Origin: Rhodobacterales bacterium | GTDB taxonomy: Bacteria; Pseudomonadota; Alphaproteobacteria; Rhodobacterales; Rhodobacteraceae | DNA length: 56,082 nucleotides | Direction of reading: 5' to 3' | Assembly (NCBI GenBank): GCA_017303485.1 | Contig: JAFLCY010000005.1 | Location: forward strand, 12,779-68,860 | In this document: one piece after another, positions 1-56,082 of the stretch | Numbering within the stretch: position 1 is the first letter of the stretch | Layout: every line of letters starts with the position of its first letter | Program-made: the position numbers and the translations under genes | The notes under the pieces: model-generated | Told to the model about the DNA's origin: nothing | Databases searched by the model: none | Seen by the model: the letters and a program-made list of their open reading frames with translations, nothing else

Positions 1-1524
1 ACCACCCATCTGGCGGCCAATGTCGTCTCGGCTCGTCGCCTCGACCGGCTCAGCCGGACCGAGGCGGCCGGCGGACATCACGGCCACCCGGTCCGATAGC
101 TCCAGGATCTCGTCCAGATCCTCGCTGACCAGAAGGATGGCGGCACCCCGGTTGCGCTGATCCATGATCTGGGCACGGATTTCCGCAACCGACGCGAAAT
201 CCAGCCCGAAGCACGGGTTGGCGACGATCAGCACGTCAACCTGACCAGAAAGCTCTCGTGCCAGCACCGCCCGCTGGACATTGCCCCCAGAAAGGGTCTC
301 GATCGGTGCATCGGCAGAACTGGTGTGGACGTTGTAGCGTTGGATCAGGTCTTCGCCCCTGGCCCGCATCCTGGCGGCTGAAATCAACCCGAGCCGCCCT
401 GCCAGCGGAGCCTTGTCGAAAGTGCGGAAGGCCATGTTCTCGGCCACGCTCATCCGGGGCACGGCGGCGTTGCGCAGGGGTTCTTCCGGCAGGCCGAAGA
501 CGCGGAAACGGTCCAGATTGGCGCGGTTCGGCGTGAAAGACGCACCATCGACGGTGATCTTGCCCGAGGCCATCGGACGCTGTCCCGACAGCACCTCGAC
601 CAAAGCCGACTGGCCATTGCCGGAGACACCGGCAATTCCGACGATCTCGCCTGCGTTGATTGTAAGCGACAGCGCGTCGACGACACGGCGGCCGGTCTCG
701 TCCTCGGTGCTGACGGCGGACAGGGCGAGGCGCGGCTTCGTCTCGGACTGGCTCTGCCGGGGTGCGCGTTCCCGCAGTTCGGTTTCGCCGATCATCATCC
801 GGCTCATCTCGGGGATCGGGGTGGATTGCGCATCGCCCGTGCCGGTGACGTGGCCACGCCGCAATACGGTGAAGCTGTCGCAGAAGGCTTTCACCTCGCG
901 GAACTTGTGCGAAATCATCAGGACGGTGATCTCACCGCGCTCGGCCATGCTGCGCAGCAGGGTCAGAACCTCGTCGGCCTCGCCCGGGGTCATGACCGAT
1001 GTGGGCTCATCGAGGATCAGGAAGTGCTGGTCAAGATAGAGCAGCTTCAGGATTTCCAGCTTCTGCTTTTCACCCGCCGACAGGTCGGCAACTCGCCGGT
1101 CCAACGGCACGCGGAAGGGCATGCGGTCCATGAAGACCTCGAGCGCGCGTTTCTCTGTCCGCCAGTTCAGGATACCGGGGGCGTCGGGTCGGGCGATCAC
1201 CAGATTCTCGGCAGCCGTCAGGCAGGGGACCAGCGTGAAATGCTGGTAGACCATGCCGATGCCATGGGCCTGCGCCTGCTTGGGGCTGTGGACGGCAATC
1301 GGCTTGCCGTTCAGCCGCATGGTGCCGGCGTCAGCGCCGTAAAAGCCCATGATGCACTTTACCAGCGTGGATTTCCCTGCGCCGTTTTCGCCCAGAAGGG
1401 CATGGAACGACCCCGCCTCGACCCGCATCGACACTTTGTCCAGCGCAGTGATCGGGCCGAAGATCTTGGTGATGCCCTCAGTTGCCAGAGATGGCGCGCG
1501 ACGGGAGGCTTCGGGTGTGGCCAT
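1..1524 (-). CDS. BMP-family ABC importer ATP-binding protein (3' end cut by window edge)
   Basis: Double ATPase of a simple sugar/nucleoside importer of the YufO/NupO kind; it would energise the two permeases encoded just upstream. About 508 codons are present and the reading frame is still open at base 1, so only a short C-terminal tail is missing. The first ATPase half has Walker A GENGAGKSTLVKC near residue 45 and the signature LSAGEKQKLEI. The second half has a degenerate Walker A (GVSGNGQSA) near residue 290 and the signature LSGGNVQRAVLARE, which is the usual asymmetry of RbsA/YufO-type tandem ATPases. The ATG at 1524 lies 9 bases after the permease stop. Family assignment is firm; the substrate is not visible from sequence. 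Confidence 0.9.
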   Translation of the reverse strand, partial: MATPEASRRAPSLATEGITKIFGPITALDKVSMRVEAGSFHALLGENGAGKSTLVKCIMGFYGADAGTMRLNGKPIAVHSPKQAQAHGIGMVYQHFTLVPCLTAAENLVIARPDAPGILNWRTEKRALEVFMDRMPFRVPLDRRVADLSAGEKQKLEILKLLYLDQHFLILDEPTSVMTPGEADEVLTLLRSMAERGEITVLMISHKFREVKAFCDSFTVLRRGHVTGTGDAQSTPIPEMSRMMIGETELRERAPRQSQSETKPRLALSAVSTEDETGRRVVDALSLTINAGEIVGIAGVSGNGQSALVEVLSGQRPMASGKITVDGASFTPNRANLDRFRVFGLPEEPLRNAAVPRMSVAENMAFRTFDKAPLAGRLGLISAARMRARGEDLIQRYNVHTSSADAPIETLSGGNVQRAVLARELSGQVDVLIVANPCFGLDFASVAEIRAQIMDQRNRGAAILLVSEDLDEILELSDRVAVMSAGRLGPAEPVEATSRDDIGRQMGG

Positions 1525-1533
1525 CCTCGCCCC

Positions 1534-2454
1534 CTATTTCACGATGGAGAGTTCACGCGGCGCTTCGGCCGCAGCGGATTTCGACCGGGAGGAAGCGATC
1601 ATGATCCCCAGTGTCAGGATGTAGGGCGCGGCGTTGAAAAAGTGGTAGCCGTAGCTGATGCCGATGGATTGCAGCGCCGGACCCAGGGCGCCCGCCGCCC
1701 CGAACAGCAGCGCCGCAAGCACGCAGCGCAGCGGGTTCCAGCGCGAGAAGATCACTAGCGCTACCGCCATCAGGCCCTGGCCTGACGACAGACCCTCGCT
1801 CCAGCTGCCGGGATAGGAGAGGGACAGAAAGGCCCCGCCCACCCCCGCCAGGAAGCCGCCCGCCGCCGTGGCCAGCAGACGAACCAGATCGACGCTGACC
1901 CCCATGGCCCGTGCCGATGCGGCGGAATCGCCAACCATGCGCAAGGTCAGACCGGCGCGGGTGTTCGCCAGCATCCACCACATCACGATGGCCAGTGCGA
2001 TACCGACAAAGAACAACGGGTTCACCAGCAGGGCCTGCTGCACCTGCGGGTTGCTCGACCACGCTCCCATCGGCAGGGAGTCCAGTCTTGGCGCAGAGGG
2101 CTGGATGTAGGGCTTGCCGAAGAAGAAGGCGAGGCCGGTGCCAAGGCTCATGAAGGCCAAGCCGACGGCGATGTCATTCACCTTGGGCAGTTTGCAGATC
2201 CAGCCATGCGCGGCCCCCATGCAGGTGCCGGCAATCCCGGCCGCCAGCACGCCCGTCCAGGGCGAGCCGCTGTGGAACGAAGCGGCATAGCCCACCATCG
2301 CGCCAAGGATCAGGCTGCCTTCGAGGCCAAGGTTGATGCGGCCCGACTTCTCGGTCAGGCATTCGCCAAGGGCGACAAACAGGAAGGGGATCGAAACCCT
2401 GATCGCCCCGCCGATCAGGGCGTAGACGACGATCATCAGTTCTGCCTGGGTCAT
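1534..2454 (-). CDS. BMP-type ABC importer permease, second subunit
   Basis: Inner-membrane permease of about 306 residues (YufQ/NupQ or BPD_transp_2 type), forming the channel with the product of the gene just upstream. Hydrophobic segments run almost the whole length, and the conserved stretch EKSGRINLGLEGSLILGA near residue 35 is typical of nucleoside/simple-sugar permeases. The open frame extends further upstream, but that part is out-of-frame translation of the preceding permease. The ATG at 2454 overlaps that gene's TGA (ATGA), which fixes the start and implies translational coupling. Confidence 0.92.
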   Translation of the reverse strand: MTQAELMIVVYALIGGAIRVSIPFLFVALGECLTEKSGRINLGLEGSLILGAMVGYAASFHSGSPWTGVLAAGIAGTCMGAAHGWICKLPKVNDIAVGLAFMSLGTGLAFFFGKPYIQPSAPRLDSLPMGAWSSNPQVQQALLVNPLFFVGIALAIVMWWMLANTRAGLTLRMVGDSAASARAMGVSVDLVRLLATAAGGFLAGVGGAFLSLSYPGSWSEGLSSGQGLMAVALVIFSRWNPLRCVLAALLFGAAGALGPALQSIGISYGYHFFNAAPYILTLGIMIASSRSKSAAAEAPRELSIVK

Positions 2455-3572
2455 GTCCGGTCCCCGCCACGGTTGTAGTCGAAGAAGGGCAGACGGCCAT
2501 AGAAGGTGTCGCTGACCAGAAGGACGATGAAGATCATCCCCTGCAGCACCAGCATGGTGGCGTCCGGCATCTCCATCCGCCGCTGGACCAGCCCGCCCGA
2601 GGCGTCCAGCGCGCCGAACAGGATGGCGACCGGCACCACCGCGAGGCCGTTCTGTCGGGCAAGGAAGGCAACCAGGATGCCGGTGAACCCATAGCCGGCG
2701 GCCAGCGAGGCATTGGCCTGACCGTGGATCACCACGATCTCGAAGAAACCCGCCAGGCCGGCACAGGCCCCGGCAATGGCGCAGCAGGCGATCATCAAAC
2801 GACCGACGGGCAGGCCCTGGCCCTGTGCAGCACGCAGGTTGCCGCCGGTCATCCGTGCCGCGAAACCGAAACTCGTGCGCTCCATCAGCACCCAGAGAAC
2901 GACGGCCAGCACAAGTCCCGCCGCCAGCCCCCAATGGACCGATGTGCCCCAGATATCGCCCACCCGCAGGTCGGGGCCAAGCGGCAGGGTCGACGGCTTA
3001 TTGGCCGATTTCGGGTCGCGGAACGGGCCCTCGATCAGGAAGCTGACGATGGCGATGGCGATATAGGTCAGAAGCAGCGACGAGATGGTCTCGTTGACGC
3101 CGCGATGGTGCTTCAGCCATCCGGCAAGGCCGACCCAGGCGGCGCCGATCGTAACGGCGGAGAGCATCATCACCAGCATGATCATCGGGGCGGGCGCTAC
3201 CCCCAGGAACGGGATCGCCACGACTGCAGCGGTGAAGCCGCCCAGAACCAGCGCGCCCTCGGCCCCCAGGAGGGTCAGCCCGATGCGGGCCGGGATGGCG
3301 AAGGCAAGGCCGGTCAGGATCAGCGGCGCCGCCCGTTGCAGCGCATTCTGGATCGAGAACCAGGACGAGAAACCTCCGGTCCAGACCAGCGAGAAGAAGG
3401 TGACGGGCGATTTGCCAAGGGCCAGCAGGAAGACCGAGAACAGGATCACGGCAGTAAGCAGCGCGGCAAGCGGGATCACGGCGGCCTCGATCAGGCGCGG
3501 GTTGCGCAGGTGCCGCCCGGAACCGGTCAATGAGCGCGAGGGGGAAGCTGAGGACATGAGGCTTTCGGTCAT
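2451..3572 (-). CDS. BMP-type ABC importer permease, first subunit
   Basis: Inner-membrane permease of about 373 residues (YufP/NupP type). A hydrophilic N-terminus of about 35 residues is followed by many transmembrane segments, with motifs such as ARIGLTLLGAEGALVLGG and GQANASLAAGYGFTGILVAF typical of the BPD_transp_2 family. Two starts are possible, the ATG at 3572 and the ATG at 3557; I took the first. It follows the binding-protein gene after 122 bases and ends by overlapping the next permease by 4 bases, so the order is binding protein, permease, permease, ATPase. Confidence 0.9.
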   Translation of the reverse strand: MTESLMSSASPSRSLTGSGRHLRNPRLIEAAVIPLAALLTAVILFSVFLLALGKSPVTFFSLVWTGGFSSWFSIQNALQRAAPLILTGLAFAIPARIGLTLLGAEGALVLGGFTAAVVAIPFLGVAPAPMIMLVMMLSAVTIGAAWVGLAGWLKHHRGVNETISSLLLTYIAIAIVSFLIEGPFRDPKSANKPSTLPLGPDLRVGDIWGTSVHWGLAAGLVLAVVLWVLMERTSFGFAARMTGGNLRAAQGQGLPVGRLMIACCAIAGACAGLAGFFEIVVIHGQANASLAAGYGFTGILVAFLARQNGLAVVPVAILFGALDASGGLVQRRMEMPDATMLVLQGMIFIVLLVSDTFYGRLPFFDYNRGGDRT

Positions 3573-3694
3573 CCTTCTGCCGGCCTTGCCGGGGTCGCAC
3601 CATCTGACAAAGCCGGGTCCGACCCGCAAGCCGGACCCGGAGTCTAGAACGTTGGGCTGGTCAATCGGGAGAAAATGCGCCCATCGTCATCTGG

Positions 3695-4801
3695 TCAGTT
3701 GGTCGATCCGATCACGCCATCAAGCAGATAGTCCATCGATTCCAGTTCGGGCGCGTAATTGTCCAGCGTAGCGGCGATTACGATGTTGCCCTTGTTGTCC
3801 TTCAACTCGCCGACATAGATCGGCTGGCTCTGTTTCAGGGCCTCGATGGCGGCGGTGGCGGCCGCAACGGCCTCCGGCGTGGCGCCCGCACCAAAGGCAG
3901 TGTTGCGCAGCATGTCGTTGTGGTAGCCGCCCGCGATCAGGTTCGGCGGGGCTTCACCGGCGGCAAGGGCGTCTGCATAGATCCGGTAGGTGGTTTCCCA
4001 CTTGCTTTCCGCCCCGGTGATAAAGCCCTTTGGCGCCAGCGGAGAGCAGTCCGCATTGTGGCCGCAGGATTTCACGCCCCGGCCCTCGGCCGTCTCGATC
4101 ACCACTTTCGGGCTGTCGACATGGCAGCCGATCACATCGCAGCCGGCGTCGATCAGGGCGTTGGTCGCTTCAGCCTCGCGGACGGGCATCGACCATTCGC
4201 CGGTGAAGATCACCTGCACCGTGGTATTCGGATTGACCGAGCGCGCGCCAAGCAGGAAGGAGTTGCAGTTCGACAGCACTGTCTGCACGGGCTTTGCAGC
4301 CACGAAGCCCAGCTTGCCGGTGGGCGAGGAAAGGCCGGCCGCGACCCCGTTCACATAGTGTGCCTGGTTGAGATAGCTGAAGTAGGAGCCGGCGTTCTTC
4401 GGGTCGGTCTCGGCATTCCACAGCGGCGCGCAGTGGCGAAACTGCACGTCGGGGTATTTCGTCGCCGTCTCGACCACGAAGGGCGTGTAGTAACCGAAGG
4501 ACGTGGCAAGGATCAGGTTTGCCCCTTCAAGGTTGATCATCGATTCCATCGTCTGGGTAACAGCGTTGGTCTCGGGGACGTTTTCCTCTTCGACCACGGT
4601 CACCCCTTCGACACCGCGCAGGATGTCCATCGCGGCGGCATGGGACTGGTTCCAGCCATAGTCGTCACGCGGTCCGACGTAGATCGCACCGATGGTGACC
4701 GGGCTCTGGGCGCGGACAAGACCGGCAGGCAGGACCGAAGCGGCAAGCGCCGCGGCGCCGGTACGCAGGAGACCGCGGCGGGACGGGAAAAATGCGGACA
4801 T
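3695..4801 (-). CDS. BMP-family ABC importer substrate-binding protein
   Basis: Periplasmic binding protein (PF02608, basic membrane protein/PnrA type) of about 368 residues. The ATG at 4801 gives an N-terminus with the Tat-like motif SRRGLLRTG, a hydrophobic stretch and a probable cleavage after VRAQS, whereas the upstream extension of the open frame lacks signal character. Family motifs include IGAIYVGPRDDYGWNQSH early in the mature protein, followed by NLILATSFGYY and HCDSPK-type segments. Ligands for this family are purine nucleosides or related compounds. The neighbouring folate-type enzyme and LysR give only weak context for substrate. Confidence 0.9.
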   Translation of the reverse strand: MSAFFPSRRGLLRTGAAALAASVLPAGLVRAQSPVTIGAIYVGPRDDYGWNQSHAAAMDILRGVEGVTVVEEENVPETNAVTQTMESMINLEGANLILATSFGYYTPFVVETATKYPDVQFRHCAPLWNAETDPKNAGSYFSYLNQAHYVNGVAAGLSSPTGKLGFVAAKPVQTVLSNCNSFLLGARSVNPNTTVQVIFTGEWSMPVREAEATNALIDAGCDVIGCHVDSPKVVIETAEGRGVKSCGHNADCSPLAPKGFITGAESKWETTYRIYADALAAGEAPPNLIAGGYHNDMLRNTAFGAGATPEAVAAATAAIEALKQSQPIYVGELKDNKGNIVIAATLDNYAPELESMDYLLDGVIGSTN

Positions 4802-4943
4802 GTGATAAGCTCCGTCTGTTGGGAATGCCGCCATTGGCCGGCGGTCAGGTGAGGCAGGTCTTGCGGCGGGGTTTCCTTTCCCCGCCGGGCCGGGAAGCGC
4901 GGGCTCGGCCGCGATCCCCGTTGTCACGCTTCTCTCCCTGCGC

Positions 4944-5771
4944 TCAGGCCAGGGTCTTGCCCGCCTTTGCGGCCAGGATTTTCTCTTTCAGCGCCGGAAG
5001 GAACCAGATGTCCTTCAATTGGTCGGGTTGCACCAGATCCCAGACCACGCCGCCTGGCTGTTTGCCGCTGGGCCGGGTCTCGATCACTTCCTTCTCGGTG
5101 ACGATCCAGTTCAGCAGAGAGTCATGCTCCATCACCGGCAGACGGTCATTGTCGACCACCATGCTGGAATGGACCGTGGTGACAATCGGCGTCTCGTCGG
5201 TGATCTTGCCAAGATCGCGGAACAGGCCCAGCTCAAGATCGGCGAAGCCGCCGCCCTTGCCGGTGCGCCCTCCGGCGCGGGTCACCGCGACACAGCCGCA
5301 GACGGCGATGTCCAGCGGCTCCAGTTCCTCGAAGCCCAGCTTCTGGCCGACATTGACCGCGCCCTGCGAGGTTGCTGCCAGTTCGAACTGCACGCCGTCA
5401 CGCTCGAGCTTCTCGGGGTCCAGCAGGACCCAGGGCAGCTCTCCGGTGCCGAATTCGGGGACCGGCATGTAGACTCGCTTGCCGTCGTAGAGGGCTCGCA
5501 GGCGGACGGGGATCTGCGGCGGGTCGGGGTTGCACTTCACCACCCTGGCCCGCTTCCATATCTCAAGATCCGAAAGCCGCTTGGCCGCGTCCTCTGCGCC
5601 AACCCAGTTCGAGATCCGGCTCCAGACCGGGCCGATGTTCATTCCGCTGTCTTCCAGGTTCTCCCAGATTTCGGCGCGCAGCCGGTCCTTGTCGGAATTG
5701 CGGCCCGCCCAGCGGCCTGCCCGCTCTTCCGCGGTGGATTCAAGGGTGGATTTCAACGTTGAATGCGACAT
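4944..5771 (-). CDS. 5-formyltetrahydrofolate cyclo-ligase-like protein
   Basis: About 275 residues related to the 5-formyl-THF cyclo-ligase (MTHFS) superfamily, longer than the usual 190-200. Recognisable parts are the N-terminal helix with RAEIWENLEDSG, a central VKCNPDPPQIPVRLRAL segment where true MTHFS binds nucleotide and folate, and a C-terminal GGRTGKGGGFADLELGL segment resembling the family's GxGxGYYDR signature. The match is of a divergent branch, so folate chemistry is an inference. The ATG at 5771 was chosen because earlier residues lack conservation features. It lies between a LysR gene and the BMP importer, co-oriented with both, suggesting a shared catabolic role in C1 or purine-derived metabolism. 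Confidence 0.75.
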   Translation of the reverse strand: MSHSTLKSTLESTAEERAGRWAGRNSDKDRLRAEIWENLEDSGMNIGPVWSRISNWVGAEDAAKRLSDLEIWKRARVVKCNPDPPQIPVRLRALYDGKRVYMPVPEFGTGELPWVLLDPEKLERDGVQFELAATSQGAVNVGQKLGFEELEPLDIAVCGCVAVTRAGGRTGKGGGFADLELGLFRDLGKITDETPIVTTVHSSMVVDNDRLPVMEHDSLLNWIVTEKEVIETRPSGKQPGGVVWDLVQPDQLKDIWFLPALKEKILAAKAGKTLA

Positions 5772-5879
5772 GGGCGTTCCGATCCGGCAAAGGTCCGCCG
5801 CCTGGGATGAGGCTGGCAGAGGGCAGGTCATCTTGCCCATTGTCCAAGGCTAACACTGCGACCGACGCCGGAAAGACAG

Positions 5880-5922
5880 CGGCGGGGTAATAAGTCTATA
5901 TCGAATCGCTTATAGTATTTCC
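5880..5922. promoter_or_regulatory. AT-rich dyad, possible LysR box
   Basis: A short AT-rich island between the LysR stop and the cyclo-ligase-like gene carries the inverted elements CTATA and TATAG about 10 bases apart, and TAAG/CTTA in the same stretch. It is the only AT-rich segment upstream of the cyclo-ligase/BMP operon, so it is a reasonable place for a promoter or LysR T-N11-A type operator. It overlaps the end of the LysR coding region. This is pattern evidence only. Confidence 0.25.
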
Positions 5923-6851
5923 CATTGGGTCCGGCTGGCTTCCAGGGATCGCGCAACAGCAGAAATCTGCCCGCGCAGCCAGATATTTCTGGCGTCTGAA
6001 TGTGCCCTCTCATGCCAGAGCAGGAAAAACTTCAGCGTTCCGAACTCGGGCGGAGCAGGCGCCCAATGAAGTGGCATAAGCGAACCAAAATAGGCCGCAA
6101 AACGGGCACTTGATGTAAAGATCAGGTCAGAGCCCAGCAGCATGTGCGGGATCAGATTGAATTCGGCCACCATGGTCCGGATCTTCCGGCGCAACCCCTG
6201 CTCGGCGAGTTGGAGGTCGATCGGGCCCGGATCGGCACGCGACCGCGCCACGGGGGCAATATGATCCGCGGCCAGATAGTCCTTCATGGTCAGCCGGCCA
6301 CGCCCGGCCAAAGGGTGCTGGGTGCCCATCAGACAGACGATGTCTTCCGTCATCAGATGTGCGGTCTTCAGATGTCCAGGCGCACCGGGCCAGTTGCAGA
6401 TGACAACGTCCAGCTGATCGCGCTCCAGCGCTTCGGCATAGTCGAAGCTGGCGTCGATGCCGCGCACGATCACCGATGCGCCCGGAACCTGCTGCTGAAG
6501 ATGCTGCACCAGCGGCGGCAGGAAGATCGCCTCCATGCAGTCGGCCGAGGCGATGCGGAACGGGGCGGTCGAAAGTCCCGGATCGAAAGTCGGCGAAGTG
6601 CCGACAATCCTGTCAATTCCGTCCAGCACCGCGCGAACCTGGGCGAGAAGGGTCTGGCCCCGCTCGGTCGGAACCAGTTTCGAGCCGCTGCGCACAAGGA
6701 TCGGATCGCCGATGATGTCGCGAAGCTTGCGCAGGGTCAGGCTGACATTGGGCTGCGACAGGTCCAGCTTGCGCGCGGCCAGGGTGACGCTGCACTCTTC
6801 CAGCAACGCCCGCAGCACACGCAACTGGCGGGTATCCATCTCTTTCAACAC
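5910..6851 (-). CDS. LysR-family transcriptional regulator
   Basis: LTTR of up to 313 residues. The winged HTH occupies roughly residues 5-65, with the recognition segment SQPNVSLTLRKLRDIIG and the typical FVRSGSKLVPTERG-like wing. The C-terminal effector domain follows with FRIASADCMEAIFLPPL. A GTG at 6851 is preceded at good distance by GGGG, and an ATG at 6839 is an alternative start. It is co-directional with, and about 140 bases upstream of, the cyclo-ligase-like gene, so it probably controls that operon rather than the alcohol dehydrogenase gene ending at 7040. Confidence 0.9.
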   Translation of the reverse strand: MLKEMDTRQLRVLRALLEECSVTLAARKLDLSQPNVSLTLRKLRDIIGDPILVRSGSKLVPTERGQTLLAQVRAVLDGIDRIVGTSPTFDPGLSTAPFRIASADCMEAIFLPPLVQHLQQQVPGASVIVRGIDASFDYAEALERDQLDVVICNWPGAPGHLKTAHLMTEDIVCLMGTQHPLAGRGRLTMKDYLAADHIAPVARSRADPGPIDLQLAEQGLRRKIRTMVAEFNLIPHMLLGSDLIFTSSARFAAYFGSLMPLHWAPAPPEFGTLKFFLLWHERAHSDARNIWLRGQISAVARSLEASRTQWEIL

Positions 6852-7039
6852 CTCGTGTCCCCGCTACACGGAACGTGGCTGCGCGGGCAGGCGGATTTCC
6901 TCGGCGATATTGCCGGGCCTCGGCTCTGCTGCGGTCGCTTTTCAGTCGGATACCCACTGTATGGCGACCGTGTCGCTCTGTGTCGATGACAGTTTTGCGG
7001 GGCAGGCCGTTCACCTCAGGCGCCCGGGCGAAGAACCAG

Positions 7040-8089
7040 CTAGACGGACATCCGGTCGATCACGGTGATACCTGCCGGTTGCCGGCCATCCATCTCCTTG
7101 AGGGCGGCATGTGCCTGCGACAGCGGGATCCGGCGTGTCACGAGGCGTGCGGGATCCAGCCGTCCGCCCGCGATCATGTCGAGAAGCTGCCCGAAGGCCA
7201 TCGCACCAAGGCCGCGCGTGCCGTGCAGCGTGAGCTGGCGGGAATAGACCAGTTCAAGAAGTGGCAGTTGAACCGTCGCATGCGAACCAACCGGCATCCC
7301 GATCTGCACATGCCGCCCCAGCTTCCTAAGGGAACGCAGCGAGTTCTCATAGGTCCGGGCCGAGCCGAGCGCGTCAATCGAAACATGTGCGCCGCCACCG
7401 GTCAGATCGCGCACGGCATCGCCGACGGAACTGACCTTCGAAGCGTCGAGCAGTATGTTTGCGCCCATTTCCCGCGCCTTCTCGAGTGCGTCGGAACTTA
7501 CGTCAACGGCGATTACGCGCGCGCCCAACGCCGCTGCGATCAAAATCGCTGAAAGGCCGACACCTCCGCAGCCATGGACGGCAAGCCATTCGCCCGGCCG
7601 CAGCCGCGCACGGTCGGTCAACGCGCGCCAGGATGTCGTCAGACGGCATCCCATCCCGGCCGCCGAGACGAAGTCCAGGCTGTCGGGCAGCCGAACGAGG
7701 TTGAAATCAGCCGCGGGAATTGCGGTCCGTTCTGCGTAGGCGCCCCAGAATGTGAAGCCAATCACCTGCTGGTCGGCGCAGATTGTCGGGTGGCCGTGCA
7801 TGCAATCGGCGCAGTGCCCACAGCCGAGAATGAAGGGCGCGGTCACCCGGTCGCCGGGGCGAAAGGCCTGGCAATTCCTGCCCACCTCAACCACCACACC
7901 GGCCAGTTCATGGCCAAGCACATGCGGAAGCGTCACATCCGGGTCCACGCCCTTCCAGGCATGATGATCTGATCGGCAGACTCCGCAGGCCCGTATCTCG
8001 ACGATCACGCCATCGGCAGGGCAGGCAGGGTCCGGGACCTCCTCTACCGTAAAGGGGCTGTCGAAGCGGTGCAGGATGGCGGCTTTCAT
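7040..8089 (-). CDS. Zinc-dependent alcohol dehydrogenase (MDR family)
   Basis: Medium-chain dehydrogenase of about 349 residues that would oxidise an alcohol with NAD(P). Catalytic zinc ligands are visible in CGVCRSDHHAW and GHELAGVV. The structural zinc cluster is CGHCADCMHGHPTIC. The Rossmann motif GCGGVGLSA lies near residue 170. The ATG at 8089 starts the conserved MKAAILHRF; the open frame continues upstream over unrelated residues. It is the last gene of a minus-strand set SDR - glutamine-synthetase-like - ADH, which suggests oxidation of a hydroxyl group on a gamma-glutamylated amine, though the true substrate is unknown. Confidence 0.9.
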   Translation of the reverse strand: MKAAILHRFDSPFTVEEVPDPACPADGVIVEIRACGVCRSDHHAWKGVDPDVTLPHVLGHELAGVVVEVGRNCQAFRPGDRVTAPFILGCGHCADCMHGHPTICADQQVIGFTFWGAYAERTAIPAADFNLVRLPDSLDFVSAAGMGCRLTTSWRALTDRARLRPGEWLAVHGCGGVGLSAILIAAALGARVIAVDVSSDALEKAREMGANILLDASKVSSVGDAVRDLTGGGAHVSIDALGSARTYENSLRSLRKLGRHVQIGMPVGSHATVQLPLLELVYSRQLTLHGTRGLGAMAFGQLLDMIAGGRLDPARLVTRRIPLSQAHAALKEMDGRQPAGITVIDRMSV

Positions 8090-8150
8090 TCGGTCGCTTT
8101 CATTCTGGCAGAAGGCATGAATAGAACGAGACACATTCGGCGCCACTCCC

Positions 8151-9542
8151 TCACAGGAAGTAGCGTTGCCATTCGAAATCCGTGATCCGGCTTGCCTTCC
8201 ACGTTTCGAACGCCGAGATCTCATTCTGCCGCCCGAGCAGGTAGTGGTGGCAGAACTCCGGGCTGAACGTCGCCTTGCAAAAATCGGAAGCGGCAAAGTC
8301 CGCGACAGCGTCCGGCAGGTTGTCGTGCAGAAGAACACGGTCTTCGCGGCTCTCCATGCCGATCGATTCCGGCTGCAGTTCGAACGCACCCTCGATGCCT
8401 TCGCAGCCCGAAGCGAGAATTGCGGCGACGGTCAGGTAAGGGTTGATGTCTGCCCCGCTCACCCGGTGTTCGACGCGGGCGGCGGCTGGTGTCGGCGTGG
8501 TGATCACGCGCAAGGCGGCAGTGCGGTTCTCGTATCCCCAGGTCACATCCACCGGAGACCAAGCCCCGCGGTCGAAGCGGCGATAGGAATTGATCGTCGG
8601 GCGGAACAGGAGATGCGTTTCGCGCATGCGGTTCAGTATACCGGCCGTGAACCTGCGGCCGGTATCCGAAAGCAGCGCGTCCTCGCCTGCCATCACCGGA
8701 GCCCCATCCTTCCACAGGCTTATGTGCTGGTGCGCCCCGCATGCGCTTTCCTTGCCCGGGGGCTGAAAGCGGGTCATGAAGGTAGCCACAAGTCCCCGCT
8801 CCGCGCAAAGTTCCCGCAGGTGCAGTTTGGCGCGCACCGCATCGTCGGCCGCTTCGAGAGCGGGTTTCGGGGCCAGGGCGAACTCGTACATCCCAAACCC
8901 GTATTCGCTGACAAAGCCCGATACCCCAATGCCGATAGAGTCCATCCGGCGCATGTATTCCTTTACGAACTCCATGTAGTCGCCGGTTCGGGTCAGATCA
9001 TAGTTGCGAAGCGACTGTCCCCAGGGCTTCAGTTCGCTGAAGCGGCCTTGCCGCATCAGGTCGTGATCGGCATGAAAAACACCGAATTCATATTCGAGTG
9101 CGACGCTTGCCTCGAAGCCAAGCGCGCGAAGGCGTGCGTCGACTCTCTCCAGGATCAGCCTGGCGTCGAGCGGGCACGGATCGCCGTTCATCAGATAGCC
9201 GGAAGAGATGATCGACGCGACGTCCGGCGACCAGCCATGCTGGCGCAGTGTGGAAACGTCCGGTACGGCCTGGATATTGGGATACCCGTTCTTCTCCTCG
9301 GCAATCGGCGCCTCAAACGCCACATCCCCGATGGGCTGGCCGTCGCCATGCGTGACGCAATAGAGGATACCGTTGAGCGGTTCTCCTGAGGTCGAGAGCT
9401 TGAATGGCGACATTTTCGAGCGAAATGTACCATTCAGGTCGGCCATGTGGCCCTGAAGGTATTTCACCCCGGCGGCCTTCATGCGCGCGCTGCCATCGGC
9501 ACAGGCGTCGGCCTGCGCAGCGACCTTGTCTCTCAGCTTCAT
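8151..9542 (-). CDS. Glutamine-synthetase-family ligase (gamma-glutamylamide synthetase type)
   Basis: 463 residues, class III/PuuA-like rather than nitrogen-assimilation GS. The beta-grasp N-terminus begins the fold (YLQGHMADLNGTFRSK). Metal- and ATP-site segments follow: ALEYEFGVF, ACGAHQHISLW (the GxxxHxH block), WGYENRTAALRV and RVEHRVSGADINPYL. Enzymes of this group condense glutamate with putrescine, ethanolamine or other amines using ATP. The setting with alcohol and aldehyde dehydrogenases, an amidohydrolase and a polyamine-type importer supports amine catabolism by gamma-glutamylation. It lies 61 bases upstream of the ADH and about 97 bases downstream of the SDR gene. Confidence 0.88.
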   Translation of the reverse strand: MKLRDKVAAQADACADGSARMKAAGVKYLQGHMADLNGTFRSKMSPFKLSTSGEPLNGILYCVTHGDGQPIGDVAFEAPIAEEKNGYPNIQAVPDVSTLRQHGWSPDVASIISSGYLMNGDPCPLDARLILERVDARLRALGFEASVALEYEFGVFHADHDLMRQGRFSELKPWGQSLRNYDLTRTGDYMEFVKEYMRRMDSIGIGVSGFVSEYGFGMYEFALAPKPALEAADDAVRAKLHLRELCAERGLVATFMTRFQPPGKESACGAHQHISLWKDGAPVMAGEDALLSDTGRRFTAGILNRMRETHLLFRPTINSYRRFDRGAWSPVDVTWGYENRTAALRVITTPTPAAARVEHRVSGADINPYLTVAAILASGCEGIEGAFELQPESIGMESREDRVLLHDNLPDAVADFAASDFCKATFSPEFCHHYLLGRQNEISAFETWKASRITDFEWQRYFL

Positions 9543-9639
9543 CGTGTTCCTCCGCCCCCGTAACGATTCTTCCGCACGCCCGACGAGTCGATGTCGTTTC
9601 CGTTTCAGGAGCGTCTGGTCTCCCGAAAGGAGGCGCGTG

Positions 9640-10395
9640 TTACAGCATCAACGCGCCGCCATCCACGGCCAGGTCGATCCCAGTAATGTAGCCGGCGCCA
9701 TCTGATAGAAGAAACAAGGTTGCGTTGGCCATGTCCCGCGGCGTGCCGATTTTCTTGAGCGGCACGTAGTTGGCGACATTCTGCAACTTCTCCTGGCTGT
9801 CCCAGCGCGCCTGAAGGGGCGTGACCGTAGCGCCCGGACATATCGAGTTTGACCGTATGCCGTCCTCGGCAAGTTGCATCGCGACCGATTTCGACATGGC
9901 GCAGACCGCTGCCTTGGAGGCCTGATAGGCGTCTTGCGGCGCACGATCCCCACGCATCCACTGGATCGTCGAGAAGTTCACGATCGCCCCGCCGTTGCCG
10001 CCCTTGCGGATATGCGGCGTCGCGGCCCGGATCGTATGCACCATGGACTTGAGATTGATGTCGAAGACCTTGTCCCAGGTCTCCATGTCCATGTCGAACA
10101 GCGATTTGTCGCGTCCGAACCAAAGCACCCCCGCCACGTTGGCGAGATGATCGAGGCGACCGAATTTCCTGGCGCCTTCGTCGATCGACCTCGTCACGAA
10201 GGCCGCATCGGTCAGGTCGCCAACCGCATAGTTCAGCTTATCGCCGAATGCCGCGAGGCTGTCCGGGCAGGGTTTGACGTCGATCGCGGTGACCGAGCCT
10301 CCCGACATCATGTATTGGCGGGCGATTTCTTCGCCCATCCCGCCACCGGCGCCGGTCACGACCGCGTGCATTCCTGAAAAGTCGAAAGTGATCAT
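9640..10395 (-). CDS. Short-chain dehydrogenase/reductase
   Basis: Classical SDR of about 251 residues. It has the cofactor motif TGAGGGMG near residue 13, NVAGV in place of NNAG, and the catalytic YxxxK as YQASKAA, with a serine about 20 residues before it. Conserved SICPGATVTP and the C-terminal GIDLAVDGGALML complete the fold. The ATG at 10395 gives the normal short N-terminus; the upstream extension of the frame is not SDR-like. First gene of the minus-strand catabolic set, divergent from the aldehyde dehydrogenase at 10538, with palindromic AT-rich sequence between them. Confidence 0.9.
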   Translation of the reverse strand: MITFDFSGMHAVVTGAGGGMGEEIARQYMMSGGSVTAIDVKPCPDSLAAFGDKLNYAVGDLTDAAFVTRSIDEGARKFGRLDHLANVAGVLWFGRDKSLFDMDMETWDKVFDINLKSMVHTIRAATPHIRKGGNGGAIVNFSTIQWMRGDRAPQDAYQASKAAVCAMSKSVAMQLAEDGIRSNSICPGATVTPLQARWDSQEKLQNVANYVPLKKIGTPRDMANATLFLLSDGAGYITGIDLAVDGGALML

Positions 10396-10462
10396 GCTCT
10401 CCCCGCTGGTCAGAAGCCTGTACCTGGTTTGACGATAGAAAAGCCGAAAAGCCAATTCAACA

Positions 10463-10490
10463 GAATTTTCCATATAGAAAATAATTTTCT
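10463..10490. promoter_or_regulatory. Palindromic operator candidate in SDR/ALDH divergent promoter
   Basis: An AT-rich island holds AGAAAATAATTTTCT at 10476-10490, a perfect 7-base dyad around one base, and a further ATTTTC half-site at 10465-10470 separated by CATATA. A near-identical core (GAAAAAAATTTTC) occurs at 13432-13444 in the promoter between the XRE-cupin regulator and the importer. The shared motif makes it a plausible binding site for that regulator. Role inferred, pattern seen. Confidence 0.5.
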
Positions 10491-10537
10491 AGATTGCTAT
10501 GCTCGGGGTCAAGCAAGCAGCCGTGGAGACATTGTGC

Positions 10538-11929
10538 ATGCCCTCTAGCCTTCAGTTTGACGTGATATCGCCGATCGACGGTTCGACCTATTGCACCCGG
10601 AGCTACGCCGCGCCCGACGAGGTCGCCAGCAAGATCTCCCTGGCTCAGCGCGCCTTGCCTGGGTGGCGCGCAATGCCTCTGGCCGAACGACTTGGTGTTC
10701 TCAGCCGTTTTGCGGCCGAGATGTCGGCGCGCTCCGCCGAGTTGGCGCGGGAAGTTGCCTGGCAGATGGGACGACCGCTGGAGCAGGCGGATGAAACGCC
10801 GCGGCTGGGCAAGGTTATCGAGGGCATTGGCGGCTTTGCCGAACAGGTTCTCGGCGACGAGTCATTCCCGAGCGACGCGACAGTGGCGCGTTACGTTCGG
10901 CATGTGGCGAATGGCGTACAGTTGTCGATCTGCGCATGGAACTATCCCACTGCAATGATTGGCAATCTCGTCGCGGCCCCTCTCGCGGCGGGCAACGTCG
11001 TGATCTTCAAGCATTCGCCTCAAACGCCCACAGTCGCTGAGATTGCAGAAGAATGCTTCCGCGCCGCAGGCGGGCCCGAAGGCGTTTTCCAGTCGCTGCA
11101 TCTCAGCCATCCCGATGCAGAGGCCCTGATCCGCAAGGGAACTTTCCGCGCGGTCAACTTTATCGGATCGACCGCTGGCGGGCGTCAGGTACATGCGGCA
11201 GCAGGTGGCACAATGACCAATGTCCATCTGGAGCTTGGCGGCAAGGATGCAGCCTATCTGAGGGCCGACGCAGATCTGGATGACGCGATACCGCTGATTG
11301 CCGAAGGCAGTTTCTCGAACTCCGGCCAGTCCTGCTGTTCGGTCGAGCGTATCTATGTCCAAAGGCCCATCTATGAGGAGTTTCTTGAGCGGCTGGTGGC
11401 GGAAACCCGAAAGTGGAGCGTCGGAAACCCGCTTGAGCAGGGGCATGCAATCGGCCCGGTCGTGCGGCAACGTTCTGCCGATTTCATTCGCCAGCAAGTC
11501 GCGGACGCGGTGAGCGCCGGCGCGCGGCTGCACCTGGATATCAACCGCTGCGAAGCTGTTGCGGACGACAACGCCTATGTCGCCCCCAATGTTCTGAGCG
11601 GCTTGAATCACGGCATGTTGATCATGAGGGAAGAGCTTTTCGGACCGATTGCCTGTGTGCAGCCGGTCGAGGATGACAGTGAGGCGCTCGCCCTGATGAA
11701 CGACAGTGACTATGGGCTTACCGGATCGGTCTGGACCCGCGATATCGAGACGGGAAAGCGTCTGCTTGACAAGGTCGAGGCGGGAACCGTCTACCTCAAC
11801 CGTTGTGACCATGCCGACCTCTACCTTCCCTGGGGAGGGATGAAGAATTCCGGACTGGGCCACAACAACGGGGTCGAGGGGCTTCGCCAGGCGGCGACGC
11901 TGAAATCCTTCCACATACGCAATATCTGA
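10538..11929 (+). CDS. NAD(P)-dependent aldehyde dehydrogenase
   Basis: ALDH of about 463 residues. The oxyanion/active-site segments are SICAWNYPTAMIGN near residue 130, the general-base block HLELGGKDAAYL near 230, and the nucleophile cysteine in GQSCCSVERIYV near 265. The chosen ATG at 10538 has GGAG nine bases upstream; an ATG at 10499 would add 13 residues with no ribosome binding site. It is followed after 18 bases by the amidohydrolase gene. In context it would oxidise the aldehyde made by the ADH or SDR (a PuuC-like role), but the exact substrate cannot be read from sequence. Confidence 0.92.
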   Translation: MPSSLQFDVISPIDGSTYCTRSYAAPDEVASKISLAQRALPGWRAMPLAERLGVLSRFAAEMSARSAELAREVAWQMGRPLEQADETPRLGKVIEGIGGFAEQVLGDESFPSDATVARYVRHVANGVQLSICAWNYPTAMIGNLVAAPLAAGNVVIFKHSPQTPTVAEIAEECFRAAGGPEGVFQSLHLSHPDAEALIRKGTFRAVNFIGSTAGGRQVHAAAGGTMTNVHLELGGKDAAYLRADADLDDAIPLIAEGSFSNSGQSCCSVERIYVQRPIYEEFLERLVAETRKWSVGNPLEQGHAIGPVVRQRSADFIRQQVADAVSAGARLHLDINRCEAVADDNAYVAPNVLSGLNHGMLIMREELFGPIACVQPVEDDSEALALMNDSDYGLTGSVWTRDIETGKRLLDKVEAGTVYLNRCDHADLYLPWGGMKNSGLGHNNGVEGLRQAATLKSFHIRNI

Positions 11930-11947
11930 GCGGAGGAGGAGTTTACC

Positions 11948-12703
11948 GTGCCCATAACAAGGGACGACGTCGCACGATACGCTGACGAGGCGGTGACCGT
12001 GATCGAAGGCGACGGTAGCGTTCTTCTCGTCTGCGAGCATGCCGGTTTCTCAGTGCCCGGAGGGTGGGGTACTCTTGGGCTCGATCCGTGCTATTTCACC
12101 ACCCATTTCGCCGGTGACATCGGCGCGGCGGATCTCACTGAGGGGCTGGCGCGCGCGCTGGGTCTCCCGGCAGTCCTTGCGACCTATTCGCGGATGTTTC
12201 TCGACTACAACCGGTTTGAGACGCACTGGGAATACTGCCGTCCAGACCTTGGCGGCATCCCTGTTCCCGGCAACCTCAAACTGACCGCCGAAGAAAAGGC
12301 ACTGCGGACCGAGATTGCCGCAGGGCCAGTCGACCGTGCGATTGAGGCACAGGCGGAAAGGGTGCGGGCCTTGATCTCGATTCACACCTTCACGCCGGTC
12401 TTCCACGGCGTCGACCGCGAAGTCGACGTCGGTCTGGTCTGGCCATCCAGTTCAGAGTTCGGCGCGATGGTCTCGTCGGTCATGCATCGGGTCGGTGTGG
12501 CGCATGGAGTGAGGGTTGCCGACAATGTGCCCTACGCCTGGACGGACACCGGTGCCCGAACACTCAACGTCCACGGTACGGCGCGCGGGAGAAAGGCCGT
12601 ATGCATCGAGGTCAACAATGCCCTGCTGCTCGACCCGGATACCCGGCGCGTGCAGGCGGCTTTCCTGGCCGAAGCGTTGGCTGAGGTGGCGAAAGCACTT
12701 TGA
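11948..12703 (+). CDS. N-formylglutamate amidohydrolase-family protein
   Basis: 251 residues of the FGase family (PF05013). The conserved opening is LVCEHAGFSVP, followed by HFAGDIGAADLTEGLARALG, YSRMFLDYNR and the histidine-bearing ISIHTFTPVF block. The start is GTG at 11948 with a strong GGAGGAGG about 8 bases upstream. Known members hydrolyse N-formyl-L-glutamate. In this operon, behind an aldehyde dehydrogenase and opposite a gamma-glutamyl ligase, it is a candidate for the hydrolase that releases glutamate at the end of the pathway, replacing PuuD. That role is inference; the ordinary activity remains possible. Confidence 0.88.
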   Translation: MPITRDDVARYADEAVTVIEGDGSVLLVCEHAGFSVPGGWGTLGLDPCYFTTHFAGDIGAADLTEGLARALGLPAVLATYSRMFLDYNRFETHWEYCRPDLGGIPVPGNLKLTAEEKALRTEIAAGPVDRAIEAQAERVRALISIHTFTPVFHGVDREVDVGLVWPSSSEFGAMVSSVMHRVGVAHGVRVADNVPYAWTDTGARTLNVHGTARGRKAVCIEVNNALLLDPDTRRVQAAFLAEALAEVAKAL

Positions 12704-12720
12704 CCGGATGCACGAGGCAC

Positions 12721-13299
12721 CTAAGGCATCAGGTTAGACATGATCAGGACTGCCGGGGCTTCACTGATGCTGACGTAAGAATGATCCATGTTGCCATCGA
12801 AAACGATGCTGTCGCCCGTCTCCAAGACCAACGGATCGTAGAACGAACTGTGCAGCTCGAGCGTTCCTGAAAGGACATAAAGAAACTCTTCTCCGAAATG
12901 GCTGCGCCAACCGGCCTCGGCCAGAGAGCGTGCGTTGACCGTGACCCGCCAGTAGAGCGCCTTCTTGTCTTTCAGGTCGCTGCTCAGAACCTCGAACCTA
13001 ATGTTCTGATTGGCATTCACTACGGCCTGACCATTTCGCGTTATGGAGCGCGCTCCTGACATCTTCTTGTCTGTGGGCGCGAAGAACGAGACGACAGGAA
13101 TGTCGAGCGCATTCGAGATCAGCAGGGCGGTCTCGACGGTCATCCGCGCCTTGCCACTTTCGATTTTGGAAAGTTGCGAGATCGACAGATGACAGATTTC
13201 GCCCACCTCACGCAACGTCAGCTTTCGCCGCTCGCGCTCTTCGCGCAGGCGGTTGCCCCAGAAAGTGCCGGGTTTTGTTGCCGTATCGGACTTTGCCAC
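12721..13299 (-). CDS. XRE-family regulator with C-terminal cupin (PuuR-like)
   Basis: About 192 residues. An N-terminal HTH_3 domain (LREVGEICHLSISQLSKIES, near residues 30-60) is joined to a C-terminal small cupin barrel containing HFGEEFLYVLSGTLEL and LETGDSIVFDGNMDHSY. This architecture is that of PuuR and similar repressors of polyamine or amine catabolism, in which the cupin senses the ligand. The start is taken as GTG 13299 with AAGGGG six bases upstream; a TTG at 13320 is possible. It converges with the ALDH/hydrolase pair and is divergent from the importer operon, so it probably regulates both. Confidence 0.88.
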   Translation of the reverse strand: MAKSDTATKPGTFWGNRLREERERRKLTLREVGEICHLSISQLSKIESGKARMTVETALLISNALDIPVVSFFAPTDKKMSGARSITRNGQAVVNANQNIRFEVLSSDLKDKKALYWRVTVNARSLAEAGWRSHFGEEFLYVLSGTLELHSSFYDPLVLETGDSIVFDGNMDHSYVSISEAPAVLIMSNLMP

Positions 13300-13431
13300 T
13301 GAAATCCCCTTCGGACGCAATGCTTTCCACTCCTTACGCGACGGTTTTCGCCTACGTCAACTCGATGAGATCAGGATAGCCAGAGGTGACTTGCGCGATC
13401 TTACCGGATTTTCGGCAATCATTGTCCGAAT

Positions 13432-13444
13432 GAAAAAAATTTTC
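13432..13444. promoter_or_regulatory. Second copy of the AT-rich palindrome
   Basis: GAAAAAAATTTTC at 13432-13444 differs by one base from the core of the palindrome at 10477-10489 and again sits in a divergent promoter, here between the XRE-cupin gene and the binding-protein gene. TTCTC/GAGAA arms follow immediately. It is a candidate operator for the XRE-cupin regulator. Confidence 0.45.
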
Positions 13445-13527
13445 TCTTTTGGAGAAAGTTCTGGCCCTTTCGTCGATTCGTTGCGACACTGGCGGCCAAG
13501 GCCAGACCGAAAACAGGGAGAATGACA

Positions 13528-14697
13528 ATGTCAAAAAAACTCGCCTTCGCCCCGACACGGCGGGATGTGATGAGAACCGCCCTTGCGGCCGGCGCGCTGT
13601 CGGTTTCGTCGCCATTTGTTCGCCGTGCGGAGGCGGCGACCCCCACACTGCGCATGCTGATCTGGGGGGCTTACCTGATTCAAGAGACCATCGATGAGTT
13701 TGAGTCGCAGTTTGGTGCCAAGGTTGCGGCGCAGTTTTTCGACGGCAACTCTGAAGCGTTCAACAAGATGCGGTCCGGGGGCACGTCGGATTTTGATCTC
13801 GTCATGGCCGATGGCTTCTGGCCCCGGCTCTACCTCAAGAGCAATCTCATCCAGCCGGTGGATATGTCCAAGGTTCCGAACGCCGACCTGAGCTTCGACA
13901 CTTTCCAGCCCGACAACTACGACCTCCTGACCGACAAGGCGAGCGGCGACCGGATCGGCGTGCAGAACTGCTGGGGAAGCTACGGCATCACGATGAACCT
14001 CAGCCATATCGAAGAGGCCGATCGCGACACGCTGAACATCATGTTCGACGAGAAGTATGGCGGCCATCTCACGACAGGGGCGCGTTTCGAGGAGAATATC
14101 GCGCTGGCGGGAATTCTCGCAGCCACCCAACTCGGCACGAAGGATGGCCCGCGCCCGGATGGCCAGGCGTTCAATCCCTACCAGCTTACCGACGAGGAGC
14201 TGGAGGCGGCGAAGCAACTGCTTATCAAGCAGAAAAGGCTCCTCGTGACACGATATCAGGACTACGACCAGCTTGAGGGGCTGATGCGCCCGGGTGTGGT
14301 GTGGGCTTCGCCAGAGTTCTCGGAAACTTACCGCCGCCTGACGCGCGCACGTTGGGCTGGTGAGATCGACTTCGACGTCGCCCACATGCTGCAACCAAAG
14401 GAAGGCGGGCTTGGCTGGGTGGATAGCTGGCAGATCAGCTCGGGGACGACCGATCCGGCGATGATCGATCTGGCTCATTCCTGGATCAACCATTTCGTCG
14501 GCAAGGCGTCGATGGAGCGTGTCGCGATCGACGCCGGTACTGCGCCCTGCTACGACATCCGTGACATGCTGACCAAAGAGGATGCCGAACTGCTGATGCT
14601 CGGCCGCACCGACGAACTCAAAGGGCTTCACATGTTCGACCAGCCGTCGTCCCCGGAGAAATGGGAGCGGGTCTGGAATGAGGTCGAGGCGGCCTGA
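13528..14697 (+). CDS. Polyamine-type ABC importer substrate-binding protein
   Basis: Periplasmic binding protein of about 389 residues, PotD/SpuD-like (SBP_bac_8). The N-terminus has a Tat-like TRRDVMRTALAAG and a probable cleavage after RRAEA. The mature start LRMLIWGAYLIQETIDEFES resembles the family opening, with SDFDLVMADGFWP and GVQNCWGSYGITMN further on. ATG 13528 has GGGAG seven bases upstream; the ATG at 13522 is too close to it. First gene of binding protein - ATPase - permease - permease. The ligand is probably a polyamine or a related small amine, by family and by neighbours. Confidence 0.9.
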   Translation: MSKKLAFAPTRRDVMRTALAAGALSVSSPFVRRAEAATPTLRMLIWGAYLIQETIDEFESQFGAKVAAQFFDGNSEAFNKMRSGGTSDFDLVMADGFWPRLYLKSNLIQPVDMSKVPNADLSFDTFQPDNYDLLTDKASGDRIGVQNCWGSYGITMNLSHIEEADRDTLNIMFDEKYGGHLTTGARFEENIALAGILAATQLGTKDGPRPDGQAFNPYQLTDEELEAAKQLLIKQKRLLVTRYQDYDQLEGLMRPGVVWASPEFSETYRRLTRARWAGEIDFDVAHMLQPKEGGLGWVDSWQISSGTTDPAMIDLAHSWINHFVGKASMERVAIDAGTAPCYDIRDMLTKEDAELLMLGRTDELKGLHMFDQPSSPEKWERVWNEVEAA

Positions 14698-14771
14698 CGT
14701 TTCGGGATCTTCCTGGCTGGCTCCGCTCCGCGCGGTGCCAGCACTTTCTCCTCCAAGAAATGAAGTGGCAG

Positions 14772-15869
14772 ATGTCGGACACAGCCCTCAGCCTTCAGAA
14801 CGTGGTGAAGACCTTTGGAGAGGTCAAGGCGATCAATCACCTTTCCCTGGACATCTCATCGCGAGAGTTCTTTGCCCTCCTTGGGCCAAGCGGTTCAGGA
14901 AAGACCACGCTGCTCCGCGTCATCGCGGGGCTTGAGGCGCCGGACAGTGGTCAGGTACTCGTCAGTGGGCAGGATGTTACCCGTACCGCGCCTTATGGCC
15001 GGGGAATCGGCATGGTTTTTCAGGACTTTCTCCTGTTCCCGCACAAGAAGGTCCGCGACAACATCATTTTCCCGCTGCGCATGCAGGGCGTCGGCAAGTC
15101 GGAACGCGACGATCGGTTGAAATGGGCACTTGGCCTGCTGCGCCTTGACGGGCTTGAGGATCGGTACCCGAGTCAACTTTCGGGCGGTCAGCAGCAACGT
15201 GTCGCCCTGGCGCGTGGTCTGATATCGCGACCTGCGCTGCTGCTCTTGGACGAGCCGCTGGCGAACCTGGATCGCGAGTTGCGCAAGGAGATGGAGGTCG
15301 AACTGCGACGCTACCAGCTCGAGCTCGGAATTCCGTTCGTCTATGTCACCCACAACCAGGAAGAAGCGCTTACGATGGCTGACCGTATCGCAGTCATGCG
15401 CGGCGGCATCTTCGAACAGGTTGCCGAAAAACACGAGGTTTACACCAAGCCGGGAACCGCTTTCGTGGCGGGGTTCGTCGGGCATTCAAATACGGTTCGT
15501 GCCAACGTGAAATCCGTTTCCGCCGGGACCGGAGTACTCGAATGGGCAGGCTCGTCGATCCGTACACCGCTGCCCGATGGGGTCTCGCAAGGCGCTACCG
15601 TCGAGTATTTCGTCAAGTGTGAGCATATGTCGATTGTCTCTGCAGAAGGTGGGACGCCCGCCGAAAGCCACAACTTTCTCAAAGGACGGGTGCGCGATGT
15701 GATCTTCAAGGGGCAGGTCGCCGATTACATGGTTGCGCTCGCAGACAGCACCGAGGTGATTGTCAGCGATGCGACCCAGGCCTCCGGCAACCGGGTCCGT
15801 GCCGGTGATTCCGTTTCGATCGTCTGGCCGGTTGAGGCAGGAGCCAGCTTTCCTACGAGGGGAAGCTAG
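14772..15869 (+). CDS. Polyamine-type ABC importer ATP-binding protein
   Basis: PotA-like ATPase of about 365 residues. Walker A is [16 protein letters not shown], the Q-loop MVFQDFLLFPH, the signature LSGGQQQRVALARG, Walker B LLLLDEPLANLD and the H-loop VYVTHNQEEAL. A C-terminal TOBE-like regulatory domain occupies about the last 110 residues. An ATG at 14760 in the same frame is an alternative start. It lies 74 bases after the binding protein and is followed two bases after its stop by the first permease. Confidence 0.92.
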   Translation: MSDTALSLQNVVKTFGEVKAINHLSLDISSREFFALLGPSGSGKTTLLRVIAGLEAPDSGQVLVSGQDVTRTAPYGRGIGMVFQDFLLFPHKKVRDNIIFPLRMQGVGKSERDDRLKWALGLLRLDGLEDRYPSQLSGGQQQRVALARGLISRPALLLLDEPLANLDRELRKEMEVELRRYQLELGIPFVYVTHNQEEALTMADRIAVMRGGIFEQVAEKHEVYTKPGTAFVAGFVGHSNTVRANVKSVSAGTGVLEWAGSSIRTPLPDGVSQGATVEYFVKCEHMSIVSAEGGTPAESHNFLKGRVRDVIFKGQVADYMVALADSTEVIVSDATQASGNRVRAGDSVSIVWPVEAGASFPTRGS

Positions 15870-15871
15870 CG

Positions 15872-16762
15872 ATGAGTGCGAACGACGTTGCAGTGGAGCG
15901 CTTTTCCGAACGCACCCGCTTTCTGGCATTGGCGCTGCCCGGCGTGCTTTTCGTGATAGTTTTCCTGATCATTCCGATCATCTCGATTGTCGTATTCAGC
16001 TTCTGGCGAACTGAATCCTACGACCTGATCCCTGAATGGAGTCTTGATAACTACGAGACACTGCTGAGTACGACGACCTACATGACCTTTCTGTGGCGGT
16101 CCTTTTCGATGGCCGTCGTGGTCTCAGTGGCCTGCATGATCTATGGCTGGCCGATTGCCTATTTCATTGCCCGCTACGGTGGGCGCTACAAGCTGCTGCT
16201 GATCCTTGGACTGGCAGCGCCGTTCTTCACCGGCGCTATCCTTCGCGTCACCGCGCTCCAGTCGATCATGGGCCCGGTCGGGGCCCTCAACATGGCCGTC
16301 ATGGCGATGGGTGGAACCCCAATCGAGATGCTGATGTTCTCGCCGACGGCAACTACCATCGGGATGATCTATCTCTACATGCCCTTCATGGTGACTGCGA
16401 TCTATCTGTCGTTGCTGAACTTTGATTTCGAGCTTCTGGAGGTCGCGAAGATCAACGGCGCAAAATCGTGGCGTGCATTCTTCGAGGTTACGTGGCCGCT
16501 GAACTGGATGGGCACGGCAATCGGTCTGATCATGACCTTCATTCCGGTTCTGGCCGCGGCAGTTGAGCCGATCTTCCTGGGTGGCCCGTCGGGTGCTTCC
16601 TATGGGTCAGTATTGTCGAAGCAGTTCAGTGAAAGCGGCACCTGGGCGCTCGGCTCGGCCATGGGCGTCGTATTGTTCCTACTTTCCTGTGCCGTGATCA
16701 CGGTCATCTGGTTCAGCGTCGATCTGCGCCGCAGCGGTTATACCGGGAGGAACAACGGATGA
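15872..16762 (+). CDS. Polyamine-type ABC importer permease (PotB-like)
   Basis: Inner-membrane permease of 296 residues with about six transmembrane segments and a cytoplasmic EAA loop (LEVAKINGAKSWRAFFEVTWP) near residue 190 that docks on the ATPase. The start has GGGGAAG about six bases upstream and lies immediately after the ATPase stop. Its TGA overlaps the ATG of the next permease by four bases, indicating translational coupling. Confidence 0.92.
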   Translation: MSANDVAVERFSERTRFLALALPGVLFVIVFLIIPIISIVVFSFWRTESYDLIPEWSLDNYETLLSTTTYMTFLWRSFSMAVVVSVACMIYGWPIAYFIARYGGRYKLLLILGLAAPFFTGAILRVTALQSIMGPVGALNMAVMAMGGTPIEMLMFSPTATTIGMIYLYMPFMVTAIYLSLLNFDFELLEVAKINGAKSWRAFFEVTWPLNWMGTAIGLIMTFIPVLAAAVEPIFLGGPSGASYGSVLSKQFSESGTWALGSAMGVVLFLLSCAVITVIWFSVDLRRSGYTGRNNG

Positions 16763-17577
16763 TCTCCTACAAGGCCGGCGATCGCTTCGGCACCGCGCTT
16801 TCTGGCGTCCTGATGGTATCGCTCTACATCTTCCTCTACACTCCGATCGTCTACATCGCCTTCGTCTCGATTTCGGCCAACAAGGCATGGCCTTTCCCGC
16901 CGAAATTCTCGCTTGAGGGGTTCAGGCTTCTATTGAGTGGACGGGCCTATCAGGAGGCCCTTTGGAACAGCATTGTCATCGGGTTGGGTACTGCCGCGAT
17001 TGCCACTGTACTCGCGACGCTTGGTGCTATTGCCGTCCTGAAATACAACAGCCGCTGGCGGTTCATGATCGTGATCCTGCTTATCTGCCCGCTGTTTACG
17101 GCTGAGCTTCTTGTCGGAATTTCGTCTCTGGTATTCAACCGACAGATTCTCGGGCTTTCGGGCAACACGATCTCGGCCATTCTTGCCAATGCGGTCCATG
17201 CGCTGGCATTTGCATTCCTGATCGTGCTGGCTCAGTTGCTAAGGTACAATTGGCGCCTCGATGATGCTGCCATGGTCTTTGGAGCGCGCCCCCTGCGTTG
17301 CTTTTGGGAGATCACCCTGCCGAACGTCTGGCCAGCGGTCCTCGGGGCCTTCATCATCAGCTTCATTATGGGCTTCAACAATCTGGAGATCTCGTTCTAC
17401 AATCTGGGTGCATCACAAACCATTTCGACGGCAGCTTGGGGATCCCTGCGTCACGGTATGCGACCAGAGCTTCCTGCGCTGGCGACGCTCGTCAACATCG
17501 TGGTTCTCGCGGTCTTCGTGGTGATCTTCCTTCTCATGCGGTATCGCATCGCGAGTTTCGGTCACCGGGAGGAATAA
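16759..17577 (+). CDS. Polyamine-type ABC importer permease (PotC-like)
   Basis: Second membrane subunit, 272 residues, with six predicted transmembrane segments. The EAA loop is DDAAMVFGARPLRCFWEITLP near residue 170, and GFNNLEISFYNLG follows in the fifth segment region. It overlaps the preceding permease by four bases and is the last gene of the importer operon; the DNA after it turns non-coding and decayed. Confidence 0.92.
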   Translation: MISYKAGDRFGTALSGVLMVSLYIFLYTPIVYIAFVSISANKAWPFPPKFSLEGFRLLLSGRAYQEALWNSIVIGLGTAAIATVLATLGAIAVLKYNSRWRFMIVILLICPLFTAELLVGISSLVFNRQILGLSGNTISAILANAVHALAFAFLIVLAQLLRYNWRLDDAAMVFGARPLRCFWEITLPNVWPAVLGAFIISFIMGFNNLEISFYNLGASQTISTAAWGSLRHGMRPELPALATLVNIVVLAVFVVIFLLMRYRIASFGHREE

Positions 17578-17987
17578 TGGCGGGTTCTGTTTGAGGTGGG
17601 ATCGCCATGGATGGTGCGAAGGATGCACAGGTCAGTTCGTCCAGACAGGAAGACATCGCAACCGACATTCACCGATGCCCAGCGATCGACGAGCGACAGG
17701 TACCGCCTGTCATCGGGCCGGTTGGATCATTCGGCCGACAGCCGCCTGTTCCGCTCATCCCGGCTCACATCTACCTTCCATCCTTCCAGCCACCTGCCCT
17801 CGCCGGTGCAACCGGATCCAGAATGTCCGCAGCGCCCGTCGGTACGCTTCCGTGACGGGGCCCCGGAAGCCGCTCTTTCAACCCTCACCCCGTCATTGGG
17901 AAGCCGGCACACGTCTCACTTTGGTAGAAATCCGGGTGAATTTGCACTTCTCGAGCCAGAGGTTCTGAATTTTCTCGGCCCGCCGCT
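17578..17987. other. Non-coding stretch after the importer operon
   Basis: About 400 bases with no convincing gene: the open frames here are short, arginine/proline/serine-rich and without family features or ribosome binding sites. No clear terminator was seen. It leads into a transposase remnant, so it is probably insertion-derived or decayed DNA. Confidence 0.5.
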
Positions 17988-18179
17988 GTGCGGTCTGCAG
18001 ACCATCACCGATCACGCCTGCGCGAATTGGCCTACGGCCTCGCCCACCCATCCTGTGCAGCACGAAACACCGCCATCCCGCGATGGCTTGACTGGTTCAA
18101 CCGGTCAAGACGGCACTCCGCCCTCAACGGCCTCCCGCCCCTCACAAGGGTGAACAACCTTCCAAGAACTCACAGCTAG
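17988..18179 (+). pseudogene. IS481-type transposase C-terminal remnant
   Basis: The translated end reads RLRELAYGLAHPS, then WLDWFNRSRRHSALNGLPP and TRVNNL before a stop. This matches the end of DDE transposases of the IS481 group, where the last catalytic region is followed by (Y/F)N..RPHSAL....PP.(S/T)R. Only about 60 residues remain; the catalytic aspartates and N-terminal HTH are absent and no terminal inverted repeats could be made out. It marks a past insertion between the polyamine block and the sugar block. Confidence 0.7.
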
Positions 18180-18273
18180 CGCTTCTCGATACCATTGACT
18201 CGTTTCTGCTATTCTTGGTCATTCGGTTGCCGGGGGCATCTTCGAGAGTCGTCGTTTGCTCTGGGCGGCACTA

Positions 18274-19989
18274 TCAGCGGGATATTCCGGGCGCAAATCC
18301 GAGAAAGTCAAAGTCACAGCCTTCCGTCGCAGACGTGACATGCTGATGATAAAGCCTTGTGTAGCCTCGAGCGGGCACGTTACTAGAAACCGTCGCCTCG
18401 GCGGCGCGTTGGGCCAATGTCGCGGCGTCGACCAGAAGGTCGATCCGCTTTTCCGATGCCGAGAGCCGTATCCGGTCTCCGTTCCGCACCAGAGAAAGCG
18501 CGCCGCCCACCGCCGCCTCGGGCGAGACATGCAGGACGATGGTGCCAAAGGCCGTGCCGGACATGCGGGCATCCGAGATGCGGACCATGTCCTTGACGCC
18601 GGCTTGCGCCAGTTTCTTCGGGATCGGCAGATAGCCCGCCTCGGGCATGCCGCTGGGGCTTTTCGGACCAGCGTTCTGAAGCACAAGGATGTCATCGGCG
18701 GCCACGTCCAGCCCGGCATCGTCGATGCGGGCGGCAAGGTCTTCCAGCGAGGTGAATACCACCGCCCGGCCTTCGTGTTCCAGCAGCGCCTCGGTCGCCG
18801 CCGCGCGTTTCAGGATCGCACCTTCCGGCGCAAGGTTGCCGCGAAGGGCGATCAGGCCGCCGACGGGAGAAATCGGATCGTCGGCGCCACGGATCACCGC
18901 GCGGTCGATGGGGTCGGCCAGGGGCCGCGCAAGCCGCTCGGCCAGGGTCTCGCCGGTGATGCTGCGGGTGCCGGTTTCCAACTGCGGTGCGATTTCCCGC
19001 AGCACCCCTTCCAGCCCTCCGGCATAGTGGAAATCCTCCATGTAACCCGCGCCGACGGGTTTGAGATCAACCAGAACCGGGGTCTCGTCCGACCGGCGGT
19101 TGAAGGCGTCGAGATCCAGCTTCATCCCTATGCGGCCCGCGACAGCGGCCATGTGGATCACCGCATTGGTCGAACCCGACACCGCCAGCAGCACGCGCTC
19201 GGCATTGCGGATCGTCGCGGGCGTGATGACCTCGGTCGGCTTCGGACCTCCGGTCAGGGCCAATCGTGCGGCCAGCGCGCCCGTTTCCTCGCAGTTGCGC
19301 AGCCGGTCGGCATGGACGGCCGGAATAGCGGCGCTGCCCGGCAGCATCATGCCCAGGGTTTCCGCCATCAGCGCCATGGTCGAGGCGGTGCCCATCACCG
19401 CGCAAGTTCCTGAGGTCACGGCCAGCCGGCCCTCGACCTGGTCAATTTCGTCGGCGGTGACCTTGCCCGCGCGGAAGCTGCCCCAGAACCGTCGGCAGTC
19501 CGTGCAGGCGCCCAGCCGCTCGCCCCTGTGCCGGCCGGTCATCATCGGGCCGGCCACCACCATCGCCGCGGGCTTGTCGGCAGAAAGCGCGCCCATCAGC
19601 ATTGCAGGCACGGTCTTGTCGCAACCGCCCATGAGGACGACCGCATCCATCGGCTGGGCACGGATCATCTCTTCGACGGCCATTGCCATAAGGTTGCGGT
19701 AGACCAGAGAGGTGGGGGACAGGAACACCTCGCCCAGCGAAATCACCGGGAATGTCACCGGCAAGGCACCGGCGGCCAGAACCCCGCGCTTCACAGCCTC
19801 GATCATCTCGGGGAAATGCCGGTGGCAGTTGTTGAACCCGGATTCGCTGGTGCAGATGCCGACGATCGGCTTGTCCAGCGCCGAGCCGGTATAGCCCATG
19901 GACTTGGCGAAGGACCGGCGCAGGTAGCGGGCAAAGTCTCGGTCGCCGTAGTTGGTCAGCCCGTTCTCGATGCCTTTGGGTTTCGTCAT
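18274..19989 (-). CDS. IlvD/Edd-family dehydratase (sugar-acid or polyol acid dehydratase)
   Basis: 571 residues, full length for the family. Cluster-ligand cysteines appear in GFNNCHRHFPE, VLMGGCDKTVPAMLMG and TSGTCAVMGTASTM. The C-terminal ISDARMSGTAFGTIVLHVSPE carries the conserved catalytic serine region. Members dehydrate dihydroxy acids or aldonates (dihydroxyacid, phosphogluconate, arabinonate, xylonate) using an Fe-S cluster and Mg2+. It is the last gene of the IclR operon, after the ALDH, so an aldonate or cyclitol-derived acid is more likely than branched-chain amino acid synthesis. The exact substrate is unknown. Confidence 0.9.
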   Translation of the reverse strand: MTKPKGIENGLTNYGDRDFARYLRRSFAKSMGYTGSALDKPIVGICTSESGFNNCHRHFPEMIEAVKRGVLAAGALPVTFPVISLGEVFLSPTSLVYRNLMAMAVEEMIRAQPMDAVVLMGGCDKTVPAMLMGALSADKPAAMVVAGPMMTGRHRGERLGACTDCRRFWGSFRAGKVTADEIDQVEGRLAVTSGTCAVMGTASTMALMAETLGMMLPGSAAIPAVHADRLRNCEETGALAARLALTGGPKPTEVITPATIRNAERVLLAVSGSTNAVIHMAAVAGRIGMKLDLDAFNRRSDETPVLVDLKPVGAGYMEDFHYAGGLEGVLREIAPQLETGTRSITGETLAERLARPLADPIDRAVIRGADDPISPVGGLIALRGNLAPEGAILKRAAATEALLEHEGRAVVFTSLEDLAARIDDAGLDVAADDILVLQNAGPKSPSGMPEAGYLPIPKKLAQAGVKDMVRISDARMSGTAFGTIVLHVSPEAAVGGALSLVRNGDRIRLSASEKRIDLLVDAATLAQRAAEATVSSNVPARGYTRLYHQHVTSATEGCDFDFLGFAPGISR

Positions 19990-20002
19990 GATACGGGGCC
20001 TT

Positions 20003-21448
20003 TCAAGCGAGGGTCAGTCGATGGCGGGTGTATTTCGGCGTCATGTAGTCCAGGATTCCCTGACTGCCCCCTTCGCGCCCGAAGCCGGATTGCTTGGTGC
20101 CGCCGAAGGGCGCCTCGGCGGTGGCAAGCAGCGTCTCGTTGATGCCGACCATCCCGGCCTCAAGCGCCTCGGCGGTGCGGGCGGCCAGGGCTGCGTTCTC
20201 GGTGAAGACATATGCGGCAAGGCCGAACTCTGTGTCATTGGCGCGGGCGATCACCTGGTCGAAATCGTCCCAGGCGGCGATGGGCGCAACCGGGGCGAAA
20301 GGTTCTTCGTGCATGATGCGGGCCGCGTCGGGCACATCGCCAAGGACCGTGGGCTCCAGAAAATGCCCGCGGTTCAAGTGTGCCGGACGGGTGCCGCCCG
20401 CCAAGAGCCGAGCTCCCTGGTCCACGGCGTCGGCGATCAGGTCCAGCGCGGCATCGACCGCGCGCGCGCGGATCATCGGGCCCATGGTCGTGATCGGGTC
20501 CAGCCCGTCCCCGGTGCGGATTTCCCGGGCAACTTCGGCAAAGGCCGTCTCGAAGGCCGGTAGGACCGCGCGGTGGACATAGAAGCGCGAGGGCGAAATG
20601 CAGACCTGCCCGGAGTTGCGAAACTTGGTTGCAGCGAGCTTGCGTGCTGCGGCCACGGGGTCGGTATCGGCATGAACAATGACCGGGGCGTGGCCACCCA
20701 GTTCCATCGTCACCTTCTTCACGTCCTCGGCCGCGATCCGCAGCACCTGCTTTCCGACCGATACCGACCCAGTCAGCGAAACCTTGCGGATCACCGGCGA
20801 TCGGATCAGTCTTTCCACCATCGGCACGGCTGGCCCCGTCAGGACCGACAGCACGCCTTCTGGCAGGCCCGCCGCGATCAGCGCGTCGGCAAGGGCGAAA
20901 CTGCTGCCGGGGGCCTCGCTCGCGGGGCGGGCCACGACACTGCACCCTGCAGCAAGCGCGGCGGCGATCTTGCGGGCGGGCAGCAGCATGGGGAAGTTCC
21001 AGGCCGTAAGGGCAAGACAGGGACCGACGGGCTGGTAGGTGACCGACAGCCGTTCGTGCGGGTTCCGGCCCGGGATCGCCTGGCCATAGACGCGCTTGGC
21101 CTCTTCGCCCTGCCATTCGAACTGGTCGGCGGAGGCCATGACCTCGGCCCGCGCTTCGGAAATAGGCTTGCCGGTTTCGGTCGCCATCACGCGGGCCAGG
21201 GCATCGGCATCGGCCCGCAGGTAGTCGGCAGACCGGCGAAGGACGGCGGCGCGGTCCCATGCCGGAGTCGTAGCCCACCCGCTGAAGCTGCTCTCTGCGG
21301 CGGCCAGTGCCTCATCCTGATCGGCAGGGGTCGCCACGGGGATCGTGCCGATGATCGCCCCTGTCACGGGACTGCGGACCGGACTGGTAGCCCCATCGGC
21401 GGCGGGTCGCCACTTGCCGGCCAGGAAAAGCCCGTGCGAGGAATACAT
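20003..21448 (-). CDS. Aldehyde dehydrogenase (succinate/2-oxoglutarate-semialdehyde type)
   Basis: About 481 residues. The active-site blocks are LTAWNFPMLLPARKIAAAL near 135, MELGGHAPVIVHADTDP near 245 and the nucleophile cysteine in NSGQVCISPSRFYVH near 280. The C-terminal PFGGTKQSGFGREGG is the signature of SSADH/KGSADH-like enzymes. ATG 21448 begins MYSSHGLFLAGKW; upstream residues are not conserved. It lies 11 bases after the TPP enzyme and 13 before the dehydratase. Together with an IlvD/Edd dehydratase this resembles the last step of an oxidative sugar route ending in 2-oxoglutarate, which is inferred from context. Confidence 0.9.
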   Translation of the reverse strand: MYSSHGLFLAGKWRPAADGATSPVRSPVTGAIIGTIPVATPADQDEALAAAESSFSGWATTPAWDRAAVLRRSADYLRADADALARVMATETGKPISEARAEVMASADQFEWQGEEAKRVYGQAIPGRNPHERLSVTYQPVGPCLALTAWNFPMLLPARKIAAALAAGCSVVARPASEAPGSSFALADALIAAGLPEGVLSVLTGPAVPMVERLIRSPVIRKVSLTGSVSVGKQVLRIAAEDVKKVTMELGGHAPVIVHADTDPVAAARKLAATKFRNSGQVCISPSRFYVHRAVLPAFETAFAEVAREIRTGDGLDPITTMGPMIRARAVDAALDLIADAVDQGARLLAGGTRPAHLNRGHFLEPTVLGDVPDAARIMHEEPFAPVAPIAAWDDFDQVIARANDTEFGLAAYVFTENAALAARTAEALEAGMVGINETLLATAEAPFGGTKQSGFGREGGSQGILDYMTPKYTRHRLTLA

Positions 21449-21459
21449 TGAAAGCTCCG

Positions 21460-23364
21460 TCAGATCAGGGTTTCGGCGTAGCGTGCCTGAACGTCCGCAC
21501 ACCAGTTGCCGACATTCCATTGCCCGTAGGATCCCATGCCACCGGCAGGGTCGGGGCCGAAGTACACCGGGACATGCACCAGGCTGAGGCCGGGATGCGC
21601 CTGCGCCCGCGTGAGCGCCTCGGTCAGTTCGGAAGGCGAGGTGCCGCCGTCAAAGGTCGCGACGCCCTTCACCGCGCGGGCGAGCGAAAGGTAGTCGACC
21701 TCGACCCCGTCATGCGTCCGCCAGTTCACGCCAAACTGCGCCTCTTGCAGGCTGGAAATCGCGGCCATGCGGCGGTTGTCGAACAACAGGATCGTGCCGT
21801 GAACCCCATGCGCCACCGCATCGATCAGGACCTGCGGATTCATCATGAAAGAGCCATCGCCGGTAAAGGCCACTCCATAGTTTCCATTGGCGGCCAACCC
21901 CTGCGACAGCAGGGCAGAGACAGCAAAACCCATGTAGGAGGCGCCGCTTTCCGTGAAGGTCTGGAAGGGGGAATCGTCCTGCACCAGCTGGAACCCGTTG
22001 GCTTGCACATCGCCCGCGTCGAAGAACTTCAGGACGCCCGCCTGCCGACACCACGCATCCGCGGCGGCGATGGCCTGCGGCTGGGTCATCACCGGGCGCT
22101 GCCAGAACGGGTCGACCAGCGCTGGACCAGCCGCCCGGGAGGCGCGGAAGGCCAGCCATTCGGCCTTCTTCACCGCTGCCGCGGCCAGCCAGTCGTCCTT
22201 GGCTTCAGGCCGTTGCATGCCCTCCAGCAGAGCGGCGAGCCGGTCCGCCACCACTTTCGCGTCGCCCGGCAGTGCCGTCGTTGCATTGTAGTGCTGCACG
22301 TCCACCGGATCGGCGTTGAGATTGATGACCCGGCGCACTCTGGGCCAGCCGATGCCCGAGCAATCCGCCTGGCAGACCGCGCGGCTGCCGATGACCACCA
22401 GAAGTTCGGCCTCCTCCATCGCCCAGTTGCCGCTGATCGACCCTTTGGAGCCGCCCACATGCAGGTTCTGCGGATGCGCGTCCGGCAGCACGCCGACGGA
22501 CCCCGGCGACAGGACAACCGCCGCCCCCGCCGCCTCGGCCAGCCGTCGCACGGCTGAGGCGGCCTTGCGCGCACCGCCCCCGACCTTGATCGCCACCCGC
22601 TCTGTTCCGGCAATGGTCCGCGCCGCTATGGCCAGCGCGCGGTCGTCGGCGGGCGCCAATGTCGGGAAGGCCGGGCGCAGCGGCAGCGCATCCAGCCGCA
22701 AGGTGACGGGCGCTTCCTGCGTATTGATGGGCAGGTTCAGATAAAAGGGCCCGGGCCGCCAGGGATGGAAAACGGAGGACGCACCCTTCCGCAATCCGTC
22801 GCGCAGGCCGCCCGGGCTATGCAGCGTGTAGGAGGCTCCCATCAGGGAGGAAATCTGGGAAAAGACCCCCTGTGCCGGCTTTGGCACCTGCTGCATGTTG
22901 TAGCCTTCGCCGTGCGTCGTTTCGTCGCCGTACAGATGATAGACACCGACTCCGTTCGAACTTGCCACCAGCGACGCCGACAGGGCCTGCAAGGCACCCG
23001 GCCCGATCGACGTGACGACCGCCGGCACTTCGCCATAAACCCAGGACAGCGCGGTGGCGGCATGGGCCATTTCCACCTCGTTGCGGAATTGCCAGCAGTG
23101 CACCAGTCCTGCTGCCTCGTAGAACCGCAGCACTTCGGCCAGCGAGGTCGAGCCATGCCCGAAGATCGCGAGATATTTGGTGACGCCTTGGCGCATCAGG
23201 CCAAGGACCAGAGCTTCGGCCAAAGGCAGGGTCACCAGCGGACCAGAGCCGTCGGCCTTCAGAAAGGCCTCCAGCCCGCCCGCCTGCGCGAGAAAGCGGG
23301 CGCGGTCGCCGGTCGTGGCAAGGTCGGACAAACGGTTTGGCATTGCCTGCATGTTCCGGCCCAT
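21460..23364 (-). CDS. IolD-like thiamine-pyrophosphate enzyme
   Basis: About 634 residues with the three-domain acetolactate-synthase fold. The N-terminal PYR domain has the catalytic glutamate region FRNEVEMAHAATALSW and VVTSIGPGALQALSASLVA. The central domain follows, and the C-terminal PP domain carries the TPP motif GDGSFMMNPQV with a DN about 26 residues later. Length and the long PYR domain recall IolD (trihydroxycyclohexanedione hydrolase of inositol catabolism) more than AHAS. It may cleave a cyclic or linear diketone made by the adjacent Gfo/Idh enzyme. ATG 23364 follows the previous stop by two bases; ATGs at 23352 and 23343 are alternatives. Confidence 0.82.
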   Translation of the reverse strand: MGRNMQAMPNRLSDLATTGDRARFLAQAGGLEAFLKADGSGPLVTLPLAEALVLGLMRQGVTKYLAIFGHGSTSLAEVLRFYEAAGLVHCWQFRNEVEMAHAATALSWVYGEVPAVVTSIGPGALQALSASLVASSNGVGVYHLYGDETTHGEGYNMQQVPKPAQGVFSQISSLMGASYTLHSPGGLRDGLRKGASSVFHPWRPGPFYLNLPINTQEAPVTLRLDALPLRPAFPTLAPADDRALAIAARTIAGTERVAIKVGGGARKAASAVRRLAEAAGAAVVLSPGSVGVLPDAHPQNLHVGGSKGSISGNWAMEEAELLVVIGSRAVCQADCSGIGWPRVRRVINLNADPVDVQHYNATTALPGDAKVVADRLAALLEGMQRPEAKDDWLAAAAVKKAEWLAFRASRAAGPALVDPFWQRPVMTQPQAIAAADAWCRQAGVLKFFDAGDVQANGFQLVQDDSPFQTFTESGASYMGFAVSALLSQGLAANGNYGVAFTGDGSFMMNPQVLIDAVAHGVHGTILLFDNRRMAAISSLQEAQFGVNWRTHDGVEVDYLSLARAVKGVATFDGGTSPSELTEALTRAQAHPGLSLVHVPVYFGPDPAGGMGSYGQWNVGNWCADVQARYAETLI

Positions 23365-23366
23365 GG

Positions 23367-24437
23367 TCAGCCGTCCAGCCGGATCGTCCGGCCCTCGCGG
23401 GCCGATTGTTCGGCAGCCAGTGCAAAGCGCAGGACCTGCCGCCCCTCGGCTGCGGTCAGCACCGGAGGGGCGCCGGTCTGCAGCGCCTGGATGTAGTGGC
23501 GGGTCGACTGGATGAAACTGTGTTCCCACCCGGTCGGTACGTCATAGGTGGTCAGCGATCCGTCGCGATATAGCGTGACCGGCGGCGTCGCCCCCAGCCG
23601 CCCATGCCCGCCGTTGACAAAGATCACACCGGCCGTCCCGGTGATCTCTACCCTGTCGTCCTGCGCATAGTGCCGGGTCACCAGTTCCATCTCGGGCGAG
23701 TAGACGATTTCCAGATTGCCGATACGGTTGCCGGGAAAGCGGAACGACACCATCGACTGCGCGTCGAAGCGGATACCGCCCGGCCCCTCGCAATCTCCGA
23801 TGAAGGCATGGACCTCTTCGGGATTGCCCATGAAATGCCAGGCCAGCGCGAACTTGTGGTGGCCGTCGTCAAAGACCAGCGGGCCGCCGCCGGCATGGCC
23901 CTTTTCCTGCCGCCACGCACTGGCGGCTGCCGGTACGTCCCAGGCTGTGGCACTGCGCGCGGGGTTCGACTTGATGCGGATCGACAGCGGCGTACCGATT
24001 GCGCCCGCGTCGATCAACTCGCGCGCTTTCATCACCGGCGGATAGAAGATGAAGTTCTCAAAGATCTTCACGGGCCGGTCATGCGCTTCGGCCGCCGCGA
24101 CCAGTTGATCTGCCTCCTCCAAGTTCAGGCACATCGGCTTTTGCAGCGAGATAATCTTGCCCGCCGCCATGGCCTTAAGCGCTATGGGCAAATGCAGGTG
24201 ATGCGGCAGCAGGATCTCGACAAGGTCAACGTCACGGAGTGCGAGGAACGCGTCGATGTCGTCGTGTATCGCCACATCGGGGATGCCCCATGCGGCGGCT
24301 TTCGCCGTGGCCTGGGCGACATCGCGGTCGCACAGCGCGACGATTCGTGCTCCCGGGTTCTGCAGATACTCGATGGCGTGCAGGTCCGAAATCCGGCCCG
24401 TGCCAATCAGTCCGACACGCAGCGGCGTGGTAGTCAT
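23367..24437 (-). CDS. Gfo/Idh/MocA-family NAD(P)-dependent oxidoreductase
   Basis: 356 residues. The N-terminal Rossmann fold has VGLIGTGRISDLHA near residue 8 and a catalytic lysine motif of QKPM form (SLQKPMCLNLEEAD) in place of the usual EKP. A C-terminal substrate-binding domain has FDDGHHKFALAWHFMG. Family members oxidise inositols, sugars or aminocyclitols at one hydroxyl. The ATG overlaps the IclR TGA (ATGA), so this is the first enzyme of the IclR operon, and the IolD-like gene comes next. An inositol-like or sugar substrate is likely but unproven. Confidence 0.9.
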   Translation of the reverse strand: MTTTPLRVGLIGTGRISDLHAIEYLQNPGARIVALCDRDVAQATAKAAAWGIPDVAIHDDIDAFLALRDVDLVEILLPHHLHLPIALKAMAAGKIISLQKPMCLNLEEADQLVAAAEAHDRPVKIFENFIFYPPVMKARELIDAGAIGTPLSIRIKSNPARSATAWDVPAAASAWRQEKGHAGGGPLVFDDGHHKFALAWHFMGNPEEVHAFIGDCEGPGGIRFDAQSMVSFRFPGNRIGNLEIVYSPEMELVTRHYAQDDRVEITGTAGVIFVNGGHGRLGATPPVTLYRDGSLTTYDVPTGWEHSFIQSTRHYIQALQTGAPPVLTAAEGRQVLRFALAAEQSAREGRTIRLDG

Positions 24438-25237
24438 CCTGTATGTTCCTTCTGCAGTCCGCCTTGACCCGCGGCGGACACGATGCTGCCAAGCTCGCGC
24501 AGGCGGGCGTCGGTGACCCGGACCGAAGGGCCCGAGACGCCGATCGCGGCGATCATCACGCCGTCGGCATCATAGATCGGTCGGGCAACGCAACGGACGC
24601 CGTGCGCGAATTCCTCGTCGTCGATGGCATATCCCCTGGTCTGGGTGCGACCGAGCTCATCCAACAGCGCGCGACGGGTCGTCAGGGAGCGCGGCGTGTA
24701 GGCGGGCTGGTCGTCGGGCATCTGCGCGGCGCCAAAGGTCAGGAACGCCTTTCCCAGCGCCGTGCAATGCAGCGGCGCCAGCGCGCCGATCGGATGGTCC
24801 ACCTTCAGCGGCAAGGGGGAATCGACCTTGTCGATGTACCAGACACGCGGCCCGACCAGCACCGCCAGATGGGCGCATTCGCCGGTCTCGGCCACCAGCG
24901 CCTCGAGCGTGCCGCGCCAGGCCTCCTTGACCGCGACGATTTCCTCAAGCGTGTGTTCGATTCGTCTGCGCCCCGCCAGCTTGTCGCTTGGACGGTAGCG
25001 GCGGCTGTCGTCCTGGACGGCATATCCCATCGCCACCAGCGTCTTCAGCAGATGCGCCGCGTTCGATTTGTCGACGCCGAGCGATTCGGCCACATCGGTC
25101 AGCCGAACAGGGCCGGGCTGGGCCGACATGTAGGACAGCGCTTCTAGACCACGAGACAGGGATTGCAGCAGACGCATGGGACGGGCTCCGACCAGGGTGG
25201 ATTGAATTTGCGCTATGCTAAACTGATAGTTTGACAT
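24434..25237 (-). CDS. IclR-family transcriptional regulator
   Basis: 267 residues: winged HTH near residues 25-85 (LTDVAESLGVDKSNAAHLLKTL) and an IclR effector domain (GECAHLAVLVGPRVWYIDKVD, LHCTALGKAFLTF, GYAIDDEEFAHGVRCVA). ATG 25237 has GGAGGAAG about eight bases upstream, and the next ATG at 25177 lacks one. The start codon lies inside a 37-bp palindrome, so the protein could block its own operon and the divergent importer. Its TGA overlaps the start of the Gfo/Idh gene. Confidence 0.92.
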   Translation of the reverse strand: MSNYQFSIAQIQSTLVGARPMRLLQSLSRGLEALSYMSAQPGPVRLTDVAESLGVDKSNAAHLLKTLVAMGYAVQDDSRRYRPSDKLAGRRRIEHTLEEIVAVKEAWRGTLEALVAETGECAHLAVLVGPRVWYIDKVDSPLPLKVDHPIGALAPLHCTALGKAFLTFGAAQMPDDQPAYTPRSLTTRRALLDELGRTQTRGYAIDDEEFAHGVRCVARPIYDADGVMIAAIGVSGPSVRVTDARLRELGSIVSAAGQGGLQKEHTG

Positions 25238-25244
25238 AGCGCAA
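25208..25244. promoter_or_regulatory. 37-bp palindrome over the IclR start codon (operator candidate)
   Basis: Arms TTGCGCTATGCTAAACT (25208-25224) and AGTTTGACATAGCGCAA (25228-25244) are inverted repeats with two mismatches and a GAT spacer. The right arm contains the complement of the IclR ATG (25235-25237). The length and symmetry suit an IclR dimer or tetramer site. A transcript-level hairpin masking the start is also possible. Confidence 0.65.
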
Positions 25245-25292
25245 CTTCCTCCTGCTACCCGGTCCTGTTATCGTCATTTTCCGCATTCTGGC

Positions 25293-25323
25293 GCGCTATG
25301 CAACACTTTTTGTTGACATGGCG
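25293..25323. promoter_or_regulatory. Degenerate second copy of the IclR palindrome with a -35-like TTGACA
   Basis: GCGCTATGCAACA and TGTTGACATGGCG form an imperfect dyad that shares GCGCTATG and TTGACAT with the palindrome at 25208-25244. The embedded TTGACA (25313-25318) is a good -35 for the importer on the plus strand; the matching -10 is weak. A repressor bound here would block the importer promoter. Confidence 0.5.
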
Positions 25324-25394
25324 GCAATTCTTGGCGATCAACAAGGAGACGGCGGACTAAAGTGCCGCATATTGAAACTTCTTGGGAGGAAGAG

Positions 25395-26672
25395 ATGACG
25401 CAGATCAGTCGGCGCGGCATGTTGCTGGGGACCTTCGCGCTTCCGGTGCTGGGCATGGGCATGGGCGGCATGGCCTGGGCGCAGTCGGGCGAGGTCACGA
25501 TCAGCCACTATTTCACTGGCGAGCTGGGCCTGAAGGCTTTCAACGAACAGATGCAGAAGTTCACCGAAGCCACCGGCATCGTCATGAAGGAAAGCCCGGT
25601 CGGGCACGAGGACTTCAAGACCGACATCCTGGTCCGGGCCGCGGGCAACAGCCTGCCCGACGTGTTCAGCTACTGGGCGGGCGCGCGGGTGCAGTTCATC
25701 GTCGACTCGAATGCGCTGCATCCGATCGACGAGATGTGGGCGGCGAACGGGCTGGACGGCGTGATCGCCAAGCCCGTTGCCGACAGCGCCACGCTCTATG
25801 GCGGCAAGCGCTATCTGGTGCCGATGAACTATCACTACGCCGGCATGTTCTACAACGTGAAGGTCCTGGCCGAGGCCGGCATGTCCGCCCCGCCCGCGAC
25901 CTGGGACGAATTCCTCGCCCTGTGCGAGACGCTGAAAGGCAAGGGCATCGCCCCGCTTGCGCTGGGGTCCAAGAACCGCTGGCCGGCGCAGTTCTGGTTC
26001 GACTACCTGCTTCTCCGCACCGCCGGGCCTGACTATCGCGCACGGCTGATGTCGGGCGAGGCCAAGTACTCCGACCCCGAGGTCGCTGCGGCGCTGGCGA
26101 TGTGGAAGGACCTGTTCGACAAGGGCTATTTCACCGAGAACGCCAATGCCGACGACTGGACCGATGCCTCTGACAAGGTCGCGCGCGGCGATGCGGCGAT
26201 GACCCTGATGGGCACCTGGATCACCGGCTACTGGAACGGCAACGGTCTGGTGCCAGGCGAGGACTACGATTTCTTCGAGTTCCCGGCAGTCACCGACGGC
26301 GTGCCCAAGGCGGCGGTAGGGCCGGTCGACGGGCTCGTGATTTCGGCCAATACCGCGAATGCGGCAGGGGCCGAGAAGTTCCTGGCCTTCATGGTGTCGG
26401 ATACCGGGGTCCAGGCTGCCTGGGCGAATGCGCAGGGTGCGCTTTCGGCAAACGTGAACGTGGACCCGGCGAACTACAACGTGGTCATGCAGAAGGCCGC
26501 CGCGACCGTGGCCGCCGCCGAGGCCTTCGCCTTCAACTACGACCTCGCGACGCCGCCTCCGGTGGCCGAAGTGGGCCTGTCGATGTTCACGCGCTTCATC
26601 GACGACCCTTCGCAAGCCGATGCCATTCTGGCACAGGTGGCAACGGACGCCGAGACCGCCTTCAAGCAATGA
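25395..26672 (+). CDS. MalE-type ABC importer substrate-binding protein
   Basis: About 425 residues, SBP_bac_1 family (carbohydrate uptake, CUT1). The N-terminus from ATG 25395 is ISRRGMLLGTFALPVLG, a Tat-like or Sec signal, with cleavage probable after AWAQS. The mature start is VTISHYFTGELGLKAFNEQM, and YLVPMNYHYAGMFYNVKVL and ALGSKNRWPAQFWFDYLLLR are typical of this family. Strong GGGAGGAAGAG precedes the chosen ATG; an in-frame ATG at 25362 has none. First gene of the importer operon divergent from the IclR regulator. Confidence 0.92.
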   Translation: MTQISRRGMLLGTFALPVLGMGMGGMAWAQSGEVTISHYFTGELGLKAFNEQMQKFTEATGIVMKESPVGHEDFKTDILVRAAGNSLPDVFSYWAGARVQFIVDSNALHPIDEMWAANGLDGVIAKPVADSATLYGGKRYLVPMNYHYAGMFYNVKVLAEAGMSAPPATWDEFLALCETLKGKGIAPLALGSKNRWPAQFWFDYLLLRTAGPDYRARLMSGEAKYSDPEVAAALAMWKDLFDKGYFTENANADDWTDASDKVARGDAAMTLMGTWITGYWNGNGLVPGEDYDFFEFPAVTDGVPKAAVGPVDGLVISANTANAAGAEKFLAFMVSDTGVQAAWANAQGALSANVNVDPANYNVVMQKAAATVAAAEAFAFNYDLATPPPVAEVGLSMFTRFIDDPSQADAILAQVATDAETAFKQ

Positions 26673-26731
26673 TCATGGCGTCCGGGCCGCTCTGACCGGG
26701 GCGGCCCGGACTGCACGCAGGACAGGGACAG

Positions 26732-27613
26732 ATGGAACAGCACAACCGTTTCTGGCGCATCGCGCTGTTGTCCCTGCCGCTGGCGGTGTTCGGGCTGTTC
26801 GTGGCCTGGCCGCTGTTCAGCTCTTTCTACTACAGCTTCACCAACTGGAACGGGTTCAACCCCAACTACCGCTTCGTGGGCTTTGACAATTTCGCCAAGA
26901 TCGCCACGGACCGCCTGTTTCTGCAGGCTACCATCAACACGACACTCTGGATGATCGCCGCCATCGTGCTGCCCACCATCCTGGGGCTGATCCTGGCGCT
27001 TCTGCTTGATTCCCGCGTGACTGGCGCACGGGTGTTCAAGAGCGTCTTCTACCTGCCGATCTGCCTGTCGGCCGTGATTGTCGGGCAGATCTGGACCTGG
27101 ATCTACCAGCCCGACTGGGGCCTTCTCAACACGATCATAACCCAGATGACGGGCGAAAGGTTCAACTACGCCTGGCTGGCCAAGCCGGATACCGCACTCT
27201 GGTCGGTCATCATCGCCTGGTCCTGGCAGCAGACCGGCCTGTCCATGGTCATCTACCTGGCTGGCCTGACCGCCATTCCCGGCGACCTGCTGGAAGTCTG
27301 CGAGATCGAGGGCGCGTCGCCCTGGCAGCGGTTTCGCCGGGTGGTGCTGCCGCTGCTGGCGCCCTCGACCGTCGTCGTCATCGCGCTGTCCGTCATCAAC
27401 TCGCTGAAAGGGTTCGACATCCTCTACATCATGACCGGCGGCGGGCCGTTCAACAGTTCAGATACGCTGGCCATGCACATGTACAACGAAAGCTTCAAGA
27501 AATACCTCATGGGCTATGGCTCGGCGATCTCGGTCGTCCTGTTCCTGATCGCGCTGGCGATCATCGGCTTCTACTTCCGCCAGTTGCGCAAGGTGGACCG
27601 GATCTATGGCTGA
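26732..27613 (+). CDS. CUT1 ABC importer permease (MalF/UgpA-like)
   Basis: 293 residues with six transmembrane segments. The EAA loop is LLEVCEIEGASPWQRFRRVVLP near residue 190, and the FDILYIMTGGGPFNSSDTL block that follows it is a hallmark of sugar permeases of this class. GGGACAG precedes the ATG. Its end overlaps the next permease by eight bases. Confidence 0.93.
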   Translation: MEQHNRFWRIALLSLPLAVFGLFVAWPLFSSFYYSFTNWNGFNPNYRFVGFDNFAKIATDRLFLQATINTTLWMIAAIVLPTILGLILALLLDSRVTGARVFKSVFYLPICLSAVIVGQIWTWIYQPDWGLLNTIITQMTGERFNYAWLAKPDTALWSVIIAWSWQQTGLSMVIYLAGLTAIPGDLLEVCEIEGASPWQRFRRVVLPLLAPSTVVVIALSVINSLKGFDILYIMTGGGPFNSSDTLAMHMYNESFKKYLMGYGSAISVVLFLIALAIIGFYFRQLRKVDRIYG

Positions 27614-28454
27614 GCCCCTGCCCATGCGGCGCTTCAACCCCTGGCCCGCGACGATCTTTGTGATCCTGACCGTGCTGGCGGTGCTGTTCCTGCTCCCGAC
27701 CGCTGGCGTGCTTCTGTCCTCGGTCAAGACGACACGCGAAATCTCGATGGGCGATCTCTGGTCGCTGCCCGGAAGCCTTTACCTCGGCAACTTTGCCGAA
27801 GTGCTGGGAAACCCCGCTGTCCATCGGTACTTCCTCAACACGCTTCTCGTGACGCTGCCGGCAACGGCCGTTTCCATCTCGCTCGGCGCGCTTGCGGGCT
27901 ATGTTTTCGCCAAACTGCCGTTCCGCGGCTCGAACGTCCTGTTCCTGACCATCGTCGCCGGGATGTTCTTTCCGCCGCAGGTGATCCTTGTGCCGCTCTT
28001 TCGCCTCTTCAACGGACTGGGGCTGATCGACACGCTCTGGCCGGTCATCATCGTACATTCGGCGCTTGGCCTGCCGATCTGCGTCCTGATGATGCGCAAC
28101 TTCTTCGCCACCGTTCCCAATGCCCTGCGTGAGGCGGCGATCATGGAGGGTGCGAATGAATGGCAGGTCCTGACCCGCGTCGTCCTGCCCCTGTCTTTAC
28201 CGGCCCTGGCGGTTCTTGCGACGCTTCAGTTCACCTGGATCTGGAACGATTTCCTCTGGCCGCTGATCTTTACCCAGTCCGACAACAAGCGGACGATCAT
28301 GATCGGCATCGTCAACCTCAAGGGCCAGTATTCCGTCGCTTGGGGCGTGCAGGGCGCGTTGTCTCTGGTGGCCAGCCTGCCCACGCTTCTTGTCTTCCTC
28401 TTCTTCCAGCGCTTCTTCATCAAAGGCATGACCATGGGCGCGGTCAAAGGATAA
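27606..28454 (+). CDS. CUT1 ABC importer permease (MalG/UgpE-like)
   Basis: 282 residues, six transmembrane segments. The EAA loop is LREAAIMEGANEWQVLTRVVLP near residue 180, followed by FTWIWNDFLWPLIF, the usual MalG-type sequence. Starts inside the end of the first permease and is followed after three bases by the ATPase gene, so the four importer genes form one transcription unit. Confidence 0.93.
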   Translation: MAEPLPMRRFNPWPATIFVILTVLAVLFLLPTAGVLLSSVKTTREISMGDLWSLPGSLYLGNFAEVLGNPAVHRYFLNTLLVTLPATAVSISLGALAGYVFAKLPFRGSNVLFLTIVAGMFFPPQVILVPLFRLFNGLGLIDTLWPVIIVHSALGLPICVLMMRNFFATVPNALREAAIMEGANEWQVLTRVVLPLSLPALAVLATLQFTWIWNDFLWPLIFTQSDNKRTIMIGIVNLKGQYSVAWGVQGALSLVASLPTLLVFLFFQRFFIKGMTMGAVKG

Positions 28455-28457
28455 CCC

Positions 28458-29510
28458 ATGGCACAGCTTCAACTTTCCGACCTTCGCAAATCCTTCGGCC
28501 CGGCACGGGTGATCAAGGGGCTCGACCTCGACATCGCCGATGGCGAGTTCGTCGTCTTCGTCGGCCCTTCGGGTTGCGGCAAGTCCACAACGCTCCGCAT
28601 GATCGCGGGGCTCGAGGATGTTACCTCGGGCCTGATCCGGCTGGATGGCAGCGACTTGACCCGCACCCGCCCTGCCGACCGTGGCATCGCCATGGTCTTC
28701 CAGTCCTATGCGCTGTTCCCGCACATGACGGTGGCCGAGAACATCGGCTTCGGCCTGCAGCTTCGGAAGGAGGACCGCGCCACGATCGCGAAGCGCGTCG
28801 CCGAGGTCGCCGAGACGCTGCAACTGACCCCACTCCTCGCCCGGTATCCGCGCGAGCTGTCAGGCGGCCAGCGCCAGCGTGTCGCCATAGGCCGTGCTAT
28901 CATCCGCGAGCCAAAGGTCTTCCTGTTCGACGAGCCGCTCTCCAACCTTGATGCCGCGCTTCGCGTCCAGATGCGCCTGGAGATCGCCCGACTGCACCGG
29001 CACCTCGGGGCAACGATGGTCTATGTGACGCATGACCAGGTCGAGGCGATGACGCTGGCCGACCGGATCGTTGTGTTCAATGACGGCCGGATCGAACAGG
29101 TCGGTACGCCGATGGAACTGTACGAGCATCCCGCAAACCGGTTCGTGGCCGGGTTCATCGGGGCGCCTGCGATGAACTTCCTTCCGGCGCAAGCGACCAG
29201 CTCCGGACTTGAGGTTCCGGGACTTGCGCCGATGCCGATGCCGTCTGGCAAGGAGGGGGCAACCGAACTGGGTCTGCGGCCCGAGCATCTGACCGTTGTG
29301 GATGCCTCCACGGCAGATATTGTCGGCGAGGTCGAACTGATCGAACGCCTCGGGGCCGAGACCTATGCCTATGTGCGCGTGCCCGGACAGCCTTCGGACC
29401 TGACGCTCAGGCTGCCCGGTGAAACCCGGATGCGCGGTGGAAGCAGCATTGCGCTGAAGATCGACTGGACGCGCGCGAAATGGTTCGACGCAAGCGGACG
29501 GGTTCTCTGA
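28458..29510 (+). CDS. CUT1 ABC importer ATP-binding protein (UgpC/MsmK-like)
   Basis: 350 residues. Walker A is [16 protein letters not shown], the Q-loop [14 protein letters not shown], the signature [14 protein letters not shown], Walker [12 protein letters not shown] and the H-loop [13 protein letters not shown]-terminal OB/TOBE domain includes [15 protein letters not shown], typical of MalK/UgpC. Last gene of the importer operon; the DNA beyond it is decayed. Confidence 0.93.
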
Positions 29511-29580
29511 CCTGATCCGTACCTGTTGCCATCCCAGAGACAGCTTTGACGCAGGTAATCCGTTCAACGCCCGTAACTGG

Positions 29581-29991
29581 CTGGGAACCGCGGAAATCCG
29601 CAAGCTGGTCCAGGCGATTGCATTGGCCGAGTCGGTGGAGATCGACCTGGACTACGAGAACGCCTATCCGGTCACGCAGAATTCGCCAGAGATCGCCGAC
29701 CATGTCATTGCGGCGGCGGTGAGCATCTTCGGAAAGGACGCGGTCATCGTCGACCCGGAACCAGAGCTTTGGTCTGATGATTTCGGAATAATGTCGAACC
29801 TGCGCCCCGGATGCTATTTTCAACTGGGTCAACTGGACGAAAACCACGGAGCCTATTGCCACCATCCGGACTACGATTTCAACGACCGCTTGCTGGCGCA
29901 AGGTGCCAGTCTCTGGGTTCGTCTCGCAGAACAGCGCATGCAATGGTCTTGCCGGGAGAACACGGCTTTTCGTGGGACGGGGGCAGGCTAG
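29581..29991 (+). pseudogene. C-terminal remnant of an M20-family amidohydrolase
   Basis: The frame reads IRKLVQAIALAESVEIDLDY, then AYPVTQN and, later, CHHPDYDFNDRLLAQGASLW ending in VRLAE. This is the usual C-terminus of M20 peptidases/hippurate hydrolases (xHNPxYDFNDxxLPxGAxxWVRLAE). The metal-binding N-terminal half is missing, and immediately upstream lies the intact ATPase gene, so only about 130 codons remain. The frame ends where a transposase remnant on the other strand begins, suggesting loss through insertion and deletion. Confidence 0.75.
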
Positions 29992-30152
29992 GTGTGAATT
30001 CTCGGCATCTGGTGGATCGGGTTCAAGATGAATCGATCTGGTTCTAATGTCCAGATTTTGCAGTTGTATTCGTAGGGCGTGAGGCCGCTCAGCGTCTTTA
30101 GCCGTCGTGCGAGACGCAGGCCGCCAGGAAGTCAACGAGGTGTGTCCGCAGC
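29988..30152 (-). pseudogene. IS481-type transposase C-terminal remnant with frameshift
   Basis: Reading the minus strand, LRTHLVDFLAA is followed after a one-base deletion near 30108 by ARRLKTLSGLTPYEYNCKIW and then EPDRF and NPIHQMP before a stop at 29988. This closely follows the well-known end of IS481-type transposases (ARRLKTLxGLTPYEFICKxW...PDRF..NPIHQMPGLNT). The catalytic core and upstream part are gone. The sequence from 30153 to 30284 holds nothing I can recognise. Confidence 0.8.
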
Positions 30153-30267
30153 TCACTCACAGCATGCTAGGTCCCTATGACAACAGCGGTAACAATAGTC
30201 CGACCAGGAAACCGTGCCCCGCTCACTTCAATGTGGCCAACCGTTTTCTTTTAGATAAGTCCACCCG

Positions 30268-30286
30268 GAGCAAAGATCCTTCGCTC
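30268..30286 (-). terminator. Weak hairpin at the end of the ribose/MocE operon
   Basis: GAGCAAAG and CTTCGCTC form an eight-base stem with one mismatch around ATC, overlapping the stop codon of the Rieske gene. On the minus strand it is followed within about 15 bases by an A/T-rich stretch rather than a clean T run, so function as a terminator is only possible. Confidence 0.25.
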
Positions 30287-30617
30287 ACTCCAGAAGCAAC
30301 TGAACCTCGTCGCCGACAAGACGCACCGGATAGGTGCGCAGGTCCACGCAGGCAGGAAGTTTGCGCGATTCCCCAGTGCGGTAGTCGAAGGTTCCGAAAT
30401 GCCGCGGACATTCGATGATCCCGCCATCGACCAGCCCACCGGCAAGGTGAATCTTCTCGTGCGAGCAATGGCCATCCATGGCGAAAAACTCGCCTTCGGC
30501 CGAGCGGATGACGACAAAGGTCCGGTTGCCGAAGTCGAAGCGGATCACATCCTCAAGCGACACATCATCGACCTTGCAGGCGGTGACCCATTGGCCGGAC
30601 TTGGTGGCGGTAGTCAT
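30285..30617 (-). CDS. MocE-type Rieske [2Fe-2S] ferredoxin
   Basis: About 110 residues. The Rieske cluster motif is CSH, 16 residues, then CPRH (CxH-x16-CxxH), and the surroundings DVIRFDFGNRTFVVIRSAEG and LPACVDLRTYPVRL follow the MocE group first named from rhizopine catabolism. The ATG at 30617 has AAAGGAA upstream; the longer frame adds unrelated residues. Last gene of the ribose-type operon, 25 bases after a membrane di-iron hydroxylase, so it probably passes electrons to that enzyme. No ferredoxin reductase gene is in the window; a housekeeping one may serve. Confidence 0.85.
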   Translation of the reverse strand: MTTATKSGQWVTACKVDDVSLEDVIRFDFGNRTFVVIRSAEGEFFAMDGHCSHEKIHLAGGLVDGGIIECPRHFGTFDYRTGESRKLPACVDLRTYPVRLVGDEVQLLLE

Positions 30618-30642
30618 GGGGCGTTCCTTTCGTACGATCTTC

Positions 30643-31632
30643 TCAGCGGACCAGTTTCTTGGCCCTGATCCGGCGGTACATGGCTTCATCGGCTTCTGCC
30701 GAGCCGTCATGGGCGGTGCCGAACCATTCATCCAGCGGGATGCGCCGTTCGCCGTAGTTCACCTCGAAATACTTGTGGTGCAGGTAGTGGTAGAAGTTGT
30801 CGGTGTTGATCGCCGAGTCGTCCGAGGTGACGATCCGGTCGAACCCGACATGTGATTTCGCGGGCGACAGGCCGGCGTGCATCAGCTGGAACATCGCGTG
30901 CAGGGGATGCAACGGCACGATGAAGTGGATCAGCACGCCCGAGAAGTAGAACAGATGCTCCAGCGTCGACATCGACATGCCGGACCAGGGCCCCGGGTTG
31001 ACGTTCTTGTGGTGGACGCGGTGGATCAGGTGATACAGCGGCCCTACGTGGATCAGCCGATGGATCAGGTAGAAGTGCAACTCGCGCCAGGCCGGCACTA
31101 GCAGCAGCGCGATCACGAACCAGACCGGATGGGCCGCAAACTCGAGGAACGGCAGGTAGTTGTTAGCGTAAAGCCACCAGGTCACGCATTCGATAGCCGT
31201 CCAGACCGGTACGCCGCTACAGAATGTCCAGAAGATGTTTTCGGCGTTCTGGCTGCCGAACAGGAAGTCCGGATTGTCGCTGTCAGGCCAGCGGGCGTTG
31301 TACTTGAAGTTCGTCTCCTGATGCCTTCGGATGTAGAGGATCAGGTGGAATCCGCCGTAGAAAAGCAGCGTCCATCCCACGTTGCGCAGAAGGATCAGCA
31401 GGATCCAGTCGATCTGGAAGGTCTGCATTCGGGCCAGGTCCGGCGTCAGAAACAGCCAGGACACCAGCGCGACGGTGAAATAGGAAAAGTTCCACGGCCA
31501 CACATAGCCTGGCAGCCATTTCAGGAACTTCTTCGGCTGCGCGGGCCAGACGAAGATCGGCGCACGTTGCGGCTTCTTGTTCGGCGTCCAGTGTCCGCGC
31601 TTGTCGCGGCTGCCAAAGTCAGTGTCTTTCAT
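30643..31632 (-). CDS. Membrane di-iron fatty-acid hydroxylase/sterol desaturase-superfamily oxygenase
   Basis: About 329 residues with four or more membrane segments (for example ILLILLRNVGWTLLFYGGF and VWFVIALLLVPAW). The histidine boxes are HRLIH, HRVHH and, near the C-terminus, HYLHH, as in PF04116 enzymes that hydroxylate or desaturate using O2 and a di-iron centre. These need an electron donor, supplied here by the adjacent Rieske protein. ATG 31632 was chosen; an ATG at 31644 is possible. A lipid oxidase inside a sugar importer operon is unusual, and oxidative removal of an O-alkyl group from the imported compound is one hypothesis. Confidence 0.85.
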   Translation of the reverse strand: MKDTDFGSRDKRGHWTPNKKPQRAPIFVWPAQPKKFLKWLPGYVWPWNFSYFTVALVSWLFLTPDLARMQTFQIDWILLILLRNVGWTLLFYGGFHLILYIRRHQETNFKYNARWPDSDNPDFLFGSQNAENIFWTFCSGVPVWTAIECVTWWLYANNYLPFLEFAAHPVWFVIALLLVPAWRELHFYLIHRLIHVGPLYHLIHRVHHKNVNPGPWSGMSMSTLEHLFYFSGVLIHFIVPLHPLHAMFQLMHAGLSPAKSHVGFDRIVTSDDSAINTDNFYHYLHHKYFEVNYGERRIPLDEWFGTAHDGSAEADEAMYRRIRAKKLVR

Positions 31633-31690
31633 CTTTTGTCTCATCGTCTGCAAGAGAACGGGCCGTCCGCAGGGCGGGCAACCGGTTCGA

Positions 31691-32512
31691 TCAATGGTCA
31701 AGGCGCCGGGCGAACTCTTCCAGAAGGGCGTCCGGCACGGTGGCGACCTCGTTGGCCGCCGGGAAGGATTTGGTCAACACATCGGCCCGGAAGGCCTGCA
31801 GCGACCGGATGCGTTCGGCGTCGATCTCGCGGTAAAGCCGCGCCAGATCGCCGTATTTGCGGGCATGACGCGGGGTCGCCGCGCCCTCGCCGCAGATGTC
31901 GTTGGTGAACAGGAAGGCGACCTCTGCCGCCGGACCTGACCCCAGGGACACGGTCACCAATCCGCTGCGACGGCTGAGTTCCGCCATCAGCGGGGCAGGT
32001 ACCAGTTCGGCCTCGACGGCGAAGGCCCCGGCCTCCTCCAGCCGGCGGAAGCGGTGATACAGCTCTACCGCCTCGTCCGCCGTCTTGCCCACCGCACGGA
32101 CCGACCCGACCCAGGTCGACTTGCGCGGCACGAACCCCAGGTGCCCCATCACGGGAATGTCCTCGGCCGCCAGCAGAGAGACGATCGACAGCCGCCGTGC
32201 CGTGATCACCGCATCCGCGCCATCGGTCAGCGCCTTGAACGCGGTCCGCAGGATCTCGTCGTCGGTGATGGCCTCGGCAAACCCAAGGGCCGCGGTCACG
32301 AAAAGCCGCGACGACCCTTTGCGCACCTCGGCAACGTTCGCGGCACGGCAGACCGCCAGTTCGATCCCTGCCGCTTCGGCCGCTGCCGCCTCGACCGCGC
32401 TGTTGCAGGTGACCTGCGCAAAGGCGCCGTGCCGTCCCTTCGCCTGTTTCAGCGAAGCGACGGTCGCCAGCCTCTGGCTGTCCCGAACGGCCCAATCGAA
32501 GATGCGTGCCAC
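31691..32512 (-). CDS. Divergent ketopantoate hydroxymethyltransferase (PanB)-like protein
   Basis: About 273 residues. The clearest match to PanB is IPVMGHLGFVPRKS, then GKTADEAVELYHR and EEAGAFAVEAELVP, and the C-terminal ARKYGDLARLYREID block also aligns. The PanB positions that hold Mg2+ and substrate are changed: VGDS reads VCRA, the ADLPF aspartate is replaced (TAALGF), and the KLEGG block reads ITARRL. The histidine in MGHLG and the glutamate in AELVP remain. Ketopantoate synthesis is therefore unlikely. The start is GTG 32512 with AAGGG nine bases upstream, five bases after the RbsD stop. Its role is unknown; C1 transfer or an aldol/lyase step fits the fold. Confidence 0.75.
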   Translation of the reverse strand: MARIFDWAVRDSQRLATVASLKQAKGRHGAFAQVTCNSAVEAAAAEAAGIELAVCRAANVAEVRKGSSRLFVTAALGFAEAITDDEILRTAFKALTDGADAVITARRLSIVSLLAAEDIPVMGHLGFVPRKSTWVGSVRAVGKTADEAVELYHRFRRLEEAGAFAVEAELVPAPLMAELSRRSGLVTVSLGSGPAAEVAFLFTNDICGEGAATPRHARKYGDLARLYREIDAERIRSLQAFRADVLTKSFPAANEVATVPDALLEEFARRLDH

Positions 32513-32517
32513 GATGG

Positions 32518-32982
32518 TCAGCCCTTCGTCATCTTGCGGGCGTATTCGGGCGGCGCGACGGTCCCGGGTTTCGAGAACCACTGCGGCACGTCCACCCCGG
32601 AATACAGCAGGATGTTGCCCCAGGGATCAAAGGCCCCGGTCCGCACGATGACCTTGGCCTTGGCCGCCATCTCGCCCAGGATCGTGGCATGCGGGACCAT
32701 CGCATGGTCGCTGTCGGCGAACAGCGCGCGGACGGTCTGCAGAAGTATCGGGTTGTGATCGGGCAACTCGTTCGCATAGGCCACCTTTTCGGCCACGAGA
32801 TCATCGGCGATAAGCGACAGGACGGTCTTCAGGTCCGGCAAGTCCGGCATCAGCGCCAGGTCGATCCGCCAGCTTGTGCGCGGGATCGGAAAGCCCGCAT
32901 CGCAGACGATCATCAGGTCGCCATGGCCCATTTCGGCAATCGCGTGGCTGAGTTCGGCATTCAACAGACGGCCGCGTTTCAT
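32518..32982 (-). CDS. rbsD: RbsD/FucU-family sugar pyranase (mutarotase)
   Basis: 154 residues. The N-terminus MKRGRLLNAELSHAIAEMGH carries the catalytic histidine of RbsD/FucU, followed by DLMIVCDAGFPIP, and the C-terminal AFDPWGNILLYSGVDV matches the family. RbsD interconverts beta-pyranose and beta-furanose forms so that the kinase can act. It sits 31 bases after the ribokinase-family gene. Slightly longer than the usual 139-140 residues, with a C-terminal extension. The sugar may be ribose or a derivative of it. Confidence 0.9.
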   Translation of the reverse strand: MKRGRLLNAELSHAIAEMGHGDLMIVCDAGFPIPRTSWRIDLALMPDLPDLKTVLSLIADDLVAEKVAYANELPDHNPILLQTVRALFADSDHAMVPHATILGEMAAKAKVIVRTGAFDPWGNILLYSGVDVPQWFSKPGTVAPPEYARKMTKG

Positions 32983-33013
32983 TGGCTTGCTCCCCTATGT
33001 CCAATCCAGGTGG

Positions 33014-33901
33014 TCATTTCAGCATCTCCATCAGCTCGGCCCGGCGCGGCATCGACGGGATCACCCCCAGCCGCGTGCAGGCATGTGCCCCCGCGGCAAC
33101 GCCCCAGCGCACGGCCTCGACCAGGGGCTTGCCCTCGCCCAGGGCGACGGCAAAGGCCGCGTTGAAGGAATCCCCCGCGCCTGTCGTATCGACGACCTCG
33201 ACCGCAGGGGCCGGGACCACCAGGTCATGCGTGTCGTCCAGGATCAGCGCGCCCTCGCCGCCCATGGTGACGACGACCGACCCCACCCCGCGCCGCCGCA
33301 GTTCGACCGCCAAGTCATGCAGGCCCAGAAGCAGTCGCAATTCACTTTCGTTCGGCGTCAGATAGTCGACATGTTTCAACAGGCCCTCCGGCAGCGCGGT
33401 GGCCGGGGCCGGGTTCAGGATTGTCCGGGCGCCTGCGGCACGGCCCAGCTCCATCGCCCGCGCGGCGGCTGCGACGGGTATCTCCAGCACCGACATCACC
33501 ACATCACTTCCGGCGATCCGGTCCCGGGCGGTATCGACCAGCGCCGGGTCCATCAACGTGTTCGCGCCCATGTCGAGGATGATGAAATTGTCCCCGGCCT
33601 GGTTCAGGATGATGAAGCCGACGCCGGTCGCCCTTTCAGACGTCCGCATCACATGCGCCATGTCGACGCCCTCGGCCGCGTAAAGCCGGGTGGCGACGGT
33701 GGCCAGGTCATCCTCGCCCAGGCAGGTGACCAGGGCCGACTGCGCCCCAAGGCGTGCGACACCGACCGCCTGGTTCGATCCCTTGCCACCCGGGCCAAGG
33801 TCGAAGTCAGACCCGAACAGGGTCTGACCGAAGATCGGGATGACAGGCGAGCGGATCGTCAGACCCACGGCAAAGCTGCCGACAACGGTGATCTTGGTCA
33901 T
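33014..33901 (-). CDS. rbsK: Ribokinase-family (PfkB) carbohydrate kinase
   Basis: 295 residues. PfkB signature 1 is present as GPGGKGSNQAVGVARLG near residue 38, and signature 2 as VDTTGAGDSFNAAFAVALG near residue 235, with the catalytic aspartate in TTGAGD. NPAPATALPEGLLKHVDYLTPNESE is typical of ribokinases. It would phosphorylate the sugar delivered by the importer. The gene follows the ATPase after 24 bases and precedes RbsD. Ribose is the default substrate, but the unusual downstream genes leave room for another pentose. Confidence 0.92.
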   Translation of the reverse strand: MTKITVVGSFAVGLTIRSPVIPIFGQTLFGSDFDLGPGGKGSNQAVGVARLGAQSALVTCLGEDDLATVATRLYAAEGVDMAHVMRTSERATGVGFIILNQAGDNFIILDMGANTLMDPALVDTARDRIAGSDVVMSVLEIPVAAAARAMELGRAAGARTILNPAPATALPEGLLKHVDYLTPNESELRLLLGLHDLAVELRRRGVGSVVVTMGGEGALILDDTHDLVVPAPAVEVVDTTGAGDSFNAAFAVALGEGKPLVEAVRWGVAAGAHACTRLGVIPSMPRRAELMEMLK

Positions 33902-33925
33902 GGGCGTCCCCCCTTCGCTGTGCTG

Positions 33926-35449
33926 TCAGGCTGCATTGCGGCCCACCTTCCGGGTTGCCAGCGACATGACCGCTTCCTCGGTCACCGCATCGCCGCTCAG
34001 TTCGCCCGCGATCACCTGGTTGGCCATCACGATGACCCGCCCGGAGTGCAGAACAATTTCCGGCAGTTCGGACGACACCATTAGGATGGCCAGCCCATCC
34101 GCCGCCAGCGACTTCAGGATCGCGTAGATTTCCGCCTTAGCGCCCACATCGATGCCCCGCGTCGGCTCGTGCAGGATCAGCAGCTTAGGCTGCGAGACAA
34201 GGCCGCGCGCCAGGATGATCTTCTGCTGGTTGCCGCCGCTCAGCGTGGCGATCCGCTGGCCGAAGTCCGACACCTTGGCCTGCAGGTCGGCGACATAGCG
34301 CTCCGCCGTCTCGGCGATCCTGCGGCGCTGCAACAGCCCGCCACGGCTAAAGCGCCGCAGCGTCGACGACACGATGTTTTCGGCCACGCTCATTGTCAGC
34401 AGGGCCCCGCCCGCGCGACGGTCGGCCGGTATCAGTGCCATGCCCGCCGCAATGGAATGGGCTGGTCGCGCACCCATCAGCCGGATGCCCCCGATCTCGA
34501 TCGTGCCTGACCTTGGGATCATCCCGAATATCGCGTCCGCCAGCAGGTCCTTGCCGCTGTCGGGCAGACCGGCAACGCCGACGATCTCGCCCGCGCCAAT
34601 CGTGAAGCGGATGCCGTCGATCCAGCCCGGCACCGTCAGGTCCGTGACCGAAAGCACCGGGCGAGCGGCAGCGCGCGGACCGGCCAGCCGCGAATACTGG
34701 TCCGCCGTATCCACATCGCGACCCACCATTTGCGCCACAAGATGGGCCGAGGTCACATCCGGCGTGTTGTCGATCGTGGTCAGCAGACGTCCGTCACGCA
34801 TCACGCTGATCCGGTCCGCCAGCGCGCGCACTTCGTCTAGGTGGTGTGAGACATACAGCACCGTCACCCCGCGGTCGCGCAGGGCGCGGACAATCTCGAA
34901 CAACCGTTCGCTTTCATTGGGCGACAAGGCCGAGTTCGGCTCGTCCAGCACCAGAAGCCGCGCATCCTGGGAAATCGCCCGAGCGATCTCGACCATCTGT
35001 TTCTGCGCGACAGTCAAGGTAGACACCTTGTCGTGGATGCCGATGTCGGTCAGCCCCAATCTCTCAAGCGCCTCTCGGGCGGCCTCCGATGCGCGGCGGC
35101 GGTCCAGTAGCGACAGGGCGCGTCGATTGGCAAAGCGCCCCATCAACACGTTTTCGCCCACGGTCAGGTTGTCGCACAGCGACAGTTCCTGAAACACAAC
35201 GCGAATTCCCAAGCCCTGACTGACCAGCGCCGAGCCAATGGTGACCGGGCGTCCGTCCACCAGGATCGTGCCGCGGTTCGGCTGAATCTCACCGGCCAGC
35301 ACGTTCATCATGGTGCTTTTGCCAGCCCCGTTCTCGCCGATCACGGCATGAACTTCGCCAGGCCGAAAGCTGACCGAGACGCAATCCATGGCGACGACAC
35401 CCGGATAGGCCTTGGTGATGTCCTTCAGTTCCAAAAGGGGCAGCGACAT
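33926..35449 (-). CDS. rbsA: Ribose-type ABC importer ATP-binding protein (RbsA)
   Basis: Tandem ATPase of about 507 residues (CUT2 class). The first half has Walker A GENGAGKSTMMNVLAG and a degenerate signature region TVAQKQMVEIARA; the second half has the degenerate Walker A GLPDSGKDLLA and the signature LSGGNQQKIILARG. ATG 35449 begins MSLPLLELKDITKAYPG; the upstream part of the frame is not related. It lies 64 bases after the binding protein. The sequence identifies the class; ribose itself is inferred from RbsD and the kinase. Confidence 0.92.
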   Translation of the reverse strand: MSLPLLELKDITKAYPGVVAMDCVSVSFRPGEVHAVIGENGAGKSTMMNVLAGEIQPNRGTILVDGRPVTIGSALVSQGLGIRVVFQELSLCDNLTVGENVLMGRFANRRALSLLDRRRASEAAREALERLGLTDIGIHDKVSTLTVAQKQMVEIARAISQDARLLVLDEPNSALSPNESERLFEIVRALRDRGVTVLYVSHHLDEVRALADRISVMRDGRLLTTIDNTPDVTSAHLVAQMVGRDVDTADQYSRLAGPRAAARPVLSVTDLTVPGWIDGIRFTIGAGEIVGVAGLPDSGKDLLADAIFGMIPRSGTIEIGGIRLMGARPAHSIAAGMALIPADRRAGGALLTMSVAENIVSSTLRRFSRGGLLQRRRIAETAERYVADLQAKVSDFGQRIATLSGGNQQKIILARGLVSQPKLLILHEPTRGIDVGAKAEIYAILKSLAADGLAILMVSSELPEIVLHSGRVIVMANQVIAGELSGDAVTEEAVMSLATRKVGRNAA

Positions 35450-35513
35450 GGTCTTTGGGTCCGGTCCGGAGTTCGGGATCGGCGCCCTGGGACAACCCCG
35501 GGGCGCCGAAAGG

Positions 35514-36485
35514 TCACTTCGCGATTTCAGCAATATTTTCAGGCGTATAGATGCCAACCCCGGTGTCCAGGTTGTCGATCGGCGTGCCGCGCAGGAAGGT
35601 GGCCAGCAGGTTCACCGCCTCATAGCCCTGACGCTCCGGCGCCTGGTCGATGGTCGCCTGAATCACGCCGTCCGACACAAGGTCGACCGTCTGGTCCAGA
35701 AGGTCAAAGCCGACGATCTTGACGGCATCCTTCTTCTCGTTCCGCGCAACCCACTCGCCCGCCGCCGGGGTCGAGCAGCACTCCAGCGACAGGATGCCGG
35801 TGATGCCCGGGTCGGCCAGCATGGCATTCTCGATGGCCGCGTAGATTTCCTGCGGATCGGTGCCGGTGTTCAGCGTCCGGACGACCTCGATCTCGGGGAA
35901 GGCGGCCAACCCCTCGCGAGCGCCCTTCTCGCGGTCCAGCGACCATTGCGCCGAGGCGTCCAGGGTCGTGATCATGACACGGCCCTTGCCGCCCAGCACG
36001 TCGCCCATGAGCTTGCCGGCCTCACGGCCGGACTGCACCAGATCCTGACCGGCAAAGACCAGGCGTTTGCTGTCCGGGTTGTCGGTGTTGTAGGTGATCA
36101 CAGGAATCCCGGCTTCGATCAGCTGGTTGATGATCGGCGCCAGCGCATCCGTGCTGACCGACGATATGGCCAAGCCGTCCATGTCGTTCATCAGGGTTTC
36201 GATCTCGGAAATCTGCGCATCGGCATCGGCACCGACCGGCCCGATGAACTTTGCGGTGACGCCCTCGATCTCGTCGCCCTTCAGGACGCCGGCTTTGATC
36301 GATGGCGCGAACTCGTTCGCGGTGTCGTGGAACGACACATAGATGTTCAGCTCGCCCCCGGCGTCCACCTTTTCCTTGATCCTGGGTGCCAGGGCAAAGC
36401 CATCGACGCTCACCGGCTCGGCCATGGCCGCTGTCGACAGCATCAGTCCGGCAAACAGCGCAAGCGCACTTGTATGTAGTTTCAT
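35514..36485 (-). CDS. rbsB: Ribose-type ABC importer periplasmic binding protein (RbsB-like)
   Basis: About 323 residues, Peripla_BP_4 family. A Sec signal peptide (KLHTSALALFAGLMLSTAAM, cleavage near AMA) precedes a mature domain with NIYVSFHDTANEF, PVITYNTDNPDSKRLVFAG, QDLVQSGREAGKLMGD and DPGITGILS. ATG 36485 has GGGAGGAAAAG just upstream. The early GELNIYVSFHDTANEF differs from canonical ribose-binding proteins, and CUT2 proteins for inositol, rhamnose or autoinducer look similar, so the ligand is open. Confidence 0.88.
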   Translation of the reverse strand: MKLHTSALALFAGLMLSTAAMAEPVSVDGFALAPRIKEKVDAGGELNIYVSFHDTANEFAPSIKAGVLKGDEIEGVTAKFIGPVGADADAQISEIETLMNDMDGLAISSVSTDALAPIINQLIEAGIPVITYNTDNPDSKRLVFAGQDLVQSGREAGKLMGDVLGGKGRVMITTLDASAQWSLDREKGAREGLAAFPEIEVVRTLNTGTDPQEIYAAIENAMLADPGITGILSLECCSTPAAGEWVARNEKKDAVKIVGFDLLDQTVDLVSDGVIQATIDQAPERQGYEAVNLLATFLRGTPIDNLDTGVGIYTPENIAEIAK

Positions 36486-36530
36486 CTTTTCCTCCCTCTC
36501 CATTGATATCCAGCCCAAACGACGATGGGG

Positions 36531-37538
36531 TCAGCCCCGGGCAGAGCGGATGCTCCACCGGTCGATTGCGACGGCGACGATGATGACCAGGCCGATCATC
36601 ACTTCCTGGGTGAACGGCGACACGCCGCTCAGCACTAGACCATTGCGAAGAACGCCGATGATGAGGACGCCCAGCACCGTGCCAAGAATGCTGCCGCTAC
36701 CCCCGGCCAGCGACGCACCTCCGACGACGACAGCTGCGATCACGTCCAGTTCCAGACCAATCCCGGTGCGGCCCGCCTGGCCGCTGGGAAGGAAGGCCAT
36801 GGACAGAATGCCCGCCAGCGCGGCCAGCATTCCCATCACCACGAAGGCCCAGATCTTCACCGCATTCACGTTGATTCCGGAGACTCTGGCCGCCTTCGGG
36901 CTGCCGCCCACGGCAAAGATCCGGAACCCGAAACTTGTCCGCGACAGCAGCACCCAGCCAAGGACCGCCACCAGCACGAAGAACACCAGCTGCATCGGCA
37001 CCAGATTGGCCAGCTTGCCCTGCCCCAGCGCCAGGAATGTCTGCAGCACGGCGGGGTCGGCCCCGTTCCGCACGTTCACTGTCACCGGCTCTCCGTTCGT
37101 CATCAGAAGCGCGATGCCGCGAATGACCGACATCATCCCCAGCGTCGCGATCAGGGACGGCAGCCGCCCGTGGGTCGAGAGAAGGCCGTTGACCAGCCCC
37201 ACGATCAGCCCCAGCGCCAGACCGGCGGCAAGCGCCGGCATCAGCGGCCAGCCCGAAGTGATCAGAATCCCTGCTCCCAGACCGCTCAGCGCGTAGGTGG
37301 AGCCAATCGACAAGTCGATCTCGCCGGAAATCAGGACAAAGGTCATCCCGATCGCCATGATCCCCAGCAGCGATACTTGACGCCCCACGTTCAACAGATT
37401 GCCCAGCGTCAGGAAGCTTTCTGTGGTCACCGCCAGAAAGGCGCACATCACCACCAAGGCCAGGAACACTCCGGTTTCCCGCGCGCCCAGCAACCGCGAC
37501 CGCAGAGGCACGCCCTGCGCGCGCGACGATTGAACCAT
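36531..37538 (-). CDS. rbsC: Ribose-type ABC importer permease (RbsC-like)
   Basis: About 335 residues, BPD_transp_2 family, with eight to ten hydrophobic segments. Characteristic CUT2 sequences are ISGEIDLSIGSTYALSGLGA, AVGGSPKAARVSGINV and VVVGGASLAGGSGSILGTVLG. The start is uncertain: ATG 37538 gives MVQSSRAQG, and a GTG at 37571 would add eleven residues; neither has a strong ribosome binding site. First gene of the operon and divergent from an AraC regulator, which is unusual since RbsC normally follows RbsA. Confidence 0.9.
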   Translation of the reverse strand: MVQSSRAQGVPLRSRLLGARETGVFLALVVMCAFLAVTTESFLTLGNLLNVGRQVSLLGIMAIGMTFVLISGEIDLSIGSTYALSGLGAGILITSGWPLMPALAAGLALGLIVGLVNGLLSTHGRLPSLIATLGMMSVIRGIALLMTNGEPVTVNVRNGADPAVLQTFLALGQGKLANLVPMQLVFFVLVAVLGWVLLSRTSFGFRIFAVGGSPKAARVSGINVNAVKIWAFVVMGMLAALAGILSMAFLPSGQAGRTGIGLELDVIAAVVVGGASLAGGSGSILGTVLGVLIIGVLRNGLVLSGVSPFTQEVMIGLVIIVAVAIDRWSIRSARG

Positions 37539-37723
37539 AGGACGACCAGTCACATCCGATTGCGAGGTCACGCCGGAATCCCGTTGATCAGGCGACCACA
37601 ATCGGCGTCGCTTTCCGCGACACAGTTCCATCGTGCTGGCATCCGTTCCTCCCGGCAGCTGGCGCTGTTTTCTTCTCCGGCATCGATCGTAAGTCGGCCG
37701 GACCCCTGCGACGAATAGACGCA

Positions 37724-38608
37724 ATGCCGATTTGCATGTACAAAACGCGCATGGTCGAAAAATCCCATATCGCCGTTTCGCGGATCAGCCTCTATCACCT
37801 GCCCGATGCTGCATCGCGGTATAACTTCCTGACGGTTCTACGCGCCGGATGGATCGACGCAGCACCCGGCGGCGGCATCGCGCGGCAGTCCAGCCCGGGC
37901 GACGATGTGCTGTATTGCCTGTCCGGCCGGGGCGAGGTCACATTCGGCGACGAAACCGTCCGGCTTGCGCCCGGGCAACTGGTATGGATCCCGGGCGACG
38001 GCCCCCATTCACACAGAGCCGATCAATCCGACCCATGGTCCGTCATGTGGTTCCGAATCCAGGGCCCGGACCTGCCAATTCTTCGCTTGCGCGTCTTTGG
38101 CCAGGCGGGGCCCCGCGTCACCCTGGCCAGCGGAGCCGAGATGATCGCCTGGTTCCAGCGACTCTTCACCGTGCTGGGCGAGGCGCGTCCCGGCATCGAC
38201 TTGCGACTGAACACCGTCCTCGCTCAGTTCCTCGAACTATTGACCGGCCCGGCGAACTCGCAAACGCGGACCATCCTGCCCGCTGCACTGGATCGACTGA
38301 TGCGCAAGATGATGGAATCGCCCGAGGCGCGCTGGACGGCAGAGGATATGGCTAATGTCGCGCGGCTCAGCCATTCGCAGTTTCGACGCTTGTTTCGTCT
38401 GCACATCGGCGTCACCCCGCGCAACTTTCTCCGCAATCAGCGCCTCGTCCGCGCGCAGCGTCTGATGCAGGAAAGTGACCTCAGCCTGCAGCAGATCGCC
38501 GAGTCCTGCGGCTTTTTCGACGCTTTCCATTTCAGCCGCGAATTCAAGAAGGTGGTCGGCCAATCGCCCTCGGCATGGGGAGAGACTGAATGGGGCACGC
38601 GGCGATGA
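37724..38608 (+). CDS. AraC-family transcriptional regulator
   Basis: 294 residues from ATG 37724; an ATG at 37751 is an alternative. The N-terminal cupin-type sugar-sensing domain has DDVLYCLSGRGEVTFGDETV and LAPGQLVWIPGDGPHSHRA. The C-terminal double HTH has ARLSHSQFRRLFRLHIGVTP and QIAESCGFFDAFHFSREFKK, the classical AraC signature. Divergent from the ribose-type operon, it is the likely activator of that operon in response to the imported sugar. Confidence 0.92.
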   Translation: MPICMYKTRMVEKSHIAVSRISLYHLPDAASRYNFLTVLRAGWIDAAPGGGIARQSSPGDDVLYCLSGRGEVTFGDETVRLAPGQLVWIPGDGPHSHRADQSDPWSVMWFRIQGPDLPILRLRVFGQAGPRVTLASGAEMIAWFQRLFTVLGEARPGIDLRLNTVLAQFLELLTGPANSQTRTILPAALDRLMRKMMESPEARWTAEDMANVARLSHSQFRRLFRLHIGVTPRNFLRNQRLVRAQRLMQESDLSLQQIAESCGFFDAFHFSREFKKVVGQSPSAWGETEWGTRR

Positions 38609-38682
38609 GCTTTCAGGGTGTTGTAAATGGACGATTGCGAGCCATTCCTGATGCCAACGTTCGTTTCAAGCAGAACAAAGTT

Positions 38683-40232
38683 CTAATATTTGCGGGCCGT
38701 TTCGACCTTTGCGGCAGAACTGGCCGCCATCATCATTGCAGCCTTTTCGCCGATCATCACCGCCGGGGCATGCGTGTTGCCCGAGACAATCGTCGGCATG
38801 ATCGAGCAGTCGACGACACGCAATCCCTCCAGGCCGCGCATCCGAAGTGCAGGATCCACGACCGCGTCCGGATCGACGCCCATTCGGGCCGTGCCGACCG
38901 GGTGAAAGATCGTCGTTGCGATGTCGCCGGCCGCTTTCGCGAGAGCTTCGGGCGATGAAACCTCTCGCCCGGGTTTGAACTCTTCGGGCCGAAAGGCGGC
39001 CATGGCGCCGGTTTGCATCAGACGCCTCGCTGCAGTGATCGATTCCGCGGCGACCTGTCTGTCGCCCGGAGTCGACAGGTAGTTCGGCGCGATTTCTGGA
39101 TGGTGTGAAGGGTCGGACGAGACGATGCGCACATGGCCCCGCGATTCCGGGCGCAGGTTGCAGACCGAGACAGTGATCGCCGGAAAGCTGTGCAGCGGCT
39201 GCCCGAAGGCATCCAGCGAAAGGGGCTGGACGTGAAACTCGATGTTCGGAGTTTCGAACCTTGGATCGGAACGCATGAAGATGCCAAGCTGGCTGGGCGC
39301 CATCGACATCGGGCCGCTGCGCCTTGCGGCGTATTCCAGCGCTATCCGTGCCTTGCCGATCAGCGAGGCCTGCATCTCATTCAGCGTTCGTGCCCCGGTG
39401 ACGCGAAACGAGGTCCGGATTTGCAGATGGTCCTGCAAATTTTCGCCGACGCCTGGAGCATCTTGCAGGACAGCGATCCCATGCCGCTGCAGCAGCGCCC
39501 CCGGTCCGATGCCTGACAGTTGCAGGATCTGCGGCGATCCGATCGCCCCAGCAGACAAGATCAGCTCGCCCCCTGCACGGACATGGGAAGCCTTGCCGCG
39601 AAGGCGAAGATCGAGCCCGGTCGCGCGGCGCCCGGTGAACCGGATGCGTTCGGCCTGGGCATGGGTGAGGATCGTCAGGTTCCGGCGGCGTCGCACCGGA
39701 TTGATGAAGGCGCGCACCGCGTTGAAGCGGAATCCCGCCTTCCGGTTGACCTCGAAATAGGCGGACCCAAGATTGTCGCCGGTGTTGAGGTCCTCGACCT
39801 TCGGAACGCCAAGCTCTTCGGCAGCATCGCGCGCAGCGTCGAGGATCGGCCAGGACAGGCGCTGACGCTCGACCCGAAGTTCACCGCCCTGGCCGTGAAA
39901 GGCTCCGTTCAGGGCATGGTGGTCCTCGCTTTTGCGGAACAGGAGCAGCCTCCCATCACCCTGCCGCGCGGATAGGCCAGGGACCGGCCATTCAGCCCCG
40001 GCTTCCAACAGGAGTACCCGCTTGGACGGATCGGCGCTCAGCCGGTTGCCAGGACGCATCCAGACGAACCCGCGCCGACGATCACATAGTCATACTCGCC
40101 CAGGTCCGTGCGGCTGCGCCACAGATTGAAAAGCGCCGCGCTCTGCGTCACTGCGCTGGCCCCGGCCAGTGCGCCCATCTCCGCGGCGACAACGGCGAGA
40201 AGGCCCACATCCGTACGGCCCTCTTTGCTCAA
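38683..40232 (-). pseudogene. Decayed GMC oxidoreductase (choline dehydrogenase-like)
   Basis: Two frames together make a GMC flavoprotein. The N-terminal piece (40232 downwards) reads EYDYVIVGAGSSGCVLA, the FAD Rossmann motif, then is shifted by a one-base deletion near 40055 and continues as NRLSADPSKRVLLLEAG. The sequence then jumps to FRKSEDHHALNGAFHGQGG, lacking about 70-85 residues that normally hold the GMC signature region. The rest is complete: SAGAIGSPQILQLSGIGP, HPVGTARMG and the catalytic C-terminal SIMPTIVSGNTHAP. The frameshift plus internal deletion make activity very unlikely. The segment before the Rossmann motif is not recognised. Confidence 0.8.
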
Positions 40233-40349
40233 CTAAGCGGCGAGCGTTTCGACCACAATGCCGGCCCAATCCAGTTTCAGTCGGTATTGATGCGCTGTTG
40301 GGAACACTTTCCCGCGCCCAACAGACTTTGCGACGGAACCTTTTCGGTG

Positions 40350-41429
40350 TCAGGCGTGGCGGCTGCGGTGGCCGATATTGTAGTAGTTGCCGGTCCGCGT
40401 CTTGAGATAGGGCTCCAGCGGGATCGCCTCCTGCTTCAGGAAGCCCTGCTGCGGCAGGTGCCCGCCACGGACCATCTCGATCACCCCCACGACCGAGGCC
40501 GAGGTTGTCCAGGCAATCGCGGTGCGCATCTTGCCACCGATCTCGATCGGGTAATAGGACCGCACGAACTCCTTGCGGCGCAGCTGGCCGCCCTGCCAGC
40601 CTTCGGCGGCGACATGGACATAGACCACGTCCTCGTCGACCGGAGGCTTCGCGTTGGTCAGGATCCGCCCGGCTTCGGCGCGGTTCTCGCGCATCAGAAG
40701 CTCGTGGAAGAAGAAATTCATCAGCTTGACATGGCCCGGATAGCGCATGGTCTTGTAATCCAGGTTCTCGATCTTGTCGGCATAGGTCTCGCACATCGTG
40801 CCAAGCCCACCCGAAGTGGTGAAGGCCTCAAGCTGCATGCCGTCGATGTAGATCGTCTCCAGCCATTCCATCGCCGAGACGGTCTTCAGCACGCCTTCCT
40901 CGATCACCTCGCAGTCGTTGAGGTATTCATTGACCACGCCTTCGGGCGACCAGTTGAAGGCATAGCCCAGAAGCCCGGTCGGGTTCTGCGGCAGCGCGCC
41001 GACGCGCAGGCGGATCGAGCGCACCTTGTCGAACTGTTCGGCCAGATGCGCGCCGACGATGCCAACAAAGCCGGGGGCAAGGCCGCATTGCGGGGCCATC
41101 AGGCCCTTCGAGGTCTGCGAGAGATCACGGATGTGCTTGGTCGTCGGCACGTCCTCGGTCAGGTCGAAGTAATGCAGCCCCAGCTTGTGCGCCACGGTCG
41201 AGACGCCGATGTTCAAATGGAACGGCAGGCAGGACAGCACCGCCTCCTGGCCTTTCAGAAGCTCGGCGATGGCCGCCTGGTCCGTCAGGTCGACGGTGCG
41301 GGTCGGGAAGGGGGCCTCCAGCTTGCGCGCATCGACGCCGGTGACGTCGAAGCCGGAGTCCACCAGAAGCTCGGCAGCCAAATGGCCGACTTTGCCAAGG
41401 CCAAGCACGGCCACTTTCCTGAACGACAT
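40350..41429 (-). CDS. Saccharopine-dehydrogenase family protein
   Basis: 359 residues. N-terminal Rossmann motif VAVLGLGKVGHLAAELL, then LKGQEAVLSCLPFHLNIG, GLHYFDLTEDVPTTKHI and MAPQCGLAPGFVGIVGAHLA, all as in lysine-catabolic saccharopine dehydrogenases, and a C-terminal domain with WTTSASVVGVIEMV. It would split saccharopine into glutamate and aminoadipate semialdehyde using NAD(P). The gene stands apart from the ALDH7 gene by 222 bases with a terminator between, so it has its own promoter. No lysine-2-oxoglutarate reductase is in the window, so direct oxidation of another substrate is possible. Confidence 0.85.
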   Translation of the reverse strand: MSFRKVAVLGLGKVGHLAAELLVDSGFDVTGVDARKLEAPFPTRTVDLTDQAAIAELLKGQEAVLSCLPFHLNIGVSTVAHKLGLHYFDLTEDVPTTKHIRDLSQTSKGLMAPQCGLAPGFVGIVGAHLAEQFDKVRSIRLRVGALPQNPTGLLGYAFNWSPEGVVNEYLNDCEVIEEGVLKTVSAMEWLETIYIDGMQLEAFTTSGGLGTMCETYADKIENLDYKTMRYPGHVKLMNFFFHELLMRENRAEAGRILTNAKPPVDEDVVYVHVAAEGWQGGQLRRKEFVRSYYPIEIGGKMRTAIAWTTSASVVGVIEMVRGGHLPQQGFLKQEAIPLEPYLKTRTGNYYNIGHRSRHA

Positions 41430-41604
41430 GGGTGTTTCCTTTCTGGGCCGCAGTCTTGCGCTGCGGTGGTTCTCTTTGCCGGAAGGCTACTCCCGGTGCG
41501 TGCCGGTTGCGCCGGGCCGTTCGGCGAAATTGCTGACATTACCTTACAGAATGACGATAGTTTCGGCATTATTTCCGGGCCGATCGACAGTCAGGAAAAG
41601 CAAA

Positions 41605-41630
41605 GGCGCGCCGGGTGGAACCGGCGCGCC
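41605..41630 (-). terminator. Rho-independent terminator after the ALDH7 gene
   Basis: GGCGCGCCGG (41605-41614) and CCGGCGCGCC (41621-41630) are perfect 10-base arms around GTGGAA. On the minus strand the stem is followed by TTTGCTTTT, a U-rich tail. It lies 22 bases beyond the ALDH7 stop and ends that operon ahead of the saccharopine dehydrogenase gene. Confidence 0.8.
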
Positions 41631-41651
41631 CTGGTCCAGTCATCCGGGGGT

Positions 41652-43145
41652 TCAGACCGGGAATTCAACCCCCTGCGCCAGCGGCAGTTTCGAGGAATAG
41701 TTGACCGTCGAGGTCTGCCGCCGCATGTAGCCTTTCCAGGCGTCCGAGCCGCTTTCGCGCCCGCCGCCGGTTTCCTTCTCGCCGCCGAAGGCCCCACCGA
41801 TTTCCGCCCCCGAGGGGCCGATGTTGACGTTGGCGATCCCGCAGTCCGACCCGCCAGCCGAAAGGAACGTCTCCGCCTCGCGCAGGTTCAGGGTGAAGAT
41901 GCAGGAAGACAGGCCCTGCGGCACTTCGTTCTGCAGAGCGATGGCTTCGTCGAGATCGTCATAGGTCAGGACGTAAAGGATCGGCGCGAAGCATTCCTCG
42001 CAGACGGTGGCGGTCTGGCCCGGCATTTCGACCAGAGCCGGGGTGACATAGGCCCCGCCCTTCACGCCTTCGACCGACTGCCCGCCGTGGACGGTGCCGC
42101 CCTCGGCCTTGGCCTTGTCCAGTTGCTTGAGCATCCGGTCGCGCGAACCGGCGTCGATCAGCGGCCCGATCAGCGTTCCGGCCTTGCGCGGATCGCCAAC
42201 CGGCAGGCTGGCGTAGACCTTGACCAGCCGCTTGACCAGATCGTCACGCACCGAGCGATGCACGATCAGCCGCCGCAACGAGGTGCAGCGCTGCCCCGCC
42301 GTGCCGACAGCACCGAAGGCGATGGCGCGGACCGCCATTTCCAGATCGGCCGAGGGCGCCACGATCATCGCGTTGTTGCCGCCCAGTTCGAGGATCGCCT
42401 TGCCCCAGCGCGCCGCGACCTTGGGGCCGACAATGCTACCCATCCGGGTCGAGCCGGTGGCCGAAAGGACCGGCACGTCCTTGGAGGCGACCAGCGCCTC
42501 GCCCACCGCCGGGCCACCGATGACCAATTGGCACAGGCCTTCGGGCGCGTCGCCGAAGCGGGCCAGCGCGCGTTCCATGATCTTGTGGGTGGCCATCGCG
42601 GTCAGCGGGGTCTTCTCCGACGGCTTCCAGATCACCGGGTTGCCGCAGACCAGCGCCAGCGCGGCGTTCCACGACCAGACCGCGACCGGGAAGTTGAAGG
42701 CGCTGATGACACCGACCGGCCCCATCGGATGCCAGGTCTCGGCCATCCGGTGCCCCGGGCGTTCGGAAGCGATGGTGAGGCCGTAAAGCTGGCGTGACAG
42801 GCCGACGGCGAAATCGCAGATGTCGATCATCTCCTGCACTTCGCCCAAGCCTTCAGAGGTGATCTTGCCGACCTCCAGCGTCACCAGCGCGCCAAGTTCG
42901 GCCTTGGCGCTGCGCAGTTCCTCGCCCAGAAGTCGCACCAGTTCGCCGCGCCGGGGCGCCGGAACCTCGCGCCAGACGCGGAAAGCGGCCTGCGAGCGGG
43001 CGATGATGGCGGGCATGTCGGCAGCACCGGTCTCATGCACCCGGGCGATTTCCGCGCCGTCGATGGGGGAATGGACGGCAAGCGTGCCTCCGGTCAGGTC
43101 GGATTTGCTCAGCCCGGCGGCGGCAAGGATTTCGGCATGGGTCAT
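41652..43145 (-). CDS. amaB: Alpha-aminoadipate-semialdehyde dehydrogenase (ALDH7 type)
   Basis: 497 residues. ALDH7 hallmarks are AGQRCTSLRR around the catalytic cysteine (near residue 290), ELGGNNAMIV for the base and, at the end, VNIGPSGAEIGGAFGGEKET with GGGRESGSDAWKGYMRRQT. These distinguish antiquitin/AmaB from other ALDHs. It oxidises aminoadipate semialdehyde (as its cyclic imine) to 2-aminoadipate in lysine degradation. Its ATG overlaps the preceding acyltransferase stop by four bases (43142-43145). Confidence 0.92.
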   Translation of the reverse strand: MTHAEILAAAGLSKSDLTGGTLAVHSPIDGAEIARVHETGAADMPAIIARSQAAFRVWREVPAPRRGELVRLLGEELRSAKAELGALVTLEVGKITSEGLGEVQEMIDICDFAVGLSRQLYGLTIASERPGHRMAETWHPMGPVGVISAFNFPVAVWSWNAALALVCGNPVIWKPSEKTPLTAMATHKIMERALARFGDAPEGLCQLVIGGPAVGEALVASKDVPVLSATGSTRMGSIVGPKVAARWGKAILELGGNNAMIVAPSADLEMAVRAIAFGAVGTAGQRCTSLRRLIVHRSVRDDLVKRLVKVYASLPVGDPRKAGTLIGPLIDAGSRDRMLKQLDKAKAEGGTVHGGQSVEGVKGGAYVTPALVEMPGQTATVCEECFAPILYVLTYDDLDEAIALQNEVPQGLSSCIFTLNLREAETFLSAGGSDCGIANVNIGPSGAEIGGAFGGEKETGGGRESGSDAWKGYMRRQTSTVNYSSKLPLAQGVEFPV

Positions 43146-44173
43146 GGGGTGGCTCCTGTAACAAGCGGGCGCTGATCGGGCAGCGCCATGGAGATAAGGA
43201 AAGGCTCTTCGGCCTGCAACCGCTGGAAATCGGCTTTGCAGGACAGCCCGCGCCAGTTCGCGCGGATCAGGCTTTGGGCGACGGCCCCGCCCAACGTGGT
43301 GCCGGGGCCGGGGACGATGAAGTAGTCAGGCGCAAATTCGCGAGCGGCGGTGCGGATGGCGGCGGTGAAGTCGTAGGGCTCCACCACCTGATGCCCGAGC
43401 GTGTAGTCGCGCAAAGCTGCGGTCGTGGCGGCACCCGGCCACCAGACATGGCCGCGACCGTCGATGAGCGGGGTCTTCGGCTGGCCGAACAGGCCTTCCG
43501 GCAGGGCGGCCCGGCCTTTCGCGGCAATGGGGGCCTGCAAGGCGGTGTGGAAGGCCGCGTGATTGCCAAGGCGCAGTGGGAAGCGGCCCTGAACCGGCGG
43601 CACGGCGGCTTCGAAGGCCTTCAAACCGGCTTCGTTCCCCGCGATGACCAGCATCCCGCCAAGGTCGATGGACAGCGCCAGATCATGACCCGGCCGGTCG
43701 CCGATCTCCTCCACCAGCGCCAGCAACTCTTCACGGCGCGCAGGGGCATCCTGCCAGTCCTCGCCCATGAACGGATAGACCAGCTGCCCGCCGATCAGCG
43801 CCTCCTGCATCAGGGTACCCATGGTGTTGACCACGGTGAACCCGTCCATCGGCGACACCGCCCCGGCGCAGGCCAGCGCGGAATACCAGCCCATCGAATT
43901 GCCGGTGACCGCAACCACCTCGACCCCGGACAGCGCCAGCCGGTCGCCGAGGGTGCAGGCGTAGATCAGCGCCGAGGCATTGTCGCCGCGGGTATGGCGG
44001 GCCATCGAATAGGTCTGCGCCCCGTCCAGAGCGCTCAGGGTCTCCTGCCCCAGCCGGGCGCGTTCGGCGTCGAAGCGGGCCAGAAGCGCGGGGTCGGGGA
44101 ACTTGGTCAGCGAGCCGAGTTCGGTCTTGGAATAGGTCCCGCGACCGGGGCAGATCAGGAGTGCGGTCTTCAT
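43142..44173 (-). CDS. FabD-like acyltransferase domain protein
   Basis: 343 residues with the malonyl-CoA:ACP transacylase-like fold. The nucleophile elbow is AVTGNSMGWYSALACAGAV, a GxSxG in which the usual histidine of GHSxG is asparagine, and the catalytic histidine is in HAAFHTAL near residue 200. The C-terminal VPGPGTTLGGAVAQS also matches the family. It is coupled by four-base overlaps to the E1 gene upstream and the ALDH7 gene downstream, so it belongs to lysine/aminoadipate catabolism, not fatty-acid synthesis. An acyl-transfer role in handling the product of the E1 is the simplest idea. Confidence 0.82.
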   Translation of the reverse strand: MKTALLICPGRGTYSKTELGSLTKFPDPALLARFDAERARLGQETLSALDGAQTYSMARHTRGDNASALIYACTLGDRLALSGVEVVAVTGNSMGWYSALACAGAVSPMDGFTVVNTMGTLMQEALIGGQLVYPFMGEDWQDAPARREELLALVEEIGDRPGHDLALSIDLGGMLVIAGNEAGLKAFEAAVPPVQGRFPLRLGNHAAFHTALQAPIAAKGRAALPEGLFGQPKTPLIDGRGHVWWPGAATTAALRDYTLGHQVVEPYDFTAAIRTAAREFAPDYFIVPGPGTTLGGAVAQSLIRANWRGLSCKADFQRLQAEEPFLISMALPDQRPLVTGATP

Positions 44174-46353
44174 TTGACCAGCTCCTTAGCGGCCGCCACG
44201 ATTCCGCCTGAGGACGGCATCGTCGCCGCATAGGCCGGGCCGGTGGCGATGAAGCTGTCCTCTGCCGTCAGGCGGGCCAGCGGCACGCCCGGCGCCGTCT
44301 CATGGTAGTGCGCCATCAGCGCCTCGGCCACACCACCGGAGTGCCGGGTCTCATCGACGATCAGGATGTTGCGGCAACCGGCAACCGCCGCCGTCAGCGC
44401 CTCTTTCGGCAAGGGCGACAGCCAGCGGGTATCGACGATCCGGGTCTTGATCCCTGCCGCCTCGATCTGCGGCAGCGCCTGATGCGACAGGTAAACCCCG
44501 TTGCCGAAGGTGACGATGGCAAGGTCTGTCCCGTCGCCGCTGACCCCCACTTCGCCCAGCGCAATCCGTTCGGACGGGTCGGGATAGCGGGTCATCCAGA
44601 GCCCGTCCTTCTCGCCATGCAGGTCGCGCATCGGGTAGAGCGCGATGGGCTCGAGGAACACCACCAGCCGCTGCTCCTCGCGCGCCAGCCGGACGCATTC
44701 GCGCAGCATCCGCGCCGCGTCGGCCCCGTTCGACGGCACCGCCAGGATCAGACCCGGAATGTCACGCAAGACCGCAACCGAGTTGTCGTTGTGGAAATGC
44801 CCGCCGAAGCCCTTCTGGTAGCCGAGGCCCGCGATCCGCAGCACCATCGGGTTGGTGAAGGCGCCTTTGCTGAAGAACGGCAGCGTCGCCGCCTCGCCCC
44901 GCAGCTGGTCCTCGGCATTGTGCAGATAGGCGAGGAACTGGATTTCCGGCATCGGGATGAAGCCGTTCTGCGCCATGCCGATGGCGAGGCCAAGGATCGA
45001 CTGTTCATCCAGCAGCGTGTCGATCATCCGGTCCGGTCCGAAGCGGGCCGTCAGCTTCTGGGTGACGCCGTAGACCCCGCCCTTGCGACCGACATCCTCG
45101 CCCATCATCACGATCTCGCGGTGGGAAAGCATCAGGTCGGTCAGCGCCCAGTTGATGATCCGCGACATGATCTGCGGTTCGTCCATCGCCTTCAGGTCGC
45201 CGCCGAACGCCTCGGCCCGCGCCTCCGCCGACGGCCCGTTGGTCGGCTTGCAGGGCCGGGCGGGCGGGACGAGGCTGGCCATCACTTCCGCAGCCGACTT
45301 CAGCCGGGGCCGCTGCACCGCATCGCCCGCCACCCGCGCCACCCGGGCGCCGGTCTCGCGGTAGATATCGAGCGCGGCCTCAGGCGTCATCACCCCGGCC
45401 TGATCCAAGAGCCGCACGGAATGCAGCAGCGGATCCTGCGCCTCCTCGGCCTCTACCTCCCCGCGGGGCAGGTAGGTCGTCGGCATGTCCGCCCCGGCAT
45501 GGCCATAAAGGCGGATCGTGCGCAGGTGCAGGAAGACGGGCTTCTTCCGGGTGCGGGCAAAGTCAGCCGCCTCGGAGGCCACGCGGTAGGTGTCGTAGAG
45601 GTCCAGCCCGTCGGCCTTGAAATAGGTCAGCCCGGGGCGCGCCGAGAACGTCGCCTCGATCCAGCCCTTCGGGGTCTTGGTGGAGATGCCGATCCCGTTG
45701 TCCTCGCACACGAAGAGAAGCGGCAAGGGCACCGACTGATAGCTGGTCCATTGCGCAGTGTTGAACGCCCCCTGCGCGGTGGAATGGTTGGCACTGGCAT
45801 CGCCAAAGCTGCACAACACCAGCGCGTCTTCGGGCAGGATCGCGTGTTCGGGCCGGTGCCGCCGCGCAGCGCCGACGGAATAGGCCGCCCCCACCGCCTT
45901 CGGCAGATGCGAGGCGATGGTCGAGGTCTGCGGCGGGATCATCAGCGGGCGCGAGCCCAGCACCTTGTGCCGCCCACCGGAAATCGGGTCGTCGGTCGAG
46001 GAGGCGAAGGACAGAAGCATGTCCCAGGCCGGGTTCTGCCCCGGAACCTGCCCCGCCCGCGCAATCTGGAAGGCGGCGTCGCGGTAATGCAGGAAGGCCA
46101 GGTCCGTGGGCCGCAGCGCCAGCGCCACCGAAGCCAGCGCCTCATGCCCCGAGGAACCGATGGTGTAAAACCCCTGCCCCGCCCGCTGCATCGCACGGCT
46201 CTGCCGGTCCAGCGCCCGCGTCAGGCAGGCGGCGCGGAAGGCCTGCACCGCCAGTTCCGGCGACAGCGGTCCGTTGGGCGCTTTCCCCACGGGGAAATCC
46301 CGCGCGGCGACCCGGCGCAGGAAGTTGTCATGCACGATCTCAGCGCGGTCCAT
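44170..46353 (-). CDS. Fused 2-oxoacid dehydrogenase E1 (alpha plus beta), TPP-dependent
   Basis: 727 residues combining both E1 subunits. The alpha half has the TPP motif FGDASANHSTAQGAFNTA followed about 30 residues on by EDNGIGIS. The beta half, after about residue 385, begins IMSRIINWALTDLMLSHREI and has MGEDVGRKGGVYG, DTLLDEQSILGLAIGMA and the C-terminal transketolase domain VDTRWLSPLP. It may decarboxylate 2-oxoadipate or a branched-chain oxoacid. No E2 or E3 gene is adjacent, and the next gene is an acyltransferase-like protein. First gene of the operon, divergent from LysR. Confidence 0.88.
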   Translation of the reverse strand: MDRAEIVHDNFLRRVAARDFPVGKAPNGPLSPELAVQAFRAACLTRALDRQSRAMQRAGQGFYTIGSSGHEALASVALALRPTDLAFLHYRDAAFQIARAGQVPGQNPAWDMLLSFASSTDDPISGGRHKVLGSRPLMIPPQTSTIASHLPKAVGAAYSVGAARRHRPEHAILPEDALVLCSFGDASANHSTAQGAFNTAQWTSYQSVPLPLLFVCEDNGIGISTKTPKGWIEATFSARPGLTYFKADGLDLYDTYRVASEAADFARTRKKPVFLHLRTIRLYGHAGADMPTTYLPRGEVEAEEAQDPLLHSVRLLDQAGVMTPEAALDIYRETGARVARVAGDAVQRPRLKSAAEVMASLVPPARPCKPTNGPSAEARAEAFGGDLKAMDEPQIMSRIINWALTDLMLSHREIVMMGEDVGRKGGVYGVTQKLTARFGPDRMIDTLLDEQSILGLAIGMAQNGFIPMPEIQFLAYLHNAEDQLRGEAATLPFFSKGAFTNPMVLRIAGLGYQKGFGGHFHNDNSVAVLRDIPGLILAVPSNGADAARMLRECVRLAREEQRLVVFLEPIALYPMRDLHGEKDGLWMTRYPDPSERIALGEVGVSGDGTDLAIVTFGNGVYLSHQALPQIEAAGIKTRIVDTRWLSPLPKEALTAAVAGCRNILIVDETRHSGGVAEALMAHYHETAPGVPLARLTAEDSFIATGPAYAATMPSSGGIVAAAKELVK

Positions 46354-46428
46354 TCAGGCCCCCATGCTTCTGGGGCGACCGTCACCCATCGCGGGGCGGC
46401 AGGAAAGGGCTTGGACGTGCATATTCGG

Positions 46429-46483
46429 ACCGATCGGTGTTTTGCGGCAGTGTATATGAAAGAAAACTCCAGTAGAACCGATC
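46429..46483. promoter_or_regulatory. LysR/E1 divergent promoter with repeated ACCGATC and ATATG elements
   Basis: The intergenic region holds the palindrome ACCGATCGGT at 46429-46438 and a second ACCGATC at 46477-46483, with ATATG repeats next to it. TATACA on the minus strand could be a -10 for the E1 operon. The arrangement fits a LysR-controlled divergent promoter; no site is proven. Confidence 0.35.
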
Positions 46484-46513
46484 ATATGTCGCCAATATGT
46501 GAGTTTTTTGCAC

Positions 46514-47395
46514 ATGATCGCCCCCCGCCGCTTCCTGCCCTCGGTCTCTTCCCTGCTGGCTCTGGAGGCGGTCGAACGCCTTGGCTCTGCCACGCTGGCG
46601 GCGGGAGAGCTTTCGCTGACCCATTCCGCCATCTCGCGCCAGCTGCGTCACCTCGAGGACCAGATCGGCGTCACGCTGTTTGAACGGACCGGGCGAACGC
46701 TGGTCCTGACCCCGGCGGGCCGCGACTATGCCGCCACCGCGCGGGGCTATCTGCAGGACCTCGCCCGCGCCAGCCTGAAGATCCGCGCCGCCGGGGCGCG
46801 GATGTCGCTGACCCTTGCCGTCCTGCCCGCCTTCGGCACCCACTGGCTCCTGCCCCGGCTCAAGGCCTTTGCCGACGCGCATCCGGAGGTGACGGTGAAC
46901 CTCTCCACCCGCCTCGCCTCCTTCGACTTCGCGCGCGCGCCCTTCGACGCCGCCGTGCATTTCGGCACACAGGACTGGCAGGGGGTGGAATATCTGGAAC
47001 TGATGCGCGAATGCGTGATCCCCGCCGGGTCGCCGTCCCTGCTGCCCGACGGCCCCCTGCCCCCCGAGCGCCTGCTGGACTTTCCCCTTCTCCACCTCGA
47101 AAGCCGCCCCGGTGCCTGGGAGGACTGGTTCTCCCGCCGCCGCGTGCCGGTGGACCGCTTGAGGGGTATGCTCTTCGACCAGTTCACCCACATGTCCGAG
47201 GCGGCGGCCCTCGGCTTCGGCCTGGCGCTGTTGCCGTCCTTCCTGTTCGAGGCGGAGGCGGAGCGGGGTCGGCTGGTGGCGGCGGCGGAGGGCTATGAGG
47301 CGCTGGAAGGCAGCTATGCGCTGGTCTGGCCGAAGGGGCGGGCGATGAGCAAGCCCTTGGGGATGCTGGTGGAGTGGTTGCGGGCGGACGCTTGA
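46514..47395 (+). CDS. LysR-family regulator (GcvA-like)
   Basis: About 293 residues from ATG 46514; a GTG at 46499 would add five residues. The winged HTH has LAAGELSLTHSAISRQLRHL and VTLFERTGRTLVLTPAG; the effector domain starts SLTLAVLPAFGTHWLLPRL. This opening, with TH.AIS and FGTHWLLPRL, is of the GcvA/AmpR subgroup. Divergent from the E1-acyltransferase-ALDH7 operon and its probable regulator. Confidence 0.9.
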   Translation: MIAPRRFLPSVSSLLALEAVERLGSATLAAGELSLTHSAISRQLRHLEDQIGVTLFERTGRTLVLTPAGRDYAATARGYLQDLARASLKIRAAGARMSLTLAVLPAFGTHWLLPRLKAFADAHPEVTVNLSTRLASFDFARAPFDAAVHFGTQDWQGVEYLELMRECVIPAGSPSLLPDGPLPPERLLDFPLLHLESRPGAWEDWFSRRRVPVDRLRGMLFDQFTHMSEAAALGFGLALLPSFLFEAEAERGRLVAAAEGYEALEGSYALVWPKGRAMSKPLGMLVEWLRADA

Positions 47396-47470
47396 CTCCG
47401 ATCCAATCCGCGTTGCGTCAAACAATCCGCAGGCTATGCTCTACCCTGAGGATCGGATGGAGATTGACAC

Positions 47471-47719
47471 ATGGTGGACGACCGGCCGAAGACCTGGAAA
47501 GTTGTGACCGCGGCAATACTGGACTTCCTGCTGGTGTTCTTCGTCGGTGGTTACCTGATCGCCTTGCTGACCGGAGGCGTTACGAACGGGGGCTTCCGGC
47601 TGACAGGCATCCCGGCTCTCATGCTTTTCGCGCTGATTGTCCTGTATTTCTGGGGCATGAAACGATTGGGCGGCACGCTGTTCAAGCGCCTTTTCGGGTT
47701 GGTGGGCAAGCTCGACTGA
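47471..47719 (+). CDS. Small RDD-like membrane protein
   Basis: 82 residues with two hydrophobic segments (ILDFLLVFFVGGYLIALLTG and IPALMLFALIVLYFWGM) and a basic C-terminus LGGTLFKRLFGLVGKLD that recalls the GTxGKRLxGL end of RDD domains. GGATGGAGATT precedes the ATG. Function unknown. It converges on the aldehyde dehydrogenase gene and is not obviously part of either neighbouring operon. The sequence between (47720-47800) holds an inverted CTCCTCG/CGAGGAG pair that might help end transcription. Confidence 0.65.
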   Translation: MVDDRPKTWKVVTAAILDFLLVFFVGGYLIALLTGGVTNGGFRLTGIPALMLFALIVLYFWGMKRLGGTLFKRLFGLVGKLD

Positions 47720-47800
47720 CCTTGCCGCACCGCTCGTCGCTGACTTCGTCACTCCTCGCCGGACCCACCCGACGAGGAGCCGAAGGCGAACGAGGAGGGG

Positions 47801-49231
47801 TCAGCCGTGCTTCACCATCACATGACGCACCACCGTATAGTCCTCCAGCGCGTAGGCGGACATGTCCTTGCCGTAGCCGGACTGCTTCAGGCCGCCATGC
47901 GGCATTTCGTTGGTCAGCATGAAATGGGTGTTGATCCAGGTGCAGCCGTAACGCAGCCGCGCCGCTGTCGCCATCGCCCGGCCCACATCGCGGGTCCAGA
48001 CCGATGACGCGAGGCCATAGTCGCTGTCGTTGGCCCAGGCCACGGCGTCATCCACCTCCGAGAACGGGGTGACCGAGACTACCGGACCGAAGACCTCACG
48101 CCGGACGATCTCATCGTCCTGTTTGGCTCCGGCCACCACGGTCGGACGATAGTAGAAGCCCTGATCCATCGCCTCGCCGCCAGTGGTGATTTCCACATGG
48201 TTCAGCTCGCGCGCGCGGTTGACGAAGCTCGCCACCCGGTCGCGCTGGCGCTGGCTGATCAGCGGGCCGATCTCGTTGGTGGTGTCGTCCTCGGCCCCCA
48301 GAACGATGGAGGACGCGGCGGAAGTCAGGTCGGCCACCAGATTGTCGTAGACCTTCTTTCCGGCATAAACCCGGCAGGCTGCGGTGCAATCCTGTCCGGC
48401 GTTGTAGAAGCTGAACGCCCGCAGGCCCTCGACCACCTCTGACACGTCGGCGTCGTCGAACACGATCACCGGGGCCTTGCCGCCAAGCTCCAGATGCGTG
48501 CGCTTCACCGTCTTGGCGGCGGCGTCCAGCATCTTCTTACCCGTCGCCACGTCGCCGGTGAGGGAAATCATGTCGACCTGCGGATGGTTGATCAGGTAGC
48601 TGCCCACCGTCTGCCCCCGCCCGGCGACCACGTTGACCACGCCTTCAGGCAGCACATCGGCCAGGATATGCGCCAGCTTCAGCGCGGTCAGCGGGGTCTG
48701 CTCCGATGGCTTGAACACCACCGTATTGCCGCCGCCAATCGCAGGCCCCAGCTTCCAGGCCATCATCATCATCGGGTAGTTCCACGGCGCGATCGAGGCG
48801 ATGACACCCACCGGATCGCGGCGGATCATGCTGGTATGGCCCGACAGATATTCCCCCGCCACCGTCCCGGTCATGCAGCGCACCGCGCCCGCGAAATAGC
48901 GGAAGCAGTCCACGATGGCCGGGATCTCGTCGCCCCGCGCCGCGTTGATCGGCTTGCCGCAGTTCAGCGCCTCAAGTGCTGCGAAGGCATCCGCCTCGGC
49001 CTCGATCCGGTCGGCGATGGTCAGAAGTGCGGCGGACCGTTCGGCGGGCGTCGTCCGCGACCAGCCTTCAAAGGCCTTGCGCGCCGCGGCCACCGCCCGG
49101 TCAACCTGCGCGGTCGAGGCTTCCGGCACCTCCAGGATCAGGCCGCCGGTGCGCGGGTTCAGGACGGATTCCTTCGCTTCCTGCCCCGCCTCGAAAGCGG
49201 AGCCGATCAGAAGCCGGGTGTCGATTTTCAT
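47801..49231 (-). CDS. patD: Gamma-aminobutyraldehyde dehydrogenase-type ALDH
   Basis: 476 residues. Active-site blocks are [36 protein letters not shown] and the cysteine in [16 protein letters not shown], with C-terminal [10 protein letters not shown]-like [16 protein letters not shown]. The opening [12 protein letters not shown] and [15 protein letters not shown] match PatD/YdcW. It oxidises 4-aminobutyraldehyde to GABA with NAD. Last gene of the ydcSTUV-like operon, 12 bases after the YdcV permease, the same order as in E. coli. Confidence 0.88.
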
Positions 49232-49243
49232 GGGTTTGTCTCC

Positions 49244-50062
49244 CTATTTGCCCATGCCGGCGGTCTCGGAGCCGCCGCGGGTCAGGTAGTAGGCTGCAAG
49301 GATGGGGAAGAAAGTGGCCGCGAAGACCACGATGGCGACGACATTGGTCACCGGGCGCTGGCGCGGGCGGATCAGCTCGTCCAGCATCCAGATCGGCAGG
49401 GTCTTGGCCGCAGAACCGGAGCCAGCGGTGAAAATGGTGACGATGACCTCGTCGAAACTCAGCGCGAAGGCCAGCATCCCGCCTGCCAGCAGCGCCGAGC
49501 CCATGTTGGGCAGAAGGACATGCCGGAAGGTCTGGAAGGCGTTGGCGCCAAGGTCGGCGCTGGCCTCCATGATCCCGCCGGACAACCGGCGCAGGCGGGC
49601 GACGGCGTTGTTGTAGACGATGACGATGCAGAAGGTGGCGTGGCCCAGCACGATGGTCCAGACCGAGAAGGGGATGTCCATGATCCCGAAGGCCGAGCGC
49701 AAGGCCATGCCGGTGATCACCCCCGGCAGAGCGATGGGCAACAGGATCAACAGGCTGATCTGGTCGCGGCCAAAGAAGGCCGTGCGTGTCATCGCGGCGG
49801 CGACCAGCGTGCCCAGCACCAGCGCGATGCTGGTCGCGATGGCGGCGACCCGCAGCGACAGCCACAGGGGCGGCCAGATGTCGGGCCGGTCGTACCAGGC
49901 GGTGGTGAACCACTGCGTCGTCAGGCCCGGCGGCGGGAACTGGAAACTGCGCTCCTCGGTCGTGAAGGCGTAGAGGAAGATCAGCAGGATCGGCAGGTGC
50001 AGGAACAGGAGGCCCCCGATGGCGGCGGCGCGGAGCGAGAGGGGGGAGCGGTCAGAGAGCAT
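49244..50062 (-). CDS. ydcV: Polyamine-type ABC importer permease (YdcV-like)
   Basis: About 272 residues, six transmembrane segments. The EAA loop is [22 protein letters not shown] near residue 165, followed by [19 protein letters not shown], the normal PotC/YdcV sequence. ATG 50062 overlaps the YdcU stop (50052), whereas the frame further upstream is out of register with that gene. Part of the SBP-ATPase-permease-permease-ALDH unit. Confidence 0.9.
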
Positions 50063-50993
50063 CGAAAGCCCCCATCCGCCGCGCAAGCCACAGGTAGACC
50101 AGCATGATCCCGATCGGGACCACCGCGAATGCGGCGGCCAGCGGGATGTTCCCGGCGGTGCCCTGCAACTGGTAGACGGCCATGCCGATGAAATTGGCCG
50201 AATTCCCGATGATCTGGGGAATGATGTAGTCCCCCAGCGTCAGCGAGAAGGTGAAGATCGACCCGGCGATCACCCCCGGCAGCGCCAGGGGCAGGATCAC
50301 CGTGCGGAAGGTCTGCGCCCGCGTGGCGCCAAGGTCGGCCGAGGCCTCCAGCATCGAATTCGGCACCCGTTCCAGCGCCGCCTGCATCGGCAGGATCATG
50401 TACGGGAGCCAGATGTAGCAGAAGACCGCGAAGGTCCCGAGCGGCGAGGTCGAGAGCGACGAGCCCCCCATCCCGGGAATCGACAAGAGGCCGTCGATGA
50501 TCCAGGAAGTATGCGTGCGCTCTGCAGCCCAGCCGATGATGCCTTCCTTGGCGAGGATCAGCTTCCAGGCATAGACCTTGACCAGATAGCTCGACCACAG
50601 GGGCAGCATCACCCCAAGGTAGAAGGCGGCTTTCCAGTGCCCTTTGGCATAGCGCGCAGCGTAATAGGCGATGGGAAAGGCAAGGATCGCGCAGGCCAGC
50701 GTCACCGATGCGGCCATCGTGACGGTACGGACAAGGATGTCGAAGTTCGAGGGGCGCAGAAGCTCGCCATAGGTCTTCAGCGTGAACTCTTCCTTCACGA
50801 CGCCAGAGAACTCGTCGATCGAATAGAAGGACTGGAGCAAGAGGGCCGCAAGCGAGCCGAGGTAGACCACCCCCAGCCACAGAAGTGGCGGGGTGAGAAG
50901 GAGGGCCAGCAGAACGCGTGGGTGCCGCCAGAAGGTCGCGGTCAGCCGGTCGGCTGGTCCCCTGGCGGGCAGGATGGCCGGGGCCGGGGTCAT
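50052..50993 (-). CDS. ydcU: Polyamine-type ABC importer permease (YdcU-like)
   Basis: 313 residues, with six transmembrane segments after an N-terminal tail of about 30 residues. The EAA loop is [22 protein letters not shown] near residue 220, followed by [15 protein letters not shown] as in PotB/YdcU. The start overlaps the ATPase stop by four bases (50990-50993) and the end overlaps YdcV. Confidence 0.92.
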
Positions 50994-51976
50994 GCCGCCC
51001 CCATCAGGTGCAGGTCCTTCGGGTCGAAGGCGATGGCGGCGGTCGCGCCCTCAGCCGGGACCGGCTGGCCCGAAGGCACCAGCGCCGCGATTTCGGTGCC
51101 GCCCGCGTCGATCACCACGCGGGTGCCCGACCCAAGGTAGCGCAGCGCCGTCACCGGGCCGGACACCGCACCGCTTGCCGCCAGCCGCGTCGCCTCGGGG
51201 CGCAGGGACGCCCACTCAGCCGGGCCGCCCAGCGCGCGGGTCAGCTCGGGAGGCAGGACGTTGGATGACCCGACGAAATCGGCGACAAAGCGGGTGGCCG
51301 GGCGGTCGTAGATGTCCTGGGGGCTGCCGATCTGGGCGATCTTCCCTTCGTTGAAGACGGCAAGGCTGTCGGCCATCGACAGCGCCTCGTGCTGGTCGTG
51401 GGTGACGAAGACAAAGGTCAGGCCCAGCCGCTTCTGCAGGGCCTTCAGCTCGTCCTGCATCGCCTCGCGCAGCTTCAGGTCCAGCGCGCCCAGGGGTTCA
51501 TCGAGCAGCAACACGCGCGGCTCGTTGACCAGCGCCCGCGCAAGTGCCACCCGCTGTCGCTGCCCGCCCGACAACTGGGCAGGCTTGCGGTCGCCGTAGG
51601 CATCCAGCTTGACCAGCGCCAGCATCTCCTCGGCCTTGGCATGCCGCTGGCTGCGGCCCATGCCCTTGACCATCAGCCCGTAAGCCACGTTGTCGCGCAC
51701 GTTCATGTGCGGGAACAGCGCATAGTCCTGGAAGACCGTGTTCACGTTGCGCAGATGCGGCGGCGTCGAGGACACATCCTCGCCGAAGATGCGGATCACT
51801 CCGCCCGTGGGCTTCTCAAAGCCCGAGATCAGCCGCAGGCAGGTGGTCTTGCCCGACCCCGATGGCCCCAGCATGGCGAAGAACGAGCCCTCGGCGATAG
51901 TCAGATCCACGCCGTCGACGGCTTTCACCGTGCCGAAATGGCGGGAAACGTTGGAAAATTCGACGGCAGCGGTCAT
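50990..51976 (-). CDS. ydcT: Polyamine-type ABC importer ATP-binding protein (YdcT-like)
   Basis: About 328 residues. Walker A is [16 protein letters not shown], the Q-loop [14 protein letters not shown], the signature [14 protein letters not shown], Walker [12 protein letters not shown] and the H-loop [11 protein letters not shown], with a short TOBE domain at the end. ATG 51976 begins [15 protein letters not shown]. About 80 bases containing two hairpins separate it from the binding-protein gene, which may set their relative expression. Confidence 0.92.
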
Positions 51977-51989
51977 GGGGCATCCGTAG

Positions 51990-52043
51990 GGTGCGCTACA
52001 GCGCACCGCTGGCTAGGGAAAAGGTGCGCAATGAATGCGCACC
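51990..52043. repeat. Two tandem GGTGCGC hairpins between ydcS and ydcT
   Basis: The first is GGTGCGC/GCGCACC (51990-51996 and 52001-52007) around TACA; the second is GGTGCGCA/TGCGCACC (52023-52030 and 52036-52043) around ATGAA. The arms are the same in both. This looks like a REP-type intergenic palindrome and could also act as an attenuator or mRNA stabiliser for the highly expressed binding protein. Confidence 0.6.
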
Positions 52044-52057
52044 CTGCAGTGTTTTGA

Positions 52058-53215
52058 TCAACGCCCGCCGATCACGCCGATATAGTCGCTGACCCAGCGG
52101 TAGTAGGGCACACAGGCGCCCTCGCCCTGGCTGCAGTTCGACACCGGAGTGGTCCAGAACCGGATCTTGTCGAAGTCGTCCATCCCGTTCGCGCTGCAGC
52201 TTTCCGCCGTCGACATGCCCGATCCGTCAGTGCAGGCCGCCGGTACCGAGGGGTTGGCCCCGAACCAGACCGCCAGGTCGGATTGCAGGTTCGACGACAG
52301 CGTATGCTCCATCCACAGGTAGGAACAGGTCGGGTTCTTGGCATCGACATGCATCATCGTGGTGTCGGCCCAACCCGTCGCGCCTTCCTCGGGGATGGTC
52401 GAGGCGATGGGTTGCCCGTCAGCCTTCAGAAGGTTCACCTGGAACGGCCACGACCCCGAGGCGACGACACCTTCGTTCTTGAAGTCGTCGATCTGGATAA
52501 AGGCGTCGTGCCAGTAGCGGGACACAAGGTTGCGTTGGGCGCGCAGAAGGTCCAGCGCCGCCTTGTACTGGTCTTCGTTCAGCTCGTAGGGCGAGGTGAT
52601 CCCTAGTTCCGGCCTGTGCGCCATCAGGTATTGCGCGGCATCGGCGATGTGGATCGGGCCGTCATAGGCCTGCACCCGGCCCTTGTTCGACTTGCCGTCG
52701 GGCAGGTTCTGCTCCTCGAACACAACCGACCAGGACTTCGGCGCTTCCTTGAAGACCTCGGTGTTGTACATCAGCACGTTCGGCCCCCACATGTAGGGCA
52801 CGCCGTAGTGGACGCCATCGACCGTGTGCCAGGGCGCGTTCTGCAACCGCTCGTCCACGTTCTTCCATGAGGGGATCAGGTCGGTGTTGATCGGCTGAAC
52901 GCGGTCGCCCGCGACAAGGCGCAGCGAGGCGTCGCCCGAGGCGGTCACGAGGTCGAACCCGCCTTCGTTCATCAGCGCCACCATCTCGTCCGAGGTGTTC
53001 GCCGTCTTCACGTTGACCTTGCAGCCCGAGGACGCCTCGAACTTCGTCACCCAGTCGAAACCCTTGTCGGTCTCGCCGCGCTCGATATAGCCGGGCCAGG
53101 CGACGATGTTCACCTGGCCTTCGGGTTCGCCGAGGGCGGTGACCTGGGCGACAGCCGGGGTCAGGCCGGTCAGGGCACACAGTGCGGTGGTGGCCAGAAG
53201 TTTGAGACGGTTCAT
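52058..53215 (-). CDS. ydcS: Polyamine-type ABC importer substrate-binding protein (YdcS-like)
   Basis: About 385 residues. A Sec signal peptide (NRLKLLATTALCALTGLTP, cleavage near AVAQ) precedes VNIVAWPGYIERG, the PotD/YdcS opening. The mature protein has GFDLVTASGDASLRLVAGDR, WGPNVLMYNTEVF and a C-terminal WTTPVSNC-type region. The several cysteines near the end (SYL...ACTDGSG...SCSANG...NCSQGEGAC) could form disulphides. ATG 53215 was chosen for its signal peptide. First gene of the ydc-like operon. Confidence 0.9.
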   Translation of the reverse strand: MNRLKLLATTALCALTGLTPAVAQVTALGEPEGQVNIVAWPGYIERGETDKGFDWVTKFEASSGCKVNVKTANTSDEMVALMNEGGFDLVTASGDASLRLVAGDRVQPINTDLIPSWKNVDERLQNAPWHTVDGVHYGVPYMWGPNVLMYNTEVFKEAPKSWSVVFEEQNLPDGKSNKGRVQAYDGPIHIADAAQYLMAHRPELGITSPYELNEDQYKAALDLLRAQRNLVSRYWHDAFIQIDDFKNEGVVASGSWPFQVNLLKADGQPIASTIPEEGATGWADTTMMHVDAKNPTCSYLWMEHTLSSNLQSDLAVWFGANPSVPAACTDGSGMSTAESCSANGMDDFDKIRFWTTPVSNCSQGEGACVPYYRWVSDYIGVIGGR

Positions 53216-53429
53216 GGCAGGCTCCCGTTGGTGTTTCTCTTGCATGCGCAAACTGTCCGTTCTCGCGGACTTCTGGAAAGGGTATGGCGTCACAGAACTT
53301 TCGCAATAACAAAAAACTAAAGCTATCTATCTGTTTTTCCGATGGCTTGGTGGCAGAAACGGGCCGATTCTGATTGCTGGGATGCCAGGCTTTCGGCAAG
53401 ATCGGGCGACAGAATGGGGTCGTGGACAG

Positions 53430-54617
53430 ATGGCCGCTATGTTGATGATCGCACCGGCGCCGGTGATCGAAGTCGGGGATCGACTTCGGCTGGACATCAA
53501 GTTCGTCGAGGGAATGCGCATCCAGCAAGCGCACTGGCCAAGCAGGATTTGCTGCGCATTGCGGCGCGGAGCCCAAGCGATTCCCTTCGGACGGGAGTAT
53601 GATCGCTCTGAACTGCCGTTCGACCTTCTGCTGCTCGATCCGGGCGAGGAACTGGGACCCAAGCACCTTGAAGGGCATGATCTGATTTACGCCGGGGGCG
53701 ACGATTTTCACTGCCTTGGCCTGACAGATCATCTGCGACCGGGGCAGAAGATCGTCTATGTGATTGAATACACCCACGAAACCCGGATGCAGATTCTGCG
53801 TCTTGATCGCGACCTCGGGTTTCTCCGACGGCTGCGGGGCGGGATCTGGCTGATGCAGCAAGAGAAGCGCCGGAAGCAGGCCTTCCGGGCCGCCAGCGCG
53901 CTGCAGGCGAATGGCTATCCGGCGCAAGAGCTTTACGGGCCGATGTGCGCCGACACTCTGCTGTACCTCGATGGCCGGATGACGCCCGAGCTTTTCGCCA
54001 CCGAGGCCGAGATGGCGGAGCGCGAGGCACGGCGGGCGGCGGGCGGGCCGTTGCGGCTGATCTTCTCGGGTCGGCTGGAGGCGATGAAGGGCGCGCAGGA
54101 CCTGCTGCCCGTGGCGCAACGGCTGATGGAAAGGGGTGTCGATTTCACGCTGGACATCTTCGGGACCGGCGCGCTGGAGGCCGCGATTGTCAGCGGCCTG
54201 CAAGGGTTGCGGGACCCGAACCGGGTCCGGCTGCACAAGCCGGTCGATTTCGAAACCGGACTCGTGCCCTTCACCCGGCAGCAGGCCGACGTGTTCCTTG
54301 GCTGTCACCGGCAGGCGGATCCGTCCTGCACCTATATCGAGGCGATGGGCTGTGGTGTCGCGATCGCAGGCTACGACAACCGCATGTGGCAGCTGCTGAA
54401 TGCCGAGGCGAAGGCTGGGTGGGACACACCCTTGGGGCAGCCTGTCATGCTGGCGGATCGCATTGCTGATCTGGCGCAAGATCCGGCGGCGATCACCCGA
54501 CACAGCCGCAATGCGTGGGAGTTCTCGCGCGCCCATGGCTTCCTGCCCGAGTTCCGCCGCCGCATGGAGCATCTGGCCCGGGTCGCCGGGATCGACCTGC
54601 TGCCCACCGCTGCCTGA
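53430..54617 (+). CDS. Group 1 glycosyltransferase-like protein
   Basis: About 395 residues; ATGs at 53382, 53430 and 53439 are possible starts and the middle one gives MAAMLMIAPAPVIEVG. The C-terminal half is GT4-like: LRLIFSGRLEAMKGAQDLLP near residue 210, DFTLDIFGTGALEA, and the donor-site region DVFLGCHRQADPSCTYIEAMGCGVAIAGYDN, with the EAMGCG glutamate typical of the family. The N-terminal acceptor domain is atypical. It probably transfers a sugar to a surface glycan, but it is isolated from other polysaccharide genes. Confidence 0.82.
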   Translation: MAAMLMIAPAPVIEVGDRLRLDIKFVEGMRIQQAHWPSRICCALRRGAQAIPFGREYDRSELPFDLLLLDPGEELGPKHLEGHDLIYAGGDDFHCLGLTDHLRPGQKIVYVIEYTHETRMQILRLDRDLGFLRRLRGGIWLMQQEKRRKQAFRAASALQANGYPAQELYGPMCADTLLYLDGRMTPELFATEAEMAEREARRAAGGPLRLIFSGRLEAMKGAQDLLPVAQRLMERGVDFTLDIFGTGALEAAIVSGLQGLRDPNRVRLHKPVDFETGLVPFTRQQADVFLGCHRQADPSCTYIEAMGCGVAIAGYDNRMWQLLNAEAKAGWDTPLGQPVMLADRIADLAQDPAAITRHSRNAWEFSRAHGFLPEFRRRMEHLARVAGIDLLPTAA

Positions 54618-54662
54618 CCAACATCGTATGGGTGGCAAGCTTTTCCGCAGCCAGGCGGGATT

Positions 54663-55571
54663 TTACCCCACACGCACCATCGCCGTGCTTTGGGCAGACC
54701 GGATGAAGTTGGACGCCGGACCCGTAAGTGGCGCGCCCTTGCGCCAGGCCAGGCCGACCTGCACGGTCGGCAGATCCCCCGAGACATCCCGGATCTCGAT
54801 CCGGTCGCCTTCAAGGCTCCATGCGCGGTAGACCAGTGAGGGCAGGATCGTCAGACCCGCGCCCGTGGCGACAAGCGAGCGCACCGCCTCGACACTGCGG
54901 GTGCGGAAGGCGATCTGTGGCTTCACTGGAAGAGAGGCGGTCAGGCTGCGGGTGGATTCCTCGATCTCGTCCACCATCAGCTGAATCAGCGGCTGTCCGG
55001 CCAGTTCCTCAAGCGTGATGCTTTCCTGCTGCGCCAGCGGGTGTCCCAAGGGCAACCACAGCCGATAGGGCGAAACCAGCAGCGTCTCGACGTTCAACGC
55101 CAGCCGGTCGCGCACGGACGAGGTCAGCAGCACCGCCACGTCCAACTCTCCCCCGATCAGGAGATGCTGCAGATAGTCGCCACTGTCCTCGATCACGTTC
55201 AGCTCGACCTGCGGAAAGGCCCGGCGATAACGCTGCAGGATGTCGGACAGCACATAGCCCGCGACAAGGCTCGTCACCCCCAGCGACAATCTGCCCTTCG
55301 CCGTTTCGGCCTCGACCTGGAAGGTCGAGCGCGCGGTCGCCACGTCGGCCAGAATCTGCCGCGCATGGCGCAGGAAGGCCGAGCCCTTGTGCGTGATCAG
55401 AAGCCCCCGCGCCTGACGGTCGAACAGCACGACGCCCAGATCGTCCTCCAGCCCCCGGATCGCCTCGGTCACCGAAGACTGGCTGATCGACAGCGCCCGC
55501 GCGGCGCCCGAGACTGACCCCGCCTCGGCGGCGGCGACGAAGAATTGCAACTGGCGCAGAGTGAAGGCCAT
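54663..55571 (-). CDS. LysR-family regulator (CynR/CbbR-like)
   Basis: About 302 residues from ATG 55571 (MAFTLRQLQFFVAAAE). The HTH has GAARALSISQSSVTEAIRGL and the wing VVLFDRQARGLLITHKG. The effector domain follows with LSLGVTSLVAGYVLSDIL and LGLTILPS-like GAGLTILPSLVYRAW. It converges with the glycosyltransferase and is divergent, about 110 bases away, from a YdcZ-type transporter that it may control. Confidence 0.92.
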   Translation of the reverse strand: MAFTLRQLQFFVAAAEAGSVSGAARALSISQSSVTEAIRGLEDDLGVVLFDRQARGLLITHKGSAFLRHARQILADVATARSTFQVEAETAKGRLSLGVTSLVAGYVLSDILQRYRRAFPQVELNVIEDSGDYLQHLLIGGELDVAVLLTSSVRDRLALNVETLLVSPYRLWLPLGHPLAQQESITLEELAGQPLIQLMVDEIEESTRSLTASLPVKPQIAFRTRSVEAVRSLVATGAGLTILPSLVYRAWSLEGDRIEIRDVSGDLPTVQVGLAWRKGAPLTGPASNFIRSAQSTAMVRVG

Positions 55572-55682
55572 CGGGAACCACGAAATGTCGTATCTGACAT
55601 TCTGATGGATACAACACACAGTGCAAGGGTTGAAGCCGGACTCCTCAAATGCTCTGATGCGGGAAACCAGCGGGAGGCTCTC

Positions 55683-56082
55683 ATGTGGTGGATCGTCGCG
55701 GCAGTTGTTCTGGGCGGGATGGCAATTTCCGTGCAGGCGCCGATCAACGCGGCTCTTACACGGGAACTGGGTGGTCCGGTCGCGGCGGCAGCGGTGTCCT
55801 TCGGCGTGGGTTTTCTCGTGCTGCTGGTGATTGCACTGGCGCAGGGCCATGGCGGCATGTTTCTGAAACTGCCTCAGGTTCCCGCCTGGACACTGATCGG
55901 CGGCTGCCTTGGTGCCTGGTATGTCCTCAGCTCGATCTGGGGCGTGACATCGCTTGGCGTGCTGACGCTGGTCTCGGCGCTGATCCTCGGCCAGATGACT
56001 GCCGCGCTGGTGATCGACGCTACCGGGATGCTGGGCGTCGCGGTCCGTGAGGTCACGCCGACCCGCATCGCCGCGGCGGGGC
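55683..56082 (+). CDS. YdcZ/DMT-type membrane transporter (3' end cut by window edge)
   Basis: The frame from ATG 55683 reads WWIVAAVVLGGMAISVQAPI, then NAALTRELGGPVAAAAVSFG, and continues to the window edge (about 133 codons). Paired hydrophobic segments with PINAALTRELGGPVAAAAVSF and GGCLGAWYVLSSIWGV are typical of the YdcZ/DUF606 members of the DMT superfamily. The substrate is unknown. It is divergent from the LysR gene. Confidence 0.88.
   Translation, partial: MWWIVAAVVLGGMAISVQAPINAALTRELGGPVAAAAVSFGVGFLVLLVIALAQGHGGMFLKLPQVPAWTLIGGCLGAWYVLSSIWGVTSLGVLTLVSALILGQMTAALVIDATGMLGVAVREVTPTRIAAAG

Follow-up and report, generated by a model that had tools for sequence, protein, structure and literature searches.

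The eight genes on the minus strand between positions 30285 and 37538 of the window (the whole 56,082-nt stretch of contig JAFLCY010000005.1, assembly GCA_017303485.1, Rhodobacterales bacterium) appear, somewhat more probably than any other function, to encode the catabolism of a ribose with a methyl group on O2 or close to it, in which a PanB-like protein would load formaldehyde onto tetrahydrofolate (THF). The substrate is most likely 2-O-methyl-D-ribose from 2'-O-methylated RNA nucleosides. Genes, gene order, conservation, residue changes and a predicted fold are the observations from which we infer this substrate, the order of the steps and the THF acceptor. RbsCBA would import the methylated sugar, RbsD would convert it to the furanose form, and the kinase, with its emptied C2 pocket, would produce 2-O-methylribose 5-phosphate. 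The MocE-type ferredoxin and a reductase encoded elsewhere would feed the membrane di-iron oxygenase, whose hydroxylation of the methyl group would yield ribose 5-phosphate and formaldehyde, and the PanB-like protein would transfer the formaldehyde (or the hydroxymethyl group of the hemiacetal) to THF, giving methylene-THF. A wider proposal, that the PanB-like family receives formaldehyde (or the hemiacetal carrying the hydroxymethyl group) directly from oxidative demethylation and loads it onto THF, and that the window operon is a complete sugar pathway for the use of 2-O-methylribose, is put forward only tentatively.

The initial annotation had described eight co-directional genes in the transcription order RbsC, RbsB, RbsA, kinase, RbsD, PanB-like, PF04116 and MocE, divergent from an AraC gene, and order and place were confirmed throughout (Table 1). 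The Pfam domains are, in gene order, BPD_transp_2, Peripla_BP_4, ABC_tran, PfkB, RbsD_FucU, Pantoate_transf, FA_hydroxylase PF04116 and Rieske, and with the preferred starts the genes are separated by 45, 64, 24, 31, 5, 46 and 25 bp. Between 29500 and 38700 there is one promoter-like site (mean of 1.4 in shuffled sequence) and there are five terminator-like sites (mean of 5.6), an excess in neither case. The site counts thus give no indication that the last three genes form a unit with a promoter of their own, which the initial annotation had named as evidence against its proposal, but neither do they prove a single transcript for all eight genes. A divergent AraC gene is likewise annotated at three plasmid loci (L026, L027, L137) and was detected by tblastn (40-53%) at L052, L053, L055, L064, L157 and L159.

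Table 1. Features of the sugar operon and its divergent regulator (window coordinates)
Feature	Position	Strand	Remarks
RbsC-type permease	36531..37538	-	PF02653; best NCBIfam match ribose permease, 234.9 bits (cut-off 398 missed)
RbsB-like periplasmic sugar-binding protein	35514..36485	-	PF13407
RbsA-type ATPase	33926..35449	-	PF00005, two matched stretches; best NCBIfam matches sugar-transporter ATPases, under cut-offs
Ribokinase-like PfkB kinase	33014..33901	-	C2 pocket changed by N14A, D16G and A98G (E. coli numbering)
RbsD-type ribose pyranase	32518..32982	-	changed sugar-site segment RTGAFDPWGN
PanB-like protein	31691..32512	-	PanB fold without most of the keto-acid/metal site; THF-dependent C1 acceptor role proposed
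PF04116 membrane di-iron oxygenase	30643..31644	-	start ATG 31644 or 31632; proposed O-demethylase
MocE-type Rieske ferredoxin	30285..30617	-	PF00355, 69.7 bits; proposed electron donor of the oxygenase
AraC-family regulator	37724..38608	+	HTH_18, AraC_binding and cupin domains

The sugar-handling proteins resemble those of the E. coli and B. subtilis rbs operons in comprising a transporter, a kinase and RbsD, but differ in the kinase C2 pocket and the RbsD segment, in an AraC rather than an RbsR-type regulator, and in the appended oxygenase and C1 genes. The RbsB-like protein matches best the rhizopine-binding protein of NCBIfam (63.7 bits), so far under the cut-off of 420 that no equivalog can be assigned; its best PDB match is the sugar-binding protein 3c6q, with ribose-binding proteins far lower. 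RbsD meets the cut-off for D-ribose pyranase (NF008761, 114.8 against 93 bits), and the segment RTGA[FY]DPWGN is present in all eight operon RbsDs. The kinase misses the ribokinase cut-off (TIGR02152, 277.9 against 299.65 bits). All 11 operon kinases carry A and G where the E. coli enzyme contacts ribose through N14 and D16 and, with G98, have small residues at all three positions; G42, K43 and N46 are retained, of which G42 and N46 correspond to contacts of the 3-OH. A second kinase of the same genome (L195) has N, D and A at the three positions and scores 311.9 bits, above the TIGR02152 cut-off. In the related kinase PsuK, Asn14 and Asp16 hold the 2'-OH (PMC9247573), and Asn14 of RbsK is also the residue that was further changed in E. 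coli colonies picked on 2-deoxyribose (PMC6452873). The altered C2 pocket suggests that the kinase sees a still-methylated sugar, and demethylation therefore probably comes after phosphorylation. The initial annotation had let the oxygenase act on the imported sugar itself, which agrees with our reading as to demethylation and departs from it as to timing. The kinase changes would, however, suit 2-deoxyribose and 2-O-methylribose equally, and an Arabidopsis kinase quoted in PMC9604405 still accepts ribose when only the Asn is lost.

The oxygenase scores 58.7 bits against PF04116 (cut-off 31), and its translation, read by eye, contains an HX3H and two HX2HH boxes, which we take to be the histidine boxes of this family of membrane di-iron oxygenases. 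The ferredoxin shows CxH and CxxH pairs and narrowly misses the MocE-family cut-off (TIGR02377, 134.9 against 136.15 bits). No match to FAD-reductase references was found anywhere in the window; an FAD-dependent oxidoreductase is present in the cassettes L026, L027 and L137.

Comparison of 11 loci in which a PanB-like gene follows a ribokinase-like gene within 500 bp on the same strand provides insight into how this oxygenase is exchanged. Four of them carry the PF04116-MocE pair (the window, L026, L027 and L137), six have a PhyH gene in first place and no PF04116 (L052, L053, L055, L064, L157 and L159), and L054 is cut upstream by a contig end, so that all ten judgeable loci possess an oxygenase. 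PF05721 was confirmed in each of the six operon PhyH proteins (121.6-134.3 bits). The window PanB-like protein nests among those of the PhyH-type operons in the tree (99*), despite a Bradyrhizobium-like oxygenase (74% identical to that of the Bradyrhizobium cassette). Conservation of the last three genes with the rbs genes, on which the initial annotation had staked its proposal, thus holds for the PanB-like gene and fails for the PF04116-MocE pair: PhyH stands instead in six operons, and in the stretches read of the plasmid loci L026 and L137 (Bradyrhizobium) and L027 (Mesorhizobium) neither rbs transporter genes nor RbsD were found.

Passages of PMC12709175 report that several PhyH-family enzymes demethylate 2'-O-methylnucleosides and release formaldehyde, which the six related operons parallel in having a PF05721 oxygenase instead of the di-iron enzyme. 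The window, by contrast with these FJS/PHYHD1 demethylases, has no PhyH gene, and the PhyH proteins of the operons show no particular closeness to PHYHD1: leucine hydroxylase matches better (79.8 bits) than PHYHD1 does (45.6 bits), and the PHYHD1 structure 2opw ranks tenth among the PDB matches. According to the same passages, human PHYH is inactive, which means that activity does not follow from belonging to the family. The demethylases described there act on nucleosides and not on 5'-phosphates, which is hard to reconcile with demethylation after phosphorylation. A deoC gene adjoins three PhyH operons (L052, L053/L158 and L159), and the genomes searched had no nucleoside hydrolase gene in the vicinity of the operon. 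Genes for 2'-O-methylnucleoside hydrolases cluster with deoC-like and ribokinase genes, as in the 2'-O-methyluridine hydrolase/aldolase cluster RK9; this likeness is limited by the missing hydrolase, and the passages of that source mention no oxygenase or PanB-like gene for RK9 (PMC6278475).

The PanB-like protein (Pantoate_transf, 111.5 bits) falls far below the panB cut-off (TIGR00222, 69.3 against 207.55 bits). It shares with PanB (ketopantoate hydroxymethyltransferase, EC 2.1.2.11; PDB 1m3u and others) the predicted fold, the barrel, the conserved GH-G segment and the presumed catalytic Glu and His. The differences concern the VGDS loop and KxEGG, presumably the keto-acid/metal-binding elements of PanB. 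When 44 PanB-like rows are aligned with eight true PanBs, the loop that follows VGDS shows two columns gapped in 44/44 rows and a third in 38/44, and an Asp aligns with that of VGDS in eight of the 44, beside the deletion. The Lys of KxEGG is replaced in all rows, the E of EGG is gapped in all, and its two G in 44 and 42. The same genome encodes one separate true PanB (360 bits) and five PanB-like genes.

Each of these five lies within 2.4 kb (gaps of 243-2394 bp) of one of the genome's five clear MocE-type ferredoxins, where 200,000 random placements gave at most two pairs. Oxygenases of three kinds, namely two membrane di-iron families and the unrelated PhyH family, were compared: one or another occurs within 6 kb at 87 of 122 PanB-like loci and at 0 of 20 true-PanB loci; the PF00487-MocE-reductase arrangement accompanies the PanB-like gene at many loci of the set. 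At eight of the 122 loci no more than 89 bp separate PurU from the PanB-like gene, and L214 can be added, in which FAdes, MocE, reductase, PanB-like, PurU and FolD form one run; PurU comes after the PanB-like gene, at two loci together with FolD. From these neighbours we propose a THF-linked C1 acceptor role. Glutathione formaldehyde dehydrogenase stands near PF04116-MocE-reductase sets lacking the PanB-like gene (L132, L135). Both associations come from loci with other substrates, not from beside the window operon. Together with the swap of non-homologous oxygenases they lend good comparative support to the earlier suggestion of oxidative demethylation with C1 handling by the PanB-like protein, a suggestion in which substrate and chemistry are presumptive. 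Eight loci without these oxygenases, L056-L063 (most of them Actinomycetota), fall within the kinase-linked clade in the tree, and for this reason the function of the PanB-like protein may be broader. Of these eight, L057 carries a downstream 2OG-Fe(II) oxygenase from a different family (PF03171), and at L063 a PfkB kinase is 923 bp away.

The lost metal site weakens the C1-acceptor reading, whose folate chemistry is putative. The protein could alternatively belong elsewhere in the barrel superfamily, for example as a hydrolase, a lyase or an aldehyde scavenger that attacks the sugar fragment, and would then accompany oxygenases for some reason unrelated to C1 transfer; the lost site and the 35 of 122 loci with none of the three oxygenase kinds within 6 kb are in favour of this alternative, which we regard as rather unlikely. 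That the same chemistry serves another pentose, methylated or modified at C2 (such as 3-O-methylribose, 2-O-methylxylose or a methyl riboside), is unlikely. The cassette is modular and substrate-neutral, with IolG-type dehydrogenases within 6 kb at 14/122 loci and sugar transporters at others, and no equivalog could be matched to the binding protein, but RbsD passes the ribose pyranase cut-off and the kinase is changed around C2 with its 3-OH contact residues kept.

We also have to consider a deoxyribokinase for 2-deoxyribose or a C2-branched pentose, with DeoC, where present, cleaving the product and the oxygenase performing some other reaction. It might, for instance, hydroxylate a C-methyl branch, and the PanB-like protein would then remove the resulting hydroxymethyl group by retro-aldol cleavage. 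PanB itself makes and breaks a C-hydroxymethyl bond, but the metal site needed for its aldol chemistry is largely gone in all 44 rows. DeoC adjoins the three PhyH operons and is absent from that of the window. When E. coli with an already altered rbsK/rbsR library was grown on 2-deoxyribose, Asn14 of RbsK was further changed in 15 of 16 picked colonies (PMC6452873). However, 2-deoxyribose needs neither an oxygenase nor a C1 enzyme, and the ten judgeable loci carry the one while all 11 are defined by the PanB-like gene, which makes this explanation quite improbable. Least credible by far is an ordinary ribose operon to which three downstream genes were added by accident. It accounts for the ribose-type transporter, kinase and RbsD, but not for the changes in every operon kinase and RbsD, for the above-cut-off kinase elsewhere in the genome, or for the fact that in both Rhodobacterales and rhizobia the PanB-like gene comes immediately after the kinase or RbsD gene.

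Among the known systems close to the preferred demethylation pathway is that of the rhizopine catabolism (moc) genes mocDEF, reportedly described by Bahar et al. in 1998, which we take to be one of oxidative O-demethylation. Both place a MocE-type ferredoxin and a membrane oxygenase beside sugar or inositol uptake (passages of PMC10107442 deal with the moc transcriptional units). In contrast to moc, the window oxygenase is of the PF04116 type, the sugar genes are ribose-type, a PanB-like gene is added, and the trio stays incomplete, with no MocF-type reductase in the operon.

To our knowledge, formaldehyde joins THF in bacteria without a dedicated enzyme, so an enzyme that did this beside demethylases would establish a new principle for capturing C1 units. 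It would operate in many alphaproteobacteria and would probably be relevant to methyl-inositols and rhizopines. The import-kinase-demethylase operon would supply the sugar half of the pathway, an assayable substrate, and a new sugar pathway for a very common RNA modification. Plasmid records list PanB-like genes as 3-methyl-2-oxobutanoate hydroxymethyltransferase, a common annotation that would then be corrected.

An exchange of oxygenases between related operons is our strongest single argument for the need of an oxygenation step and for two kinds of enzyme doing the same job in it. A ribokinase-like gene lies within 500 bp of the PanB-like gene, on the same strand, in 11 loci, eight of which also possess RbsD. 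PF04116 and MocE occur together in four of them (the window, Bradyrhizobium L026 and L137, Mesorhizobium L027), and six others (L052, L053, L055, L064, L157, L159) have no PF04116 gene and instead a PhyH gene (PF05721, 121.6-134.3 bits), located between AraC and RbsC in the direction of the operon. In the eleventh, L054, the contig breaks off shortly upstream of the kinase gene, so that its oxygenase could not be judged. Two loci were left out of this group: L063, whose kinase is 33% identical and 923 bp away, and L130, where it is 27% identical and lies 2.7 kb away on the opposite strand. The initial annotation presented three extra genes accompanying the rbs genes; their conservation with the rbs genes holds for the PanB-like gene, but not for PF04116 and MocE, in place of which the six operons carry PhyH. 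The window's PanB-like protein groups in the tree with the PhyH-type operons (99*), and its oxygenase shares 74% identity with that of Bradyrhizobium. This combination suggests that the PhyH protein was replaced by an unrelated oxygenase. The argument is weakened, however, by eight loci titled mostly Actinomycetota (L056-L063), which group inside the kinase-linked clade and have none of the three oxygenases. Among these, L057 has a different 2OG-Fe(II) oxygenase (PF03171) downstream and the PfkB kinase gene of L063 has been mentioned; the remaining loci gave no match with the reference sequences used.

The arrangement of the eight genes and the divergent AraC gene is as initially annotated. 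The PanB-like gene begins 5 bp past the RbsD stop, and is separated by 46 bp (58 bp with an alternative start) from the oxygenase gene, which is followed by the ferredoxin gene at a distance of 25 bp. Signals resembling promoters or terminators were not above chance at the operon. In the rest of the window, annotation covered ten further proteins. A GMC oxidoreductase reading frame is found downstream of AraC; judged from its profile matches, it seems to have a shortened or disrupted FAD-binding part at the N-terminus, as the NCBIfam match (choline dehydrogenase models) begins only at profile position 119-126 and the Pfam GMC_oxred_N match at 56 of 218.

Coordinates of the operon and of other features discussed in the text
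Feature	Sequence	Position	Strand	Remark
Eight-gene operon	window	37538 down to 30285	minus	AraC gene divergent
PanB-like gene, start	window	32512	minus	GTG
GMC oxidoreductase ORF	window	38683-40059		downstream of AraC
FAD reductase homology, first piece	L031 (S. meliloti pSymA)	11409-12023		unannotated
FAD reductase homology, second piece	L031 (S. meliloti pSymA)	12011-12598		unannotated

The reading as a plain ribose operon was rejected on account of the kinase residues around C2, a segment of RbsD and a separate kinase that scores over the ribokinase cut-off. At the positions of E. coli ribokinase Asn14, Asp16 and Ala98, each of the 11 operon kinases shows Ala, Gly and Gly, and all keep Gly42, Lys43, Asn46, Ile100 and Ile110. 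The other kinase of the window's genome (L195, over the TIGR02152 cut-off) displays Asn, Asp and Ala at these three positions; in L199, a kinase from the genome of M. plurifarium, they are Val, Asp and Ala. Ribose contacts reported for the E. coli enzyme are Asn14, Asp16, Gly42, Lys43, Asn46, Glu143 and Asp255, and its A98G variant is described as gaining an order of magnitude on arabinose, the C2 epimer (PMC9604405). For PsuK, contacts to the 2'-OH are reported from Asn14 and Asp16, and to the 3'-OH from Asp16, Gly41 and Asn45 (PMC9247573). When an E. coli library already bearing RbsK N20Y and an rbsR insertion was selected on 2-deoxyribose, 15 of the 16 colonies picked reportedly had RbsK Asn14 additionally changed (PMC6452873). 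The exchange of three larger or polar residues around C2 for smaller ones would agree better with a 2-O-methyl substituent than with the lack of a hydroxyl, both being possible. The pocket should nevertheless not be over-read, as the Arabidopsis ribokinase is, according to a statement quoted in PMC9604405, little harmed by the loss of this Asn alone. The segment of RbsD reads RTGA[FY]DPWGN in 8/8 operon proteins versus RxGExxPYxN in the controls, three RbsD-type PDB sequences; RbsDs encoded elsewhere in the genomes that carry the operon look FucU-like by eye and are unsuitable for this comparison.

The methylated sugar would be imported, acted on by RbsD and phosphorylated by the kinase, and then demethylated to ribose 5-phosphate, with the released formaldehyde passing into methylene-THF and the reductase being supplied from elsewhere in the genome. 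Phosphorylation is placed before demethylation because of the kinase pocket. Alternatively, demethylation may precede phosphorylation or act on another intermediate, since published PhyH enzymes reportedly refuse phosphates. PhyH-family enzymes of bacteria, plants, fungi and animals are reported to demethylate 2'-O-methylnucleosides with release of formaldehyde; nucleotides are given as non-substrates and human PHYH as inactive (PMC12709175). In another system a 2'-O-methyluridine hydrolase gene adjoins the gene of a DeoC-like aldolase, which is described as no replacement for E. coli DeoC, and ribokinase genes are reported from related clusters (PMC6278475). DeoC genes scoring over the curated cut-off follow the PanB-like gene in L052 and lie past AraC in L053/L158 and L159. 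A search for the nucleoside hydrolase PF01156 in nine genomes or records gave matches in six, none of them near the operon. For rhizopine, a model of mocDEF with a ferredoxin oxygenase complex is said to go back to Bahar and colleagues in 1998. The mocDEF genes are reported to take part in rhizopine catabolism (PMC10107442). The individual pieces of the operon are of known kinds; our searches of open-licence papers listed no description of the gene combination, of the proposed substrate for an rbs-type operon or of the proposed role of the PanB-like family.

Alphaproteobacteria commonly carry PanB-like genes together with genes for a membrane oxygenase and a MocE-type ferredoxin. We examined 127 loci and dropped five with identical PanB-like segments; 87 of the remaining 122 have an oxygenase within 6 kb. 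Many of the loci are near relatives, and the counts are not independent. PF00487-type enzymes alone were found in 49 loci, PF04116 alone in 22, PhyH alone in 11, both di-iron types in four and PF00487-type plus PhyH in one; the 35 loci with none of these three include some that are cut by contig ends. An oxygenase gene counted as a neighbour when tblastn matched it at E 1e-5 over 45% of the query or more, on either strand and up to 6 kb away. The weakest calls are PhyH in L083 (24% identity alone, E 9e-7) and PF04116 in L119 (24%); PF04116 in L115 (28%) was confirmed by Pfam. By contrast, all three oxygenases are lacking at the 20 true-PanB control loci, most of which come from the genus of the window; weak matches are limited to a Rieske protein in L218 (25-30%) and an FAD reductase in L221 (28-31%, 3 kb). 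Gene calls are crude in GC-rich loci. The PanB-like tree is based on FastTree only, and its row L204_PanB (a wrong-strand ORF) is disregarded; the right ORF is in the PanB alignment, for which nine true-PanB stretches were fetched and L207 was removed by the VGDS filter.

Alongside a single true PanB (360 bits), five PanB-like genes (97-131 bits) are present in the window's genome. In view of the separate true PanB and the lost metal site, a role of the PanB-like gene in pantothenate synthesis was rejected. Five clear MocE-family ferredoxins lie on the same five contigs as the PanB-like genes, 243-2394 bp apart, with one further remote match elsewhere. As 200,000 random placements of five plus five genes gave two pairs at most, and in view of the true-PanB controls, chance pairing was rejected. 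Duplication of the unit would inflate the count of pairs, but the pairing still shows a functional unit. The oxygenase is of the PF04116 type in three cassettes (contigs C50, C101, C202) and of the PF00487 type in two (C1, C7); that of C101 lies 6.2 kb away, outside the 6 kb limit, and was scored as 'none'. Of the four further cassettes (C50, C7, C1 and C101; L032-L035), at least two (C1, C101) include IolG-type dehydrogenases and sugar transporters, probably for O-methyl inositols or similar. On C35, an extra PF04116 gene adjoins a sugar transporter and a dehydrogenase without a PanB-like gene.

Several other neighbourhoods were observed. In L136 the PF04116 oxygenase and PanB-like genes are directly preceded by a gene with the annotation inositol oxygenase family (L167 has a 92% identical stretch), which hints at methylated inositols. 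The PanB-like, PF04116, 2Fe-2S and FAD genes of a Mesorhizobium amorphae plasmid (L029/L065) adjoin ProX, mandelate-racemase-type and proline-racemase genes, which suggests that the cassette may also serve betaine N-demethylation. L097, L102, L104, L109, L117, L118 and L127 represent PanB-like clades in which all three oxygenases are missing within 6 kb; titles in such clades, including L056-L063, are mostly Actinomycetota, but also Verrucomicrobia, Planctomycetes and others. Tandem PanB-like genes lie beside PhyH oxygenase genes in L068, L069 and L084, contigs titled uncultured Alphaproteobacteria. In the PF04116-MocE cassette of S. meliloti pSymA, the FAD reductase homology is found in two pieces.
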